61,199 bases of DNA from Nitrospirota bacterium (GTDB taxonomy: Bacteria; Nitrospirota; Nitrospiria; Nitrospirales; Nitrospiraceae): positions 1-61,199 of the forward strand of contig JAGWTI010000008.1 of NCBI GenBank assembly GCA_028876065.1, written 5' to 3'. A model generated the notes under the pieces. That model was given only the letters and a program-made list of their open reading frames with translations. It was not told where the DNA came from and made no database searches. The translations under genes and the position numbers were made by a program. Positions 1 to 61,199 of the stretch are shown in pieces (position 1 is the first letter of the stretch; each line of letters starts with the position of its first letter).

Positions 1-14
1 TCCGCGGGGTTCGC

Positions 15-43
15 TTGACCCCTCCGGTCACTTCGGTTAGCCT
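15..43 (+). promoter_or_regulatory. possible promoter of anmK
   Basis: A TTGACC hexamer (15-20) is followed after 17 bp by TAGCCT (38-43). The -35 is good and the -10 weak; anmK starts 44 bp further on. Assigned by eye only. Confidence 0.25.
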
Positions 44-87
44 GCGCGCATGCGCATGGCCTACGGGTCGTTTCAACTGAGCGCCGC

Positions 88-1302
88 ATGAAGGTCGTCG
101 GCCTCATGTCCGGCACCTCCGGCGACGGCGTCGACGCCGCGCTGGTGGACATCCGCGGCGCCGGGCTCGACCTTCGAGTCGCGCCGCTGGCGTTTGCCCC
201 GACCCCGTATCCGGCAGACTTGCAGCGGCGGGTTCTGAACCTCTGCTCCGGCGGGACCGTCGTCGAGGTCTGCCACCTCAACGCCGTGCTGGGCGAATGG
301 TTCGCCAAAGCGGCCTTCCGCGTCATCCGGAAAGCCGGGCTGCGTCCGGCCGCGATCGCGCTCATCGGGTCCCATGGGCAGACGATTCAGCATCTTCCAC
401 ACGGCATCCGCGAGTCGGGATTGGGGCCCGTTCGCTCGACGTTGCAGATCGCCGAACCGGCCGTGATCGCCGAACGGACCGGCATCGCGACGGTGGCCGA
501 TTTCCGGCCCCGTGACATCGCGGCCGGAGGGCAAGGAGCCCCGCTGACCCCCTACGTGCACTATCTCCTGTTCAGGCATCCGAAGCGATCGCGTCTCATC
601 GTCAATCTCGGCGGCATCGGCAACGTCACCTACTTGCCCGCCGGAGGCGCCCTCTCCTCCCTGCAGGCTTTCGATACGGGGCCGGGCAACATGGTGCTGG
701 ATGGGCTGGTACGGCGGCTGACGAACGGTCGGCAGGCCATGGATCGAGACGGACGGCTTGCCGCCAAAGGCGTCGTGGATGCCGGACTGTTGACGGAGTT
801 GCTGGCCCATCCCTTTCTGACACAGCCGCCGCCCAAGTCCACGGGGCGGGAAGCATTCGGAGACCCCTTCGTCGCGAAGCTGCTTGCCGTCATGCGCAAG
901 CGCCGCCTGAACGCCAACGATGTCCTTGCCACCTGCTCCTTGTTGACCGCCGTGACCGTGGGCAGCGCCCGCCGTTGGCTGAGGGGACGGACGGCCCAAC
1001 GAGGCGCCGCTCCGCTCGATGAGGTGATCGTCGCCGGCGGCGGCGCCCGCAACCGTACGCTGATGCAGGATCTGACGGCCGTGTTCGAGCCGATCCCCGT
1101 GCGGACCCTGGAAGGGATCGGCTGGGACAGCAAGGCGTTCGAGGCCGTGGCCTTTGCCATCTTGGCCTATCAGACCTGGCAGGGGGCCTGTGCCAATGTC
1201 CCGGCCGTCACCGGCGCAACCCACCCGGTGGTCCTGGGAACGATCGTGCCGGGGCGTCAAGGCTGGCAGGCGTTGTTCAAAAAAACCGGCAGGAGGCGCT
1301 GA
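88..1302 (+). CDS. anmK: anhydro-N-acetylmuramic acid kinase
   Basis: 404 residues, the usual family length. AnmK hydrolyses and phosphorylates 1,6-anhydro-MurNAc to MurNAc-6-phosphate in cytoplasmic peptidoglycan recycling. The N-terminal nucleotide-binding signature MSGTSGDGVDAAL, the GSHGQTIQH motif near residue 95, the DTGPGNMVLDGLV block near residue 200 and the late glycine-rich VAGGGARN are all present, as in the ASKHA-fold AnmK family. The Gly-Asp in GTSGDGVD takes the place of the commoner Met-Asp. ATG is chosen because the family signature begins at once. The DUF2726 gene follows after 6 bp and is probably cotranscribed. No other recycling gene is adjacent. Confidence 0.95.
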   Translation: MKVVGLMSGTSGDGVDAALVDIRGAGLDLRVAPLAFAPTPYPADLQRRVLNLCSGGTVVEVCHLNAVLGEWFAKAAFRVIRKAGLRPAAIALIGSHGQTIQHLPHGIRESGLGPVRSTLQIAEPAVIAERTGIATVADFRPRDIAAGGQGAPLTPYVHYLLFRHPKRSRLIVNLGGIGNVTYLPAGGALSSLQAFDTGPGNMVLDGLVRRLTNGRQAMDRDGRLAAKGVVDAGLLTELLAHPFLTQPPPKSTGREAFGDPFVAKLLAVMRKRRLNANDVLATCSLLTAVTVGSARRWLRGRTAQRGAAPLDEVIVAGGGARNRTLMQDLTAVFEPIPVRTLEGIGWDSKAFEAVAFAILAYQTWQGACANVPAVTGATHPVVLGTIVPGRQGWQALFKKTGRRR

Positions 1303-1308
1303 GGTTTC

Positions 1309-1848
1309 GTGGACGATCCCCTGCTGCTGACCATGGCCGGAGGAACGCTGCTCCTGGGATTAGGGCTGTGGTTCTGGAGCAGGACCAGACCGCGCCGCGC
1401 CACCACGGAAAGCCCGACACAGGACCAGGCCTTCTCCCTTCCACCCAACCTGACGCTGGCCCCGCAACCGCTGTTCACGGAGACGGAAGCCGCTTTCTAT
1501 AACCTCTTGCGGCTGTCCGTACAGGATCGGTTTCTCGTCTTCGCTCAAGTGCCGGTCTGGTGCCTGATTGACATCCGGGCACAGGACCGTCAGGCTCGGG
1601 CCGCCTTCCTGAATCAAGTGGCGTTCAAGCGCGTGGACTTCGCCCTCGTGCACCCGGGAAGCTTGGCCGCCGCCAAGATCATCGAGTTGCGGGGCGCGAC
1701 CCCGCCGTCGCCGCAACGACAGACGCGGGATCGGCTGCTGGACGCGATCTTTCGTCGCGCCGGCATCGAGTTGATCAGGTTGGATGGCCAGGCGACCTAC
1801 ACCGTCCCCGCGCTGGCCGCACAGTTGGGCCTCGAGCCGGAAGAATAG
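1309..1848 (+). CDS. membrane-anchored DUF2726-like protein
   Basis: 179 residues from a GTG start 6 bp after anmK. One hydrophobic segment (about residues 4-20) is followed by a short linker and a DUF2726-like domain (about 45-165). That domain runs from TETEAAFYNLL through FKRVDFALVHP to a C-terminal RAGIELIRLDG. The fold is thought to resemble restriction-endonuclease-like nuclease domains (FKRVDFALV corresponds to the D-x-V strand), but I cannot confirm a catalytic set. The function is unknown; the position suggests translation coupled to anmK. It ends 8 bp from the convergent protease gene. Confidence 0.7.
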   Translation: MDDPLLLTMAGGTLLLGLGLWFWSRTRPRRATTESPTQDQAFSLPPNLTLAPQPLFTETEAAFYNLLRLSVQDRFLVFAQVPVWCLIDIRAQDRQARAAFLNQVAFKRVDFALVHPGSLAAAKIIELRGATPPSPQRQTRDRLLDAIFRRAGIELIRLDGQATYTVPALAAQLGLEPEE

Positions 1849-1856
1849 GCGCCCTT

Positions 1857-2891
1857 TTAGGGGACTTTTCTCGTCAATTCTTTTTTCTCCCCGCCGCGCA
1901 GCACCGTGACTCGCGCGATGTCCCCCGATTTCAGACTCGCCAGACGGTCGCGGATCACCGTCGTGCTGGATCCGTCGGCCACGATCGGCACCCCCTGCAC
2001 CTCGAGGACGACGTCGCCGCCCACCAGGATGGATTGCCCTTCGATGACCGCCGGCATCGAACCGGGGCGCAACCCGATCTCCGCGGCCGGCGAACGGGCC
2101 GAGATGCGCTGGACCAGCAGCCCCGCCGGTTGCGTCAGGTTGAAGACCCTGGCCAGATCGCCGGACAGTAAAAAACCCTCGACCCCGCTCCAATAGGGAT
2201 TCTTCTCCAGCAAGAGACGCCGCGCCACCGACGAGGTCACGACAAACCCCAGCCCTTCGAATCCGCCCGACTTGGAGATGATGTGGCTGACGATGCCGAT
2301 GACTTCCCCCGCCATGTTGAACATGGGCCCGCCGGAATTGCCCTGATTGATCGCCGCGTCGGTCTGGAAAAACTCCGCCTGGGCGAGGCCTCCGTACATG
2401 GTTTTCGGTCTGTGCCGGGCGCTGATATGGCCCACCGTCAGCGTATGGCCCAGCCCCAAGGGGGCCCCCACGACGAAGACTTGATCCCCCACTTCGGCGG
2501 CGTCGGAGTTCCCGAGCTTGGCCACTTCGTTGTTCGGCGGGACCCGTTCCAGCTGGAGCAGGGCCACGTCGGCGGAAGGATCGGAGGTGACCACCTTGGC
2601 TTTCACCACCTCGCCGGTCTGAAAGTGCGCCGTGACTTCATCGGCGGTCTGGACCAGATGGGCCGCCGTCATCACCTTGCCGTCCGAGGAAATCAGCACC
2701 CCCGACCCCATCCCCGCAAGGGTGGTGGGCTTCTGCTCGGGACCGCCCACGGTTTCCTTGCGGTTCGTCTGGATCACGATGACCGCGCCATCGACATCCT
2801 TGAACAAGTTGCGGATCGTGTCGGCGGCGGCGATGCCCCAGGACCAGCCGGTCAGGAGCACGGTCAGCAAGGCGAGGCGATGCGCGCTCAT
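1857..2891 (-). CDS. exported HtrA/DegP-like serine protease with PDZ domain
   Basis: 344 residues from the ATG at 2891. A GGAGGT Shine-Dalgarno sequence sits 5 bp upstream and the start opens directly into a signal peptide ending at about AAA-D; a longer reading from 2951 adds 20 residues without signal character. The trypsin-like domain carries the triad His in MTAAHLV, Asp in SADVALLQL and Ser in GNSGGPMF. A single PDZ-like domain follows, with GLLVQRISARSPAAEIGLRPG. A periplasmic quality-control protease is the likely role. It differs from classical DegP in having only one PDZ domain. A strong promoter lies at 2957-2985. Confidence 0.9.
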   Translation of the reverse strand: MSAHRLALLTVLLTGWSWGIAAADTIRNLFKDVDGAVIVIQTNRKETVGGPEQKPTTLAGMGSGVLISSDGKVMTAAHLVQTADEVTAHFQTGEVVKAKVVTSDPSADVALLQLERVPPNNEVAKLGNSDAAEVGDQVFVVGAPLGLGHTLTVGHISARHRPKTMYGGLAQAEFFQTDAAINQGNSGGPMFNMAGEVIGIVSHIISKSGGFEGLGFVVTSSVARRLLLEKNPYWSGVEGFLLSGDLARVFNLTQPAGLLVQRISARSPAAEIGLRPGSMPAVIEGQSILVGGDVVLEVQGVPIVADGSSTTVIRDRLASLKSGDIARVTVLRGGEKKELTRKVP

Positions 2892-2956
2892 GGACACCTC
2901 CAACGGGGTTGGGACGGGCCGGTCGGTCACGTCAAACGGCTTTGCTTCCATTCCCC

Positions 2957-2985
2957 ACTGTATGGGCGCCGACGGTGCCCGTCAA
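2957..2985 (-). promoter_or_regulatory. promoter of the HtrA-like protease gene
   Basis: Reading the minus strand, TTGACG (2980-2985), a 17 bp spacer and TACAGT (2957-2962) form a near-consensus housekeeping promoter. The 5' leader would be about 60 nt to the ATG at 2891. Confidence 0.6.
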
Positions 2986-3179
2986 GTCGGGACGGGCGTG
3001 GAGGATCGGAGAACGGCATCGGTGTCCTGCCTGTCGAGGTGTGGCGGCCCTCCGGCCCCGGAAGGCCGGCAACCGGGCCGGACGTGCCGAGCATACGGCC
3101 TTCGGTCTGAGGGGTTAACGCGGTACGGAAGAGGCTCGGCGGCCAGACGACGGCGCGAGCCCCGAGACGGCAGGATCGG

Positions 3180-3614
3180 TCACAAACGCCCTTCGTCCAA
3201 CTCGATGGCCTCCACCCAAGTGGTCACCGGAGGCAACGACTCGACCGGCACCCCGCGCTTGGCCGCGATCTCGACGAGTCTGGCGTGAAACCGCTGTTGC
3301 GCCGGCTCGTCCTTGGGTGCGGCCTTCAACAGCCCCTGGTTCCACAGCCGGATATCCGCTTCCGTCAGCGCCTTCCCCTCCCGACGGACCCACGCCAGCA
3401 CTGCCTCGTCCGTGCCGACGGCGAGGACGTGCCGCTCAAAGGCTTCACCAGAAAGGCCGAGCAAGTCGAGCAGGTACTTGTCGAAGCCGGCCGTGAGATA
3501 GTTGTAGTCCTGGATCCGCCCCGCATGACGCAAGCGCACTTTGTCGATCATACGCCCGAGGTGCATGATGCCGCCGAGCATCGCCTTAGGGCTGCGGGGA
3601 TAGGTGTCGGCCAT
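3180..3614 (-). CDS. DUF5069-type protein
   Basis: 144 residues beginning MADTYPRSPKAMLGG, with the Pro-Arg-Ser-Pro opening and the later GRIQDYNYLTAGFDKYLLDLLG that characterise the DUF5069 family. No signal peptide, so cytoplasmic. An AGGAG element lies 12 bp before the ATG, rather far but in phase. The family has no established function. It stands alone: 229 bp separate it from the protease and a palindromic repeat (3644-3836) lies upstream of it. Confidence 0.75.
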   Translation of the reverse strand: MADTYPRSPKAMLGGIMHLGRMIDKVRLRHAGRIQDYNYLTAGFDKYLLDLLGLSGEAFERHVLAVGTDEAVLAWVRREGKALTEADIRLWNQGLLKAAPKDEPAQQRFHARLVEIAAKRGVPVESLPPVTTWVEAIELDEGRL

Positions 3615-3643
3615 CTTGCGAAGTGACTCCTGTGTAATTGGTT

Positions 3644-3836
3644 CAGGATGTTCAAAAAGGCCGCCTTCTCACCCTCCCACCCCAGGCGCGCCGAGACGCG
3701 CCTCTTCCGCGGGTTCGGCCGCAGCGAACTTCTCTCCGCTCATTCTGTACCCTAACGATTCACGCCTTACGATTCACGTTTCACGGGTTTTAGGAGCGAC
3801 GCGAGAACAACGCTGGCGGCCTTTTTCAACATCCTG
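3644..3836. repeat. palindromic intergenic element, copy 1
   Basis: A 193 bp element with 22 bp terminal inverted repeats. The left arm (3644-3665) and right arm (3815-3836) match at 21 of 22 positions, and both carry the core AGGATGTTCAAAAAGGCC or its complement. The right end touches the stop codon of the haem gene (3837). The interior holds short TTACGATTCACG-like direct repeats. Related copies lie at 28345, 30826, 36621 and 48644. Confidence 0.8.
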
Positions 3837-4391
3837 TCAGTTGGCCTGCCGGGTCAACCGGACCACGATGGCGCCCATCACGTCGCCCTTTTTGAAATTG
3901 CGCCAGCGGCTTTCCGGGTGGCTATTGTGACAATCGGCGCAGGACTGAGACACGGCAAAGTCGGCCGCCATGGCCTTGAACTGTTTGCCGTCCGCGAACG
4001 TGACGATCTTTTTGCTGGGATCGGCCATAAGGCTCTTCAAGGCGTCGGTTTCGGCCTCGGTCTTGGGCAAGTTGCTCTTATAGATGGGGGTCAGGCCGAT
4101 GATGCCGATCTCGAACGTGTCCAGATCGGACCCGGCGGTTTTCACGAACTGCGCCGGCAGCGGGATCGCATGGGCGTTCTTCACCCAATCTTCCTTGGGC
4201 GCGATCCCGACCTCCTTCGTGTGCTCGACGACGTGGAGCACGTAGGCGGAGCGGAACGCGCGGACCGTTTCCAACACATAGCGGGCCACAAGATCGTAGG
4301 TTTCCGCTTGCGCCGCTGAGTTCCAGAGGAGCAGACCGGATAATCCGAATGCCACCGCCATGCCTGCCGATCGTGTGTGCATGCGATTCAC
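3837..4391 (-). CDS. periplasmic c-type haem protein, DUF3365/Tll0287-like
   Basis: 184 residues from a GTG at 4391; an in-frame ATG at 4382 is equally usable. A signal peptide (MAVAFGLSGLLLWNSAAQA) precedes the mature chain. The single haem motif CADCHN with the following HPESRW is near residue 155, inside a Tll0287-like domain that ends in the strand GDVMGAIVVRL. The family is a PAS-like haem sensor or electron-transfer domain. It is the second gene of a two-gene operon, 7 bp after its paralogue at 4399-4950, to which it is similar along the whole length; this is a tandem duplication. Confidence 0.85.
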   Translation of the reverse strand: MNRMHTRSAGMAVAFGLSGLLLWNSAAQAETYDLVARYVLETVRAFRSAYVLHVVEHTKEVGIAPKEDWVKNAHAIPLPAQFVKTAGSDLDTFEIGIIGLTPIYKSNLPKTEAETDALKSLMADPSKKIVTFADGKQFKAMAADFAVSQSCADCHNSHPESRWRNFKKGDVMGAIVVRLTRQAN

Positions 4392-4398
4392 GTGGTGC

Positions 4399-4950
4399 TC
4401 ACTTCCCGTGTTTGTTCAAGCGGACGATGACGGCGCCCATGATGTCGCCCTTCTTATAGTTGCGCCAAGGGCTGTCCGGGTGGATGTTGTGGCAGTCCAC
4501 ACAGGACTGCACCACGGCGATATCAGCCGCCATGGCTTTAAATTGATTGCCGTCGACAAACGAGATGACTTTTTGGCTGCGATCCGACGTCAGCCGCTGG
4601 AGCGCATCGATCTCCGCCTGGGTGCGGGGAAGGTTGCTCTTATAGACCGGGGTCAGCCCGATGAGCCCGATCTCAAACGATTCCAGATCGGCGCCGGCCG
4701 CCTTCACGAACTGGGCGGGGAGGGGAATGGCATGGGCATCCTTGATCCAATCCTCCTTCGGGATAATGCCCCCTTCGCGCACGTGCTCCACCACGTTCAA
4801 CACGTAGGCCGTGCGGAACGCGCGGACGGTCTCCAGCACATACCGGGCCACCAGATCGTAGTTATCTTCCGCCAGGCCTGTGGAAACGGCCAGTGTCAGG
4901 GTGGCCAAGGCCAGCGCCACACTTCCCGTGATTCGTGCCCAGCAGGACAT
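4399..4950 (-). CDS. periplasmic c-type haem protein, DUF3365/Tll0287-like (paralogue)
   Basis: 183 residues from the ATG at 4950, which has a GGGAGG Shine-Dalgarno sequence and starts straight into a signal peptide (ALALATLTLAVSTGLA). An upstream extension to 5139 is open but lacks a site and overlaps the divergent gene at 5105. The haem motif is CVDCHN. The block YDLVARYVLETVRAFR, the KEDW motif and the IGLTPVYKSNLP stretch match its downstream neighbour closely. Both proteins are predicted to sit in the periplasm, each with one covalent haem. A redox or gas-sensing partner role is possible, but no partner kinase is next to them. Confidence 0.85.
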   Translation of the reverse strand: MSCWARITGSVALALATLTLAVSTGLAEDNYDLVARYVLETVRAFRTAYVLNVVEHVREGGIIPKEDWIKDAHAIPLPAQFVKAAGADLESFEIGLIGLTPVYKSNLPRTQAEIDALQRLTSDRSQKVISFVDGNQFKAMAADIAVVQSCVDCHNIHPDSPWRNYKKGDIMGAVIVRLNKHGK

Positions 4951-5104
4951 GCCGCCTCCCGCGCCCCTCGTCCGCTTCCTCACGCCGCGTGCAGGACGAT
5001 GATACTGGAAACATCCAGCGCATACAAGGGTCGCAACCAGCTGCCGAACATGGTACAAAAGGGCAAGGCAGGGACCGGCGGAGATGTTCAGCAGGAGGAC
5101 GACA

Positions 5105-5422
5105 ATGAGGCGGAATGAGTTGGCGGCGGTGCTGGCCATGGCCCTCGTGGGCGGGTTCCTGGGGGGTCTGTTTGCGGAACGGTTCCTGAACGTGGAGCCG
5201 GCGCAGGCTCAACAGCGGATGAAAGTGGTCAACTCGGAGGAGTTCTTGCTCGTGGACAAGTTCGGCAGAACGAGGGCCGGGCTCGGCCTGGACCCCAATG
5301 GCGAAGTCGGGCTGGTGCTCCTGGGCAAGGACGGGAACCGGACCCTCCACCTGACGCCCGATGAGCCCCAAGCGTTGAAAGTGAAGGACAAAGCGGGGAA
5401 AGTCCTCTGGGCCGCCCCTTAG
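5105..5422 (+). CDS. small exported or anchored protein of unknown function
   Basis: 105 residues from the ATG at 5105, chosen for the GGAGG 6 bp upstream; another ATG at 5084 is in frame. An N-terminal hydrophobic segment (LAAVLAMALVGGFLGGLF) is followed by a repetitive beta-rich stretch in which the unit FGRTRAGLGLDPNGEVGLVL recalls bacterial repeats ending in a G-x-x-x-L-x-L pattern. It is divergent from the haem operon. No function recognised. Confidence 0.65.
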   Translation: MRRNELAAVLAMALVGGFLGGLFAERFLNVEPAQAQQRMKVVNSEEFLLVDKFGRTRAGLGLDPNGEVGLVLLGKDGNRTLHLTPDEPQALKVKDKAGKVLWAAP

Positions 5423-5441
5423 AACATCGTTCGGACCGTCC

Positions 5442-6167
5442 CTACCAATCGGCGCCCAACCGATCCACAATCACCTGATGCACGACCGTGTTCGGCCCCA
5501 GCGTCGCCAGATACACGGCGGTTTCCGCAATATCAAACGGGCTGATCCGTTCGCTGCGTCGGATCTCGTCCGGTGAGGCGTCCACCAGGGCATCCGCCAC
5601 CCCGCCGGGACAGATCGCGCTGACTTTGATCTTGTACCGGCGCCCTTCGTCCGCCAGCGACTTGGTGAGCGCCATCACCCCGTGCTTCGACGCGCTGTAG
5701 AGTCCGGTTCCGGCCCAGGCTTGCACGCCGCAAACGCTGGACATGTTCAGGATCGTCCCTCCTTCCGGTTGCGTCGTCATCTGACGAAACCCGGCCCGGC
5801 AACAGAAGAAGGTCCCCCGCAGGTTCGTGCCGATCACCGCATCGAACGCATCCGTGCTCGTCTCGGCGATCCGGCCGCCGCCCCCGATTCCGGCGTTGTT
5901 CACCAGAATATCCAGCCGGCCCCATTGCGCGACCGTGTCGGCGATCAGTCGCTCCACTTGCGCTTCGTCGGCCACGTCCGCGGGCAGAGCCAGGGCCTGC
6001 CCGCCTCGCTGCGTAATCTGCCGCACGGTCTGCGCGCAGAGATCGCGCCGGCGGGCCGTCACCACCACGCGGGCGCCTTCGTCGGCGAAGGTCAGGGCGA
6101 TGGCCTTGCCGATCCCGCTGCTGCTTCCCGTAACAACCGCCACCTTGCCGTTCAAGCGCTTGTGCAT
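5442..6167 (-). CDS. short-chain dehydrogenase/reductase (SDR)
   Basis: 241 residues from the ATG at 6167 (GGAGTC site upstream). Classical SDR features are all present: the cofactor loop TGSSSGIG (residues 14-21), NNAG near residue 91, the catalytic Ser in MSSVCG and the YSASK motif near 157. Arg residues just after the second strand (VVTARRR) suggest NADP(H) preference. The late NTVVHQVIVDRLGADW replaces the usual substrate-loop end. Substrate unknown; it could be a 3-oxoacyl reductase relative or a general carbonyl reductase. Cytoplasmic, monocistronic. Confidence 0.85.
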   Translation of the reverse strand: MHKRLNGKVAVVTGSSSGIGKAIALTFADEGARVVVTARRRDLCAQTVRQITQRGGQALALPADVADEAQVERLIADTVAQWGRLDILVNNAGIGGGGRIAETSTDAFDAVIGTNLRGTFFCCRAGFRQMTTQPEGGTILNMSSVCGVQAWAGTGLYSASKHGVMALTKSLADEGRRYKIKVSAICPGGVADALVDASPDEIRRSERISPFDIAETAVYLATLGPNTVVHQVIVDRLGADW

Positions 6168-6269
6168 GGGCCAGACTCCTTCGTAACGGAACCACGATAC
6201 CCGGTTGACTCCGCCGCCATGGTCGGCGTACACAGGAGGTCATTGTAGTCCACCCGGGGGCGACGCACC

Positions 6270-6473
6270 ATGCACTTGTCGGACCTGACCCCAGAACAAC
6301 TGCGCGAACTGGTGACGGGGATCGTGGACGACCGGCTGCGCGATTTGCTGGGCGACCCGGACTTGGGCCTCACCCTGGGGGACGCGGCGCGAGCCAGGCT
6401 CAAGGAGTCCTTGGCTTCGACGGAACGGCTCACCGGCGAGGCGATCGCCGAGCGACTTGGGCTCCGCTGGTAA
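6270..6473 (+). CDS. putative antitoxin of a RelE/ParE-type pair
   Basis: 67 residues, highly charged and predicted helical, with the sequence MHLSDLTPEQLRELV at the start and EAIAERLGLRW at the end. It lies 6 bp before a RelE-family toxin and its size and charge fit a cognate antitoxin. No clear DNA-binding motif is seen. The identification rests mainly on position. A purine-rich GGGGG stretch lies 9 bp upstream of the ATG. Confidence 0.65.
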   Translation: MHLSDLTPEQLRELVTGIVDDRLRDLLGDPDLGLTLGDAARARLKESLASTERLTGEAIAERLGLRW

Positions 6474-6479
6474 CGTGGA

Positions 6480-6752
6480 ATGGCCTGGTTTCAACTGACC
6501 TATCGCCCCGAGGTGACGGCCGACCTCGCGAGCATCGACGCGACGACGGCCCAGCGTCTGCTGGACAAGACCAAGTGGCTGGCCTCCAACGTCGGCAATC
6601 TTCGCCATGAGCCCCTGACCGCCGACCTCCCCGACCTCTCCAAGTATGCGGTGGGAGACTGGCGGATCCTCTACTCGATCAACCGGGACGAACGGCTGGT
6701 ATCCATACACTGGATCGCCCATCGCCGGGACTTGTACCAGACCCAGACGTGA
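6480..6752 (+). CDS. RelE/ParE-family toxin
   Basis: 90 residues with the RelE-fold signature: an N-terminal [17 protein letters not shown] strand-helix, the central [12 protein letters not shown] strand pair and the C-terminal [14 protein letters not shown], where His and Arg residues are typical of ribosome-dependent mRNA interferases. It follows its presumed antitoxin by 6 bp. The toxin probably cleaves mRNA on the ribosome, or poisons gyrase if ParE-like; the two cannot be separated here. Confidence 0.8.
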
Positions 6753-6816
6753 CGAGCCGTCACGACACAACCACGTTCGAGACAACACCCGTTCCTTCAC
6801 CATAAAGGAGATCGCC

Positions 6817-7161
6817 ATGGCTGAAATCACCACATCCTCCGGTCTACAATATGAAGACAGCAAGGAGGGGACCGGCGCCATCGCCCAATCGGGGCAAACC
6901 GTGTCCGTCCACTACACCGGCTGGCTCACCACCGGGAAGAAGTTCGACTCCAGCAAAGACCGAAACCAACCCTTCGAATTCCCTTTGGGCCTTGGGCGTG
7001 TGATCAAAGGATGGGATGAAGGCGTGCAGGGCATGAAGGTGGGCGGCATCCGCAAGCTGACGATCCCGTCCAATTTGGGCTACGGCGCCCGCGGGGCAGG
7101 CGGCGTCATTCCGCCGAATGCCACCCTCATCTTCGAAGTGGAACTCCTGAACATTCTGTAG
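6817..7161 (+). CDS. FKBP-type peptidyl-prolyl cis-trans isomerase
   Basis: 114 residues, a single FKBP domain without signal peptide. Conserved blocks: [56 protein letters not shown] and [14 protein letters not shown]. The Tyr, Phe, Asp, Trp and Ile residues of the binding pocket are present. The ATG at 6817 has AAAGGAG 8 bp upstream; open sequence before it overlaps the toxin gene in another frame and is not coding. Acts as a cytoplasmic proline isomerase or folding chaperone. Confidence 0.95.
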
Positions 7162-7175
7162 CCCATGCCCTGCTT

Positions 7176-8345
7176 GTGAGCCGCGACCGACACACGTTCT
7201 TCGCCCCTTGCCCGCGCGGGCTGGAGCCACTCCTGTGCGCCGAGCTGGTCCGGCTCGGCGCGCAGGACGTCGCCGCCACCCAGGGCGGCGTCGGATTCAC
7301 CGGCCCGTTCGACCTCTGTTACCGCGCGAACCTCGACAGCCGCCTGGCCAGCCGCATCCTCTGGCGCATCGGGCAGGGGGCCTATACGCACGAACAGGAT
7401 CTCTACCAAGCCGCGCTCCGGTTGCCCTGGCCCGACTGGTTCCCCGTTTCCTGCACGATCAAAGTCAAAGTCAGCGCCAAGCGCTGCCCGCTCAAGAGCC
7501 TGGACTTCGTCACGTTGCGGATCAAGGACGCGGTCTGCGATGCCTTCAAGACCCTTACCGCCGACCGCCCCACCGTCGAGACCGCCACACCCGACATCCG
7601 CATCGATGCTTTCCTGGACGACACCCATTGCACGTTCTATCTGGACACGTCGGGAGAAGCCCTCTTCAAGCGAGGCTGGCGCCGGGCCGGCACCGAAGCC
7701 CCGTTGCGCGAGAATCTTGCCGCCGGAATACTTCAACTTGCCGGCTGGACCAGCGATCACGTGTTGCTGGATCCCATGTGCGGCGGCGGAACGATTCTCC
7801 AAGAGGCGGCCATGGTGGCCCGGCGGATCAGTCCCGGACTGGGCCGCCGGTTTGCCTTCGAAAAACTGCGCAACTTTTCGCCGCGCCATTGGCAGGAGCT
7901 CTGCGCCGCCAGCCGCGCGCAACAGACCAAGACCGGCCCGCTCCCACTCTATGGAAGCGACCGGGACGGGGCCGTGCTGCGCGCCGCGCGGGCGAATCTC
8001 GAAGCGATCGGGCTGGCGGACGCCGTGCATTTGCAACAGGCCGATGTGCTGGACCTCACGGCGCCGGCCGCGGAAGGCCTGCTGATCACCAACCCGCCTT
8101 ATGGGGTCCGTCTCGGCGACGACGCAACCTTGACGGCTTTCTACCCGAAGCTGGGCGACCTGCTTAAACAGCGCTTCTCCGGCTGGCGCGCCTACATTTT
8201 GACCGCCGACTTGCGCCTGCCGAAACTGATCGGACTTGCGCCCTCCCGCCGCACGCCGCTCTTCAACGGCGCGCTGGAATGCCGGCTGTACGAGTTCAAG
8301 CTGGTGGCGGGCTCGATGCGCCGCAAAGGCCCGGAGCGGGCCTAA
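7176..8345 (+). CDS. THUMP-domain RNA methyltransferase, RlmL/YpsC-like
   Basis: 389 residues from a GTG at 7176. It opens with the family start FFAPCPRGLEPLLCAEL, contains a THUMP-like RNA-binding segment (about 60-160) with LYLDTSGEALFKRGWR, then a Rossmann methyltransferase domain with DPMCGGGTI and the N6/N2-type catalytic motif NPPYGVRLG. This matches enzymes that methylate guanine N2 in 23S rRNA. Its end touches the start of the lipoprotein at 8347, so the two are likely cotranscribed. Confidence 0.88.
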   Translation: MSRDRHTFFAPCPRGLEPLLCAELVRLGAQDVAATQGGVGFTGPFDLCYRANLDSRLASRILWRIGQGAYTHEQDLYQAALRLPWPDWFPVSCTIKVKVSAKRCPLKSLDFVTLRIKDAVCDAFKTLTADRPTVETATPDIRIDAFLDDTHCTFYLDTSGEALFKRGWRRAGTEAPLRENLAAGILQLAGWTSDHVLLDPMCGGGTILQEAAMVARRISPGLGRRFAFEKLRNFSPRHWQELCAASRAQQTKTGPLPLYGSDRDGAVLRAARANLEAIGLADAVHLQQADVLDLTAPAAEGLLITNPPYGVRLGDDATLTAFYPKLGDLLKQRFSGWRAYILTADLRLPKLIGLAPSRRTPLFNGALECRLYEFKLVAGSMRRKGPERA

Positions 8346-8346
8346 C

Positions 8347-10227
8347 ATGGAACGCGGACTCACCGTCGCGATCAACCTTTTATTGGCGGCGGCGCTGATC
8401 GGCTGTGCTGCGGGGCGACCAACTGGTTCGAGCCCCGCGTCACAATCATTGCCGATAGCCTCATCACTTGGGCAGGCGCGCGGAGAGGTCGAACGGTCCG
8501 TTGGTCCACAACAAGCCGCGACGCTCAAGGCCCTGGCCGAGACGGCAACAGCCTCCGCTCTGTTCACGCCGCCGCTTGTCCTGTCCACCTTGGCGAATCC
8601 CTGGCAAGGCTTCCCCGAAGTGGAACAACGTTTGTCCCGTGTCACCGAGGCAGCGTCCATGCCCCGGCCCTTGGGCCCATTACTGGTCTCGTTGGGGCGC
8701 GTGACGGAGCTTGAATCGGCAGAGCCCAGGCTTCCCGTGCCTCCGACGTCGATGCAGGTTGAAGAACAGCTCGCCTACTTGGAAGCGCTTCTAACCGAAG
8801 CCACGAGGCTTCGCATGCAGGCGGTCAGCCGGTTGACCGACGAGGAACGGCAGTTTCTGTTCGACCATGCGGCGCGGCTCGCGGAAGATTTCATGCCGCA
8901 ATTGTCGGAACAGGATGGGCCCGAACGTCGGCGGGCGCAAGCGGACCGCCGCTTCGTCGAACTGGTTGGAGATCGGCTGGACAGAACCTCGCTGCTGGCC
9001 GCGGCCCAGTTGCTCGCAAGCCTCGATGACGAGGCCTGGATGGAGCGGGTGCAGCCGGCCTTCACGGAAACTCCGGCCCTGGCTCACCCGGTGCCGGGCA
9101 TCACCGGGTCGGTGCTCCTGTTCAAGCAGACTCCGTCGGGATTGATTATCGTCGGAGGACCGGGCCCCAACACCTATGACCTGCTCCAACCGATCGCCCT
9201 GCTGCTGGACCTTGGCGGAGACGATCGCTATCGAGGGACCGTGGCCGCGCCCGCAACCGTCACACAGGGTGTCAGCGTCCTGTTGGACCTTGACGGCAAC
9301 GACATCTATGACGCCCGGCCGCTCGGCCTGGCAACCGGACGACTGGGCGTGGGGCTCTTGGTGGATCGCAGGGGGAATGACCAGTATCACCTGGCGCCGG
9401 GCAGCGGCGGGACCGGCCTGGCGGGAATCGGGATTCTGGAGGATCGAGAAGGGGAGGACCGCTACATCGGCTCCCGTCTGACACAGGGCGCATCAATAGG
9501 CGGATTGGGCCTGCTGGTCGATCTCGCCGGCGACGATACCCACAACAGCTTCGGCTATGCCATCGGCTTCGGGGGACCGCTGGGAGCGGGCGCCCTCATC
9601 GACGTGGCCGGCCACGACCGGTATCAGTGCGGGGATCGGTACCCAAGCCGGTACAACGAGCAGGAGGCCCCCCAGGCCAAGCCTGGTGACGCACGGTTCG
9701 AATACGAATGCTTCGGGATGGGGGCGGGCGTCGGCCAGCGGCTCATGCCCACGCTCAGCCCTTCCACGCCGGCAGGCCTCGCCGGAGGCCTCGGCCTGAT
9801 CCTGGATCTGGCGGGCAACGATCAGTCGCGCAGCGCCAACTTCTCGCAAGGCGTCGGCTACTTCTTTGGAGCCGGCATCAAACTGGACCTGGACGGCGAC
9901 GATGAGTCCGTGGCGGCACGCTACGGTCAGGGCGCGGCCGCCCATTTCGGCGTCGGCCTGTTTGTCGATGCCGCCGGCAAGGACTCCTATGGTTCCACCG
10001 GGCCCTTCTACAACGGAGCGGCGGCCTGGGATCGGAGCGTCGCCCTCTTCGTGGATGCAGGAGAAGACGACGATCGGTACGATTTCCAACAGTCCACCGG
10101 ATTGGGCATCGCCGACCACCGGGCCTGGAGTCTGTTTTTCGATGCAGGCGGGAAAAACAGCTACGCCGTCCGGAGCGGCAAGGGAACCGCCGGCGACGGC
10201 AGCGTGGGCACGTTCATCGTCCCGTGA
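8347..10227 (+). CDS. lipoprotein with eleven 26-27-residue Asp/Gly repeats
   Basis: 626 residues from the ATG at 8347, one base after the preceding stop codon. A lipobox (ALIGC, Cys 20) predicts lipid anchoring. Residues about 40-280 are mostly helical and not recognised. From residue about 285 to the end there are eleven tandem repeats, consensus hydrophobic-x-x-D-x-x-G-x-D-x-Y followed by about 15 residues closing in G-x-G. The first four copies are exactly 26 residues, later ones 27, and copy 6 carries an insertion of about 40 residues including Cys. The Asp-Gly-Asp spacing resembles calcium-binding turns, but the period is not the nine-residue RTX period. A right-handed beta-helix or other solenoid on the cell surface or periplasmic face is likely. 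Function unknown. Confidence 0.8.
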   Translation: MERGLTVAINLLLAAALIGCAAGRPTGSSPASQSLPIASSLGQARGEVERSVGPQQAATLKALAETATASALFTPPLVLSTLANPWQGFPEVEQRLSRVTEAASMPRPLGPLLVSLGRVTELESAEPRLPVPPTSMQVEEQLAYLEALLTEATRLRMQAVSRLTDEERQFLFDHAARLAEDFMPQLSEQDGPERRRAQADRRFVELVGDRLDRTSLLAAAQLLASLDDEAWMERVQPAFTETPALAHPVPGITGSVLLFKQTPSGLIIVGGPGPNTYDLLQPIALLLDLGGDDRYRGTVAAPATVTQGVSVLLDLDGNDIYDARPLGLATGRLGVGLLVDRRGNDQYHLAPGSGGTGLAGIGILEDREGEDRYIGSRLTQGASIGGLGLLVDLAGDDTHNSFGYAIGFGGPLGAGALIDVAGHDRYQCGDRYPSRYNEQEAPQAKPGDARFEYECFGMGAGVGQRLMPTLSPSTPAGLAGGLGLILDLAGNDQSRSANFSQGVGYFFGAGIKLDLDGDDESVAARYGQGAAAHFGVGLFVDAAGKDSYGSTGPFYNGAAAWDRSVALFVDAGEDDDRYDFQQSTGLGIADHRAWSLFFDAGGKNSYAVRSGKGTAGDGSVGTFIVP

Positions 10228-10345
10228 GCGGTCCGCTCAAGTTTCCCCTTTCTCTCGCCGATATCCCTTCAGCTCTTGCTGTCTCCTGCGAGAGCCGGAC
10301 ACAGAAACCAACACCAACGAACACTGACGCGAGAGTGAAACCCCG

Positions 10346-10987
10346 ATGCTGACGGCCATGGGCGATGTGATGCGGCACTGTTACGCCAAGGGGTGGATCA
10401 CCACCAGGGACGGCAACGTCAGCCTGTGCAAGAAGGGGGGCAAGTACCTCTACATCACCCCGTCCGGGCTCAGGAAAACGATCGTGCATCCGGAACAGAT
10501 CGTCAAGCTGGAGATCGTCGCGGACCCGGAGACGTTGGAGCGCCGGCCGCGCGTGCTGGAACAGCAGCGGCCCTCGGGCGAGCTCTGGATGCACTGGAAC
10601 ATCCAATGCCATACCCCACGCACGAGAGCGGTGGTGCACATTCATCCGACTCATGTGGTTGCGGCGATCTATCGCGGCTTCGATCTGCAGAAAATTTGCG
10701 CGGACTTCCCGGAGATTTCGCGGTACACGAAGGTGGGCCCCTCGGTGCCCCCGCTGCCGGCTCTCTCCCGCGAGTTCGCCGACGCGACGGCGGATGCTCT
10801 GGGCGTGCACCGGGACGGGTCGCTGGACTACGACATTGTCGGCCAGGCCAACCACGGAGTCTGCTCCGTGGGGCCCGATCCTTGGTCGGCCTACGAGCAC
10901 ATCGAGCGGCTCGACCATATCTGCGAGATTGTGCTGAAGAGCGGGGTCAGCCCCGGAGTCGGGATGTTCGACGCAGTCTTACGCTGA
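10346..10987 (+). CDS. class II aldolase/adducin-family protein
   Basis: 213 residues with the class II aldolase head domain: GWITTRDGNVSLC near the N terminus, the phosphate loop TPSGLRK, the metal-binding HIHPTH and a further conserved His in QANHGVCSVG. Such enzymes include fuculose- and ribulose-phosphate aldolases or epimerases and methylthioribulose-1-phosphate dehydratase. The zinc ligands in HIHPTH appear intact, so catalysis is plausible; the substrate cannot be told from sequence. Monocistronic, 118 bp after the repeat lipoprotein. Confidence 0.85.
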   Translation: MLTAMGDVMRHCYAKGWITTRDGNVSLCKKGGKYLYITPSGLRKTIVHPEQIVKLEIVADPETLERRPRVLEQQRPSGELWMHWNIQCHTPRTRAVVHIHPTHVVAAIYRGFDLQKICADFPEISRYTKVGPSVPPLPALSREFADATADALGVHRDGSLDYDIVGQANHGVCSVGPDPWSAYEHIERLDHICEIVLKSGVSPGVGMFDAVLR

Positions 10988-11040
10988 CAAGAGGCAACAG
11001 CAATCCACCAACCCTGAACCGATCATCGGCATCTGATCGG

Positions 11041-11106
11041 TCAGGCCGTGACCCCACCCCGAACCACCATCCAGCTAAACAGGACCACCAGCGAGAATGT
11101 AAGCAT
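11041..11106 (-). CDS. candidate 21-residue membrane peptide
   Basis: The frame encodes MLTFSLVVLFSWMVVRGGV plus two residues (21 in all). It is almost wholly a single hydrophobic helix with a positive charge near the C-terminal end. An AAGGAGGG Shine-Dalgarno sequence lies 9 bp before the ATG, the strongest type seen in this window, which argues that it is translated. A TATAAT hexamer lies about 120 bp upstream. Its size and pattern recall KdpF- or CydX-like accessory peptides, but no partner gene is adjacent. Confidence 0.5.
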   Translation of the reverse strand: MLTFSLVVLFSWMVVRGGVTA

Positions 11107-11304
11107 GTTGGCGTCCCTCCTTCGTACCCTTGGATTTCCTCGTTCCGTTCAATTGCTTGCCCCTTACTTGAGCAAGATGGGTACCATCTTGGAAGCGAAT
11201 CCGATTTCATATCGTAAGATATTGAAATTATAACATAGTTTACAATTTATCCCGGCGCAAAATAGTCTGCCAAAAATGGCCATGTGGCACAAAGTTGAGT
11301 CCTA

Positions 11305-11328
11305 GAAGACGCCTTTGCGGCGTTTTTC
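11305..11328 (+). terminator. rho-independent terminator-like hairpin
   Basis: The stem ACGCC/GGCGT (11309-11313 and 11319-11323) with flanking A and a run of five T (11323-11327) is a classic terminator read on the plus strand. The nearest plus-strand gene ends over 300 bp earlier, so it may end a short untranslated RNA from the AT-rich stretch. Confidence 0.6.
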
Positions 11329-11479
11329 ACACACTTGGCCGAGGAGCTGACAAACCCACACGGAGACCGGTAAGCTAGCCATCGGGACTTGTTCTTTCCT
11401 GCGTAAGGAGGACATGGAACCGGCGACTAAACGGTGTGCGGATCGAGTCACCGTTTCCTTTGCCGAAAGGAGAAGCCCC

Positions 11480-11980
11480 ATGGAACGACGCACCTTGCTC
11501 AAAACGCTCGCCGTCTTGGGCCTTGGCTTGCTCGCCAAAGGACTGGCCCCGAAACCGACCGACGCGAAGGAGGCTGTAATGGGCTATGAAGTGGTCAAGA
11601 CCGATGAGGAATGGAAGGCGATTCTGACGCCGGAACAGTACTAAGTCCTGCGTCACGAAGGGACCGAGCCCCCGTTTAAAAACCCCTACCACGATAACCA
11701 TGCCAAGGGCATCTACAACTGCGCCGGTTGCGACCTGCCCTTGTTTTCCTCCGAGCACAAGTACGACAGCGGCACCGGTTGGCCCAGCTTCTGGCAGCCG
11801 ATCAACGACAAGGCCGTCGAGACCAAAACGGACTATAAACTGATCCTGCCCAGGACCGAGGTCCATTGCCGACGCTGCGGCGGACACTTGGGCCATGTGT
11901 TCGAGGATGGGCCGAAGCCGACCGGCTTGCGCTACTGCATGAACAGCGCCGCCATGAAATTCGTGCCGGCCAAGGCCTAG
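11480..11980 (+). pseudogene. msrB: Tat-exported methionine sulfoxide reductase B, interrupted by in-frame TAA
   Basis: Reading from the ATG at 11480 (AAAGGAG site) gives a twin-arginine-like leader (ERRTLLK plus a hydrophobic stretch), then the MsrB N terminus YEVVKTDEEWKAILTPEQY. A TAA follows at 11642-11644. The same frame continues as [16 protein letters not shown] and through the whole catalytic domain: zinc pairs CAGC and CRRC, the GWPSFW motif, HLGHVF and the catalytic Cys in RYCMNS. A single base change from AAA, CAA or GAA would explain it. There is no ATG or GTG restart before the zinc cysteines. It is either a recent nonsense mutation or a sequence error; TAA recoding is unlikely. 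Confidence 0.85.
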
Positions 11981-12067
11981 GTCACTTTGTTCGACGACAA
12001 GTGGAGCCCCTCGCCTGAAAAGGGCGTGGGCCTCGAGTGCCCCCCTCTGCGACAAGCGGCTGACGGG

Positions 12068-12096
12068 TTGACAGGACCGCCGAGTCCCCGTACAAC
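12068..12096 (+). promoter_or_regulatory. promoter of the beta-lactamase-fold lipoprotein
   Basis: Consensus TTGACA (12068-12073), a 17 bp spacer and TACAAC (12091-12096). A GGGGGG stretch serves as the ribosome site before the ATG at 12133. Confidence 0.6.
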
Positions 12097-12132
12097 TCAC
12101 ACTCAGGGTGATCGAGAGCCAGGGGGGCGCAC

Positions 12133-13329
12133 ATGTCCTTCACCACAACGATCGTGAGACGACAGACCTGGGCCCTCTTGGGCGTCATGCTGGCCCTGAC
12201 GCTGGGCGGCTGCGCGTCGGGGGACAACATCAAGACGGTCAAGCCGCCCGCCACGTTCAGCCCGCAGCAAGAAGCGCAACTGCTGAAAACCGTCCTGGAC
12301 GCCTTGGAGAAAGGCGGCATTCCCGGCGCCGTCGTGGGGGTCTGGGCGCCGGATCAAGGCACCTGGGTGGAAGCCTTCGGTCAGGCCGACCTGGCCGAGC
12401 ACAAATCCATGACCGTGGACCACAAGTTTCGCATCGGCAGCATCACCAAAACCGCCACCGCCGCGATCGTGCTGCAATTGGCCGGCGAGGGCGTGATCGA
12501 CCTCGATCAAACCATCGAAAAGTACGACACGACATACGATCTCAAGATTCCCAACGCCAAAGAGATCACGATCCGTCAGTTGCTGAACCACACCAGCGGT
12601 CTCTTCAGCTATACCGACGATCCGGCGTTGGACGCGGTCAGTTACGCCAACCTGCTCCTTTATTGGACGCCGCAGGAATTGATCAAGTACGCCGTCTCCC
12701 ACCGGGACACAACCCCACCCGGCAAGGAATACCATTACTCCAACACCGGCTATGCCCTGCTCGGTCTGATCATCGAGGAGGAGACCAAGCACCGGCTGGA
12801 GGAAGAGATGGACCGTCGGATCATTAAGAAGCTCGGCCTCAAGAACACCTCGTTTCCCACGCTGCCCAATACGACCGAACCGCACGCCAACGGATATATG
12901 AGCAACGCCGATCTCTTGCGCCTGTCCTTCAACCTGCGTGGAAACAAGACCGCCGAGCTGGTGGACGTGACCGCCTTCAATCCCTCCTGGGCTTGGGCTG
13001 CCGGCGCCATGATCTCGAACGTCAACGATCTCAAGGCCTATGCCAAGGCCATTGGGACCGGCTCGTTGGTGGGCAAGAAGATGCAGGCGGAGCAACTGAA
13101 AATGATGCCCGTCGTGCCGGGGTCGGACATGAAATATGGGCTGGGCCTCGCTGAGTACAAGGGATGGCTAGGGCATCGCGGCGAAGTGCCGGGCTACGAC
13201 ATCAGCATGTATTACTCGCCGGAACTCGACGCCACCTTCGTGGTGTGCCTGAACCGGACCCCCAACAGCGTCCAATCCGATGCGCTGCTCTTCGGTCTGG
13301 CCAAAATCGTATACCCGAAGAAATTTTAG
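12133..13329 (+). CDS. beta-lactamase-fold serine hydrolase lipoprotein
   Basis: 398 residues. The lipobox LGGC near residue 27 predicts a lipoprotein. The serine beta-lactamase/DD-peptidase (class C, PBP4-like) motifs are SITK (Ser nucleophile and Lys), the second motif YSNTGY and the third region HRGEVPGY, where His replaces the Lys of KTG. This pattern is common in esterases and D-aminopeptidase-like hydrolases and does not by itself imply beta-lactam resistance. A paralogue lies at 23712. Its end overlaps by 4 bp the convergent DUF4112 gene. Confidence 0.85.
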   Translation: MSFTTTIVRRQTWALLGVMLALTLGGCASGDNIKTVKPPATFSPQQEAQLLKTVLDALEKGGIPGAVVGVWAPDQGTWVEAFGQADLAEHKSMTVDHKFRIGSITKTATAAIVLQLAGEGVIDLDQTIEKYDTTYDLKIPNAKEITIRQLLNHTSGLFSYTDDPALDAVSYANLLLYWTPQELIKYAVSHRDTTPPGKEYHYSNTGYALLGLIIEEETKHRLEEEMDRRIIKKLGLKNTSFPTLPNTTEPHANGYMSNADLLRLSFNLRGNKTAELVDVTAFNPSWAWAAGAMISNVNDLKAYAKAIGTGSLVGKKMQAEQLKMMPVVPGSDMKYGLGLAEYKGWLGHRGEVPGYDISMYYSPELDATFVVCLNRTPNSVQSDALLFGLAKIVYPKKF

Positions 13330-13847
13330 GGAGCCAGGGATAGTCGCATCGCATTCCACAGCCCCATCACCAGCCAGAGGACGGCCAGGATCGCACCGAT
13401 CAGCAGGAGCAGGGTGCCGGCCAGGAGGCCGACCACGAAGGCCCAGTCCGTGAGGGCGGCCGCGCGAGGAGCCCCGCTCGCGCGGCGCAGCAAGGCGGCA
13501 TTGCGGCAGTTGCTCTGAAACCAGACCGAGAAGGCATCGCCCAGCCCCGGCACCGCACCCACCACCCCGTTCAGCAGCAGGTTCAGGCACATGCGGGCCA
13601 GCGTGATCCTTGGCGCCCGCAGCCGCACGGCCATCACCAGGATCGCCGCGCCGATCAAGCCGGCCAGCAGGTCCCCGGCCCCGGGGATCAGCCCGATCAG
13701 CGGATCGAGGCCGAGGTAGAGGTTCGTCCCCGGAATCCGGATCGCGTGGTCCAGAATCTTCGCCAACAGCTCCGCCGATTCGCAGAGCGCCTCGGCTTCG
13801 GGATCGACGCCGGAGCCATCCGACCGACTCTCATGCCGCTGATGCAT
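13326..13847 (-). CDS. DUF4112 membrane protein
   Basis: 173 residues from the ATG at 13847; a TTG further upstream (13880) has no advantage. The DUF4112 signature is clear: DPLIGLIPGAGDLLAGLIGA and a second half-repeat VVGAVPGLGDAFSVWFQSN, then a C-terminal pair of transmembrane helices (LLAGTLLLLIGAILAVLWLV). The family is of unknown function and sits in the inner membrane. It overlaps the convergent hydrolase by 4 bp. Confidence 0.85.
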   Translation of the reverse strand: MHQRHESRSDGSGVDPEAEALCESAELLAKILDHAIRIPGTNLYLGLDPLIGLIPGAGDLLAGLIGAAILVMAVRLRAPRITLARMCLNLLLNGVVGAVPGLGDAFSVWFQSNCRNAALLRRASGAPRAAALTDWAFVVGLLAGTLLLLIGAILAVLWLVMGLWNAMRLSLAP

Positions 13848-13909
13848 AGAGGTTCGCCCTGTTTCGCCTCCGCCGTCCAAAACTCATTCTACGATCGCAT
13901 GCCTGCTTC

Positions 13910-13938
13910 TTGTACCGCCATACCCGCTATGGCACAAT
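13910..13938 (+). promoter_or_regulatory. promoter of the exported protein at 13985
   Basis: TTGTAC (13910-13915), 17 bp spacer, CACAAT (13933-13938). The leader would be about 40 nt. Confidence 0.5.
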
Positions 13939-13984
13939 GCTTCGACCGCTGAGCGGCACACGTGACCAGCTGATGGAGGCTCAG

Positions 13985-14365
13985 ATGTTCGCTCTAGCAG
14001 TCCTAGCCGCGAGCTTGTATGTCTGCCCCGGCGGTGGCTACGTGGACCATCCCGAACCAGGATGCAAACCGTTTACTGAATCTCAACAGCACGGGTTCAG
14101 CACCAAGGAAGACTCCCCCGCCTCTCACACCGCACCGGCCGAATCACGCTCCAGCCCCATCGAACATCCCAGCGCCGCACCCCCGCCGCAGCCGGCGGAC
14201 AAAGAGCCGTCACCCGCTTCATCCGAGCTGTGCGACCGTTATCGCGAGTGGGTGACCCTCAGCTTGAAACAAAGCGGGGGCGGGTTGACTCCGCAGGAAG
14301 TGAACCGGTGGAACGCCTTGCGCGGAGTCTTCGGCACCAGTAGCGCCCCGCCAGTGAAATGCTGA
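13985..14365 (+). CDS. small exported Pro/Ser-rich protein
   Basis: 126 residues from the ATG at 13985 with GGAGG 5 bp upstream. A short signal peptide (MFALAVLAASLYV) leads into a Cys-containing segment CPGGGYVDHPEPGCKPF, then a low-complexity Pro/Ser/Glu linker and a C-terminal helical part with two further Cys. The paired Cys suggest a small disulfide-stabilised periplasmic protein. No known family recognised. Confidence 0.65.
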   Translation: MFALAVLAASLYVCPGGGYVDHPEPGCKPFTESQQHGFSTKEDSPASHTAPAESRSSPIEHPSAAPPPQPADKEPSPASSELCDRYREWVTLSLKQSGGGLTPQEVNRWNALRGVFGTSSAPPVKC

Positions 14366-14613
14366 CGCAGTCCTCGCCACACCGATCACCCCAGTTCTCA
14401 CCCACACACGCCGCGCTTCCTGTCGGATGGCCGCACGAGTGGGCGCAGGCAGAGGGCCCTTGTTCCCTATCTACGTGATCGCTTCATGACGACGAATCCT
14501 CTAGCTCGCGACCAGAAAGGGCAAGATCGCTCGGTTGGCGGATTGTAGCAGGCTTGTGGTGTCGCGAGCGGCTTGTGGCGAGGCGAGGAGGGCGACGTCT
14601 CGGGCCAGACGGT

Positions 14614-15279
14614 TTAGCGGCTGTGCTCGGTCATAAGCCACCCGGCGACGGACACTCGTTTATGATCCCCGCCCAAAGGATCCACCCGGCACACGCGATG
14701 GAATCGGGGAACGGTAAAGAGGACCAACGAGCCGGGCAGCGGCGCAATGCAATGGGTGATGGACAGCCGGTGCCCGTTCATGCCATCGCCAGCACCGCCC
14801 GCATAGATGATCAATTCGCCTCCCCAGTCCGGCTGCCATTCATCGTGCAGGTAGGTGACGAGGGCAAGACGTCGCAGGAGCGACGGGCCATGTCCCGCAT
14901 TCGCCGGGTCGGCGGTTTGCACCGTATCGTCGTGCGTCAGCAGGCAATCGCCGGCGGCATAGGAATAATAACTGAAACTGACGTGTCGCCGCCGGATACT
15001 CGGAAACGATTCGATGTAACGCTCGATGCACGGCAGGGACAACCGCTCCAGCAACCGTCCCGCTTCCGGTTGACTCATTGCCGCCTTGCCCCAGTTGCCG
15101 CAGTCCGGAAACGTCGCCCGAACGTGCGGCATCTCGGACAGCGCCCGCCAGGTTGCATGCCGCCCTGCCTGCAATAGGAGCTTGCGTTCCGCGTCCGTCC
15201 AGAAATGTTCGATGACCAGCACCGGATCTCGATGGAACGAAAACGTATCGGCATCGAACTCGCTCCAGGATACATTCAT
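14614..15279 (-). CDS. 2OG-Fe(II) dioxygenase
   Basis: 221 residues. The double-stranded beta-helix metal site is visible: H-x-D in LLTHDDT (about residue 115), the distal His in PRFHRV (about 192) and the 2-oxoglutarate Arg in HKRVSVAGW. The strands SFSYYSYAAGDCL and LVLFTVP flank them. This resembles prolyl-4-hydroxylase-type (P4Hc/Ofd1) proteins that hydroxylate a protein or small molecule using O2 and 2-oxoglutarate. The substrate is unknown and no neighbouring gene suggests one. Confidence 0.82.
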   Translation of the reverse strand: MNVSWSEFDADTFSFHRDPVLVIEHFWTDAERKLLLQAGRHATWRALSEMPHVRATFPDCGNWGKAAMSQPEAGRLLERLSLPCIERYIESFPSIRRRHVSFSYYSYAAGDCLLTHDDTVQTADPANAGHGPSLLRRLALVTYLHDEWQPDWGGELIIYAGGAGDGMNGHRLSITHCIAPLPGSLVLFTVPRFHRVCRVDPLGGDHKRVSVAGWLMTEHSR

Positions 15280-15587
15280 GCGGCGCTTTCTCGACTCCTC
15301 TCGCGAGTGAACGGCTTGAACGAAGCCGTCTGCTGCGCTGCAAATCTCGCTCCACGTTTACGTTTGAAATTGCGCTGTGCCCGTCCTGTTGCAGAGCGGA
15401 ACAACGCTTGGGGAGCGCGACAGGCATGCCCGGAAATGGGGCATGCGCGCCCCATCTGCACGATCCCGCGCAGTGCGCTTTGTGCGAACTCGCCCATGTT
15501 TGGTCGAACTCAACGGCATTTCATTACGGAGACGACCAGGGAGGCATCCGTGATGCGAATCGGCGGGGACGGAGCGCGCAAGCGGAG
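15280..15587. other. intergenic region of 308 bp
   Basis: Nothing coding is convincing on either strand. It contains a perfect 8 bp stem hairpin (GCATGCCC 15424-15431 with GGGCATGC 15439-15446, 7 nt loop) without a T-run. No promoter stands out. Confidence 0.4.
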
Positions 15588-16259
15588 TTATCTGTGGAGA
15601 GCGGCCAGGAGCTTGTCTCGGTCTTGGAACATCTGGTCGCGAATTTGCTCCACGGCGTCGGTGAAGGCTCGGTTCAATCTTGCGTGTGCCGGATAGAGGG
15701 GCATGGACCAGTAATGGTGATGGCGGTCCTCGATCTGACTATAGTCCGCCTGCCCTCGATAGGTTCCCAGCACCCTGCCGTCCGGTGTCGAGAGCACCAG
15801 TTCCAGATCCACCTCGCCTTCCCATTGCTGGAACGGAACCCAATAGGCATGGGCCGCCCAGCTCATCCACGAAACATGCAGCCAGGAGGGGGTGGAAACC
15901 TGCCCGTAGAACCGATGGATCGTCCCGCTCAAGACCAGATCTGGGTCGGGTTGATTCCGATGGAGCGTCTGAAAGACGCCGGTCGCGCTGAAGTCCGCCA
16001 CCAGCGCCTTGGTGACCAGGGCGCTGAGGTCCCCTTCCATCGAGCCGGGGCTGGTCTGAGACAAACTGGCTTCGCTGGAATTTTGCCTGTCGTCCGGCGG
16101 CGACGCATCGCTCAGTTGCCGCACCAGCACCTTGGCGGGGATCGTATGGATCGCGGCCTCCATCTTCAATGTCGGCCTGTAGGGTACGGAGCAGGCGGGG
16201 AGAAGAACGGCGGTGCAGGCCAAGAGCCACCAGGCACCGGAACTGTGAGCGCTTCTCAT
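15588..16259 (-). CDS. lipoprotein of unknown function
   Basis: 223 residues with a lipobox (LLPAC, Cys 23). The mature part has a segment DPDLVLSGTIHRFYGQV and a strand pair EGEVDLELVLSTPDGRVLGTYRG, an arrangement seen in YajG/LptE-like periplasmic lipoproteins, followed by a C-terminal helix. The assignment to such a fold is only suggestive. Predicted to be anchored in a membrane facing the periplasm. Monocistronic, minus strand. Confidence 0.65.
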   Translation of the reverse strand: MRSAHSSGAWWLLACTAVLLPACSVPYRPTLKMEAAIHTIPAKVLVRQLSDASPPDDRQNSSEASLSQTSPGSMEGDLSALVTKALVADFSATGVFQTLHRNQPDPDLVLSGTIHRFYGQVSTPSWLHVSWMSWAAHAYWVPFQQWEGEVDLELVLSTPDGRVLGTYRGQADYSQIEDRHHHYWSMPLYPAHARLNRAFTDAVEQIRDQMFQDRDKLLAALHR

Positions 16260-16330
16260 ACCGGCATACTAACGACGGCCCGGCGTCACTGCAACCGAAG
16301 CGTCGCTCGCCGGCCAGACTCACGCACCGG

Positions 16331-17035
16331 TCAATAGGTCAGCGGAATGCGCCAGGACGAAAGGACACCTGCACGCCGTTCGCGCAGCAACAGTCCCTCG
16401 TGGCTCTCCACCGCGTCGATCACACGATCCGCCCTCCGCCGCAGAGCCTCCAACAGATGTCCCCGCCGGGGAAGCGACGGCGGCGGGCACAGGCAGAGGA
16501 TGCGGCAGCCCTGGCCGACCAGGAGCCGGAGCGAGGCGAACAAGACCTGCGCCAGCCGGACCGCCTTCGCCGCCGGCACCGTCTCGTCGTAGAACGTCTC
16601 CAGCGGTCCGGAGAGAATGACCGAACTGCCGCGGGCATCGCGCAGGGCCGGCCCCAGCCGTTCCGTGACCAGTTGGACCATCTGGTGGCAAGTAAAGGCC
16701 CGGGACACCTGGATGGAGGGCAAGATCGTACGCGGCAACGAACCGGCGGCGCGGGTCAGGCTGCCGATCAGAAAGGGATCGAATGAATTGGCCCCATCCA
16801 GATAGAACAGCGGCTCGCCGGTGAGGCTCCGGTCCACGGCGGCGCAGAGTCCCAGCTGGAGCACGGCGGGATGGCCGTGGAGCAGCACCAACCCATCACT
16901 CTGGGTCAGCCGCCAGGGCCCCTCATTGACGAGCCTGTGCACCGGAATCGGCGAGGGAACGGAGGACTCGACCGTCTCACGCATCGACGGCAACCGCAGC
17001 GACTGAATCTGGGGGAACGAAGTCCGGCTCGTCAT
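16331..17035 (-). CDS. degenerate RecA/Rad51-fold protein downstream of lexA
   Basis: 234 residues with an AGGAGG site. The sequence follows a RecA/RadA core: a strand-loop GLVLLHGHPAVLQLG where the Walker A Lys-Thr is absent, FYLDGANSFDPFLI with the typical Asp after the second strand, the IQVSRAFTCHQM block and a Walker B-like SSVILSGPLETFYDE. Loss of the P-loop lysine suggests no ATP hydrolysis, as in SulA/ImuA-type partners. It lies 25 bp after lexA and is probably SOS-regulated. A role in DNA damage response is inferred from position and fold. Confidence 0.6.
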   Translation of the reverse strand: MTSRTSFPQIQSLRLPSMRETVESSVPSPIPVHRLVNEGPWRLTQSDGLVLLHGHPAVLQLGLCAAVDRSLTGEPLFYLDGANSFDPFLIGSLTRAAGSLPRTILPSIQVSRAFTCHQMVQLVTERLGPALRDARGSSVILSGPLETFYDETVPAAKAVRLAQVLFASLRLLVGQGCRILCLCPPPSLPRRGHLLEALRRRADRVIDAVESHEGLLLRERRAGVLSSWRIPLTY

Positions 17036-17060
17036 GATCGCACCTCCTGGCCATGTCGGA

Positions 17061-17690
17061 TTAAGAAAGGAACGGAAGACGGAGCACCCCCTGCACCTTG
17101 CCCAAAATGCGGACGGTCGGACCGCCTGGCGTCAAAGGGATCGGTGCATACTTGGGATTCTCCGGCTGCAATTCGTATCCGTCGGCGGTTCTGGCCAGCC
17201 GTTTCACCGTGGCTTCGTCATCCAGCAGGGCCACGACCAACTCGCCCGGCTCCGCCTGATCCTGGGCTTTCACCAACACATGGTCCCCATCCAGAATGCC
17301 CGCGCCGACCATGCTGTCCCCTTTGACCTTCAAGAGAAACGGCTTGCCCCAGCGAACCAGGGATCGGTCCAGGACGACGCGATCGAGCACTTGTTCTTCC
17401 GCAAGCAGGGGCGGCCCGGCCGCGATCCGGCCCAAGATCGGCACCGATATTCCTTCGTTCTCGTCATGCCGCGGAGTACGGGTGACGTGGAGCGCCCGGC
17501 GCGCCCCGGCCTTCCGGACCAGATGGCCCTTCTTCGCCAAGGCGCTGAGGTGTTTCTTCACTCCGTTGAGACTCGACAGTCCGTGGTGATCGGCGATCTC
17601 GCGCAGCGTCGGCGGGTAGTGGTGCGTCGCTGTGTACCGCTCGACAAAATTCAGGATTAATTCCTGACGGCTAGTTAACTGTCCAACCAT
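17061..17690 (-). CDS. lexA: SOS repressor LexA
   Basis: 209 residues. The N-terminal winged helix (LTSRQELILNFVERY, then PPTLREIADHHGLSS) is followed by the S24 self-cleavage domain: Ala91-Gly92 scissile bond in RIAAGPP, nucleophile Ser126 in KGDSMVG and general base Lys163 in TVKRL. All residues needed for RecA-stimulated autolysis are present. The ATG has no Shine-Dalgarno sequence. A palindrome overlapping the start and a -10 just before it suggest autorepression and a leaderless mRNA. The RecA-fold gene at 16331 follows in the same operon. Confidence 0.95.
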   Translation of the reverse strand: MVGQLTSRQELILNFVERYTATHHYPPTLREIADHHGLSSLNGVKKHLSALAKKGHLVRKAGARRALHVTRTPRHDENEGISVPILGRIAAGPPLLAEEQVLDRVVLDRSLVRWGKPFLLKVKGDSMVGAGILDGDHVLVKAQDQAEPGELVVALLDDEATVKRLARTADGYELQPENPKYAPIPLTPGGPTVRILGKVQGVLRLPFLS

Positions 17691-17710
17691 GGTGCATAAA
17701 AGTACACCAT
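17689..17710. promoter_or_regulatory. candidate LexA operator (SOS box) at lexA start
   Basis: A 22 bp interrupted palindrome, ATGGTG at 17689-17694 and CACCAT at 17705-17710, with one more inner paired position (7 of the 8 outer pairs match). It covers the lexA start codon and the predicted -10 hexamer, the position expected for autorepression. The box does not resemble the E. coli CTGT-N8-ACAG type. Confidence 0.5.
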
Positions 17711-17728
17711 ACTGTAACTATCTGTCAA
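17699..17728 (-). promoter_or_regulatory. promoter of lexA
   Basis: On the minus strand, consensus TTGACA (17723-17728), an 18 bp spacer and TACTTT (17699-17704). The start codon follows 8 bp after the -10, so the transcript would begin at or very near the AUG. Confidence 0.5.
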
Positions 17729-17868
17729 GTTGCTTTATGTAATGCAATGTTTCAATGTGTTACGAATTAAGTCCGAGACGGTTGTCCGCGAAAAAGTCAG
17801 ATCGAAGCTGTCTCGACGAAGGGATACAATAGGCGTTTGCTTTGAACAAGAGAGGACCCAGCACCATC

Positions 17869-18897
17869 ATGCCCTCGGAAAAACTTCAGTCGCATCTGGT
17901 CACGGCTCAGTCCGTGGAGCAGGCGCTCGCATCGGTAGAGAATCGACTGGACAAACTCAACCTTCCCGTGTTGGAGCAGAAGCTGGGATCGAGCTTGGCC
18001 GCCCTCATGCGCGCGACGGAGGCCGAACCGGAAGCCCGGTGGGCACTGCGGTTCTCCAACGAGAAGGCCTTTTTGTTGTCGTTGGCGGAAGATGCGGCCA
18101 AGAGCGAGTTCGGCCGGTTTCTCCTCTGTGCGCGAGGCTTGAACTGGCGGACGACCGACCTACTCTTCGATCCGGCCTATCAGGCGACGCTGCGGCGGCA
18201 GGAACGTGACGGGAGCCTCTGTTTCTTCGATCGCCTGGCCTTCTTCGCCTGTCCTCTCTTCCTCGCCACACGAGAACGGTTCGGCATCTTTCAGCGACAC
18301 ACGCAGCCGCTGGTCGCAGAGGGAGCCAGCTTGGCGAGCCTGCCCTGCGGCCGGATGCGGGACTTGCTCAGCCTCGATTATTCCCGCATCGTGCGCGGCA
18401 TTCGGCTGGTCGGCCTCGACAAGGACCCGGAGGCGCTGCAGGGCGCCCAGATCTTCGCCGCCGAGGTGCAGGCGCAGAAACCGTTGCACGGGACCATTGA
18501 ATTTCGCGTGAGCGACGGGCTCCGGCCAGGGCTCACCGAGGCCGGTATCCGTCGAGAATTCGACCTGGTCACCAGCAACGGATTGAACATCTATCTCAAC
18601 GACGACCAATGCGTAACCTTCTACCGCCACGTGCAGGAAGCGCTGAAGCCGGGCGGAACGTTCATCACCAGCCACATCGTGCCGACTGACGAATACCGGT
18701 GGGATCAGATCAACCGGGACCATTGGCGCCTCCAAGCCGTCATCCTGACCGTGCTGATCGGCGCCCTCTGGGAACCTCGGGTGAAGCCGCGCGGGCTGGT
18801 GCAGGAACAGTTGGAAACGGCGGGATTCCGTGAGATCCGAGTCTTCCCGGATGCGCAAGGCATCTTTCCGACCTTCGTCGCAAAGAAGCCCCACTAG
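17869..18897 (+). CDS. class I SAM-dependent methyltransferase
   Basis: 342 residues from the ATG at 17869; a TTG at 17842 would add nine. The helical N-terminal part (residues 1-150) has no known match. The methyltransferase core contains GASLASLPCGRMRDLLSLD (motif I region), VGLDKDPEAL (acidic end of strand 2), FDLVTSNGLNIYL (motif IV region) and LKPGGTFITSHIV. The core resembles proteins that pair a methyltransferase with a helical lid, acting on small molecules. Substrate unknown. Divergent from lexA; a TACAAT hexamer at 17825-17830 may be its -10. Confidence 0.75.
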   Translation: MPSEKLQSHLVTAQSVEQALASVENRLDKLNLPVLEQKLGSSLAALMRATEAEPEARWALRFSNEKAFLLSLAEDAAKSEFGRFLLCARGLNWRTTDLLFDPAYQATLRRQERDGSLCFFDRLAFFACPLFLATRERFGIFQRHTQPLVAEGASLASLPCGRMRDLLSLDYSRIVRGIRLVGLDKDPEALQGAQIFAAEVQAQKPLHGTIEFRVSDGLRPGLTEAGIRREFDLVTSNGLNIYLNDDQCVTFYRHVQEALKPGGTFITSHIVPTDEYRWDQINRDHWRLQAVILTVLIGALWEPRVKPRGLVQEQLETAGFREIRVFPDAQGIFPTFVAKKPH

Positions 18898-18909
18898 TCC
18901 GGAATCTGT

Positions 18910-19473
18910 TCAGCAGAGCTGCCTGTAACGGAAGCAACGCACCTCATGGTCGTTGACCATGCCGACGGCTTGCATGAAGGCGTAGCAGATCGTCGAGCCG
19001 ACGAACGTGAATCCGCGTTTGACCAGGTCCTTGCTCAAGGCGTCCGATTCGGGAGTCTTCACCGGCACCTGGGCAAGCGAGCGCCGGCGATGGACTTGGG
19101 GCGTCCCTCCGACGAACCGCCAGAGGTAGGCATCGAAGCTCCCGAACTCTTGCTGCACGGCCAGAAAGGCCGTGGCGTTTTGGATGGCCGCGGCGATCTT
19201 GAGCCGATTGCGCACGATGCCTGCATTCCCCATCAGTTGCTTGACTTTGCGCCGCCCGTACCGAGCCACGATTGACGCATCGAATCCGTCGAACGCTTCG
19301 CGATAGGCCTCGCGTTTCTTCAGAATCGTGGCCCAGCTGAGGCCGGCCTGGGCCCCTTCCAGGATCAAGAATTCGAACAACAACCGGTCGTCGTGCACCG
19401 GCCGCCCCCATTCCTCATCGTGGTAGCGGACCATCAACTCGTCGGCATCGGCGGCCCAGGCGCACCGCTTCAT
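18910..19473 (-). CDS. tag: DNA-3-methyladenine glycosylase I
   Basis: 187 residues, normal length. Tag removes 3-methyladenine from DNA in base excision repair. The signature zinc and recognition elements are present: RCAWA at the N terminus (Cys ligand), YHDEEWGRPVHDD, the helix-hairpin-helix LSWATILKKREAYREAF, and the C-terminal FVGSTICYAFMQAVGMVNDH with its His. It begins 3 bp after the dehydrogenase gene ends and is probably cotranscribed with it. Confidence 0.95.
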   Translation of the reverse strand: MKRCAWAADADELMVRYHDEEWGRPVHDDRLLFEFLILEGAQAGLSWATILKKREAYREAFDGFDASIVARYGRRKVKQLMGNAGIVRNRLKIAAAIQNATAFLAVQQEFGSFDAYLWRFVGGTPQVHRRRSLAQVPVKTPESDALSKDLVKRGFTFVGSTICYAFMQAVGMVNDHEVRCFRYRQLC

Positions 19474-19476
19474 CGC

Positions 19477-20352
19477 TTATCCTTCGTTCGCGCGGGACGG
19501 GTTCACCAGGCTATGGACCGCCGAATAGTCCACATCGGCCAGGCCCTGGTCCATGGCGTGCTGCAAGAGCGCGCGCACGCCGGAGGCGCAGTCGGGATTG
19601 AGTCCGAGGCCCTTGGCCTCGTCGAGAAACAGGTCCAGATCTTTCAGCAGGTTCTTCGTGGAGAAGTTGGGATTGGCATAGTCGCGCGCCAGCAGGCGCG
19701 GCAGCTTTTTCTCGAAGGCCGGGGCAAAGAGGGCGCTCCGACGCAGGATATCCATGAACGTATCGACGGGAATGTCTTCCCGCTGCACCAGCCCGACGCT
19801 CAGCGAAAAGGCGGCGATTTCCGCCGCGATGAGCTGGTTGAGCGCCAGCTTGAGCGCCGCGGCCTTGCCCACCGGGCCGATCAAACGCAGCTCGGGGCCG
19901 AAGCCCCTGAGCAACCCGGCCCAGCGAGCGAACTGCGCTTCCGTGCCGCCCACCATGACCAACAACCGTTGGGCTGTTGCCTCGGCAATGCTGCCCAGGA
20001 CCGGCGCTTCCAGATAGTCTCCGCCGGCCGCTTGCACTTCCTGCTGAATCGCCCGGCTCTCCTGCGGCCCGATCGTGCCCATCTGAATCACGGTCCGGCC
20101 CGTGAGCTCCGCCTTCCCCGCCGGCGACAGCAACACACGGTTGATCGCCCCCGCATCCGCCAGCATCAGGATCACGCAATCGCCGGTACGGATCGCTTCG
20201 TCCGGCGTAGCGGCCACCGCCATGCCGGCTTTCGGCAAGTCCGCGACTTTCTCTTTCGTCCGGTTGTAGACCGTCACCCGATGGCCGGCCGCGTGCAGCC
20301 GCTCCGCCATCGGCCGTCCCAACAGCCCGGCTCCCAGCCATGCGACGTTCAT
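19477..20352 (-). CDS. beta-hydroxyacid dehydrogenase family oxidoreductase
   Basis: 291 residues of the 3-hydroxyisobutyrate/glyoxylate-succinic semialdehyde reductase family. The Rossmann start WLGAGLLGRPMAERL, with an Arg after strand 2 (NRTKEK), suggests NADP(H). IQMGTIGPQES corresponds to the substrate-binding DMST motif region, APVLGS to the conserved G-S loop, and the catalytic Lys lies in AALKLALNQLI. Cytoplasmic. It precedes tag by 3 bp. The substrate may be a small aldehyde or beta-hydroxyacid. Confidence 0.88.
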   Translation of the reverse strand: MNVAWLGAGLLGRPMAERLHAAGHRVTVYNRTKEKVADLPKAGMAVAATPDEAIRTGDCVILMLADAGAINRVLLSPAGKAELTGRTVIQMGTIGPQESRAIQQEVQAAGGDYLEAPVLGSIAEATAQRLLVMVGGTEAQFARWAGLLRGFGPELRLIGPVGKAAALKLALNQLIAAEIAAFSLSVGLVQREDIPVDTFMDILRRSALFAPAFEKKLPRLLARDYANPNFSTKNLLKDLDLFLDEAKGLGLNPDCASGVRALLQHAMDQGLADVDYSAVHSLVNPSRANEG

Positions 20353-20453
20353 CTGGAACCCTCCAAGTCCTGCTCGGTTTCGCTCAAGGTTGCCGCGTCA
20401 TTGGCCGATCTGAGAGTCGGCGATTGCCCCAATGACGCTCCGACCGTCCCCTG

Positions 20454-20482
20454 ATTGTACGAAATCGAGCCGTGAAAGTCAG
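20454..20482 (-). promoter_or_regulatory. promoter of the dehydrogenase-tag operon
   Basis: On the minus strand CTGACT (20477-20482), 17 bp spacer, TACAAT (20454-20459). The leader would be about 95 nt. Confidence 0.5.
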
Positions 20483-20561
20483 GACAGACTCGCCCAAGCT
20501 CCTCGAACCGGATTACAATAGGCGCGCGCTCGCAAAAGACCCGCTCAAAAGGAAGCCCGCT

Positions 20562-21236
20562 ATGTCCGACAACCACCGGTGGCGCTGGGTTGCCCTCTAC
20601 GCCGTAGCCATGGCCTGGGTGGAAGCGACCATCGTCTTTTATCTCCGCACGATCGCCAACCAGCCGGACCCCTACCAACCCATCGCCGCGGAGTTTCCCC
20701 TGACGTTGGTGCGGACCGAGATGGGACGCGAAGCGGCCACGCTCCTCATGTTGTTGGCGGTGGGCTGGTTGGCGGGCCGGTCCTGGCGCAGCCGCCTCGG
20801 GTATACCCTCGTCGCCTTCGGGCTGTGGGATCTGTTCTACTACGTCTTTCTCGCCGTCATCACCGGATGGCCCCGCTCGCTCGCGGATTGGGACATCTTG
20901 TTTCTGCTCCCGCTGCCCTGGTGGGGTCCCGTCTGGTCGCCGGTGTCCATCGCCGTGCTGATGGTGGCTGGAGGCACACTGATGAGCCGGTACGACCAAG
21001 CGCAGCGCCCACTGTGGCCCAGGGGCTGGGCCTGGCGCGTGCAAGGGGCCGGCCTGGTCCTGGCCCTCTACGTCTTCATGGCCGATGCGATCCGGGTGAT
21101 GGGGGAGGGGATGGAGGCCTGGCGTGTCTTGCGCCCCACCTGGTTCAACTGGCCGCTGTTTCTCGTCGCCTTGCTGCTGATGGCCGCTCCGTTCCTGGAT
21201 GTATGGCGCCAGCAACGGAACGGCCGCGCGGCCTGA
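20562..21236 (+). CDS. integral membrane protein of unknown function
   Basis: 224 residues from the ATG at 20562 (AAAGGA site 10 bp upstream). About six hydrophobic helices: WVALYAVAMAWVEATIVFYL, a pair around ATLLMLLAVGWLAG and GYTLVAFGLWDLFYYVFLAVI, SPVSIAVLMVAGG, a fifth at VQGAGLVLALYVFM and the last at PLFLVALLLMAAP. Conserved Trp, Glu and Asp lie inside the first and third helices. No family recognised; it could be a small transporter or enzyme scaffold. Confidence 0.7.
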   Translation: MSDNHRWRWVALYAVAMAWVEATIVFYLRTIANQPDPYQPIAAEFPLTLVRTEMGREAATLLMLLAVGWLAGRSWRSRLGYTLVAFGLWDLFYYVFLAVITGWPRSLADWDILFLLPLPWWGPVWSPVSIAVLMVAGGTLMSRYDQAQRPLWPRGWAWRVQGAGLVLALYVFMADAIRVMGEGMEAWRVLRPTWFNWPLFLVALLLMAAPFLDVWRQQRNGRAA

Positions 21237-21249
21237 CGATCGCGGACGC

Positions 21250-22284
21250 TTACTTCGGCAGGCTCATCGCGCAGCGAAACCCCACGGTGTCGTGGCGGTA
21301 GATGGGCGTGTCCCAGTCGCGGTTGGCGGAGCGGGCGCGCAGCGGCCCGTTCGCCCAGGAGCCGCCCCGGATCACTTTGTATTGGCCGGTCGCCGGCCCT
21401 TGGGGATTGTGCTCCGGCTCTTTCTTGTAACTCCCCCCATACCAATCCTGGGTCCACTCCGCCACGTTGCCGATCATCCCGTGCAAGCCCCAGGGATTGG
21501 GCTCGAACGAGCCGACGGGCGAGGTGCGGGGATACCCGTCGTTGTATCCTTGCACAATCCCGCCGATCAGGTACCGTGCCGACTCGTCGGCGATGTTACC
21601 CACTTTCCGATCATGCGGCACTTCATCGCCCCACCAAAAGAGCGTGTCGGTCCCGGCTCTGGCCGCATATTCCCATTCCGATTCGGTCGGCAACCGCTTG
21701 CCCGCCCAGAGACAGTAGGCCGTGGCATCTTCCCAGGAAACGGACACCACCGGATGTTGGTCGCGGTGGGGCAGGCTCGGCGTCTCGCCCCCCTCCGGCT
21801 GTCGCCAACTGGCGCCCTTCACCGATACCAATCCCCGGCCCTGCACCCAGGCCTTGGCCCAGCCTTCCCGTTCGGCCGTCGTCAGGTACCCGGTGGCGGC
21901 GGTGAATTGGGCGAAGAGGCGATGGGTGACTTCCTGCGCATCCAAATAAAAGGCATCGAGCGAGACCTTGTGGCGAGGCATTTCGTCTTCGTACCAGCCC
22001 ACGCAGGTCGCCTCGTCCACCTCCTGGCTCATACGACAGTCCTGAATCGCCACATCCACTTCTTCCCTGGTGCTGCCCATCCAGAACGAGCCTTGCGGCA
22101 CCAAGATCATGGTCGCACCGTCTCTCCCCACAATCTCCTGCCCAGGCCCTTGCGCGGCGTTGGGCTGCGTGGGCCCGCCCGGATGATATTCGGCAAGACC
22201 GGGGCCCGGACGGACGGTCAGAGCACCGAGCGCCAACACCGCTCCGATTGTCAGGCCTGTCAACGAGACCCTGCCCTGTCTCAT
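21250..22284 (-). CDS. exported SUMF1/formylglycine-generating-enzyme-like protein
   Basis: 344 residues from the ATG at 22284, which leads into a signal peptide (LTGLTIGAVLALGAL). The SUMF1 domain occupies residues about 50-340: FWMGS, PRHKVSLDAFYLDAQEVT, PVVSVSWEDATAYCLWAG, RLPTESEWEYAAR, GNVAEWTQDWY and IRGGSWANGPLRARSANR, ending GFRCAM. The catalytic Cys pair of true formylglycine-generating enzymes is not at its usual place after RGGSW. It is therefore more likely a non-sulfatase relative used for ligand or protein binding or in redox pathways. Periplasmic. Confidence 0.82.
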   Translation of the reverse strand: MRQGRVSLTGLTIGAVLALGALTVRPGPGLAEYHPGGPTQPNAAQGPGQEIVGRDGATMILVPQGSFWMGSTREEVDVAIQDCRMSQEVDEATCVGWYEDEMPRHKVSLDAFYLDAQEVTHRLFAQFTAATGYLTTAEREGWAKAWVQGRGLVSVKGASWRQPEGGETPSLPHRDQHPVVSVSWEDATAYCLWAGKRLPTESEWEYAARAGTDTLFWWGDEVPHDRKVGNIADESARYLIGGIVQGYNDGYPRTSPVGSFEPNPWGLHGMIGNVAEWTQDWYGGSYKKEPEHNPQGPATGQYKVIRGGSWANGPLRARSANRDWDTPIYRHDTVGFRCAMSLPK

Positions 22285-22451
22285 GCCGCACCGGTCTGCT
22301 GTCTCATCGTTTCGATCCTGTGATTGCCGGCGATCGTTCGGGAGAGAGTAAAAGAATCCGACGCCGCGCACAAGAGGCTGGTCTTTTGCCATTGGCCCAG
22401 GTAGGCTGATCCCGATTTTCTATGCGACGGGCACCCGCGCGGGATCGAACG

Positions 22452-23600
22452 ATGACGGACGCCGCCTCATACCAGTTCTCCGGACAGCGGTTCACCGTCG
22501 AATACCGTTTGAGCGGGACGGAGGCGGAAGCGCGCACGAAAGCGTCCTTGGTCTGCAACGATCAGACGGTCGAAGCCCCCGACAAGATCCTTCCGGCCGG
22601 CATGATCCGCGAACAGATTCTGGGACGGGTGGAACGGTTCGCCGGCGCGGCCGGCTTCTCGCTTGCCGCCGTCAGCTATCCGATCGAGCTGCTCGGCGGC
22701 GACTGCGCCCAACTGCTCAACGTCCTGTTCGGCATGAGCAGCCTCAGGCCCGGCGTCCGCGTGGAACGGGTGGAGTTCCCCGAGCCGGCGTTGTCCGATT
22801 GGCCCGGACCGCGCTTCGGCCGAAACGGATGGCGCGATCTCGTCGGCATCCCCGTCCGTCCGCTCGTCTGCGGCGTGCTCAAACCGCTCGGCTTGCCCCC
22901 CGCCGCTCTGGCCGACCTGGCCTATCAATTCGCCCTGGGCGGACTCGACCTCGTCAAAGACGACCAGGGCCTGGGCGACCAGCCCTTTTGCCCCTTCAAA
23001 GAGCGAGTGGCCCGTTGCGCCGAGGCCGTGGCCAAGGCCAATCAAGAAACCGGGCGGCGCTGCCTGTACCTGGCGCATGTGACCGGCCGCTGGGAAACGA
23101 TGAGACAGCGAGCCCTGTACGCGAAGCAAGCCGGGGCCGGCGGCCTGCTGGTCTGCCCAGGGCCGGCCGGGTTCGATGCATTGCGCGACCTCGCGATGGA
23201 CGACGCCGTTGCGCTCCCGATCCTGAGTCACCCGGCCCTGCTCGGAAGTTTTGTCACACAGGCGGACAGTGGGATGGCGCCGGCCTTCGTCTTCGGCCAA
23301 TTGCCCCGCCTGGCTGGCGCCGACGCCAGCTTGTACCCGATCTACCATGCGGGATTTCCGATCACGAGGGACGACTGCCGGGCCATTGCCAAGGCTTGCG
23401 GCGAATCCTGGGGCCACCTGAAGCCGATCTTTCCCACGGCGGCAGGCCGCATGGGATTCGAGCGGGTCCTCGAAATGTGCGAGTTCTACGGACAGGACTT
23501 GCTCTTCATCCTAGGCAGCAGCATCCAGCAGCATCGGGCCGGATTGGTCAAGGCCTGCCGGCTGTTCATGGACGAAGTGGCGCGCAGCGCCAAGCTGTAG
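22452..23600 (+). CDS. RuBisCO-like protein (form IV)
   Basis: 382 residues from the ATG at 22452; an ATG at 22422 is also in frame. It aligns with the RuBisCO large-subunit fold: an N-terminal alpha/beta domain (FTVEYRL), then a barrel with VLKPLGLPP (Lys144 in place of K175) and GGLDLVKDDQGLGDQPF. In the latter Lys169 and Asp171 are kept but the carbamate-site Glu204 is replaced by Gln, and the second Lys of the KPK motif is lost. LSHPALLGSF and FGQLPRLAGAD follow. Carboxylase activity is therefore unlikely; an enolase- or isomerase-type role in sulfur or thiomethyl sugar metabolism is possible. No small subunit or Calvin-cycle gene is adjacent. Confidence 0.88.
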   Translation: MTDAASYQFSGQRFTVEYRLSGTEAEARTKASLVCNDQTVEAPDKILPAGMIREQILGRVERFAGAAGFSLAAVSYPIELLGGDCAQLLNVLFGMSSLRPGVRVERVEFPEPALSDWPGPRFGRNGWRDLVGIPVRPLVCGVLKPLGLPPAALADLAYQFALGGLDLVKDDQGLGDQPFCPFKERVARCAEAVAKANQETGRRCLYLAHVTGRWETMRQRALYAKQAGAGGLLVCPGPAGFDALRDLAMDDAVALPILSHPALLGSFVTQADSGMAPAFVFGQLPRLAGADASLYPIYHAGFPITRDDCRAIAKACGESWGHLKPIFPTAAGRMGFERVLEMCEFYGQDLLFILGSSIQQHRAGLVKACRLFMDEVARSAKL

Positions 23601-23711
23601 CGAGCTATAGAAAACGTCGCGCTGCGCGACACCGTTTCATGGGCCGGGCACATCATAGCCCGTCGGTAGAGCTGGCGCGTCACTGCCCAAAGGAAGATGG
23701 TCTGAAAGTTT

Positions 23712-25028
23712 CTATCGCGCCAAGTTATCGAAGAGGTCATGTGCCGGCCATTGCGCGGCGCCCTGGACCAGTTGCGGGATGAGGCTGTCCATCATCTCCT
23801 TGAAATAACCCAAAAAATCTCTGGTGGGGAGGAAATTAAAGATCATCGCCACGGTCACGCCCTGGTCTCCCAGCCGCTGGACGATGGCGCTCGTGCCGAT
23901 AATGGCGCCGGTGTGTTCCCACTTTCCGGTAGCCGGCCAGACGACCCAGCCTTTGGCGGAGAAGGCCGGCGCATCTTTCACGTCAGGACGGTCTGGCCGA
24001 GCCGTCATCAGGTCCACCGTCTCTTGCTTCAGAATGTGCTGCCGCGGAGCCTTGACCTGGGTCTTTGTGTCCACGGCCGTCACGAATTTGGCCAGGTCGG
24101 AGGCCGTCGCCAGCCAGCCCCCGTGGGCATCCATGGCTTCCACCGACACATCGCCTCCATAGGCCGCCGTCACCTGCGCCGCTTCTTCGTTATAGACCGA
24201 CCACAAGAGTTGCTCTTCCGGGTAGAAGTAGTACCGGGCTTCGTCCGGCTGGCGATCCTTGAACCGCGTCTTTCCGAGCTTCATCCTCGTGATCCCGGCA
24301 GGGGCCAGGACCTTGGCTTTCACATAGTCCTCGTAGCGCATCTTGGAGACCGCCTCGATCACCCGGCCCAGCACGTTGTAGCCGAGGTTGGAATAGTCGA
24401 ACTTGGTTCCGGGATCGAAGTCCAGCGGTTTGCCCATGATGTAGCGAATAATGGTCTGGGGGCCGGCCGGGCGAGGCTCGCCGAAGGCGTCCGCCGCTTC
24501 CCGGAGATACATGACCTGCTGGTCGTAGATGCTATAGGGCCCCCGGCTCCACCCGCCGGAATGTTCCAGCAGCATGCGGACCGTGATCTCGTTCAACCGT
24601 GGATCCACGACAGCGTTGGGTAGCGGTTTGAAACCGTTCTCCTTCGTCAGGATGGCCTTGAAGACCCGGTTGTCGAGGTGCAGTTGCCCCTCCTCCACCA
24701 GCTTCATGATGGCGACGCCGGTGATGGGCTTCGACACGCTGGCGATGCGGAAGAGCGTGTCCGGCTTGGCGGGCAGTTTGGCCTCCTGGTCCGCATAGCC
24801 GAATCCTCGCGAATAGACCAACCGGCCGTCCTTCACGATCGCCACCTGCCCGCCGGGCACGTGCCACTTGGTCATGAACGATGTCAGCGCCGCCTCGACC
24901 TGTTGCATCCCAGGCACATCCGGCCCGGTGATCGGCACCGCGTCCGCCAGGCTCTCGGATGAAACCGAGAGCAGCGTCGCCGCCAATACCAGCCCCAAGA
25001 GGATCACGGCAAAGATTCGCCTACGCAT
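23712..25028 (-). CDS. exported beta-lactamase-fold serine hydrolase
   Basis: 438 residues from the ATG at 25028, with AAAGGAGG upstream and a signal peptide (MRRRIFAVILLGLVLAATLL). Catalytic motifs: Ser-x-x-Lys in SVSKP, Tyr-x-Asn in YSNLGYNVLG and HTGAIIGT as the third motif. QVAIVKDGRLVYSRGFGYAD matches the usual N-terminal strand pair. It is a family relative of the lipoprotein at 12133 but soluble in the periplasm. Esterase, peptidase or amidase activity is possible. Confidence 0.85.
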   Translation of the reverse strand: MRRRIFAVILLGLVLAATLLSVSSESLADAVPITGPDVPGMQQVEAALTSFMTKWHVPGGQVAIVKDGRLVYSRGFGYADQEAKLPAKPDTLFRIASVSKPITGVAIMKLVEEGQLHLDNRVFKAILTKENGFKPLPNAVVDPRLNEITVRMLLEHSGGWSRGPYSIYDQQVMYLREAADAFGEPRPAGPQTIIRYIMGKPLDFDPGTKFDYSNLGYNVLGRVIEAVSKMRYEDYVKAKVLAPAGITRMKLGKTRFKDRQPDEARYYFYPEEQLLWSVYNEEAAQVTAAYGGDVSVEAMDAHGGWLATASDLAKFVTAVDTKTQVKAPRQHILKQETVDLMTARPDRPDVKDAPAFSAKGWVVWPATGKWEHTGAIIGTSAIVQRLGDQGVTVAMIFNFLPTRDFLGYFKEMMDSLIPQLVQGAAQWPAHDLFDNLAR

Positions 25029-25078
25029 CTGACCGCCTCCTTTGCTCAGACAAGGAGAATGAACCACCCGCAATAGGC

Positions 25079-25107
25079 AGACTAGCGAACCCTAGGCCGC
25101 AAGGCAA
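25079..25107 (-). promoter_or_regulatory. promoter of the serine hydrolase at 23712
   Basis: On the minus strand TTGCCT (25102-25107), 17 bp spacer, TAGTCT (25079-25084); leader about 45 nt. Confidence 0.45.
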
Positions 25108-25154
25108 GAGGGCATGCGGCACGGCAACCGGTTCTGGCCAGACGATCCGCCGGT

Positions 25155-27362
25155 ATGGTAGTTGTCTCTGGTATGACCAGCCCCTCGCTCCTGCTGCTGA
25201 TCCCGCCGCTGACGCAGCTCAACACGCCTTATCCGTCCACGGCCTATCTGACCGGCTTTCTCCGGTCGCGCGGCTATCGGGTCGCACAGGCCGATCTCGG
25301 CATCGACATGGTCCTGGCCCTCTTCTCCCGGACCGGGCTGGCGCCGGTGTTCGACCATCTCCGCCGAACCGAGGGAACGCTGCCGGGAGAAGCCAGGCAA
25401 ATGTTGGCGCTGGAGCAGGCCTACCTGAATTCGATCGACGCGGTCGTCGAATTTCTCCAGGGCCGCAATCCGACCCTGGCTCCGTTGATCTGCCAGGGCA
25501 AGTTCCTGCCGCAGGGGCCTCGGTTTGCCGCAACCGAATCCGGTCTACCTATGGCCTGCCACTCCATGGACCAGGCCAAACGTCTGGCCACCTTGTACCT
25601 GGAGGACCTGGCCGACTTGGTCCAGGCGACGGTCGCGCCTCAGCTCGCCTTGAGCCGTTATGCAGAGCAAGTCGGGACCTCGGCCTCCTCGTTCGACCAG
25701 ATCGCGCAGGCGCTGGCCGAACCGCCCAGCCTGACGGACGAGTTCATGCTGGATGCGCTGTGGCGGCACGTTGGCGAGGTCCATCCGACCGTCGCCGGAC
25801 TGACCGTGCCCTTCCCCGGCAACCTCTACGGAGCCTTCCGGATCGCCCAGGCGCTGAAAGCCGGCCGGCCCGACATCAAGATCGTCCTGGGCGGCGGCTA
25901 TGCGAACACGGAGCTGCGGCGCCTGGCCGATCCCCGTGTCTTCGACTACGTGGATGCCGTGACATTGGATGACGGCGAGCGCCCCCTGCTGTGCCTGCTG
26001 GAGCATTGGTCCGGGACGCGCGACGAGTCCTCCCTCTGCCGCACCTTCCTGCGCTCGGACGGACGGGTCGTCTGGCGCAACGGAGCCACGGAGCCGGACG
26101 TCACCATGGCGGAGCAAGGCACGCCGACCTACGAGGGACTGCCGCTGGACCGGTACATTTCCATCCTGGACACGCTGAACCCCATGCACCGGCTCTGGTC
26201 GGACGGCCATTGGAACAAGCTGACCGTCGCGCACGGCTGCTACTGGAAGCAATGCACCTTCTGCGACGTGGGGCTGGATTACATCGGCCGCTACGAGGCA
26301 ACGCCCAGCGCCATCCTGGCCGATCGGATCGAGGCCCTCATCGCCGAGACCGGGCGGCGCGGATTCCATTTCGTGGACGAGGCGGCGCCGCCGGCCGGCC
26401 TGAAAGGGCTGGCGCTGGCGTTACTCGAACGGGGGACGGCGATCGGTTGGTGGGGCAACATCCGCTTCGAAGAGGCCTTCACGCCGGACCTCTGCCGACT
26501 CCTCGCCGCCTCCGGCTGTATCGCGGTCAGCGCCGGGTTGGAAGCGGCCTCCGATCGGCTGTTGCAAGAGATGAAAAAGGGCATCACCGTGGATCAGACC
26601 GCGCGGGTCGCCGCTGCCTTTCACGAGGCCGGCATCCTGGTCCATGCCTACCTCATGTATGGGCTGCCCGGTGAGACGATCGAGGAAACGGTGGGCAGCT
26701 TGGAGCGAGTCCGGCAACTGTTCGCGCAGGGATTGATCCAGTCGGCCTTCTGGCACAAGTTCGTCGCCACGGCGCACAGTCCGATTGGGCTGGCCCCGGC
26801 GGCCCACGGGATTCGCATCACCGGCCCGCGATTCGAGGGCTTCGCCGAAAACGACCTGACCCATCGGGACTCCCATGGCTCGGCGCCGGCCTGGCTGGGA
26901 ATCGGGTTGCGGAGGGCCACATTGAACTTCATCGAGGGCAAGGGCCTCGCCGCCGACGTGCGCAGCTGGTTCGACGAGCCGGTCGAGAAGCCGACCGTGC
27001 GGCGCGATTGGGCCGGCCTGGCCCGAGCCGGAACAGCACGAGCCGATGATCCGACGGCAGAACGACGGATCGTCTGGATCGGCGGCACCCCGGCGCTGGA
27101 AACGTTGAAAGGAAAGAACCGGCGCGTGATTCTGCCCGGTCGAACCGACGATGCGGAGTTGCGGCTCGATCCCGAAAAGGCAGCCTGGCTGGTCGAGCTG
27201 ATCCGCTCGGCCACGCCCGTCCGCGACAAGCAGGGCGAAGGCTACCCCTCGCTCAAAGACGTGCGCGCCGCCTATCCGTTGGGGGGACCCCGTTCCTTCG
27301 ATGCGCTGCTCCGCTCCGCCGCCTGGCAGCAAGCGCGAGCCGTCGGGTTGTTGCTGGTCTGA
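25155..27362 (+). CDS. B12-binding-type radical SAM protein
   Basis: 735 residues; an in-frame ATG at 25173 gives 729 and neither start has a clear ribosome site. The N-terminal part (LLLLIPPLTQLNTPYPSTAY and ADLGIDMVLALF) fits the B12-binding domain of class B radical SAM proteins. A barrel follows with the cluster motif in CYWKQCTFCDVGLDYIG (Cys-x4-Cys-x2-Cys rather than the usual CxxxCxxC), then FHFVDEAAPP, GIAVSAGLEAASDRLLQEM-like strands and HAYLMYGLPGE. The cluster spacing is an observation; C-Y-W-K-Q-C-T-F-C still provides three Cys. The substrate is unknown; methyl or lipid modification is usual in the family. Confidence 0.82.
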   Translation: MVVVSGMTSPSLLLLIPPLTQLNTPYPSTAYLTGFLRSRGYRVAQADLGIDMVLALFSRTGLAPVFDHLRRTEGTLPGEARQMLALEQAYLNSIDAVVEFLQGRNPTLAPLICQGKFLPQGPRFAATESGLPMACHSMDQAKRLATLYLEDLADLVQATVAPQLALSRYAEQVGTSASSFDQIAQALAEPPSLTDEFMLDALWRHVGEVHPTVAGLTVPFPGNLYGAFRIAQALKAGRPDIKIVLGGGYANTELRRLADPRVFDYVDAVTLDDGERPLLCLLEHWSGTRDESSLCRTFLRSDGRVVWRNGATEPDVTMAEQGTPTYEGLPLDRYISILDTLNPMHRLWSDGHWNKLTVAHGCYWKQCTFCDVGLDYIGRYEATPSAILADRIEALIAETGRRGFHFVDEAAPPAGLKGLALALLERGTAIGWWGNIRFEEAFTPDLCRLLAASGCIAVSAGLEAASDRLLQEMKKGITVDQTARVAAAFHEAGILVHAYLMYGLPGETIEETVGSLERVRQLFAQGLIQSAFWHKFVATAHSPIGLAPAAHGIRITGPRFEGFAENDLTHRDSHGSAPAWLGIGLRRATLNFIEGKGLAADVRSWFDEPVEKPTVRRDWAGLARAGTARADDPTAERRIVWIGGTPALETLKGKNRRVILPGRTDDAELRLDPEKAAWLVELIRSATPVRDKQGEGYPSLKDVRAAYPLGGPRSFDALLRSAAWQQARAVGLLLV

Positions 27363-27380
27363 ACAGTTCGCAGAAAGCAG

Positions 27381-27404
27381 AAAGGCCGCCTTGCGGCGGC
27401 CTTT
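27381..27404 (+). terminator. hairpin terminator after the radical SAM gene
   Basis: A perfect 10 bp stem (27381-27390 with 27395-27404) around TTGC, 18 bp after the stop codon. The arm ends in TTT but a longer U-run is missing. Confidence 0.6.
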
Positions 27405-27439
27405 CAGTGTCGCGTCCCCCAACGCTTCTTGACATATCC

Positions 27440-27520
27440 CGTTCGCCCTGAGCCAGTCGAAGGGCGAACTCTATCGCAGGATTCCGTTCATGGTTCGACA
27501 AGCTCACCACGAACGGAGCG
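27440..27520. repeat. palindromic GTTCGCCCTGAGC-type repeat pair
   Basis: Two adjoining imperfect palindromes: GTTCGCCCTGAGCCAGTCGA with its return arm GGGCGAAC (27441-27468), and CCGTTCATGGTTCGACAAGC with a return ACGAACGG (27484-27517). This motif recurs at 34552-34577 and 34930-34985. Confidence 0.65.
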
Positions 27521-27597
27521 TCAAGTGATTACGGGGGACCTAGACTAGCCCTTCGATTCTTTTCGCTTCACGCCTAACGCCTCACGCATCACGCCGC

Positions 27598-28233
27598 TTA
27601 CTTGTTCGGCTGCGGCGTGATGCGCAAATAGGGCTTCACCGCCTTGAAGCCCTTGGGGAACAGGGTCTTGGCTTCCGCGTCGGACACGGCCGGCGTGATG
27701 ATGCAGTCCTGCCCGTCCTTCCAGTTCACCGGCGTGGCCACCTTGAACTTGGCGGTGAGCTGGAGCGAATCCACCACCCGCAACAGCTCGTCGAAGTTCC
27801 GCCCGCAGGAGGCCGGATAGGTGAGCATGAGCTTGATCTTCTTGTCCGGCCCGATGACGAACACCGACCGCACGGTCATGTTGTCCATCGCGTTCGGGTG
27901 GATCATGTCGTAGAGCATCGCCACTTTCTTCTCCGGGTCCGCGATCAGCGGATAGCTCACCCGGCAGCCCTGCGTCTCGTTGATGTCCCCGATCCACCCC
28001 TTGTGCGACTCCAGCGGGTCCACGCTGATCGCCAGCACTTTCACGTTCCGCTTCTTGAACTCGCCCGTCACCTTGGCCATGTACCCCAGTTCGGTCGTGC
28101 AGACCGGCGTGAAATCCTTGGGGTGCGAGAAGAGAATCCCCCAGCCGTCGCCCAGCCACTGGTGGAAATTGATGGTCCCTTCTGTCGTCTCCGCCGTAAA
28201 GTTCGGCGCCTCATCGCCCAATCGCAGTGCCAT
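27598..28233 (-). CDS. 1-Cys peroxiredoxin (Prx6 type)
   Basis: 211 residues, with AAAGGAG before the ATG. The peroxidatic Cys45 lies in FTPVCTTELG, and the long C-terminal arm (YLRITPQPNK) with its extended dimerisation domain is typical of the Prx6 subfamily. It reduces hydrogen peroxide and organic peroxides in the cytoplasm. Other Cys (RVSYPL region QGC, PASCGR, GQDC) are present but none at the 2-Cys resolving site. Monocistronic; a palindromic element lies upstream. Confidence 0.93.
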   Translation of the reverse strand: MALRLGDEAPNFTAETTEGTINFHQWLGDGWGILFSHPKDFTPVCTTELGYMAKVTGEFKKRNVKVLAISVDPLESHKGWIGDINETQGCRVSYPLIADPEKKVAMLYDMIHPNAMDNMTVRSVFVIGPDKKIKLMLTYPASCGRNFDELLRVVDSLQLTAKFKVATPVNWKDGQDCIITPAVSDAEAKTLFPKGFKAVKPYLRITPQPNK

Positions 28234-28344
28234 GTCGGACTCCTTTCATTTATGAGAAGGATGATGGATCGTGTGCGGTCGGCCTCCGGACCTCTAGGAT
28301 ACGGCCTTCTCCTGCCGATGTTCAATAGGGGACGGCGAGACCGG

Positions 28345-28479
28345 CAGGATGTCGATGAAAGTCCGCCAGCGTTGTTCTCGCGACGATCGGAGACTCAACG
28401 TACCGCAGCGCAAGCGGCACCGTGCGCTTCGCTCGCTCTGTTAAAGGGTTCGAGCGACTGAGAACGACGTTGGGGGGGG
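28345..28479. repeat. palindromic intergenic element, copy 2 (partial)
   Basis: It begins with CAGGATG like the other copies and contains the inner inverted pair CAGCGTTGTTCTCG (28367) and GAGAACGACGTTG (28460). The outer right arm is missing. The last base lies against the stop codon of the gene at 28480. Confidence 0.6.
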
Positions 28480-29139
28480 TCAGTAGCCGACAAGGGGGAG
28501 CAGGGGATGGTCGGTCAAGGCCTCATACGCCTGACTGATCGAGCCGACCGGGGAGACTTGCACGAGGAACGGGGTGAGCCAGTCGCTATCGGCGACATCC
28601 ATCTCATCCGGCACCAAGACCCGGTGCATATGCGCATCGCCGGCCGCGACGACTTTCAACGGCACGGCACCCACAGGCGCGATGTGTCCATCCGGCGTCA
28701 CGGCGCCGGTCATGACCCGATCGGAGGGAATGAATTCGCCTTTGGCCAGCGCGACCACGGCCAGGGCCACCATGGCGGATAAGCTGTCGCCGTAAATGGT
28801 CACGCCCGTATAGGGCACGGAGAGAATGACGCTCCAGGAATCCGTCGAGAGGCCGGCGACTTTCGCCACGCGCCGGATCGCCTGCTCGACGGCGGTTTGA
28901 GCCATCTGGGAGAAGCGGCCGGGAAACGCTTTGAATTGGACGGCCAGGCCTTGGTGGTCGGATCGTTCGTCGAAGGCTAACACAAGGTTCGCGACGGTGC
29001 CGATGGGTTGTTGGTCCATCATCACGCCGAGGATGGGGATGAGCTGTTCCCGTTGCCCGCTGAAGGCCTGGGCAAGCTGAACCTGGGCCAGCGTCAGCAT
29101 CACGGCCAGCGCCAGGGCCGCGACCGGCGATCCGCGCAC
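28480..29139 (-). CDS. exported S16 (Lon-type) peptidase domain protein
   Basis: 219 residues from a GTG at 29139, chosen because it opens into a signal peptide (PVAALALAVMLTLAQVQLAQA); longer readings overlap the neighbour at 29192. The rest is a Lon proteolytic domain: YGDSLSAMVALAVVALAKG carries the nucleophile Ser121, and VTPDGHIAPVGAVPLKVVAA carries Lys162, 41 residues later as in Lon. No AAA+ or substrate-binding domain is present. Export and lack of an ATPase imply an ATP-independent periplasmic peptidase. The start is uncertain. Confidence 0.7.
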   Translation of the reverse strand: MRGSPVAALALAVMLTLAQVQLAQAFSGQREQLIPILGVMMDQQPIGTVANLVLAFDERSDHQGLAVQFKAFPGRFSQMAQTAVEQAIRRVAKVAGLSTDSWSVILSVPYTGVTIYGDSLSAMVALAVVALAKGEFIPSDRVMTGAVTPDGHIAPVGAVPLKVVAAGDAHMHRVLVPDEMDVADSDWLTPFLVQVSPVGSISQAYEALTDHPLLPLVGY

Positions 29140-29191
29140 CGAGCCAAGCCGGGGCGCGGTTCCCGCATCCTCTTGAAGCCTGGTTACCCCA

Positions 29192-29443
29192 TCAGTCGCC
29201 CTCCGGCGAGACCAGACACTCGTCCGGGCTGCCTTCCCACTCCCGAGCCGGCCGATACTCCAACAACGGATGGGTCGGCTGATCATCCTGCCGTTTCCGA
29301 AGCGCCGCCGACAACCCGTCATAGATCGCGCGGGCGGACTGCGACCAATCCAGGTTGAACGGCTGTCCTTGGAACGCCGCCTCCGCCGCCTTCAGCTCGT
29401 CATGGGTCAGGGGTCGTGGTCGTTTGCAAGAGTTCATTGCCAT
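29192..29443 (-). CDS. small protein of unknown function
   Basis: 83 residues from the ATG at 29443 (GGGAG site 8 bp upstream). It is charged and soluble, with a helical middle LTHDELKAAEAAFQG and DWSQSARAIYDGLSAAL. No family recognised. It precedes the S16 gene by about 50 bp, so the two may form one transcript. Confidence 0.6.
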   Translation of the reverse strand: MAMNSCKRPRPLTHDELKAAEAAFQGQPFNLDWSQSARAIYDGLSAALRKRQDDQPTHPLLEYRPAREWEGSPDECLVSPEGD

Positions 29444-29649
29444 GGTATCCACTCCCTCTCCGCTTCTGCTAACCCTATCGGTCGGAGGGTGGGGGAAGCT
29501 TGAGCGGGGGCCCCATCCGGCAGAGAAATCGGCAAAAAGTTCCCGCCGGAAGCCGAAACCAGGCACAGGACAGCCCAACAACACAGAAGGGCGGCAAGCC
29601 AGTCCCCGTTGCTTTCCGACATCGGGTCAGCCATCCTGGCATCCACTCC

Positions 29650-30825
29650 ATGCCCTCATTCGATGTCATAGTGGTCGGAGCGGGCGGGGCCGGCCTCATG
29701 TGCGCCCTGCAAGCAGCCAGGCGGGGCCGACTGGTGCTGGCGCTCGATCATGCGCCGAAGATCGGCAAGAAAATCCTGATTTCCGGCGGTGGCCGCTGCA
29801 ACTTCACCAACCTCCATGCGACCCCGGCCAACTTCGTCTCGCGGAACCCCCACTTCTGCAAGTCGGCCCTAGCCCGTTTCACACCGGAGGATTTCATACA
29901 GATGGTGAAGGCCCGCGACATTCCGTTTCACGAGAAGAAGCTGGGACAGTTGTTTTGCGACCGCTCGGCGCGGGATATCGTCGCGATGCTGGTCCAGGAT
30001 TGCGCGCAAGCCGGCGTGACATTCCAACTCAATGGTTCGGTGAAAGTCGTCACGAAACCGGACCGGTTTTGTCTGGATACCTCCCAGGGCTCGTTCTCAA
30101 GCGAATCGCTCGTGATCGCCACCGGCGGCCCCTCGGTGCCAGACACGGGCGCCACCGATTTCGGCTATGGGATCGCCAGGCAGTTCGGGCTGGCTATTGT
30201 CGAGCCGGAGCCGGCCTTGGTCGGACTCACCTGGAATGAGACAGACCGACGCGCCTTCGGGGATTTGACCGGCCTGTCGGCTGATACGATCGTCACCAGC
30301 CGCGGCCACTCCTTCCGAGAGAATATTCTGTTTACGCATGGCGGCCTGAGCGGGCCGGCGATCTTGCAAGCCTCCCTCTATTGGCATCAGGGCGACCCGA
30401 TTACGATCGATCTCCTGCCGGACCTTGACCCGGCCACCTGGCTTCTGGAGGCCAAACGCCAGGGCGAGAAGGCCGAGTTGAAAACCCTGTTGGCGTCGCG
30501 CCTGCCAAAACGGCTGGCGGAGAAGCTCTGCGCTCTCTACCTTTCGTCAAAACCTGTGGGACAACTGGCGGACAAGGACCTGGAGGCCTTCGCCCAACGG
30601 CTCCACCGATGGACCGTCATGCCGAGCGGCACCGAGGGGTTCAAGAAAGCCGAGGTCACAAGGGGCGGGGTGGATACGAACGAACTCTCCTCCCAAACCA
30701 TGGAAGCCAAGAAAGTCCCCGGTCTCTATTTCATCGGGGAAGTCGTAGACGTGACCGGACAACTCGGGGGGTACAACTTCCAATGGGCCTGGGCATCGGG
30801 CTGGGCCGCAGGCCAAGCGGTGTAG
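29650..30825 (+). CDS. HI0933/YhiN-family flavoprotein
   Basis: 391 residues from the ATG at 29650. FAD-binding features: VIVVGAGGAGLMCAL at the N terminus, the family mark KILISGGGRCNFTN, VIATGGPSVPDTGATDFGYGIA, and the C-terminal GLYFIGEVVDVTGQLGGYN with WAWASGWAAG. These proteins are putative NAD(P)/FAD-dependent oxidoreductases; members include the bile-acid dehydroxylation enzyme BaiN and aminoacetone-oxidase-like proteins. The substrate is unknown. A palindromic element begins directly after the stop codon. Confidence 0.9.
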   Translation: MPSFDVIVVGAGGAGLMCALQAARRGRLVLALDHAPKIGKKILISGGGRCNFTNLHATPANFVSRNPHFCKSALARFTPEDFIQMVKARDIPFHEKKLGQLFCDRSARDIVAMLVQDCAQAGVTFQLNGSVKVVTKPDRFCLDTSQGSFSSESLVIATGGPSVPDTGATDFGYGIARQFGLAIVEPEPALVGLTWNETDRRAFGDLTGLSADTIVTSRGHSFRENILFTHGGLSGPAILQASLYWHQGDPITIDLLPDLDPATWLLEAKRQGEKAELKTLLASRLPKRLAEKLCALYLSSKPVGQLADKDLEAFAQRLHRWTVMPSGTEGFKKAEVTRGGVDTNELSSQTMEAKKVPGLYFIGEVVDVTGQLGGYNFQWAWASGWAAGQAV

Positions 30826-30948
30826 CAGGATGTTGAAAACGCCGCCCAGCTTCGTGCTCACTTCGCTCAAGGCCTCAACGTATCAAAACTGTACGCCTCA
30901 GCCTTTCGCTTGCTGCGGCCTCGCTGGACGATCGTTTTGAACATCCTG
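30826..30948. repeat. palindromic intergenic element, copy 3
   Basis: 123 bp starting on the base after the stop codon of the flavoprotein. Outer arms CAGGATGTTGAAAACG (30826-30841) and its near-complement (30933-30948) match at 15 of 16 positions. The interior corresponds to copies 4 and 5 in the opposite orientation (CCTCAACGTA, GTACGCCTCAG, TGCGGCCTCG). Confidence 0.8.
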
Positions 30949-30992
30949 TCGGGACCGGCCAGGGCTACCCGCAGGAACTTGCGAAGAAAGTG

Positions 30993-31001
30993 TGGTAGCA
31001 T
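30993..31001 (+). promoter_or_regulatory. possible -10 of the proteasome operon
   Basis: TAGCAT (30996-31001) follows a GTG that gives a weak extended -10 context; no convincing -35. It lies 47 bp before the ARC ATPase start. Confidence 0.3.
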
Positions 31002-31047
31002 GACCGACGTGTCATCACAGCCGGCTGGTTGATCCAGCGGAGGAACC

Positions 31048-32796
31048 ATGAGCGACCATCGAGACCCGAACGAACGAGATAAAAAGAAGGCCGGCGGGAA
31101 AGAGCAGGCGGCGGGGCAGGGCTCATCCTCGCCGAACGACCCCCTGGTCTTGATCGACGACTGTCTGGCCTCCCTGCCGGACGACGATCCGCGGCAGAAG
31201 ATCCTCTACAAATTGCGTCATCTGATCCTGCAGGAAGGGGCGGCCCATCAGCAGCGGGAGGTGGAATTCAAGAAGCTGAGCGAGGTGGTGGGCAAGCTGA
31301 CCGCGCCGGCCAACCGAATCGGCACCTTGTTGGAGCTGCCCGCGGAAGGCCTGGCCCGTATCGTCGTGGGCGGGGCCGAGTACTACACGAACGTGGACCC
31401 GCGCGTAGCGCCGGCCGAGCTCAAGATCGGCACGCAAATCCTGGTGAACGAAGCCTATGCTCTGATCAAGACGCTCGGTTACGACCGGAACGGCCCGGTG
31501 CTCCGGGTGGCCGACAGCTTGCCGGACGGGCGCATCCGCTTCGAGCAGGAGCCGGGTCGCCAGGCTTTGATCCTCCAACGCGGGAGCGACCTGGTCGGAG
31601 TGGAACTCAAGGCCGGCGACGAGGTGCGGATCGACCCCAGCCACCGCATCGCGATCGAGCGTTTGGAGGACAAACAAGCGGACCGCCACCTGCTGGACGA
31701 AGTGCCGACCGTCACCTGGGAGCAGATCGGCGGGCAGAAGGCCGCGATCGAGGCCATCCGCAAAGCCATCGAATATCCCCTGCTCCACGGCAAGACCTTC
31801 GAGCAGTTCAAGTTCACCCAGCCCAAGGGCTTCCTCCTCTACGGCCCCCCCGGCTGCGGCAAGACCCTGATCGGCCAGGCCGCAGCGGCAAGCCTGTCCA
31901 AGCTGGTGGGCGACTCTCCTGAAGCACAGGCTTCCTCGGACAGGCCCAAGGTCACCGGCGGCTCCTTCCTGCACGTGAAGGGGCCGGAGATTCTGAACAT
32001 GTGGCTGGGCGAATCGGAACGGATCGTCCGCGATCTCTTCACCCAGGCCCGCGCGCGCCGCAAGGCCGGACTGCTGCCGTTCATCTTCATCGACGAAGCC
32101 GAGTCCATCCTGGGCACCCGCCGCGCCATGCGCTCCTTCAACATCAACAATACGCTCGTGCCGATGTTCTGCTCGGAGATGGACGGCATCGAGTCGTTGC
32201 GCGACGTGGTGATCATCCTGGCCTCCAACCGGCCGGACTTGATCGACCCGGCGGTCCTGCGGCCGGGACGGATCGACCGCAAGATCAAGGTGAGCCGCCC
32301 CGGCCGGGAGGAATCCGCGGAGATCCTGAAGGTCTACCTCACAGACGACTTGCCGCTGGATCAATCGCTGCTGGCCGCGCACAGGGGCGACCGAGCGGCT
32401 ACCTGCCAGGCTTTGGTGACCAAGGCTGTAGAAGCGATCTTCAGCAAGACCGACCAGAACCGGCTCCTCTCCGTGCGGCTCCGCAGCGGCCAGAACAAGG
32501 TGCTCTATCGGGCCGATCTGGTCAGCGGCGCCATCCTGGCTTCCATCGTCCAGCGGGCCAAGGAACGGGCCATTGAGAGAGCGATCGGCACCGACGGGAG
32601 CAACGCCGGATTGACCGACGACGATCTGATGACCTCGATCAACGCCGAATTCCGCGAAGGGGAAATGCTCCCACCGGATGACGCGGCGGAGGAGTGGCTC
32701 AAGCTGCTGGACCACCACCCGGAACAAGTGGTGGGGATTTCCTCGTTCCGCAAGGGCCGGCCGGCGGAAGAACGGCTGATCGGCCAAATCATCTAG
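31048..32796 (+). CDS. proteasome-associated AAA+ ATPase (ARC/Mpa)
   Basis: 582 residues, with GGAGG 5 bp upstream of the ATG. ARC/Mpa forms a hexamer that binds Pup-type tags through its N-terminal coiled coil and feeds the substrate to the 20S core. Seen here: a charged N-terminal region, a likely coiled coil near residues 60-85 (REVEFKKLSEVVGKL), tandem OB-like domains (about 90-220), and the AAA+ module with GPPGCGKT, FIFIDEAE, the Arg-containing VLRPGRIDR and a C-terminal helical domain. The extreme C terminus is LIGQII instead of the GQYL that docks into the core in Mycobacterium. dop follows 2 bp after the stop codon. First gene of the proteasome locus. Confidence 0.93.
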   Translation: MSDHRDPNERDKKKAGGKEQAAGQGSSSPNDPLVLIDDCLASLPDDDPRQKILYKLRHLILQEGAAHQQREVEFKKLSEVVGKLTAPANRIGTLLELPAEGLARIVVGGAEYYTNVDPRVAPAELKIGTQILVNEAYALIKTLGYDRNGPVLRVADSLPDGRIRFEQEPGRQALILQRGSDLVGVELKAGDEVRIDPSHRIAIERLEDKQADRHLLDEVPTVTWEQIGGQKAAIEAIRKAIEYPLLHGKTFEQFKFTQPKGFLLYGPPGCGKTLIGQAAAASLSKLVGDSPEAQASSDRPKVTGGSFLHVKGPEILNMWLGESERIVRDLFTQARARRKAGLLPFIFIDEAESILGTRRAMRSFNINNTLVPMFCSEMDGIESLRDVVIILASNRPDLIDPAVLRPGRIDRKIKVSRPGREESAEILKVYLTDDLPLDQSLLAAHRGDRAATCQALVTKAVEAIFSKTDQNRLLSVRLRSGQNKVLYRADLVSGAILASIVQRAKERAIERAIGTDGSNAGLTDDDLMTSINAEFREGEMLPPDDAAEEWLKLLDHHPEQVVGISSFRKGRPAEERLIGQII

Positions 32797-32798
32797 CC

Positions 32799-34352
32799 AT
32801 GCGCTTGTTCGGCCTCGAAACCGAGTACGGCATCACGCGCGAAGATCTGGACCAGGTGGACCCGGTCGTGGAATCCATGGACCTGGTGCGGGCCTACCTG
32901 CCTGTCCTGAGCCGCGTCGAAGGGACCGATGCCTTCGAGCGAACCTGGGACTATCAGGGGGAAGACCCGCATGAAGACGCCCGGGGGTTCCGCGTCTCCG
33001 GCCTGCAGCAGGACAAGGAAGAAGACGAGTTCGCCAAACAGGACGCCCACCGGCCCTTCTCGTTCTATGAGATGAAGAGCGACCTGGTCCTGCCCAACGG
33101 CGCTCGGTTCTATAACGACCATACCCATCCCGAATACTCCACGCCCGAATGCAGGACCCTGCGCGACCTGATCGCCCACGACCGGGCCGGCGAGCGGATC
33201 GTGCAGCGGGCGGCGGATCGGCGCAACCGGGCCCTGGGCGGCCCGCAGGTGCAACTGTACAAGAACAACACCGACTTTCACGGACACAGCTACGGCTGCC
33301 ACGACAACTATCTCCTCCGGCGATCCGTTCCGTTCCCATCGCTCGTCCAAGGCCTCCTGCCGTTTCTGGTCAGCCGCCAGATCATCGCGGGAGCCGGCAA
33401 GGTGGGCATCGAGGCGCAGGAGGGTGGATTCCGGCCGGGACAGTACCAGCTCTCCCAGCGCGCGGACTTCATGGAGACCGAGTTGAGCGTGGACACGATG
33501 CACAACCGGCCGATCCTCAACACTCGCGACGAGCCACACGCGGACCGGACGAAGTATCGGCGGCTCCACCTGATCGTGGGCGACGCGAACATGTGCGAGT
33601 ACGCCACGGCCTTGAAGGTGGGGACGACCAGACTGGTCCTGGACCTGATCGAACGGGGCTTGGCGCCGGCTGTGGAGCTGGACGAGCCTGTGGCCGCCAT
33701 CAAAGCCATCTCGCATGACCCGGACCTGAAGGCCCTCGTCCGCCGGAAGGGCGGCGGCACGATCTCCGGGCTGGAGATCCAACACCTCTACCAGCAAACA
33801 GCGCAGCACCACCTCGCCGGTTCGGACGAGGAAACCGACTGGGTGATCCGCGAGTGGGGCGAGACCTTGCGGCTGCTACAGAGCGATCGGGGCCGACTCG
33901 TGGGCCGGCTGGACTGGGTCACCAAGCTCTGGCTCCTGGACACGTTCATGGAGGCCGAGCATGTGAGCTGGGACGATCCCTGGTTGGCCAGCCTGGACCT
34001 GGAATATCATAATGTGAGTCCAGCGCGGGGCCTCTTTCTCGGCCTCGAGGCCGAGGGCAAGACGAGCCGGCTTGCAACCGAGGCGGAAATCGAGCAAGCT
34101 CTGCGCGAAGGACCGGCGGACACCAGGGGCGGGATCAGGGGGCTCTGCGTCCGGCGGTTTCCGGACCAAGTCAAGTCGGTGCAGTGGGAGCAGGTGCGGT
34201 TCAAGGGGCTGCTGAAGCCGCACACCCTCGACATGGGCGACTTGTTCGAGCCGGATCGAGTGAAGGAGTTGGAGCGGATTTTGGCCAACGCCGCCGCTCC
34301 GTCGGACGCCTTGACGGAGTGGCATGAACGAAAGGACCGCCGACATGCATGA
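32799..34352 (+). CDS. dop: depupylase/deamidase Dop homologue
   Basis: 517 residues from the ATG at 32799, 2 bp after the ATPase stop codon. A glutamine-synthetase-like fold of the Pup ligase/Dop family: LFGLETEYGI at the start (ATP/Mg binding Glu), and the catalytic Asp in FYNDHTHPEYSTPEC. A long charged insertion in the segment between these (about residues 40-90) corresponds to the Dop loop and distinguishes it from PafA at 36750. It would remove the UBact tag from proteins; deamidation is not needed since the tag here already ends in Glu. Its end overlaps the UBact gene. Confidence 0.9.
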   Translation: MRLFGLETEYGITREDLDQVDPVVESMDLVRAYLPVLSRVEGTDAFERTWDYQGEDPHEDARGFRVSGLQQDKEEDEFAKQDAHRPFSFYEMKSDLVLPNGARFYNDHTHPEYSTPECRTLRDLIAHDRAGERIVQRAADRRNRALGGPQVQLYKNNTDFHGHSYGCHDNYLLRRSVPFPSLVQGLLPFLVSRQIIAGAGKVGIEAQEGGFRPGQYQLSQRADFMETELSVDTMHNRPILNTRDEPHADRTKYRRLHLIVGDANMCEYATALKVGTTRLVLDLIERGLAPAVELDEPVAAIKAISHDPDLKALVRRKGGGTISGLEIQHLYQQTAQHHLAGSDEETDWVIREWGETLRLLQSDRGRLVGRLDWVTKLWLLDTFMEAEHVSWDDPWLASLDLEYHNVSPARGLFLGLEAEGKTSRLATEAEIEQALREGPADTRGGIRGLCVRRFPDQVKSVQWEQVRFKGLLKPHTLDMGDLFEPDRVKELERILANAAAPSDALTEWHERKDRRHA

Positions 34353-34539
34353 CCCTATAAATCTCGACCGCCGCGAACGGCCCTTCGACCCAATGCCCAA
34401 ACCGACCAGCCCGGGCGAAGAGGGAGGAGGTCCGCGACGACCCGACACAGGCTCGCCGGACAAGGACAACCTCCTGAAGCGGATGCGCAAGGTGGACCCG
34501 AAACAGGCGGAGCGGTACCGACAACGAACAGGAGAGTGA
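34345..34539 (+). CDS. ubiquitin-like protein tag UBact (Pup homologue)
   Basis: 64 residues from the ATG at 34345, with AAAGGA 8 bp upstream; an ATG at 34324 would add seven. It is disordered and charged with the sequence blocks PFDPMPKPTSPGEEGGGP, RRPDTGSPDKDNLLKRMRKV and DPKQAERYRQRTGE. The RYRQRTGE end is typical of UBact, the Pup relative of Gram-negative bacteria. The C-terminal Glu is genetically encoded, so PafA can activate its gamma-carboxylate directly. It overlaps the end of dop by 8 bp. The identification rests on sequence pattern and on its place between dop and prcB. Confidence 0.88.
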   Translation: MHDPINLDRRERPFDPMPKPTSPGEEGGGPRRPDTGSPDKDNLLKRMRKVDPKQAERYRQRTGE

Positions 34540-34551
34540 CGCTCGATTCCT

Positions 34552-34577
34552 CCGTTCGCCCTGAGCTTGTCGAAGGG
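34552..34577. repeat. palindromic CTGAGCTTGTCGAAGG repeat
   Basis: A copy of the GTTCGCCCTGAGCTTGTCGA motif found also at 27440 and 34930; here it lies between UBact and the inserted GIY-YIG gene. Confidence 0.6.
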
Positions 34578-34596
34578 AGCTTGTGAAAGACGGATT

Positions 34597-34911
34597 ATGG
34601 GATTTTGGGTGTATATCCTTCAATGTGCAGATGGCTCTTACTATACGGGACATACTGATGACCTTGAGAAGCGCATTACGGAACACAAATCAGGTCAATT
34701 GGGTGGATATACAGCAACCCGCCTTCCGGTGAATCTGATCTATTCCGAGGAATTTCACACGCGCGAACAGACCTTGGCTTGTGAGCGTCAGATAAAAGGT
34801 TGGAGTCGTAAGAAGAAAGAGGCGATGATTCGGGGAGACTGGGCAGAGGTATCTCGTTTGGCTCGTACACGATCAAGGCAACCCGTTCAGCCTTCGACAA
34901 ACCTGCCCTGA
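34597..34911 (+). CDS. GIY-YIG endonuclease-domain protein inserted in the proteasome locus
   Basis: 104 residues from the ATG at 34597. A single UvrC/URI-type GIY-YIG domain: VYILQCADGSYYTGHTDDL (the GIY and YIG motifs appear as VYI and YTG), DLEKRITEHKSG, and the helix ACERQIKGWSRKKKEAMI containing the conserved Glu. The codons and composition are visibly more AT-rich than the neighbours. It sits between UBact and prcB, flanked by palindromic CTGAGC-type repeats, which suggests a recent insertion of a mobile or stray gene. Such small GIY-YIG proteins are common in bacterial genomes and of unknown role. Confidence 0.85.
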   Translation: MGFWVYILQCADGSYYTGHTDDLEKRITEHKSGQLGGYTATRLPVNLIYSEEFHTREQTLACERQIKGWSRKKKEAMIRGDWAEVSRLARTRSRQPVQPSTNLP

Positions 34912-34929
34912 GACGATCGGCTGTTTCCT

Positions 34930-34985
34930 TTGAGAACCGTCCTTCGACGGACTCAGGACGAACGGCCGATTTGGCGAAAGGCTCA
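34930..34985. repeat. palindromic CTTCGACGGACTCAGGACG repeat
   Basis: CGTCCTTCGACGGACTCAGG and the following GGACGAACGG form the same motif as at 34552 in the other orientation, followed by a GGCTCAGGATGAGC inverted repeat. It lies just before prcB. Confidence 0.55.
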
Positions 34986-35022
34986 GGATGAGCGGTTTGA
35001 TGAGCGGTTTATGGAGACAACG

Positions 35023-35796
35023 ATGGGTATGCAGGGCGATTTTTTGCAGCTCCTGAAGGAGCAGGGTTATCAGATCGGCACCTCGGTCCCGGCCGGCACG
35101 GAGGTGGAGATCACGCGCGGCACCACGATCCTGGCCATGAAATACCGGGACGGGGTCCTGGTGGCCGGCGACCGGCGGGCCACGGCCGGCAACATGGTCA
35201 TGTACGACCGGACGGACAAAGTCCTGGAACTGGACCGTCATAGCGTCATGGCGATTGCCGGCGTCCCCGCCACCGCCTACGAAATGGTGCGGGTGCTGGA
35301 ACATTCCTTCAAATACTACCGCCGCACACAGCTCCAGGAACTCAGTTTCGAGGGCAAGCTACGGGCCGTTTCGAAGCTGCTGAAGGACAACGTGGCCGCG
35401 GCGCTGGCCGGCACAGGCGCGGTGGCGCCGATCTTCGCCGGCTATGACTTCGAACAGAGCTCGGCGAAGATTTTCTTCTACGACATTCTGGGGGCCGAAT
35501 TCGAAGGGGTGGAATATGCCGTGTCCGGCTCCGGCTCGCCGACGATCCGCGGCATCCTGCACTACCTGAACACCTGGAACGGGCAACCCCTGGCGGCTCT
35601 GCCCGAGGAAGAGGCGACCATCCAGGCCCTGCGCCTCCTCACCTGCGCCGCCGAGTTCGATTCGGCCACCGGCGGAGTCAACCACGAGGCCAACCTCTAC
35701 CCGGTCGTCAAACTCATCACCGAACGCGGCGTCCGGACGGTTCCGGACGGGACGCTGAAACCGCTGTTCGAATCCAAGGTGACCCGCCATGTATGA
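35023..35796 (+). CDS. prcB: 20S proteasome beta subunit PrcB
   Basis: 257 residues from the ATG at 35023, with GGAG 6 bp upstream; alternative ATGs at 35011 and 35029 are in frame. A propeptide of about 33 residues ends at ITRG and is removed to expose the catalytic Thr34 in TTILAMKYRDG. The following GVLVAGDRRATAG supplies the conserved Asp and Lys/Arg residues, and AVSGSGSPTIRGIL matches the Ser-Gly-Ser motif of active beta subunits. Seven subunits form each inner ring and do the proteolysis. It overlaps prcA by 8 bp. Confidence 0.95.
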   Translation: MGMQGDFLQLLKEQGYQIGTSVPAGTEVEITRGTTILAMKYRDGVLVAGDRRATAGNMVMYDRTDKVLELDRHSVMAIAGVPATAYEMVRVLEHSFKYYRRTQLQELSFEGKLRAVSKLLKDNVAAALAGTGAVAPIFAGYDFEQSSAKIFFYDILGAEFEGVEYAVSGSGSPTIRGILHYLNTWNGQPLAALPEEEATIQALRLLTCAAEFDSATGGVNHEANLYPVVKLITERGVRTVPDGTLKPLFESKVTRHV

Positions 35797-36604
35797 AGAA
35801 CCCTATCGCTGGGTCGAGGCAGTCGGCAATCGCCGCCAGTATCTCGACGAGCAGCTCAAGCAAGGGAGCCCGGTCGTCGCCCTGTCCTATGCGGACGGCA
35901 CCTTGCTCCTGACCGTCAGCCGCGGCACGCCCAAACTCTACGAAATCTACGACCGCATCGCGCTGGGCGGCGTCGGCCACCCGGCCGATCTGGAAAAGCT
36001 CCGCTTCAGCCTGCTCGAAATGGCCCATCTGGAGGGCTTCAACCGCTCGCCCTCGGACGTGACCGGCGCGCGTATGATGAAACTCGGGTTGGCGCCGATC
36101 ATCAAGCAGGCCTTCGAGGAGATTTTCAAAGCGCCCTTCATCGTCAAGATCCTCCTGGCGGAATTGAGCCTGAAACCGGGCAAGGACACGTTCCTCACCA
36201 TCGACTACGACGGAACGTTCGAGGAGACCTCCGGCTGCGCCGTGCTGGCCGCCACCAAGGCCATTCAGGCGCGCATGGTCGCCTATCTGAAGCAGGCCGG
36301 GCATGCGCCGCCCCTGTCGTTGGACGCAGCGCTGGCTCTGGCAGCCAAGGCCTGGGCCCTTGGATCCCTGGCGCAAGCGGCTGAAACGGAGGCCGACCGC
36401 AAGGACGAGAAAGAATCCGCCACACCCGTCGCGCAGGAGCCGGACGACGCAGCACTGCTGGCGCACTTGCGGGACACACTCGCCGATAAGACCCTCGAAG
36501 GCGCCGTCCTGGAACGACAGGCTCCCGGCTCGTCGAAATATCGGGCGCTCACGGGAGAGGAGTTGGCCTCCCTTGTTCCGAAGTCCGCGCAGGCCCCGGC
36601 CTAA
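35789..36604 (+). CDS. prcA: 20S proteasome alpha subunit PrcA
   Basis: 271 residues; the start overlaps prcB by 8 bp, which implies translational coupling. An alpha-type subunit: MYEEPYRWVEAVGNRRQYL precedes the core, with SPVVALSYADGTLLLTV, the KLYEIYDRIALGGVGHPADLE segment and the middle strands of the fold. There is no catalytic Thr. The C-terminal tail (residues about 195-271) is charged and Ala/Glu-rich and longer than in a minimal subunit. The alpha rings gate the chamber and contact the ATPase. Confidence 0.95.
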   Translation: MYEEPYRWVEAVGNRRQYLDEQLKQGSPVVALSYADGTLLLTVSRGTPKLYEIYDRIALGGVGHPADLEKLRFSLLEMAHLEGFNRSPSDVTGARMMKLGLAPIIKQAFEEIFKAPFIVKILLAELSLKPGKDTFLTIDYDGTFEETSGCAVLAATKAIQARMVAYLKQAGHAPPLSLDAALALAAKAWALGSLAQAAETEADRKDEKESATPVAQEPDDAALLAHLRDTLADKTLEGAVLERQAPGSSKYRALTGEELASLVPKSAQAPA

Positions 36605-36620
36605 AACCTCGATCTCTTAA

Positions 36621-36744
36621 CAGGATGCTCAAAAAGGCTATCCAACGAGGCCGCAGGGAGCGACGCCCCCGAGGCGTACTGAGGAAGTACGTTGAGGGGA
36701 GCAAGCGACCGAGAACAAAGTTGGGAGCCTTTTTCAGCATCGTG
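36621..36744. repeat. palindromic intergenic element, copy 4
   Basis: About 124 bp between prcA and pafA. Outer arms CAGGATGCTCAAAAAGGCT (36621-36639) and its near-complement (36726-36744) match at 17 of 19 positions. The interior (CCAACGAGGCCGCAG, GAGGCGTACT, AAGTACGTTGAGG, AACAAAGTTGGG) closely matches copy 5. Its right end is 5 bp from the pafA start codon. Confidence 0.85.
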
Positions 36745-36749
36745 CCATC

Positions 36750-38243
36750 ATGCTGAACAGGATATTCGGTCTTGAAACTGAATATGGGCTGCTGATCAAC
36801 AAGGACCGGCCCGACCATTCCCCTTCCTGGGTCGCCCATCAAATCCGCGATTACTTGTTCCACAAACAGCAGCGCGGAATCCTGGACCTGCACCACCGCG
36901 GCCATGACGAGCCGCCCGGCAACGGGGGCTTCCTCACCAACGCCGGCCGCATCTATCTGGACATGGGGCACCTGGAATATGCTTCGCCGGAATGTGGGTC
37001 CCTGGCGGACCTCGTCGCCTCAGACCGGGCCGGCGATCAGCTCATCCAGCAGGCGATCGAGGCCATGGGGCTCGGCGACCAGGTCTCGCTGATCAAGAAC
37101 AACATCGACCATGAGACGGACGCCACCTTCGGCTCGCATGAAAACTACCTGGTCACCCGCCGGTTTCCCTTTTCGCGCCGGGGTCTCGGCCTCCTGGTGC
37201 CGTTCCTGATCACCCGCCAGATCTTCACCGGGGCGGGACGGATCGGCTCCGCCGATACGCCGGACGGTTGGATTCCGGTGGAACAGCTGCTCATCCGCCG
37301 GCCGGGGCTGCGCAACGCGGGTGACCGGCCGTCGCTGCCCTTCCAGATTTCCCAGCGGGCCGACCACATCGTCAACGACTTCTTCGAGTGGGTGCAGCAG
37401 AACCGGGCCATCGTGAACACGCGCGACGAGCCGTTGGCCGACCCGAACCAATTCCGCCGCATCCACCTGTTGTTGGGCGATTCCAACCTGGCCGAAACGG
37501 CGACCGCCTTGAAGCTGGGGACGACCGGGCTGGTGCTGCAGCTGATCGAAGAGGGCCATGCGCCAGCCGGATTCGACTTCGAGGACCCGGTGGAGACGCT
37601 GAAAGAAATTTCCCGGGACCAGGACTTCTCCTGGCTGGTCGCGCTACGCTCGGGCAAAACCATCTCGGCGATCGACATCCAGGAGCAATTCCTCGCCGCA
37701 GCCAGGAAACAGTACCGGGGGCAGGACGAGGAGACCGACTGGGTGTTGGACCAGTGGGAAACCGTCCTCACGGACCTGCGCGACGACTACCGCAAGCTGG
37801 TCGGCCGCGTGGACTGGGCCTCCAAGCTCTGGCTCCTGGACTCGTTCCGGGAAGCGGAGAAGGTGGAGTGGGACGATCCCTGGCTGAAAAGCCTGGACCT
37901 GGAATACCACAACCTTCATCAGGGCAAGGGGCTCTACTTCGGCCTGCTGGAGGAAGGGAAGGTCCCGCGCGTGACCACCGACAAGGCGGTGGAACTGGCC
38001 CAGACGCAGCCGCCGCGCAACACCAGAGCGTTCGGACGAGGCGAGTTGGTCCGACACCTGCTGGAGCATGGCGCGCCGGAGGCCGACGCGCAGGAAGAGG
38101 ACGGCCGGCCGGGGGGGCGATTCTTCCCCGATTATGTGATCAACTGGTCGATCTTCCAGGTCCGGGGCCGCCCGCCCTTCCCCATGCCGGACCCCTTCAA
38201 GACCTACGCGCAGGAAGTCCGCAGCCACCTGGCCGGCCACTAA
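36750..38243 (+). CDS. pafA: Pup/UBact ligase PafA
   Basis: 497 residues. A glutamine-synthetase-like ligase that joins the C-terminal Glu of the tag to lysines of target proteins using ATP. FGLETEYGL gives the metal-binding Glu. The catalytic Asp lies in IYLDMGHLEYASPEC. The conserved blocks NNIDHETDATFGSHENYL, QISQRADHIVNDF, RIHLLLGDSNLAETATALKLG and SLDLEYHNL follow. It lacks the long loop present in Dop. Its ATG has no Shine-Dalgarno sequence and is only 5 bp from the palindromic element, unlike the tightly coupled prcB-prcA pair. Confidence 0.93.
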   Translation: MLNRIFGLETEYGLLINKDRPDHSPSWVAHQIRDYLFHKQQRGILDLHHRGHDEPPGNGGFLTNAGRIYLDMGHLEYASPECGSLADLVASDRAGDQLIQQAIEAMGLGDQVSLIKNNIDHETDATFGSHENYLVTRRFPFSRRGLGLLVPFLITRQIFTGAGRIGSADTPDGWIPVEQLLIRRPGLRNAGDRPSLPFQISQRADHIVNDFFEWVQQNRAIVNTRDEPLADPNQFRRIHLLLGDSNLAETATALKLGTTGLVLQLIEEGHAPAGFDFEDPVETLKEISRDQDFSWLVALRSGKTISAIDIQEQFLAAARKQYRGQDEETDWVLDQWETVLTDLRDDYRKLVGRVDWASKLWLLDSFREAEKVEWDDPWLKSLDLEYHNLHQGKGLYFGLLEEGKVPRVTTDKAVELAQTQPPRNTRAFGRGELVRHLLEHGAPEADAQEEDGRPGGRFFPDYVINWSIFQVRGRPPFPMPDPFKTYAQEVRSHLAGH

Positions 38244-38357
38244 CGACGAACGGCCGGGTTCATCGAACGGCCGTCTGGCGCGCAGCGACTGGCTCCGCAT
38301 CCGTTCTTGCTCGATGTCACACCGCCAGTCCCCGCACAGGTCTCCGTGCCGCTTGGC

Positions 38358-38386
38358 TTGACTCTGGTCCGGCGACTCAGTAGCGT
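38358..38386 (+). promoter_or_regulatory. promoter of the CDF transporter
   Basis: TTGACT (38358-38363), 17 bp spacer, TAGCGT (38381-38386). The start codon follows 18 bp after the -10. Confidence 0.5.
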
Positions 38387-38404
38387 GGGGCCCACGAGGA
38401 CACG

Positions 38405-39313
38405 ATGGCAGCCAAGGCCGGTCCAGGTCTGAGCGAATACCGAACCAAAGCACGCTACGTCCGGAACGGCTTCCTGGCCAGTGCATCGACGCTTGCGCTC
38501 AAGCTCACCGCCGCGATCCTCAGCAACTCCCTCACGATCTTCACGGATCTGCTCCACAATATCGGGGAAACCCTCGCCTGCTTTTTCGCGTGGCTGACCA
38601 TGCGGCGGATCGCCAAAGGCACCGCCGTCGCCTATGAATACGGCTATGGGAAAGCGGAGAGCCTGTCGAGTTTGCTGGTCGCAGGCGTGATGGTCCTTTC
38701 GCTGGTCATCGCCCTGGCCGGGGCCGTCGAACGCTTCCGCCATCCCGTGGACACCCATCGGGTCGAGCTGGGATTCTTTGTGGCGGTGTACGCCACCGGC
38801 CTGAACACGATTCTCTGGCACAGGAAGCGGCGCATCACGCGCTCGGACGCCTCGCCGATCATCGAATCCCAGTGGCATCTGTTCCGCAGCAAGGCCATGG
38901 CCAATGGCTGCGTCGTCGGCGGACTCGGGCTGGACCAATGGTTCGAGGGAGCCCCTTGGGCGATCTACATCGACCCCGCCGCCTCGCTGGTTGTCTGCGG
39001 GTTTTTGGCCCATTCCATCTACAACGTCTGGTCCAAAAATGCCGCCGATCTGCTCGACCGCGCGCTGGACGAATCCCTGCAGTTGGTGATCCTGCGCGCT
39101 TTAGCCTCGCATTTCGACGACTATGTGGCGTTCCACGGCCTCCGTTCCCGCCACTCCGGGAAAACCGTTTATATCGAGCTGTTCCTGGAATTCGAGGGCA
39201 GCAAAACCATGGCCGAGGTGCAGAAGACGATCGCGTCGTTGCAATCCGAGCTGGAACGCCACATCCCAGGGAGCCGGATCGTCATCGCGCCCGCCACGGC
39301 CAAAGCGGTGTAA
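38405..39313 (+). CDS. cation diffusion facilitator family transporter
   Basis: 302 residues of the CDF fold: about six membrane helices (ASTLALKLTAAILSNSLTIF, LACFFAWLTM, LVAGVMVLSLVIALAGAV, LGFFVAVYATGL and a late pair around AASLVVCGFLA), then a cytoplasmic C-terminal domain with LELFLEF-like strands. The inner-membrane metal site is divergent: TDLLHN and WHLFRSKAMANG replace the usual Asp/His-Asp pattern. It is probably a heavy-metal or proton/metal antiporter with changed specificity, or possibly inactive. A strong promoter precedes it. Confidence 0.8.
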   Translation: MAAKAGPGLSEYRTKARYVRNGFLASASTLALKLTAAILSNSLTIFTDLLHNIGETLACFFAWLTMRRIAKGTAVAYEYGYGKAESLSSLLVAGVMVLSLVIALAGAVERFRHPVDTHRVELGFFVAVYATGLNTILWHRKRRITRSDASPIIESQWHLFRSKAMANGCVVGGLGLDQWFEGAPWAIYIDPAASLVVCGFLAHSIYNVWSKNAADLLDRALDESLQLVILRALASHFDDYVAFHGLRSRHSGKTVYIELFLEFEGSKTMAEVQKTIASLQSELERHIPGSRIVIAPATAKAV

Positions 39314-39483
39314 GTGTCCGGCAAGACCGTTCGGCTGCTGCCGTCGGGACCCGTCTAGAGTCTGCGCCTGCATTAACCACTTCTAATCTCTCCTTAATCG
39401 TCTCCTCATCTGGCGATGCTACCGTTCCGCCCAGACACAAGCGACGGTGGTCGGGCAACCCAGGGACGAAAAGGAGGCGACTC

Positions 39484-39699
39484 ATGGACTGCCGCAAATG
39501 CAGAGGATTGATGGTGCAGGAGTGGTGGGCGGACTTTTTCGAGGAGGCGCGCGCCTGGCGGTGCGTCAACTGCGGCGCGGTGCTGGATCACATGATCCTG
39601 CGCAATCAGGGGAGCGTGGTGGCCTTGAAGAAGGAAGCGCGCGGGCCGAGGCTGTCCACCAACATCGGAGCCAGACGGCTGGAGTCGGCGATCCGTTAG
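39484..39699 (+). CDS. small double-CxxC zinc-ribbon protein
   Basis: 71 residues, with AAGGAGG 6 bp upstream. A zinc ribbon is formed by CRKC near the N terminus and CVNC in the middle, and MVQEWWADFF and GAVLDHMIL lie between and after them. A basic C-terminal tail follows. Probably a small zinc-binding regulatory or RNA-binding protein. A hairpin terminator follows at 39721. Confidence 0.65.
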   Translation: MDCRKCRGLMVQEWWADFFEEARAWRCVNCGAVLDHMILRNQGSVVALKKEARGPRLSTNIGARRLESAIR

Positions 39700-39720
39700 C
39701 CGTCCTCTCAGGGAAACAGA

Positions 39721-39742
39721 AAAGGCCCTCGACGGGACCTTT
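39721..39742 (+). terminator. hairpin terminator after the zinc-ribbon gene
   Basis: The stem AAAGGCCC/GGG-A-CCTTT (one bulged A) with a TCGAC loop ends in TTT, 21 bp after the stop codon. It resembles the hairpin at 27381. Confidence 0.5.
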
Positions 39743-39848
39743 CAGTCCATCCGCTGGACTCCGCCTCCCGAAACCGTTACAAGGGAGGAGCGCCCTGTGC
39801 CGGTGCCTGACAGCCGGCGTAGGAGGCATCGGCAGAGGCGGCACATCC

Positions 39849-40166
39849 ATGCTGATTCCGGAACGGACCACCCGCCAACGATTGGCTGAGTTGCTCATTG
39901 GAACTTTTCGTTCCTCGCGGCAACTGGCCGAACTGGTGGGCATCCCGGAACGGCAGGTCGAGGACCATCTCTCCCATCTCATCAAATCGCTGGGGCGGGA
40001 TCGAGCCAGGCGGTTCGTCATGGATCCCTCCGCCTGCCAGGATTGCGGATTTGTCTTTCGGGAACGGACCAGGCTCACGAAGCCGAGCCGGTGCCCCCGC
40101 TGCCGGAGCGAAGCCGTTTCGCCGCCCCGATTCGGCATCGAGTTGCGCGGCGGGCACCAAGGATAA
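39849..40166 (+). CDS. HTH-zinc ribbon transcriptional regulator (COG3357-like)
   Basis: 105 residues from the ATG at 39849. The N-terminal half is a winged HTH-like domain (SSRQLAELVGIPERQVEDH), the C-terminal half a zinc ribbon with CQDC and CPRC (ACQDCGFVF, RCPRCRSE) ending in PPRFGIELRGG. This order matches predicted transcriptional regulators of the COG3357 kind. The target is unknown; neighbours do not indicate one. Confidence 0.75.
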   Translation: MLIPERTTRQRLAELLIGTFRSSRQLAELVGIPERQVEDHLSHLIKSLGRDRARRFVMDPSACQDCGFVFRERTRLTKPSRCPRCRSEAVSPPRFGIELRGGHQG

Positions 40167-40296
40167 GCCCGCCGCTGCTTGGCGCGATCGAGAATGCCCG
40201 GACTGGTTGCCACCGGGCAATGGCGCGCCAACCCTACCGATAGGCCATGATCTTCCAGCCCCATGAAAAGGTGTCGCGCAGCGCGATGTTCATCGT

Positions 40297-40302
40297 TATG
40301 AT
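40297..40302 (+). promoter_or_regulatory. candidate -10 element of the threonine dehydratase
   Basis: TATGAT lies 7 bp before the ATG at 40310, with only weak -35 candidates upstream. The distance would give a leaderless transcript. Confidence 0.35.
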
Positions 40303-40309
40303 GTGAGCG

Positions 40310-41269
40310 ATGGACGACGTGACTTTTGCCGACATTCAGCGGGCGGCGGAGCGGCTCCGCGGGGTCGCCCACGTGACCCCGGTGTGCACCGGACGCCAAT
40401 TAGATGAAGCCTCCGGCGCGACGGCCTTCCTCAAGTGCGAGAACTTCCAGCGCGTCGGCGCCTTCAAATTTCGCGGCGCCTACCATGCCATCCTCATGTT
40501 GCCTCCGGAAGATCAGGGCCGGCCGATCGTGACCATCTCCTCCGGCAACCACGCCCAGGGGGTCGCCCTGGCCTGCCGGCTGCTGGGCCGGGAGGCCCAC
40601 ATTCTGATGGGCGGCTTGAGCAACCCCATCAAGCGCCAGGCCGTGCTCGGCTATGGGGCGACGATTCACGAAGCAACCGACCACCTGGATGCGGAGCGGA
40701 AACTGCCCGCCCTGTTGGAACAACTCAACGGCGTGTATATCCACCCCTTCAACGACCCGCTGGTCATCGCCGGCCAGGGCGCCGTCATGCTAGAGTTTCT
40801 CTCCACCGTCCCGGATTTGGACGTGGCCCTGGCGCCGGTCGGCGGAGGCGGACTCCTCTCCGGCACCTGTCTGGCGGCGCACGGGATCAACCCCAAGCTG
40901 AAGATCTATGCCTGCGAACCGGCCGGGGCTTTGGATGCGATGCACTCGGTGCGGGAAAACCGCGTCATGCCGATGCCCGAGCCGCGCACGCTGGCGGAAG
41001 GCCTCAAGACCAGCCTCGGCGACGTGACCTTGTCGGTGCTCCGGCAGCATCTGGCCGGCTTCTTCGTGGTGGAGGAAGAAGAAATCCCGCGCGCCATGCG
41101 GTTCGCCTTCGAGCGGCTCAAGCTGGTGATCGAGCCTTCCAGCGCCGTGGCGCTGGCGCCGCTGCTGCGCCGCGAGCCGGCGCTGGTCGGCAAACGGGTG
41201 GGCGTGATCCTGACCGGCGGAAACGTGGACCTGACGGCGTTCTTCGAGCAGTTCGAAAGGAAGGCCTAA
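40310..41269 (+). CDS. threonine/serine dehydratase-like PLP enzyme
   Basis: 319 residues of the fold-type II PLP family. The Schiff-base Lys lies in VGAFKFRGAYHA, the SSGNHAQGVALA motif binds the substrate carboxylate, and VGGGGLLSG binds the PLP phosphate. The C-terminal ILTGGNVDL is typical of serine racemase and catabolic threonine dehydratase. There is no ACT domain, so no isoleucine feedback is expected. Converts L-threonine or L-serine to 2-oxoacid and ammonia. No ribosome site is seen. Confidence 0.9.
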   Translation: MDDVTFADIQRAAERLRGVAHVTPVCTGRQLDEASGATAFLKCENFQRVGAFKFRGAYHAILMLPPEDQGRPIVTISSGNHAQGVALACRLLGREAHILMGGLSNPIKRQAVLGYGATIHEATDHLDAERKLPALLEQLNGVYIHPFNDPLVIAGQGAVMLEFLSTVPDLDVALAPVGGGGLLSGTCLAAHGINPKLKIYACEPAGALDAMHSVRENRVMPMPEPRTLAEGLKTSLGDVTLSVLRQHLAGFFVVEEEEIPRAMRFAFERLKLVIEPSSAVALAPLLRREPALVGKRVGVILTGGNVDLTAFFEQFERKA

Positions 41270-41287
41270 CGCATCGGGATGGGCCAC

Positions 41288-42973
41288 TCATGCACCACGC
41301 CGGCCATACAAGAGCGTGATGTTGATGCGGCGGCTCTCATAGTCGTCTTTGAAACGGATCGTATCCGACTCGTGGAACAGGTCTGAATTGAAAATCAGGG
41401 CGCGGTTCTGCCGGTAGGGGACCGTGATCGCCTTGGCCCCGCTGCTCCGCAGGAACTCCCGCACCTGCGGCTCGTGCGCCGAGCTGTTGTAGGCCTTGAA
41501 GTGCCACTCCTTCGGCGCTTCCTTGTCCCAGACGATGAGCCCCCCGTGCTCCTGGTCCAGATTGGCCTGGTCGGGCGTGATCCAGAAATTCACGTTCACA
41601 GCCGCGGCATCCGCATGGAGGTTGAGCGCCTTCATTTCGCTGTCGCACTTGAACGACCAGGCCTGCATGAGACGGTGCTGCTTGAAAATGCCGGGGAACC
41701 GGAGGCGCAGTTCTTCGGACAGTTGGAGAAAGAGCGGGCAGGAGAAGCCCTCGCCGATGAAGGCCCCCACGTAGCCGTTCGCGTACTCCTTCTTCCAGAT
41801 CGTCGAGTCCAGGCAGAATCGGCGCAAGGAGTCGAGTGCGTCCTTTGTCAGGAGGTCGTCGACGTACGTGATTCCGGGTTTGGCAGCCTCGTAACGGGCT
41901 TCGATAGCCGCCACGTCGAGGGCCGGATTCAGCGCGCCTCCGGGCAAGACGGGACAGTCGGCATAATAGAGGATGCGGTTGAAGGAGGGACGGATCTCCG
42001 TCAGCGCGTCCTTGGGCACCGGCACCGCGAGCTGGCTGGCCGGCAGCTCGCGCGCCAGATGTTGCAGGCGCTTCCACCCGTTCAGGCAGGAGACGGAAGC
42101 CACGGGGATCAGACCCAGGGCAAGCAGGCGCTCCAGCTGCTCCGCTTCATGCTTGATGCGGGACCGATGCACCGTCGCCGGGGCGACCGGCTTGCCGTGA
42201 TTCTGTTTCACATCCGCCGCCCGGCGAAACCACCGTAGCGCCTCGTCGAGCTTCCCTTGCCACAAACAGGCGAACCCCAGGTTGGTTTGCGCCTTCACAT
42301 GGTCCGGACTCAGTCCGAGGACCTTCCGATACGCGGCGATCGCGTCCTCCAGCTGCCCTTGCTCCATCAGCGCGATGCCCAGATTGCACAGGGCTTCCAG
42401 ATGATTGGGTTTGAGATCGAGCGCGCGCCGGTAGCAGGACGCCGCCTCGTCCAGTTTGCCCTGCTCCTTGAGCGCCACGCCCAGATTGTTGTGGGCTTCG
42501 ACATAGGAAGGGTTGGCCTCCAGGGCTTTGCGGTAGGCGAGGACCGCCTCCTCCGGCTTCCCTTGCTCCAAGCGGACATTGCCCAGGTTGCTTAGCGCTT
42601 CCGCATGGGCGGGAAACAGCTTCACGGCCTTCTCGTAGGCCGCCGCTGCTTCGTCCAGCTTGCCTTGTTTCTGGAGGACGACACCCAGGTTGAACCGGTA
42701 GGGGGCCTGGCTTGAATCATTCTGGATCGCTTGGGTCAGGAGCGCGACGGCCTGGTCCAGTTGGCCGACTTGGTAGGCCAGCAAGCCGAGCAGGTGGAGC
42801 GCTTCGGCATGGTTCGGGTCGAGGGCAAGGATCTGTCGGTAGAAGGGCTCGGCCTGGGCCAACCGGCCCGCCCGGTGATGGGCCGATCCCTCTCTCAGCA
42901 ACGGCTGGATCTCGGCCTGGACCGGGCTGCGCTTGTGCGTTTTTTCCTGACGGCGCCGATCGGCTCGATTCAT
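41288..42973 (-). CDS. TPR repeat protein with C-terminal 2OG-Fe(II) oxygenase-like domain
   Basis: 561 residues. After a basic N terminus (MNRADRRRQEKTHKR), about seven TPR repeats occupy residues 30-270, with units such as EALHLLGLLAYQVGQLDQAV and EAHNNLGVALKEQGKLDEAA. The C-terminal third has oxygenase features: the H-x-D in LNLHADAAAVNVNFWI, the distal His in IFNSDLFHESDT and the Arg in YESRRINITLLYG. The intact ligands suggest protein hydroxylation with TPRs recruiting the target. The promoter -10 ends 7 bp before the ATG. Confidence 0.8.
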   Translation of the reverse strand: MNRADRRRQEKTHKRSPVQAEIQPLLREGSAHHRAGRLAQAEPFYRQILALDPNHAEALHLLGLLAYQVGQLDQAVALLTQAIQNDSSQAPYRFNLGVVLQKQGKLDEAAAAYEKAVKLFPAHAEALSNLGNVRLEQGKPEEAVLAYRKALEANPSYVEAHNNLGVALKEQGKLDEAASCYRRALDLKPNHLEALCNLGIALMEQGQLEDAIAAYRKVLGLSPDHVKAQTNLGFACLWQGKLDEALRWFRRAADVKQNHGKPVAPATVHRSRIKHEAEQLERLLALGLIPVASVSCLNGWKRLQHLARELPASQLAVPVPKDALTEIRPSFNRILYYADCPVLPGGALNPALDVAAIEARYEAAKPGITYVDDLLTKDALDSLRRFCLDSTIWKKEYANGYVGAFIGEGFSCPLFLQLSEELRLRFPGIFKQHRLMQAWSFKCDSEMKALNLHADAAAVNVNFWITPDQANLDQEHGGLIVWDKEAPKEWHFKAYNSSAHEPQVREFLRSSGAKAITVPYRQNRALIFNSDLFHESDTIRFKDDYESRRINITLLYGRRGA

Positions 42974-42979
42974 GCGGGC

Positions 42980-43008
42980 AGGCTAGCCCTGTCCTTGGGG
43001 CCTGTCAA
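42980..43008 (-). promoter_or_regulatory. promoter of the TPR-2OG gene
   Basis: On the minus strand, consensus TTGACA (43003-43008), 17 bp spacer, TAGCCT (42980-42985). Transcription would begin at about the ATG (42973). Confidence 0.55.
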
Positions 43009-43059
43009 GCGCCGGCTCGTCCCAGGGCAAACGGAACGACGTTCAGACGCCGGTCCGGC

Positions 43060-43851
43060 TTAGACAGAGAATTTCGCCCAGAGAAAGGTATGGTCGGACG
43101 GGTCCTTGGCGCGCCGCGGTTCGATGTCCACCGCCACCTCGATGCAGCGGTCTGCCAGCGGCTTGGTGGCCAGGATATGATCGATGCGCCACCCCTTGTT
43201 CGCGTCCAGCGAGCTGGGCTGGCGATAGTCCCAGAACGTGTACTGCTGCCGGTCCGGGTAGAGTTTCAGAAACACGTCCTGAAATCCCCAGGCCACGGTC
43301 CGCTCGTAGGCCTTGCGCGCATCCTCATGGTAGCAGACGTGCTTGAGGTGCTTCTCCGGACTGTGCACGTCGATGGGACGCGGCGCCACGTTCATGTCGC
43401 CGCACCAGATCGCCGGCTTGTCGGGAGACAAGTGCTTGGCGAAGTAGCCGCGCAACCGCTTGTACCAGTCCAGCTTGTAGGCATACTTAGGGGAGTCGAT
43501 TTCGAACCCCTGGGGCACATAGGTATTGACGATGGGAATGCCCCGGTACAGGATGCGCAGCAGTCGCGCCTCGTCCGGCTCGCCCCCATCGTCGAATCCA
43601 TGCCAAGTCTGCTCGGGCGGCTGCTTGGTCAGGATCGCGACCCCGTTGTAGGCCTTCATGCCCCGAAAGGTCACGTGGTAGCCGGACGGATGGAGGTCCA
43701 TCAACGGAAACTCCGTATCCTGGACTTTCGTCTCCTGCAAGCAGAGCACGTCGGGTTGGTGCTTGGCCAGCCAGTCGAGGACGATCGGGAACCGTTTGCG
43801 GAGCGAGTTGACGTTGAAGGTCGCGATCTTGATCGACGAGGCGCCGCTCAT
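43060..43851 (-). CDS. xth: exodeoxyribonuclease III-type AP endonuclease
   Basis: 263 residues from the ATG at 43851, which overlaps the stop codon of the upstream lipoprotein gene. The DNase I-like fold has KIATFNVNSLRKR (Asn metal ligand), DVLCLQETKV (catalytic Glu), GVAILTK, the NTYVPQG segment, GDMNVAP (Asp/Asn) and RIDHILATK and SDHTFLWAKF (C-terminal Asp-His). ExoIII cleaves abasic sites and trims 3' ends in base excision repair, complementing tag at 18910. Confidence 0.93.
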   Translation of the reverse strand: MSGASSIKIATFNVNSLRKRFPIVLDWLAKHQPDVLCLQETKVQDTEFPLMDLHPSGYHVTFRGMKAYNGVAILTKQPPEQTWHGFDDGGEPDEARLLRILYRGIPIVNTYVPQGFEIDSPKYAYKLDWYKRLRGYFAKHLSPDKPAIWCGDMNVAPRPIDVHSPEKHLKHVCYHEDARKAYERTVAWGFQDVFLKLYPDRQQYTFWDYRQPSSLDANKGWRIDHILATKPLADRCIEVAVDIEPRRAKDPSDHTFLWAKFSV

Positions 43852-44165
43852 TCGACACACGCTTGTTTGAGCCAGTAGGTCAGCACCTGCCGTTCATCAA
43901 ACGTCAGAATGTACTCCTGGCAGTCCGGTTCGAAGGGATGCCCCTTGTAGGCGTAATTGAACAACGAGTCGGGGAAATAGTGATAGACCCACTCCGTCCC
44001 GCCGTCTTGCAAGGGCTTGGTTTCCGTCGGTTTGCCCAAGCGTGTCGCCACCTCGTCCTGAGAGGCCTTATGGATCTGTTGGGTCAGGTAATCGGCTTGC
44101 CAGGAGGTGCAGGCCGGCAGCGCAACGGACAGTAGCGCGGCCAGCATCCGGATAACGCCCCTCAT
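43848..44165 (-). CDS. small BamE/SmpA-like lipoprotein
   Basis: 105 residues from the ATG at 44165; the ATG at 44171 is also in frame. A lipobox (ALPAC) is followed by a two-helix, three-strand pattern (ASQDEVATRLGKPTETKPL, then TEWVYHYF and EYILTFDERQVLTYW), as in SmpA/OmlA-type lipoproteins such as BamE. It overlaps the preceding GNAT stop and the following xth start by ATGA junctions. A role in outer-membrane assembly is possible but not shown. Confidence 0.7.
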   Translation of the reverse strand: MRGVIRMLAALLSVALPACTSWQADYLTQQIHKASQDEVATRLGKPTETKPLQDGGTEWVYHYFPDSLFNYAYKGHPFEPDCQEYILTFDERQVLTYWLKQACVE

Positions 44166-44626
44166 CGGCATTCGCTTGGCGCCGGCGGCAAGGCCAATGT
44201 CATGGCGCGATGGGGAATTCCGGCATCCTCGAAGAGCTCACCCGTCACCTGAAAGCCTTGCCGTTCGTAAAACCCGACAGCGTGAACTTGCGCCGCCAGA
44301 TAGGCTTTCATCATCCCCTGAGCCCGGGCCAAGTCAAGCAATGTCGAGAGGAGAGCCCGCCCGACGCCTCTTCCTCGATGTTCCTTCAGCACCGCCATAC
44401 GGCCAATCCTTGCCTGCTTCCCCTCCTGATACAAGCGGGCCGTCCCGATGGGCTCTCCGTGATCGCTCCAGACGAGGACATGCTGGTAGAGCGGATCCTG
44501 CCCATCCCATTCGAGCTCAAGCGGCACGCCCTGCTCGCGCACAAAGACCGTTTCACGGATCAAACGGATCGCCGGCTCGCCCTGCTTCCATTCGACCAGA
44601 TCCACACGCATCGTCGCAGACATCAT
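44162..44626 (-). CDS. GNAT-family N-acetyltransferase
   Basis: 154 residues from the ATG at 44626. GNAT core: the strand EPIGTARLY, ARIGRMAVLKEHRGRGVGRALL with the acetyl-CoA loop (Q/R-x-x-G-x-G/A), and YLAAQVHAVGFYERQGF. The substrate-binding N-terminal region (IRETVFVREQGVPLELEWDG) resembles small-molecule acetyltransferases of the ElaA kind. Translational coupling to the lipoprotein gene follows. Confidence 0.85.
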   Translation of the reverse strand: MMSATMRVDLVEWKQGEPAIRLIRETVFVREQGVPLELEWDGQDPLYQHVLVWSDHGEPIGTARLYQEGKQARIGRMAVLKEHRGRGVGRALLSTLLDLARAQGMMKAYLAAQVHAVGFYERQGFQVTGELFEDAGIPHRAMTLALPPAPSECR

Positions 44627-44670
44627 AGGATCACGATTCCTGTGCCAGGACTTACGCCGGGCAGGCCCGG

Positions 44671-45168
44671 TCAGGCCTGGCCGCTCCGGGCCGACTCTTC
44701 CTCTTGCTCGCGAAGAAACTCGGCGAGTCGCGCATCTTCGCGGGCCGCGCGCAGAAACTTGCACCCGATCCCGCGGGAACCCACCGACCGCACCATCGCC
44801 GCCAGTTCGAGGGGCGACTCCTGCCTGGGCAGCGCGACCCGCAAATAGATGATGTCGTCGACGCACAGATGCAGCGTGCTGCGAATAAGGCACCCGCCGA
44901 TCGACAGGTCCACGATCGTCCCTTCGCCCCGCACCTGGTCGCCCGTGAAGGCCAGGGCCAGTTGGACGGGAGTGCGGCGGAACTCGCGTCGCTCCACGAC
45001 GTGGCCAGGCTGAGGTCGCCCCCATCGAACAGCCGGGAACCGATGGCTGCAAAACTGGCACCGGAAGGGGGAAATCCCCAGCAGATCTGCCGCCCGTTCG
45101 AGGAGCGATTCCGGCGGCACGCGGACGACGGATTCCTTATCGCACAGAGGACATCTCAGAGCCCACAC
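44671..45168 (-). CDS. PilZ-domain protein with zinc ribbon
   Basis: 165 residues from a GTG at 45168. An N-terminal zinc ribbon (CPLC and CQFC) precedes a PilZ domain with the c-di-GMP-binding marks RREFRR and DLSIGG (residues about 60-90), then AMVRSVGSRGIGCKFL. Arginines and the D-x-S-x-x-G motif are intact, so c-di-GMP binding is likely. The partner controlled is unknown. The gene lies 44 bp upstream of GNAT on the same strand. Confidence 0.82.
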   Translation of the reverse strand: MWALRCPLCDKESVVRVPPESLLERAADLLGISPFRCQFCSHRFPAVRWGRPQPGHVVERREFRRTPVQLALAFTGDQVRGEGTIVDLSIGGCLIRSTLHLCVDDIIYLRVALPRQESPLELAAMVRSVGSRGIGCKFLRAAREDARLAEFLREQEEESARSGQA

Positions 45169-45207
45169 GCTCGCGCCTCGCTCGCCTAAGCGCCGGCCAT
45201 CGAACCG

Positions 45208-45423
45208 TTATTTCCGAAGATCGTTCTGCTCTCGCATGCGCCGTAAGGTGCAGTACAGCGCATAGCCCTGCGCCAGCATGCCGGTCGCAATCAGCCCCAG
45301 CGAGGTTTGCAGCCAGACGGACTCGGGATGCTCCAACCCATGCATGCCGGCCACAAACCCCAGCGCGATGCAGACAATTCCCACAGACCGGGCAATCATC
45401 GCGCCGACTCGGTGATTGACCAT
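45208..45423 (-). CDS. small two-helix membrane protein
   Basis: 71 residues from the ATG at 45423 (GGAGGGG 9 bp upstream); upstream ATGs at 45441 and 45432 are in frame. Two hydrophobic helices: IARSVGIVCIALGFVAGMHG and SVWLQTSLGLIATGMLAQG, then a charged tail (RRMREQNDLRK). No function recognised. Confidence 0.65.
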   Translation of the reverse strand: MVNHRVGAMIARSVGIVCIALGFVAGMHGLEHPESVWLQTSLGLIATGMLAQGYALYCTLRRMREQNDLRK

Positions 45424-45507
45424 CTCGCCCATCCCCTCCATCTCACCCCCGCGCCAGGGACACGGGGCACAGTACACCGATTCCCGGACCCGACGCAACG
45501 GGACCGG

Positions 45508-46170
45508 CTACCGCTTGCGTAGTTTCGCCAGAAACCACATGGGCACCGCCTCCCGGCCTTCGGCAAAGGCCAGCAGTTCGAAGCGATCCAGGACAAAGGG
45601 GGTGAAGTAGTCCGAAAAGGTATGCGCCGGCTGGCGGATCGTGCAAGGGGGCTGCATATCCGGAATCGTAAACGTGACGGTCTCCTTCCGGTGATACGCC
45701 TGGTGTGTCTTGCGTTGGAACACAAACAGCGGATGCTGGACGAGATAGATGAACAGCCCGCCCGGCTTGAGAATCCGGTGCATCTCCCGGAAAGCCGGCT
45801 GCAAGTCCGGCGCATTGTGCAAAGCGTAGATACTGGTCACCAGATCGAAGAACCGGTTGGGAAAGGCGGTCTTCTGGATCGGCTGAACGGAGAGGCGGTC
45901 GGCGCACTCCGGACACTGCTGCCGGGCCAAGTCGATCATGGCCTTGGATGGGTCCGTACCATAGACGCAGGCTCCGCGCTTCGCGTAGAAGGGCAGATCG
46001 TGGCCATACCCGCACCCGGCGTCCAGGACTGTTTTCCCCCTGAGCGGGATCGTGACCTGTGCGCGGAACGCCCGCCGATGATCCCGCATCGGCGAAGACC
46101 GCTGCGCGCGCATGAAGGCCAGGCCTTCCCGATCATATTGCTGAAAAAACGCATCCGCCCGTCGCGACAT
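45508..46170 (-). CDS. class I SAM-dependent methyltransferase
   Basis: 220 residues from the ATG at 46170, with AGGAGG upstream. Motif I is VLDAGCGYGHDLPFYA, the acidic strand-2 end is VYGTDPSKAMIDLA, and FFDLVTSIYALHN and ILKPGGLFIYLV follow; this is the methyltransferase type 11 (UbiE-like) pattern. The C-terminal part (FSDYFTPFVLDRFELLAFAE) forms the lid. The substrate is probably a small molecule. Confidence 0.85.
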   Translation of the reverse strand: MSRRADAFFQQYDREGLAFMRAQRSSPMRDHRRAFRAQVTIPLRGKTVLDAGCGYGHDLPFYAKRGACVYGTDPSKAMIDLARQQCPECADRLSVQPIQKTAFPNRFFDLVTSIYALHNAPDLQPAFREMHRILKPGGLFIYLVQHPLFVFQRKTHQAYHRKETVTFTIPDMQPPCTIRQPAHTFSDYFTPFVLDRFELLAFAEGREAVPMWFLAKLRKR

Positions 46171-46226
46171 AGAGCCTCCTGGACCATTTCGTGACCGACT
46201 CAGGTCGTGATCGTGAGCACCTGCCA

Positions 46227-46520
46227 TCAGGGACGACGCGGTTCTTCGATCCTCTGAAGGTCCGCGCAGGACTTGGGATCGCCCCAGGCAAAGGCGCGAT
46301 CCACATATTCGGGCGTCGGGTCGCTCCCGCGACATTGCCGATGGAGCACCGTCATGGCAACCCCTCGTTCGTAGGCATCCCGTTCGCCCTGAAGCAACCC
46401 CCGCCCGAATGCAAGCCCCATCGCCAGAAGAATCACGGTCACCAACAGCCCCGGGACAAGCCAGCCCCGGAAATCCGGCGACTGCCCGGACACCCCGTCT
46501 CCGACCTTGATCGCTTCCAT
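46227..46520 (-). CDS. small single-helix membrane protein
   Basis: 97 residues from the ATG at 46520 (GAGAGGA site 7 bp upstream). One hydrophobic segment (GWLVPGLLVTVILLAMGLAF) and a soluble C-terminal tail with two Cys (VLHRQCRGSD and KSCADLQ) which could form a disulfide outside the cytoplasm. No family recognised. Confidence 0.6.
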   Translation of the reverse strand: MEAIKVGDGVSGQSPDFRGWLVPGLLVTVILLAMGLAFGRGLLQGERDAYERGVAMTVLHRQCRGSDPTPEYVDRAFAWGDPKSCADLQRIEEPRRP

Positions 46521-46637
46521 CACCGATTCCTCTCCGTGCAGCATACCGGATTCACGCGCCCGGTCAAATGGCCCGGACGGTGCGCACCGTCCAAGTCCGC
46601 AGGGTGCCAGCCATTTCCCCTCATATTCGTATCATGC

Positions 46638-46666
46638 TTGACGGCCAAGGAGAAAAGTCCTACAAC
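46638..46666 (+). promoter_or_regulatory. promoter of the membrane zinc protein at 46724
   Basis: TTGACG (46638-46643), 17 bp spacer, TACAAC (46661-46666). Confidence 0.45.
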
Positions 46667-46723
46667 CTCCCTATTATGGCGAAGGTCATCCACATCCATC
46701 GTCCGATTCGGGGAGGTGCCGTT

Positions 46724-47206
46724 ATGGTCGAGCCTGTTCCGAAGGCGAAGCCTCTGCTGGCTGGAGTGACCGCGATGTTGATCCTCGCGATCTTTATTCT
46801 GGATGTCCTCACCCCGGCCGGCATTAACATTCCCTTGCTCTATACTATTCCGCTCTTGTTCGCCCTCTTGATTCCCGATCGCCGTTTCTTTCTGTCGGTG
46901 GCCGCCACCGCCGCAATCCTGACGCCCTTCGGTTTTTATTTCTCTCCGCCGGGCGGCGTGGCCTGGATGGGCATCGTGAATCGCCTGATGGTCGTGCTGG
47001 CATTGGGCGTCACCGCGGGATTTTATTGGCGGCTCAAGTCCTTGCAGGCGTTGTTGCCTTTTTGCTCCGGCTGTCAGAAGGTCCGGGACGACCGGGGCTA
47101 TTGGAAACAACTCGAACTCTATCTGGAAGAGCATGCCGGCACCCAATTCAGCCGGGGCCTCTGCCCGACCTGCGTGCAGAAGGAAGCCAAGGCCATCTCG
47201 GCCTGA
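46724..47206 (+). CDS. membrane protein with C-terminal zinc-ribbon sensor tail
   Basis: 160 residues from the ATG at 46724 (GGGAGG 7 bp upstream; ATG at 46676 would add 16 residues). Three or four transmembrane helices (LLAGVTAMLILAIFILDVL, PLLYTIPLLFALLI, FLSVAATAAIL, RLMVVLALGVTAGFY) are followed by a short cytoplasmic domain with CSGCQKVRDDRGYWKQLE and CPTC. This Cys-x2-Cys, KVRDD-x-GYW motif is the same as the short tail found at the ends of many bacterial sensor proteins. The membrane part resembles a small sensory module (MASE-like). Function inferred only. Confidence 0.65.
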   Translation: MVEPVPKAKPLLAGVTAMLILAIFILDVLTPAGINIPLLYTIPLLFALLIPDRRFFLSVAATAAILTPFGFYFSPPGGVAWMGIVNRLMVVLALGVTAGFYWRLKSLQALLPFCSGCQKVRDDRGYWKQLELYLEEHAGTQFSRGLCPTCVQKEAKAISA

Positions 47207-47224
47207 CCGGGCACGGCGCCCGGC

Positions 47225-48601
47225 TCAGGCCAATCGGGCTGCCAGCGCCTCGGCCGGATAGGTGACGATCTCCGCCAAGGTCGGATGATAGTGCGGGATA
47301 CGGAGCAGGTCCCGCACGGTGCCATGGTAGTACATGACCGCGATCAGCTCGTGGATCAGTTCGCCTGCCTCCGGGCCGACGATGTGCGCCCCGAGCAACT
47401 CGCCGGTCTTCGGTCGGCAAAGCAGCTTCACATGGCCATGCCGCTCTCCCAGGCACAAGGCTTTGCCATGGTCATTGAAGGGGTGGGACGCGGCCAGGTA
47501 GGGAACGTCCCGTCTCCGGCACGCCTTCTCGGTCAAGCCCAGCGTCGCCACCTGCGGATCGGTGAAGATCACCTCGCAGGTCAGCCGGTCGTCCAGCCGC
47601 CGCGGGGGCTCCTGCGGATGCACCGCGTTGTAGGCGGCGATCTCGCCTTGCAGGATCGCTTCGTGCACCACATTGTGCACATCGGCCGCGTCCCCGACCG
47701 CAAAGATATGCGGCTGGCTCGTCCGCATCTCGGCATTGACGAGGGGGCGACCGTTCTGAACCTGGACCTGGGCCGCCTCCAGATTCAGTCCGTCGATATT
47801 CGGACGACGGCCCAACGCCTGCAACACCACTTCGGCTGACGCCTGCTTCTCGCGTCCCTCTTGCATAAAGTGCGCGGTTCTCAGGGCCCCGGCTTTGGTG
47901 AACCGCTGCAGCACCGCTCCCGTGCAGACCGCCATGCCCTCCTCGCGAAACCGCGCTTCCAGGGGCTTGGCCAGGTCCTCGTCCAGATGCGAATGGACGT
48001 GGGAGGCCCGCTGGATGAGCGTCACCGCCGTGCCGATCCGTTGATAGAACTGCGCCAGCTCGGTCGCCACCGGTCCGCCGCCCAGCACGAGCAGCGAGGC
48101 CGGCTGGGCCTTGAGATCCAGCAACTCGTCGCTGGTCATGTAGCCGGCCTCTTCCAAGCCGGGAATGGGGATATGGGAGGGAACCGACCCCGTCGCGATG
48201 ATGAACGCCTTGGCGCTCAGCACGTGCCGGCCGACCTGCAGCTCCTGCGGCGAGCGAAACGTCGCCCGTTCCTCATAGAGGGTGAAGCGGGGATCGTGCA
48301 ACGCCTTGATCCGGTCCTCGGCGAATTCCCGGACCAGCCGGTCTTTGCGGGCGATGATGGCGGCCAGGTCGGCCTTGGCCGGAACGGACGCCAGTCCGAA
48401 CTCGCCGGCGCGCCCGATCAGCGCGCTGACCTCCGAGGAACGCAGGATCGTCTTCGTGGGCATGCAGCCCCGAAGGATGCAGAGTCCGCCCAAGGGGCCG
48501 TGATCCACGATCGCCACGTCCGCGCCGGCCTCCTGCGCCGTCCGCGCCGCTGCGTAGCCGGCCGAGCCGCCGCCGATCACGATGACATCATGCATGGTCA
48601 T
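47225..48601 (-). CDS. pyridine nucleotide-disulfide oxidoreductase (dihydrolipoamide dehydrogenase-like)
   Basis: 458 residues. FAD site: VIVIGGGSAGYAAARTA. The redox disulfide is in GGLCILRGCMPTKT (Cys-x4-Cys, as in dihydrolipoamide dehydrogenase and mercuric reductase). NAD(P) binding: LLVLGGGPVATELAQFY; FAVGDAADVHN binds FAD; the active-site His-Glu pair lies in HYHPTLAEIVTYP. No N-terminal HMA domain and no lipoyl or mercury genes nearby, so the role remains open; a mercuric reductase or soluble transhydrogenase-like enzyme is possible. Confidence 0.85.
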   Translation of the reverse strand: MTMHDVIVIGGGSAGYAAARTAQEAGADVAIVDHGPLGGLCILRGCMPTKTILRSSEVSALIGRAGEFGLASVPAKADLAAIIARKDRLVREFAEDRIKALHDPRFTLYEERATFRSPQELQVGRHVLSAKAFIIATGSVPSHIPIPGLEEAGYMTSDELLDLKAQPASLLVLGGGPVATELAQFYQRIGTAVTLIQRASHVHSHLDEDLAKPLEARFREEGMAVCTGAVLQRFTKAGALRTAHFMQEGREKQASAEVVLQALGRRPNIDGLNLEAAQVQVQNGRPLVNAEMRTSQPHIFAVGDAADVHNVVHEAILQGEIAAYNAVHPQEPPRRLDDRLTCEVIFTDPQVATLGLTEKACRRRDVPYLAASHPFNDHGKALCLGERHGHVKLLCRPKTGELLGAHIVGPEAGELIHELIAVMYYHGTVRDLLRIPHYHPTLAEIVTYPAEALAARLA

Positions 48602-48643
48602 AGAATTTTCTTCATGGGCTTGTCAGAACATGTCCCTTTTTAG

Positions 48644-48764
48644 AGGATGCTCAAAAGGGCCACCCAACGAGGCCGCAGGGCGTGAGAACCCCGAGGCGTA
48701 CTGGAGAAGTACGTTGAGGGGTTCGAGCGCCCGAGAACAAAGTTGGGGGCCGTTTTCAGCGTCC
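48644..48764. repeat. palindromic intergenic element, copy 5
   Basis: About 121 bp. Outer arms AGGATGCTCAAAAGGGCC (left) and GGCCGTTTTCAGCGTCC (right). The interior is nearly the same as copy 4 (CCAACGAGGCCGCAGG, GAGGCGTACT, AAGTACGTTGAGG, AACAAAGTTGGG). Its end is 2 bp from the SelO stop codon (48767). Confidence 0.8.
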
Positions 48765-48766
48765 GA

Positions 48767-50236
48767 TTACGATGAGCAGCTCACGATGATTTGTTTGCCC
48801 CAATCCGGCGGCGGCGCCGCATAGGCCTCCATGCCCGGACGTTCGGTAAAGGGATCGAGCAGCAGCTCCCGCAGCCGGTCGATCTCCGCATAGTCCTTGT
48901 GTTGGGTCGCCCGTTCGATCGCGGCCTGCGCCAAATAGTTGCGCAAGACATATTGGGGATTCACCCGGTCCATGCGGGCTTTCCGTTCCTCGTCGCGACG
49001 GCCTTCCGCCCGCAGCCGCTCTTGGTATCGAGCGGCCCAGGCGTCGAACGCCTCCCGGTCCGGGAACCAATCCCGCAGCGGCTCGTTCGCCTCGTCCGGC
49101 CCCTGTCGAAACGTCCCAAGTGCGCGGAAGAGATTCGTATAGTCCACGCGGCCTGCCTGCATCAACTCCAGCAGGTCTCGGATCAGGGCGGCATCATCCG
49201 GCTTGGCCTCCCGCAGTCCCAGCTTCTCCCGCATCAACGCCTCATAGTGAGCGGCCAACACCGCTTCGTACCGGTCCAGCGCGGCTTGCGCCTCCTGTTG
49301 TCCCAGAAACGGAGACAGGGCCCGGGCCAGGCAACGCAAATTGAAGTAACCGACATCCGGCTGATTCTGGAAGGCGTAGTGTCCCTGGTGGTCCGAATGG
49401 TTGCAGATGAAGGCCGGATTGTACTCGTCGAGAAATCCGAACGGTCCGTAGTCCAGCGTGAGGCCAAGGATGGACATGTTGTCGCTGTTCATGACCCCGT
49501 GGGCGAACCCCACGGCCTGCCACTGGGCCAGCAGGCGGGCCGTCCGTTCCGCCACTTCACCGAAGAACCGGGCATACTTGTCCGCCTCGTGCGCCAGGTG
49601 CGGAAAGAACTGGCCGATCACATAATCGGCCAGCAGCGCCACATGGTCATGCTGCCGCCGATAGTAGAAGGCCTCGAAGGAGCCGAAGCGAATGTGGGTG
49701 GGGGCCATGCGCAGCAGCATGGCCCCGGTCTCGACCGTCTCGCGCAGGACCGGCTCTTCCCCGGCCACGATGCAGAGGGATCTGGTGGTCGGAATGCCCA
49801 GGCCATGCATGGCCTCTCCGCACAGGTATTCGCGGATCGTGGACCGGAGCACGGCCCGCCCGTCTCCGTCGCGGGAAAAAGGCGTCAGGCCGGCCCCCTT
49901 TAAATGGAGGTCCCACTTCTCGCCCGCCTGATTCCGGACCTCGCCCAGCAAAATCGCGCGCCCATCGCCGAGCTGCCCCGCATAGACGCCGAACTGGTGC
50001 CCGTAATAGAGCATCGCCACGGGATCGGCACCAGTCGGCAGAAGATCGCCGCCGAAGCAGCGGGGGAACTCCGGCCGCCTGGCCTCGTCCTGGCCCAGAT
50101 CGATCAAGGCCGCGGCGGACGGATTGAAACTCACCAGATGGGGAGCAGGCAGGGGAGTGGGCAGCACCCGCCGATAGAAAACGTCCGGCAGGCGGCTATA
50201 AGTGTTATCGAATTGGAGTGTCTCGAGTGTCGCCAT
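48767..50236 (-). CDS. selO: SelO/YdiU protein adenylyltransferase
   Basis: 489 residues from the ATG at 50236 (MATLETLQFDNTYSRLP); an ATG at 50254 adds six. A pseudokinase-fold enzyme that transfers AMP from ATP to Ser, Thr or Tyr of target proteins. GHQFGVYAGQLGDGRAILLGE, WDLHLKGAGLTPFSRDGDG (Lys and catalytic residues), RSTIREYLCGEAMHGL, AHGVMNSDNMSILG (metal-binding Asn) and DYGPFGFLDEYNP follow the family order. The C-terminal end has SCSS, the position of Sec or Cys in SelO proteins; here it is Cys. Redox control is therefore possible. Confidence 0.93.
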   Translation of the reverse strand: MATLETLQFDNTYSRLPDVFYRRVLPTPLPAPHLVSFNPSAAALIDLGQDEARRPEFPRCFGGDLLPTGADPVAMLYYGHQFGVYAGQLGDGRAILLGEVRNQAGEKWDLHLKGAGLTPFSRDGDGRAVLRSTIREYLCGEAMHGLGIPTTRSLCIVAGEEPVLRETVETGAMLLRMAPTHIRFGSFEAFYYRRQHDHVALLADYVIGQFFPHLAHEADKYARFFGEVAERTARLLAQWQAVGFAHGVMNSDNMSILGLTLDYGPFGFLDEYNPAFICNHSDHQGHYAFQNQPDVGYFNLRCLARALSPFLGQQEAQAALDRYEAVLAAHYEALMREKLGLREAKPDDAALIRDLLELMQAGRVDYTNLFRALGTFRQGPDEANEPLRDWFPDREAFDAWAARYQERLRAEGRRDEERKARMDRVNPQYVLRNYLAQAAIERATQHKDYAEIDRLRELLLDPFTERPGMEAYAAPPPDWGKQIIVSCSS

Positions 50237-50414
50237 CGTGTGCAGGGGCATCATACCATGGCATGGTCCTGGTCTGGGACCCGAGCTTCCCCGGCTGAGA
50301 CGATCAGCCCCAAGAGCGCCTTACGCTCGGCTGCCGATCCCATTCAAGTCCGAGCCCCTTCCAACCGATACCAGAACCGAGACGGTCCGTTCTTCTTGAA
50401 AAAGGAGCACGTCG

Positions 50415-51152
50415 ATGCGTGACCCTGCCCGGCTGCGCCCCCTGCCTACGTTCATCCTGAGCATGATCTTGAGCCTTGCGGCGAACGCGACCGTATCCGG
50501 CCCCGCCTCGGCCGAGGACCGCAAGCTGACGGTGACGACGAGCGACGGCAAGAGCGTTGAAGGATATATTCTGGGCGAGATGCTGCATGTTCAAACCGCC
50601 TTCGGCACCAAACAGATCGACGCGCAGAAGATCAGGCTCTTCTCTCCGGCCGGTATGAACCTGACCGACGGCACTCTGCTGACAGGCATCGTCACCATCA
50701 TGGAAGGTCAGGTCCGGGTCCAAACCGACAAAGGCATCGTCGCCATCCCCGGCCGGCAGGTCCATTCCATTCAAGGGCAGGGGGCCTACCTCTCGACCGC
50801 GCAGCCGACCGGGCCGGTCCCCGGCGAGGGAGGGGACGGAGAGTCCGCCGCGTCTCTGTTGTTGGGTCGCTGGCAGGACAGCAACGGGGCCACCTGGGAA
50901 TTCCTCAAGGACGGGACCGTGACGCAGGGCAACTCCGCGCTTCGATACACATTCCCGGATCACCGTCACTTGAAATTGCATGTCGGCCAGGCAGGGGCGG
51001 GAGTCGGCATGTCTGGCATGCACGGAGGGTTTATGCCAATGATGGGCGGCATCAGCCTCGACCGCGTTTACGACATCGCCTCGGCCAGCCACTCCCGAGT
51101 GGTACTCAAATATCAGGGGAACGATCTGACGCTGACCCGCGTCCGCGAGTAG
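50415..51152 (+). CDS. exported protein of unknown function
   Basis: 245 residues, with AAAAAGGAG 7 bp upstream of the ATG. Signal peptide (LPTFILSMILSLAANATVSG) then a beta-rich domain (LTVTTSDGKSVEGYILGEML, VRVQTDKGIVAIPGRQVHSI) similar in style to small SH3-like or LpxR-like fragments. The second half (LLLGRWQDSNGATWEFLKDG and YDIASASHSRVVLKY) looks like a lipocalin-like strand set. A Met/Gly-rich loop (about residues 196-215) is notable. Function unknown, periplasmic. Confidence 0.7.
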   Translation: MRDPARLRPLPTFILSMILSLAANATVSGPASAEDRKLTVTTSDGKSVEGYILGEMLHVQTAFGTKQIDAQKIRLFSPAGMNLTDGTLLTGIVTIMEGQVRVQTDKGIVAIPGRQVHSIQGQGAYLSTAQPTGPVPGEGGDGESAASLLLGRWQDSNGATWEFLKDGTVTQGNSALRYTFPDHRHLKLHVGQAGAGVGMSGMHGGFMPMMGGISLDRVYDIASASHSRVVLKYQGNDLTLTRVRE

Positions 51153-51183
51153 GGCGGCGGTCTCGGATCGAGGAGGGACGCCC

Positions 51184-51552
51184 ATGTGGAAACGGTTTGC
51201 ATCTTTCCTGACCACCTGCTGCCCCGCCTGTCAATTCCGCGCGGGGAGTCCCCGCTTTCCAGACCCGACCGACCGTTTCCTTGCCTGGCTCTGCATTCAT
51301 CCCTTCGAATGTCGGTCCTGTCATGCCCGGTACTATGCCTGTGCCCTCCGCGCCCCGGTTCAGAGCGCGCTGGCCTTGCGCAAAGCCTCTTCTCAAACTA
51401 TGATACAGCGCTACAGGGAGATCGAAGGTGCCTACGACGATCCCGCCGGGCCGCTACCGCCACTACAAGGGTCAAGACTACGAGGTCCTCGGCAGCGCCA
51501 GGCATTCCGAGACGGAGGAGGAGTTCGTCGTCTATCGCGCCCTGTATGGTGA
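51184..51552 (+). CDS. putative small zinc-ribbon protein overlapping the next gene
   Basis: 122 residues, with GAGGAGGG 8 bp before the ATG. Cys motifs CCPACQF (near residue 12) and ECRSCHARYYAC (near 43) form a plausible zinc ribbon. The last about 40 residues overlap the DUF1653 gene in another frame and are low-complexity, so the true protein may be shorter or this end meaningless. Included because of the strong ribosome site and the conserved-looking first half. Confidence 0.45.
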   Translation: MWKRFASFLTTCCPACQFRAGSPRFPDPTDRFLAWLCIHPFECRSCHARYYACALRAPVQSALALRKASSQTMIQRYREIEGAYDDPAGPLPPLQGSRLRGPRQRQAFRDGGGVRRLSRPVW

Positions 51553-51661
51553 ACGTGGCTTGTGGGTCCGCCCCAAAGCGATGTTCACGGAAGCGGTGAC
51601 GGTAGACGGGGAGCCGGTCCCGCGGTTTCGGCTCATCGGGACTGATCCTTCTTCAGACTAG
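51428..51661 (+). CDS. DUF1653-family protein
   Basis: 77 residues from a GTG at 51428 (GGGAG site). The family pattern is clear: PPGRYRHYKGQDYEVLGSARHSETEEEFVVYRALYG followed by LWVRPKAMFTE, written here as separate blocks: GRYRHYKGQDYEVLG, ARHSETEEEFVVYR and LWVRPKAMF. A small beta-barrel, SH3-like, of unknown role. It overlaps the preceding frame by 125 bp. Confidence 0.82.
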   Translation: MPTTIPPGRYRHYKGQDYEVLGSARHSETEEEFVVYRALYGERGLWVRPKAMFTEAVTVDGEPVPRFRLIGTDPSSD

Positions 51662-51722
51662 CACAACATCTCGGCCATGCTTTCGCATGCTTACCGACTG
51701 TCCGAGCGCGTATGTCCGTGTG

Positions 51723-52132
51723 CTACGATTGCTCACCGGTCAACACGTCGAGAAAGGCCCGCGCACGGATGATCTGCACGTTGCCGTAGACCGCGAGCCT
51801 CAAGAGGTGCTTGTCTCCGGACACAAGATAGGGCGCACCGGCAAGCTGGGCCGTCTCGATGAACTTGTCATCCTCTGGGTCATCGGCGACCGCTTTGAGC
51901 ACTCCCGGAACTTCGATATAGGTAGACATATTCCGCACAAGCGCCACGGTGCCGGCGGCTTCTGTCTCTGTGAATGCGAATTTGGCAACCAGAACCCCGT
52001 GAAATTCGATCAGGATGGAAGAGGAGAGATCAGTTCCGAGAGCCCGGCCTGAGCAGTGAGCAGGCATCGGTAGGGAGTTCCGCGCCAGAGGACGGCGGAG
52101 ACGAGGATGTTCGTGTCGAAAACGACTCTCAC
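51723..52132 (-). pseudogene. PIN-domain (VapC-like) toxin with frameshift
   Basis: The frame from the GTG at 52132, immediately after the antitoxin TAG, reads VRVVFDTNILVSAVLW and GTPYRCLLTAQAGLSELISP, the N-terminal part of a PIN toxin with its catalytic Asp. It then hits a TGA near 52009. Another frame continues with ILIEFHGVLVAKFAF and the second half ADDPEDDKFIETAQLAG, LVSGDKHLLRL up to the stop codon at 51723. A single-base loss in the CT-rich tract at about 52013-52027 explains this. The metal-binding Asp/Glu set would be complete if the frame were restored. Probably an inactivated toxin, or a sequence error. Confidence 0.8.
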
Positions 52133-52372
52133 CTATCCGCGCTCGTGCAGGATCTCGTCCACCAACGCGTCTCGCTCGTCCTCGCTCAGTTTCAGCACAT
52201 CCAGCCCGCGCGCCCGGCACACCGCCTCGAGCCTGGGACGATTGCGCTCAATCAGGCGGTCCAGCCGTTCCATACCATCCACCAGCTTCAATAAGGCAGC
52301 CCGTCGGCCCGCCGGGGAGAGCTGATCCAGAGAACGCAGAATCTCTCGATCCTTCACCTCGATTATCGCCAT
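52133..52372 (-). CDS. antitoxin of the PIN toxin operon
   Basis: 79 residues (GAGGAGG site before the ATG at 52372). Charged, helical: IIEVKDREILRSLDQLSPA and LKLVDGMERLDRLIERN, ending KLSEDERDALVDEILHERG. Its stop codon TAG is followed directly by the toxin GTG. It probably binds the toxin and its own promoter. A good promoter lies at 52427-52455. Confidence 0.75.
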   Translation of the reverse strand: MAIIEVKDREILRSLDQLSPAGRRAALLKLVDGMERLDRLIERNRPRLEAVCRARGLDVLKLSEDERDALVDEILHERG

Positions 52373-52426
52373 AAGTCGGCCTCCTCACGTACGCGGCAGG
52401 CGTTGACACCCCCCCCGCTTCCCGTC

Positions 52427-52455
52427 ATTGTACGTGGAACGTGACGTGCTGTCGA
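52427..52455 (-). promoter_or_regulatory. promoter of the antitoxin-PIN toxin operon
   Basis: On the minus strand TCGACA (52450-52455), 17 bp spacer, TACAAT (52427-52432); leader about 50 nt. Confidence 0.5.
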
Positions 52456-52516
52456 GCAGCGGAATCCGCTCTGCTTCCTTGCCCTGGATTTTCCTCGGCT
52501 CTATCATGGCGCCACC

Positions 52517-53056
52517 GTGACCGGTTCAGGAGACCCGTCTGCCGTGGGAAGACCGCCCAAAGCCTATAGTCAAGCCGGTCGCCTGACGGCGATGATTCGA
52601 TCGCTCGCCTCCCGCGCCTGCACGCTGGACGACCTGTGCCAAGAGTTCGGCGTCAGCCGACGGCAGGTCTATCGTAACCTGGCCCGTATCGAGGAAGAGG
52701 GGCACCCGCTGACACAAATCAAGGACGGACTCGGTGAGTCCACGTGGCAGTTGCCGCTGAGCTACAAAGGGCTGCCGCCCGTGACGCTTTCACCCTACGA
52801 ACTCATGTCGCTCTATCTGGCCAAAAGCCATTTGACCTACTTGAAGGACACGCCGTTCCTCGACGATCTCGACGGCGTCATTGCAAAAGTCCGATCTGGG
52901 CTCCCGGCCAAGATGGCGGCAGGAATGCGCCCGCAAAAATCTTTGCATGAGAAAGACGGTTTCATGCCCTGTATGGGACATGGGTTGCAGATCAAACTGT
53001 TGGCGATGTTCGTAAAGGATGTGGATGTGATGGTAGAGGGCAAGCGGGTTCCGTAA
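52517..53056 (+). CDS. truncated HTH/WYL-type transcriptional regulator
   Basis: 179 residues from a GTG at 52517. The N terminus is an HTH_11-like domain (GRLTAMIRSLASRACTLDDL and FGVSRRQVYRNLARIEEEGH), then PPVTLSPYELMSLYLAKSHL as in WYL-domain regulators, which normally reach 300 or more residues. Here the chain ends after about 180 with no WYL core. The last about 40 residues are unlike the family and end at TAA. A truncated or degenerate relative, so DNA binding may remain but ligand control is probably lost. Confidence 0.65.
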   Translation: MTGSGDPSAVGRPPKAYSQAGRLTAMIRSLASRACTLDDLCQEFGVSRRQVYRNLARIEEEGHPLTQIKDGLGESTWQLPLSYKGLPPVTLSPYELMSLYLAKSHLTYLKDTPFLDDLDGVIAKVRSGLPAKMAAGMRPQKSLHEKDGFMPCMGHGLQIKLLAMFVKDVDVMVEGKRVP

Positions 53057-53125
53057 TTCCGCTGCTTCAGTCCCGACGATTCAGCCCCGTCCCCCAGGTG
53101 TAGACTTTGGTCCCTCCCTCACGCC

Positions 53126-53605
53126 TCACTGGTTTTCGATGAACGTCCAGCGCGCGAAGGTTGCCGCCTGGCCCTGCTTCTGGCCCGCGTCGTCCACCAC
53201 GTTCCAGACAAGCGCCTGTTCCACCAGAAACCGCCGACCGGTCCGCGAAATGCGGACGCCTCGGTAGTTGTCGATGAACCCTTGCGCCTGAGCCTGCGCC
53301 AACATCCGCGCCCGTTCCTCCCGGTTCACCGGCTCCGCCGTCAAGCGCGAGGGCGTGCGCGAGAATTCCTCCCACTCCATCTCCCACAAGTCCAATGCGA
53401 TCCGGTTGCCATAATTCAGCACCGGGTCCGGTTCGATTCCATGCGACACCACCACGAAGGGCGCGACGAACAACCGCTCCGCTTGCGCCTCGACCGTCCC
53501 GCCCCGCTCGATCAAGTCTCGGCCGGTCCATCGACGGAAGCTGTCCAACAGCAAGTTGGTCCAAACGATCTTGAGCCGATCCATCCACCAGATTTGGGGG
53601 GTCAT
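53126..53605 (-). CDS. MEKHLA-domain protein
   Basis: 159 residues from the ATG at 53605 (GGAGC site). MEKHLA motifs in order: SFRRWTGRDLIERG, VSHGIEPDPVLNYGNRIALD, LWEMEWEEFSRTPSRLTAEP, EERARMLAQAQAQGFIDNY, GVRISRTGRRFLVEQALVWN and QAATFARWTF. The family is PAS-like and known in plant transcription factors and cyanobacteria; it may bind a small molecule. Cytoplasmic, divergent from the CBS gene. Confidence 0.85.
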   Translation of the reverse strand: MTPQIWWMDRLKIVWTNLLLDSFRRWTGRDLIERGGTVEAQAERLFVAPFVVVSHGIEPDPVLNYGNRIALDLWEMEWEEFSRTPSRLTAEPVNREERARMLAQAQAQGFIDNYRGVRISRTGRRFLVEQALVWNVVDDAGQKQGQAATFARWTFIENQ

Positions 53606-53712
53606 GCCGGAAGCTCCACGGCTATATAGGAGGTCTGCCCCTACGAGAAGGTCGGGACTCAAGTTCTTATTCGATTGCGCCGATACGGACAACGGGTGAA
53701 AAGGAGCGCTCC

Positions 53713-54330
53713 ATGCCTGTCATCCTGGCCGTCAACGGAGCCGTTGAATCCTATCAGCCGAGGTCCGATGGGCGTCGGCCGAAGGCGCCTCGTCCCGCCC
53801 GCCATGCGAACGAGGAGCCGTCGGATCAGGAGGAGCAGGTACCCGATCAAGCGTTGGCGGTCCTGGCCGCACAGCAAGCCTACGCGCAGGTCAGCCGGCC
53901 CCAGCCCAGGAAACCCGCCCTGCTGGCCCAAGACATCATGAGCGCCCCGGTGCAGGCGCTCCTGCCGGACACCTCGCTGAAGGAAGCCTGGGCCTTGATG
54001 AAAGCCAAGGGCTTTCGCCACCTGCCGATCGCATCGGCGGACGGAAGGCTGGCCGGTATCATTTCAGACCGGGACTTGCTGCGATGCTCGAGTACCCTGG
54101 ACTCCCAGGTGGCGTTTCCGATCCAGCAGACGGTATCCGCAATCATGGCCACGCACGTCTTGACCGCCACCCCCTCGACCGAGATTCACGAGCTCGCCCG
54201 CGTGATGCTGAGCGAGCGCATCAGCGCCCTGCCGATCATCGACACCGGACACCGGCCCATCGGCATCGTCACGATCACCGACATCCTGCGTTGCGTCATG
54301 CTCCGCGCGCCGTTGGAACTCTGGACCTAA
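53713..54330 (+). CDS. two-CBS-domain protein
   Basis: 205 residues, with AAAAGGAG before the ATG. After a charged low-complexity N terminus (residues 1-70), a CBS pair: QDIMSAPVQALLPDTSLKEA, FRHLPIASADGRLAGIISDRDL, then AIMATHVLTATPSTEIHELA and ISALPIIDTGHRPIGIVTIT with TDIL. CBS pairs bind adenine nucleotides and regulate partners. No enzyme domain is fused. Target unknown. Confidence 0.88.
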   Translation: MPVILAVNGAVESYQPRSDGRRPKAPRPARHANEEPSDQEEQVPDQALAVLAAQQAYAQVSRPQPRKPALLAQDIMSAPVQALLPDTSLKEAWALMKAKGFRHLPIASADGRLAGIISDRDLLRCSSTLDSQVAFPIQQTVSAIMATHVLTATPSTEIHELARVMLSERISALPIIDTGHRPIGIVTITDILRCVMLRAPLELWT

Positions 54331-54349
54331 GCCGATGGTCCGTCCTGCA

Positions 54350-55144
54350 TCACTTTTCATCGGCTGACGGCGCCGCCTGACAGACAGGCGTGGCAGGTTC
54401 GCTGACGATCCTGTCGTATTGCATCCGTTCGGGTGCGCCCTTCGCCCCCCACGTCTCATCCAACACATCGGGCGCGTAGCGATTCAGGAACTGGACCGTC
54501 AGGTAGAGCTGGTAGGGGTCGTGGCTGGCCATCAGGATCTTCTGCTGCGCGGCGCGGTCGTTGTCTTCCGCCGTCCCGGGGCTCCACGACGCCACCTCCT
54601 GGATCGCTTTCACCAACTTGTCGTAGTCCGGATTCAGGTCGCTGTAGAGCCCATCCTCATGCTCCACTCCGCCCGAGTCTTCATAGCGCCCCCTGACGTC
54701 GCGTCTGAGAAAGACCAGGCTTCTGAGCGAACCCTGCCGGTAGGCCTTCCACCAGCACGGCGACTGGATGGCAAAGACATAAATCTGCTTCGGAAGCGGG
54801 GGTTGCTTGCCTCCGGGAAACGGTTTCAACACCCGCTCGATTTTGGCGCCTTTCATGGCTCGCTCGAAGACCGCCCGGGGAAGGGCATGGCCCTTGGGGT
54901 CGGCCGCAGTGGCCGAGGAATGTTTCGGGATCGACTGGTCCATCGGCAGGTTCACCTCGACGATACCCTCAGCCTGAAAGACCTTCTCCGCCAGCGTCAA
55001 CCGGATCGTCTTCTCGCCCAGCGCGGAAGACGGAGCGGCCAGAAGCAGCGCCCCTCCGACCACCCAGGCCAGCCGGCCAAGACGCAGCCGGTGAACGGTC
55101 TGGGCCGACCGAGGCCCTGGACGGATATCAGGCGTCCCCCTCAT
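54350..55144 (-). CDS. exported protein of unknown function
   Basis: 264 residues from the ATG at 55144. Signal peptide (LGRLAWVVGGALLLAAPSSALG). The mature part begins TIRLTLAEKVFQAEGIVEVN and contains PCWWKAYRQGSLRSLVFLRR and YDKLVKAIQEVASWSPG. An Asp/Glu-rich middle and two Cys at the C terminus (TPVCQAAPSADEK) are visible. A larger open frame on the same strand above 55144 is only the shadow of leuC. Function unknown. Confidence 0.68.
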   Translation of the reverse strand: MRGTPDIRPGPRSAQTVHRLRLGRLAWVVGGALLLAAPSSALGEKTIRLTLAEKVFQAEGIVEVNLPMDQSIPKHSSATAADPKGHALPRAVFERAMKGAKIERVLKPFPGGKQPPLPKQIYVFAIQSPCWWKAYRQGSLRSLVFLRRDVRGRYEDSGGVEHEDGLYSDLNPDYDKLVKAIQEVASWSPGTAEDNDRAAQQKILMASHDPYQLYLTVQFLNRYAPDVLDETWGAKGAPERMQYDRIVSEPATPVCQAAPSADEK

Positions 55145-55236
55145 AGGGACCCACCGTACAGAAAAATTCGATGGAGTGCAATCGCCGGATGGCGGTCGGA
55201 AACGGCTGTCGGAGACGGCGGATCGGCTCTTCACGC

Positions 55237-55419
55237 TCACTTGCGTCGGGGGACGAACTCGTCCGCCACCACCCGGCAGACACAGAAGTAGATCTGCCGG
55301 CGCTCGGCCAGGACCCGCACGATCATCGAGCCGCAGGACGGGCAGAAAGGGGGCAGGGCTTCGCGCTGGATGGTCCAACGCGGAATCGTCACCAAGTCGA
55401 ATGAAATGGCTCCCTTCAT
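55237..55419 (-). CDS. small CxxC zinc-binding protein
   Basis: 60 residues from the ATG at 55419 (GGAACGG upstream). A zinc knuckle: FCPSCGSM and YFCVCR, with IPRWTIQREALPP before and ADEFVPRRK after. A small metal-binding protein, possibly regulatory. It lies upstream of, and divergent from, leuC. Confidence 0.55.
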   Translation of the reverse strand: MKGAISFDLVTIPRWTIQREALPPFCPSCGSMIVRVLAERRQIYFCVCRVVADEFVPRRK

Positions 55420-55516
55420 ATCCGTTCCATCGGACGCCGGAGCGGAAAACTTGAGCGGCAGGCGGGCCCCGCTCCGCCCGACGTAACAACCGGATGCAGA
55501 CTCGATGGCAACATTG

Positions 55517-55525
55517 GTATAATGG
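55517..55525 (+). promoter_or_regulatory. extended -10 promoter of leuC
   Basis: TGGTATAAT: a perfect TATAAT (55520-55525) preceded by TG one base before (extended -10). The leader to leuC is about 65 nt. No good -35, as expected for an extended -10 promoter. Confidence 0.6.
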
Positions 55526-55597
55526 CGTCCGATTCCGGAGCGGAGAGCGGATGCGAAGACCGGTCGGTCGGCCGAGCCGGCTTGCAAGGAGTGTGGC

Positions 55598-57001
<1,404 letters not shown>

Positions 57002-57081
57002 CGGAATTGACGATTTGATCATTGCCTATTGCATCAATGAAACAATCGGCAATGACTCGGTGAAACAATAGAGGAAGCGCC

Positions 57082-57699
57082 ATGCAGCCATTTACCACCT
57101 TGACCGGACTCGTCGCGCCGCTGGACCGGCTGAACGTGGACACGGACCAGATCATCCCCAAGCAGTATCTCAAGACCATCAAACGCACGGGGTTGCGCGA
57201 AGGGCTGTTCTTCGACTGGCGGCGCAAGCCGGACGGATCGCCCGACCCGGAGTTCTTCGTCAACCAAGCCCGGTATCGGGACGCGACGATCCTGCTCACG
57301 CGCGACAACTTCGGCTGCGGGTCCTCGCGCGAACATGCCCCCTGGGCCCTGCTCGATCAAGGGTTCCGCTGCATCATCGCGCCCAGCTTCGCCGACATCT
57401 TCTACAACAACTGTTTCCAGAACGGCATCCTGCCGGTGGTGTTGAAAGCGGCGGAGGTGCAGGCCCTGTTCCAGGGCGTCGCCGCCAAGCCCGGGTATCA
57501 GCTCACCATAGACCTGGCCGCCCAGACCGTCAGGACTCCCGAGGGGACGACCTATCGCTTCGACGTGGCCCCCTTCCGGAAGGACTGTCTGTTCAAGGGA
57601 CTGGACTCGATCGGGCTCAGCCTGCAGCACGAACCGGCCATCGCGGCCTACGAGAAGCGGCGCAAAGCCGAAGCGCCCTGGCTGTTCGCCGATATCTGA
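57082..57699 (+). CDS. leuD: 3-isopropylmalate dehydratase small subunit LeuD
   Basis: 205 residues, with AGAGGAAG upstream. The swivel domain pairs with Leu[61 protein letters not shown] and the tail [14 protein letters not shown]. All key residues for the substrate (GCGSSREHA) are intact. Cotranscribed with leuC. leuB and leuA are outside the window. Confidence 0.97.
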
Positions 57700-57773
57700 C
57701 CAAGGAGTCGCCGGTCTTCAGTTTTCAGTAATCGGTTCCGGAACTGCCAACTGATAACTGATAATCTGCGCTT

Positions 57774-58676
57774 CTAGAAACCGTAGGCGATCCCGACCGA
57801 CAAGGCATAGGCCGGCGCCCCGTCCGACAGGCCGATCTGCGTCGACCCGTTCAACGCCCAGCCCCCGGAGAGCGTATAGTTGACCGCGAACAGGAAGTCC
57901 TGCGGGGCCTGGTAGCCGGCCAGCAGGGAGCGGTAATATTCATAATAGCCGCTGACCAACAGCTCCTTCGTGACGTAGTAGCCGAGCCCCGCGTCGTAAT
58001 ACCATTGGTTGCGCAAGTCCACGCCGGGCGGCTTGCCGATGAACGTGTAGCCCGCATCCGCAAACGACACCCATTTGTCGCCTAGCGCCTTCGTCAACTC
58101 GACCCCCGCGCCTTCATCCGGCTCTCCGGTGCCCAGCCCTTTGTCGGCGTCGGCCGTGGGAACCTTCAGCCGGGCCGTGACCGCAAGGGTGGGCACCAAG
58201 CCGGTCCCGTCGACGACATAATAACGGCCGCGAAGCACCACGTCGCCCAACCCGCTGTTGGTGACGATCGGATCAGGTGTCGCCGGGTCGCGCTTGCGCC
58301 GGCCCCGATCCGGCGTGGGAGAGCCGCATTGGTGATTGGTCCGGTTCGGCACGCCGCTGAGCAGCGTCACCGAACAGTCGCCGGTGACGCTGACATAGGG
58401 TACGACCAGGGTGAGGTCGCCGTCTTTGAATTGACGCTGCAGACTGAGGGGCACATACCAGATCGTGGTCTTGGACCCGGCTCCGTAATCCCCGCTGGAA
58501 TAGTTCGGCGTGACGGACACCTGCCAGGTCGTATCTTCCGTATGAGCCGGCTCGCCGGGCCGGGATTCCTCGCCTTGCGCAAGCACCGGCAGCAGACAGA
58601 GGATCAGGCAGGCCGGAAACGGCCAGAACGTGCGGGGAACGGCACCGGACGTCATGGGCTCCGACGGCGGCGGCAT
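57774..58676 (-). CDS. outer-membrane beta-barrel protein (phenol-degradation MetA-like)
   Basis: 300 residues; an in-frame ATG at 58655 may be the real start. Signal peptide (FWPFPACLILCLLPVLAQG) then a barrel of amphipathic strands ending in Phe (VGIAYGF), as outer-membrane proteins need. The strands WQVSVTPNYSSGDYGAGSK, TIWYVPLSLQRQ and LVPTLAVTARLKVPTADADKG resemble the MetA-pathway-of-phenol-degradation/transporter barrel family. Probably a solute channel. Last gene of the minus-strand set with the exported Gln-rich protein 8 bp upstream. Confidence 0.78.
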   Translation of the reverse strand: MPPPSEPMTSGAVPRTFWPFPACLILCLLPVLAQGEESRPGEPAHTEDTTWQVSVTPNYSSGDYGAGSKTTIWYVPLSLQRQFKDGDLTLVVPYVSVTGDCSVTLLSGVPNRTNHQCGSPTPDRGRRKRDPATPDPIVTNSGLGDVVLRGRYYVVDGTGLVPTLAVTARLKVPTADADKGLGTGEPDEGAGVELTKALGDKWVSFADAGYTFIGKPPGVDLRNQWYYDAGLGYYVTKELLVSGYYEYYRSLLAGYQAPQDFLFAVNYTLSGGWALNGSTQIGLSDGAPAYALSVGIAYGF

Positions 58677-58684
58677 ACGGAAGG

Positions 58685-58993
58685 TCAGCGGCGGAACCGT
58701 TCGGGGCGGGGCGGCCGCTCGGGACGGGCAGGCCGGTCCGGCCGGCTCTCGTGGGCGGGCTGTTGGCTCGCGCTCGATTGCTGCTTCTCGGCTTCCTGGC
58801 CTTTGTTCCCGCTCTGAGCGTTCTGCCCTTGCTGGTTGAGCTGCGCGCTTTCACCCGAGCTGGACGCCTGGCGATCCCCGGCTTGGTCCCGCTCGCTGCC
58901 GTCCGGCGCCCCTTGTCCAAAGACCTCGGGGCCGCCAAGCCCAGCGACCAGACTCAGCGCCAGCATCGCCCTCCTGATGGACGAGACGCTCAT
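58685..58993 (-). CDS. exported Gln/Pro/Arg-rich protein
   Basis: 102 residues from the ATG at 58993 (GGGAGGGG site). Signal peptide (RRAMLALSLVAGLGGPEVFG) then a disordered chain rich in Gln, Ser, Asn (LNQQGQNAQSGNKGQEAEKQ) and a terminal Arg/Pro stretch (RPARPERPPRPERFRR). Probably flexible and periplasmic. It may act with the downstream barrel; no family known. Confidence 0.6.
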   Translation of the reverse strand: MSVSSIRRAMLALSLVAGLGGPEVFGQGAPDGSERDQAGDRQASSSGESAQLNQQGQNAQSGNKGQEAEKQQSSASQQPAHESRPDRPARPERPPRPERFRR

Positions 58994-59031
58994 GGGCTCA
59001 CCCCTCCCGCTCGCCACCCGCAGGCCCCGAT

Positions 59032-59748
59032 TCATCCGGCCAAGGCCGTTCGAAGAAACGTGCTGAGCCGGCCGAGGACCATGTCGGGAATTTCGTGCCC
59101 GCCCCGAAAGCTGATCCAGTCTACCACCATTCCGGCTCCTTTGAGGAGATCGCGCAACCGTTCGGCCTGGCCATAGGGCAACAACGGATCCTGGGTGCCG
59201 TGACTCTGCAGGACCCGAAGCCCCTTCCGCTTCGGCATCAACGGCTCCCATTCCCGTTGCGAGACCAAGGTGCCCGAGAGGAGGACCAACCCGGCCAGGG
59301 GCCTGGGGCTCCGCAATGCCACATCGCAGGCCAGCATGGCCCCTTGCGAGAACCCGCCCAAGACCGTCTTCTTGGGGTCGGCCCCTCCTCGGTGGCCAAG
59401 GTCGTGCAAGAGGGTCAGTATCTTCTCGCGGGCCTCGGCCAAACCCTTGGGCACTTCGTGCGAAAGATCGCGGGGACGTCCGGCTTCACGGTCCTTGGCG
59501 ATCCGGTCCAAATCCAGCATCCACCAGGCCCGGGATTCGCCGAACCCCATCGACAAGGACAGGGGGCCGACCGGAAAGGCAAAGCGGGTCCCGTGCGGCG
59601 CATCCAGATAGGGCCGGAGCGGCACCAGATCGTCGCCCGGGGCGCCGAACCCGTGCAGGAGGATTACGAGCGGGCCGTTCCCGCTCCCGTGCCCGTCCGT
59701 CCCACCTGCCATGCGGACCGTCAATCCGCCGATGGTCTCTTGCCGCAT
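59032..59748 (-). CDS. carboxylesterase/phospholipase-type alpha/beta hydrolase
   Basis: 238 residues from the ATG at 59748. Abhydrolase_2-type family: PLVILLHGFGAPGDDLV (oxyanion region), FPVGPLSLSMGFGESRAWW, the nucleophile elbow GGFSQGAMLACDVAL (Ser), HGTQDPLLPYGQA (Asp) and RGGHEIPDMV (His). The full triad is present. Cytoplasmic; acts on short-chain esters or lysophospholipids. It begins 9 bp after the membrane protein gene. Confidence 0.88.
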   Translation of the reverse strand: MRQETIGGLTVRMAGGTDGHGSGNGPLVILLHGFGAPGDDLVPLRPYLDAPHGTRFAFPVGPLSLSMGFGESRAWWMLDLDRIAKDREAGRPRDLSHEVPKGLAEAREKILTLLHDLGHRGGADPKKTVLGGFSQGAMLACDVALRSPRPLAGLVLLSGTLVSQREWEPLMPKRKGLRVLQSHGTQDPLLPYGQAERLRDLLKGAGMVVDWISFRGGHEIPDMVLGRLSTFLRTALAG

Positions 59749-59756
59749 CGCCTCGT

Positions 59757-60017
59757 CTATTTCGTCCAACGATTGTAAAAGAACGCCCAGCAATAGCCGA
59801 ACAGCCAGGCGCCGACCAGCATGATCAAGAGATCGCCCAGCAGTCTGGCCGGCCCTGGTCGAGCGGGGAGCAGCGAGGCGACGTCCGCCCCGAAAAACTG
59901 CGCGTTGAAAAAGTAGACGAAGAAGACCGGCGCCATTTCACGCAGGCCGATGAGAAACACAAACAGCCCGGTGGCCGTCAACGTCAGGGCATTGGCAAAG
60001 GGGATCGGACGAATCAT
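59757..60017 (-). CDS. small membrane protein, DUF5676-like
   Basis: 86 residues from the ATG at 60017 (AGG 8 bp upstream). Two main hydrophobic helices (ALTLTATGLFVFLIGL and LLGDLLIMLVGAWLFGYCWA) and a short amphipathic middle with FFVYFFNAQFFGADVASLLP, which matches the DUF5676 pattern. Inner membrane. Between the COQ4-like gene and the esterase on one strand. Confidence 0.65.
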   Translation of the reverse strand: MIRPIPFANALTLTATGLFVFLIGLREMAPVFFVYFFNAQFFGADVASLLPARPGPARLLGDLLIMLVGAWLFGYCWAFFYNRWTK

Positions 60018-60081
60018 GTCAGGACCTGCCATTCGCTCATGGTAGGGGAGTCGCAAAGAGGAATGCAACCGAGCGCGTCCG

Positions 60082-61062
60082 TCAGCCGGGACCGGACGCG
60101 TGGCGCGGATCGAGGGGCGGGACATGGTATCGCCGCCGGAGGGATTCGACCGGCTCCCCCGCCACGGCCCAGAAGTCCCAGTCCGGCGCGAACAGGTCCG
60201 CTCTGGTGTCCGCCCCGCGGGCCCAGGCGACCCAGAATTTTTCCGGATCCAAGGCGCCCCTCGCCGAGCCGGCAAACTTGTTGATCTCGATGCCCAGATG
60301 CCAACTGAAAATCACCGGCAGGATATGGCCCTCCATCGGTAACTTCGGATGCATGCCGGCCGTGAAGGTCGACACCAGGATTTCGCCCTGAGGGGACGTA
60401 TCGTAGCCGCTGAGCACGTGGGTCGAATCGTGGGGCCTGGCGAAGGCCTCGTTGACCCCGCGCGGATCGCCGGGAAAGGCATAGCCGTTTGCCTTGTAGA
60501 TGTTCCAATAGGCTCGCCCCAGGGTGCCCTCCGGCAAGGAACCCAGGGCTTCATGCCTCGCCACCAGGGCCGGATCGGCCCGATTTCCCTGATAGGGCAG
60601 GAGCAAAGCCATGACATCGTCTTCGTCGCGCCACGGTTGATCCCACAGGCTCTTGATATTCTGGCGCGTCATGTCGGCCAGGGCCCAGCTCAGCCGCCCG
60701 CTGATCGCCGCCTGGAGCTGTTGCAGATAATACTCCTGGATGCCGAGCGCCGCGGCATAGTCCAATACCAGCGTGATCTTGCCCGCATCCAGCTCCCCAT
60801 CCACCAGGGCCGTGACCGCCAAAAACCGCGCAGCCATCGACCCGACGGACGGCGCGGGCAGGGCCGACGCAAGCTCCCGAGGGGAAAGAGGCGACAGAGT
60901 GTCGATCTCGAGTGGATCGGCGACCTGGAACATATAACGTCCGGCCGCTTGCAGTGAACGGCGTCCGGCGTCCGTGAGCGGCCGCACGCCTCCTGCCGTA
61001 GCCACCCGGTTCATGGCTCGGAGAATGATCCTCGCCTGATCGGCTGTCGCGGCGATCAACAT
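60082..61062 (-). CDS. TerB-like/COQ4-like protein
   Basis: 326 residues. The N-terminal half (residues 1-130) is helical and TerB-like (ARFLAVTALVDGELDAGKIT, LDYAAALGIQEYYLQQLQ). The C-terminal half contains the COQ4-type metal motif RPHDSTHVLSGYDTSPQGE (His-Asp-x2-His ... Glu), with HLGIEINKFAG and FWVAWARGADT after it. Eukaryotic and bacterial COQ4 proteins act in quinone biosynthesis. Here the fusion or adjacency of the two folds and the membrane-protein neighbours are notable. Whether it works on quinones is not known. Confidence 0.65.
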   Translation of the reverse strand: MLIAATADQARIILRAMNRVATAGGVRPLTDAGRRSLQAAGRYMFQVADPLEIDTLSPLSPRELASALPAPSVGSMAARFLAVTALVDGELDAGKITLVLDYAAALGIQEYYLQQLQAAISGRLSWALADMTRQNIKSLWDQPWRDEDDVMALLLPYQGNRADPALVARHEALGSLPEGTLGRAYWNIYKANGYAFPGDPRGVNEAFARPHDSTHVLSGYDTSPQGEILVSTFTAGMHPKLPMEGHILPVIFSWHLGIEINKFAGSARGALDPEKFWVAWARGADTRADLFAPDWDFWAVAGEPVESLRRRYHVPPLDPRHASGPG

Positions 61063-61086
61063 GCGCGCTCCGCAGCTCCGACGTCT

Positions 61087-61114
61087 AATTTAGCGGGAGT
61101 TCCCCACCTGTCAG
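61087..61114 (-). promoter_or_regulatory. promoter of the COQ4-like operon
   Basis: On the minus strand CTGACA (61109-61114), 16 bp spacer, TAAATT (61087-61092); leader about 20 nt. Confidence 0.45.
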
Positions 61115-61172
61115 GGTGGGGGTGAGAGCTGGGAGCCGTCTGTTGCTCGCCCTGGTGCTATGATGGGCGCCA

Positions 61173-61199
61173 ATGAAGCTCCATCGACAGGCCCATGTC
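61173..61199 (+). CDS. start of a gene cut by the window end
   Basis: Nine codons from an ATG (MKLHRQAHV). A TATGAT hexamer (61159-61164) lies 8 bp before the ATG, which would make a leaderless message. No product can be named. Confidence 0.35.

Follow-up and report, generated by a model that had tools for sequence, protein, structure and literature searches.

The analysed window is a contig of 61,199 nucleotides (C109, accession JAGWTI010000008.1) from a Nitrospirota genome that comprises 3.41 Mb in 158 contigs and is 100% complete with 1.42% contamination. Between positions 31048 and 38243 the + strand carries, in this order, genes for a proteasomal ATPase (mpa/arc, 31048-32796, 582 aa; PF17758, PF16450 and PF00004), a homologue of the depupylase/deamidase Dop (32799-34352, 517 aa; PF03136, 559 bits), a tag of 64 residues ending in RTGE (ubact, 34345-34539), a GIY-YIG endonuclease-like open reading frame (34597-34911, 104 aa; PF01541, 66 bits), the 20S β subunit PrcB (35023-35796; PF00227, 92 bits), a divergent 20S α subunit PrcA (35789-36604, 271 aa; PF00227, 25.9 bits; 1q5q, E 1.5e-11) and, beyond an intergenic gap of 145 nucleotides with an imperfect palindromic repeat (36605-36749), an enzyme in the pafA position (36750-38243, 497 aa; PF03136, 438 bits) that is proposed to be the UBact ligase. 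A preceding sequence-only reading of this DNA had named the genes of the conjugation and proteasome system in the same order. Each of them was found on the + strand and matched its own family, but the GIY-YIG reading frame and the prcA-pafA gap had gone unmentioned. That reading had also taken the host for a diderm, which is supported by the presence of one LptD gene in the genome. In comparisons with congeners, dN/dS lies between 0.05 and 0.12 for each of the six UBact-locus genes, which indicates that the locus is maintained by purifying selection. Dop, PafA, PrcB, PrcA and Mpa of the UBact locus all score below the NCBIfam equivalog cut-offs, which were presumably set on actinobacterial members of these families.

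The tag is a member of the UBact family. It exceeds the curated cut-offs of both UBact models (PF20513, 78.4 versus 27.8 bits; NF033388, 81 versus 35 bits), whereas the Pup model PF05639 does not match it in a search of the genome, the sole match there being a gene on a different contig (C136). This profile comparison had been put forward as a check in the sequence-only reading and bears out its assignment of the tag. The protein ends in TGE and not in GGE or GGQ, and it shows the combination by which UBact is recognized, namely a C-terminus of the (R)TGE/TGQ type and a locus in common with homologues of Dop/PafA, the 20S subunits and Mpa. Its start at 34345 is backed by a DNA alignment with two congeners and by a conserved upstream GAAAGGA; an alternative start at 34324, which would yield 71 residues, is ruled out by the same alignment. 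As the tag already ends in glutamate, this species has no need for deamidation, just as had been proposed. The further claim that Dop acts only as a recycler can be upheld, if at all, for this species alone: the tag ends in RTGQ in 18 of 72 close UBact sequences, so that Dop in the UBact family probably retains deamidase activity. A search of solved structures did not reveal any structural relative of UBact, and to our knowledge no biochemistry has been published for it. A second, weak UBact match in one genome (G175) looks like a chance match.

The same genome encodes a second, Pup-based set. Its pup gene, the C136 gene mentioned above (L002, 3868-4065; 77 bits), ends in VQKGGE and stands alone between hppA, encoding a proton-pumping pyrophosphatase, and recJ, both neighbours being named by reading their sequences. 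The other components are clustered on contig C70 in the order mpa (8477-10246), dop (10268-11749), prcB (11880-12647), prcA (12650-13333) and pafA (13440-14816), and pup is not part of this cluster. Altogether, the genome contains four Pup_ligase genes, two on C70 and two in the window, and five proteasome-subunit genes. C70 and the window account for two of these each, and the fifth, on C140, we take to be HslV. The genes on C70 and C136 exhibit dN/dS values of 0.03-0.05. The sequence-only reading had decided for the UBact lineage rather than actinobacterial Pup. A UBact-type locus in a diderm is indeed what is found, but a Pup gene and a second full set reside in the same genome. Within the genome, proteins of one set share 31-46% identity with those of the other and fall into separate clades; a recent duplication of the Pup set is thereby ruled out as the source of the UBact set.

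This dual arrangement is widespread. Of the 61 Nitrospirales genomes surveyed, 57 have Pup and 29 have UBact. Four Pup_ligase genes are present in 25 of the 29 genomes with UBact, and two in 26 of the 32 genomes without it. The sole UBact-bearing genome for which a Pup match was not obtained is 77% complete, yet contains four ligase-family genes. Since both sets occur within single-contig genomes (G004, G015, G032 and G034), a binning error is excluded as the origin of the second set. The named UBact genomes that were searched, N. moscoviensis included, possess one Pup each (12/12). In eight single- or large-contig genomes the distance from pup to the Pup-side dop amounts to between 46 kb and 1.4 Mb. 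A phylum-wide draw yielded UBact in 43 of 118 genomes; in one family of this draw (f16) the UBact tags are more divergent and most members also have Pup. A single contig of 2,559,538 bases (G089; L221) contains a UBact locus and is not matched by the Pup model, possibly because its Pup is too divergent. In another genome (G167; L231, 5193-9427), which belongs to a different family of the same class as our host, an in-frame collapse has turned prcB and prcA into a chimera of 180 residues and the -II tail of Mpa is lost, while the genes for tag, Dop and PafA are intact. One of two relatives of G167 has an intact locus and the contig of the other is incomplete; this single observation may reflect a real loss of the proteasome or an assembly error.

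The proteasome core encoded in the window has the features of bacterial 20S particles. From the start at 35023, PrcB consists of a propeptide followed by Thr34, which aligns with Thr1 of mature β subunits and is accompanied by Asp17 and Lys33 (mature numbering), and PrcA is a homologue of the α subunit. UBact-side PrcA retains the pocket lysine of the α ring (KLYEIYD), as does its Pup-side counterpart, so that mixed docking may occur. UBact-side Mpa comprises the OB and AAA domains characteristic of Mpa/ARC and a coiled coil that is assigned by position and sequence only. Its closest solved relative is Mpa (5kwa, E 2e-91), and its score with TIGR03689 is 435 bits, below the cut-off of 504.75. 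The charge of the coiled coil is alike in both sets (about -1.2 and -1.3), and charge complementarity in this region was therefore dismissed as a distinguishing feature.

The C-terminal tail distinguishes the two ATPases. UBact-side Mpa of the host ends in GQII and thus lacks the penultimate Tyr of the QYL/HbYX docking motif, whereas its Pup-side counterpart in the host terminates in GHYF. Pup-side tails read GHY[LFV] in 21 of 21 cases. The UBact-side proteins from named loci end in II without exception (69/69), and a further sample, which partly overlaps with the former, contains -II in 25 of 26 tails and -IV in the remaining one. In other families of the phylum the UBact-side tail is -IE or -VI. 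A penultimate Tyr is absent from every UBact-side Mpa tail read, and one metagenome-assembled genome is devoid of the tail altogether. GHY[LFV] resembles the QYL motif by which mycobacterial Mpa docks and which is required for gate opening (PMC8142254; PMC4254994). According to Barandun et al. (2012; PMC3511204), organisms that have no 20S genes possess ATPases without this motif, and the UBact-side tail could therefore also mean that docking does not take place. The retention of the 20S genes at the UBact locus and the conservation of the tail favour a different mode of docking. We know of no description of a Tyr-less docking tail for bacterial proteasomes.

The two Pup_ligase family enzymes of the locus were compared at the positions by which Hecht et al. 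(PMC7947786) converted Dop into a ligase. In the alignment, the Asp of the NDHTHPEY motif in UBact-side Dop corresponds to the catalytic residue Asp94 of Acidothermus Dop, and the Asp of LDMGHLEY in the pafA-position enzyme (Asp71) corresponds to Asp64 of C. glutamicum PafA. The catalytic residues that the sequence-only reading had recognized, Thr34 of PrcB among them, are thus substantiated by alignment. UBact-side Dop is Dop-like at the discriminating positions, including the Dop-loop and an α-loop of the Dop type, and scores slightly below the cut-off of TIGR03688 (473 versus 492 bits). The pafA-position enzyme contains neither the Val/Thr-Gly insertion after the catalytic Asp nor the SSATTRS-type α-loop of PafA. 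Its α-loop, HIVNDFFEWVQQNR, is unique to it. It has PafA-like Phe and Ala residues at two positions (F54 and A72), a short loop remnant (EPPGNGG) in place of the full Dop-loop and a TIGR03686 score of 332 bits, below the cut-off of 551, and its best matches in the PDB are Dop proteins. Judged from these traits, the enzyme is a separate subfamily. Its earlier designation as PafA agrees with position, family and catalytic Asp but not with the missing α-loop signature, so that its role as a ligase is putative. AlphaFold2 models of the two enzymes reached mean pLDDT values of 44 and 52, which are too low to tell whether the α-loop forms a helix or a loop.

In a tree of the Dop/PafA family, the Dop and pafA-position enzymes of the UBact and of the Pup sets each form a clade. 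UBact-side Dop groups with the UBact-side pafA-position enzyme, and this pair is set apart from the Pup pair with support values of 95/94, long branches being flagged. The tree thus favours an independent origin of the Dop/PafA split in the UBact set, but a single clade of all Dops is not rejected by the AU test (p-AU 0.24). Should the topology with a UBact pair and a Pup pair hold, ligases and hydrolases would have separated twice independently within one enzyme family.

Gene content and order, their conservation under purifying selection, the co-occurrence of the two sets and the patterns of charge and tail lead us to regard it as reasonably probable that a UBact conjugation-proteasome system and a separate Pup-proteasome system operate in parallel within one cell. 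As far as sequence can tell, the UBact tag would be made ready for use with its C-terminal Glu already in place. The pafA-position enzyme would then activate this residue with ATP and join it to lysines of substrate proteins, and UBact-side Dop would remove and recycle the tag and, in relatives with a Gln-ended tag, also deamidate it. Tagged proteins would be captured and unfolded by the ring of UBact-side Mpa and fed into a 20S core for degradation, the receiving core presumably being formed by the PrcA and PrcB proteins encoded next to this ATPase. The cluster on C70, together with pup on C136, would provide the same route for Pup. The C-terminal 30 residues of the tags are opposite in net charge, which ranges from +3 to +5 in every UBact sequence read and from -3 to -8 in every Pup sequence read. 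This contrast in the half of the tag that binds the enzymes, together with the different ATPase tails, which may dock on different α rings, suggests that cross-talk between the pathways is limited. Whether this amounts to two insulated pathways that share neither tag nor ligase, ATPase or 20S particle, with docking via a Tyr-less -II (or -IE) tail and a ligase α-loop unlike that of PafA, is a more tentative proposition, to which we give somewhat less than an even chance.

A less strict separation is conceivable, in which either ligase, ATPase or 20S core would accept both tags and the duplicate would add capacity or act as a stress-specific isoform. The enzymes of the two sets are, after all, homologous with 31-46% identity, both α rings have kept the pocket lysine and many relatives live without UBact. 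We nevertheless consider such shared machinery unlikely, given the opposite charges of the tags, the fixed difference between the ATPase tails and the deep separation of the sets in the Dop/PafA tree. It is quite improbable that UBact serves a non-degradative, regulatory purpose with UBact-side Mpa acting as an undocked unfoldase, as in actinobacteria without proteasome. The docking Tyr is indeed missing throughout and G167 has kept tag, dop, pafA and mpa alongside a prcB/prcA chimera and with the ATPase tail gone, but nearly all loci have kept prcA and a prcB that encodes the catalytic triad, both at low dN/dS, and conservation of the -II tail itself suggests a role in binding.

The absence of the PafA insertion and α-loop and the closeness to Dop structures could also be taken to mean that the locus has a second hydrolase in the pafA position and that UBact is ligated by Pup-side PafA. 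We deem this highly improbable. The enzyme has kept the pafA position and a conserved signature of its own in all sampled lineages, it is PafA-like at F54 and A72 without a full Dop-loop, and the basic C-terminus of UBact is unlike the acidic helix of Pup. For parallel UBact and Pup pathways, Nitrospira offers the advantage that both tags are present in one cell, such that specificity of ligases for their tags and docking of ATPases to cores can be compared side by side. Carriers of the UBact locus include the cultured N. moscoviensis and Ca. N. defluvii, and the fixed difference in the ATPase tails allows a direct test of the choice that the 20S core makes between ATPases.

UBact was reportedly named in 2017 by Lehmann, Udasin, Livneh and Ciechanover as a system of Gram-negative bacteria. 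The locus described here is alike in its PF20513/NF033388 tag, in the linkage with proteasome, Dop/PafA and Mpa homologues and in its Nitrospirota host; documented here in addition are the co-resident Pup, the divergence in tail and charge and the non-canonical PafA α-loop. With the Pup-proteasome system of Mycobacterium it shares the order dop-tag-prcB-prcA-pafA with mpa upstream as well as the catalytic Asp and Thr residues, but its tag belongs to another family, is different in charge and ends in RTGE instead of GGQ/GGE, and the UBact-side ATPase tail lacks the QYL motif. Two complete and very different systems, one of them with a tag lacking the terminal GGE, have been reported for Leptospirillum ferrooxidans, where they are designated L1 and L2 (Barandun et al., 2012; PMC3511204). 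This case resembles ours in that two full copies with sequences far apart reside in one diderm. It concerns one species with identical gene context, whereas in Nitrospirales the Pup-side locus is devoid of pup and the arrangement extends over many genera. A paper on Nitrospira with both systems was not found in a search that covered mainly openly accessible literature, and the 2017 UBact paper may mention such a case. The UBact system and dual systems in Leptospirillum are hence already known, and the dual arrangement is common in Nitrospira. What appears to be new is how general this arrangement is among Nitrospirales, along with the relocated pup gene, two types of tail, the reversal of charge and the unusual α-loop of the putative ligase.

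The GIY-YIG reading frame probably does not belong to the UBact system. It lies in a cassette of about 0.48 kb between ubact and prcB (34540-35010) that has TTCGACAAGCTCAGG-like repeats on both sides. The cassette is present in one of three congeners (G001) and missing from G003, where only a few bases separate ubact from prcB. Between G000 and G001, dS of the GIY-YIG gene is 0.036 versus 0.3-0.7 in the flanking genes, i.e. about ten times lower, with a dN/dS of 0.89. The low dS indicates recent movement or exchange, and the cassette accordingly looks mobile or recently exchanged. Its insertion could disturb co-transcription of the UBact locus. The palindromic repeat in the prcA-pafA gap (36620-36744) has imperfect arms, CAGGATGCTCAAAAAGGCT and AGCCTTTTTCAGCATCGTG, and an inverted relative of it is located upstream of mpa (30873-30949). 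A few genes upstream of the UBact locus, the - strand encodes a protein with a protease domain resembling the C-terminal part of Lon but without the Lon ATPase (28483-29322).
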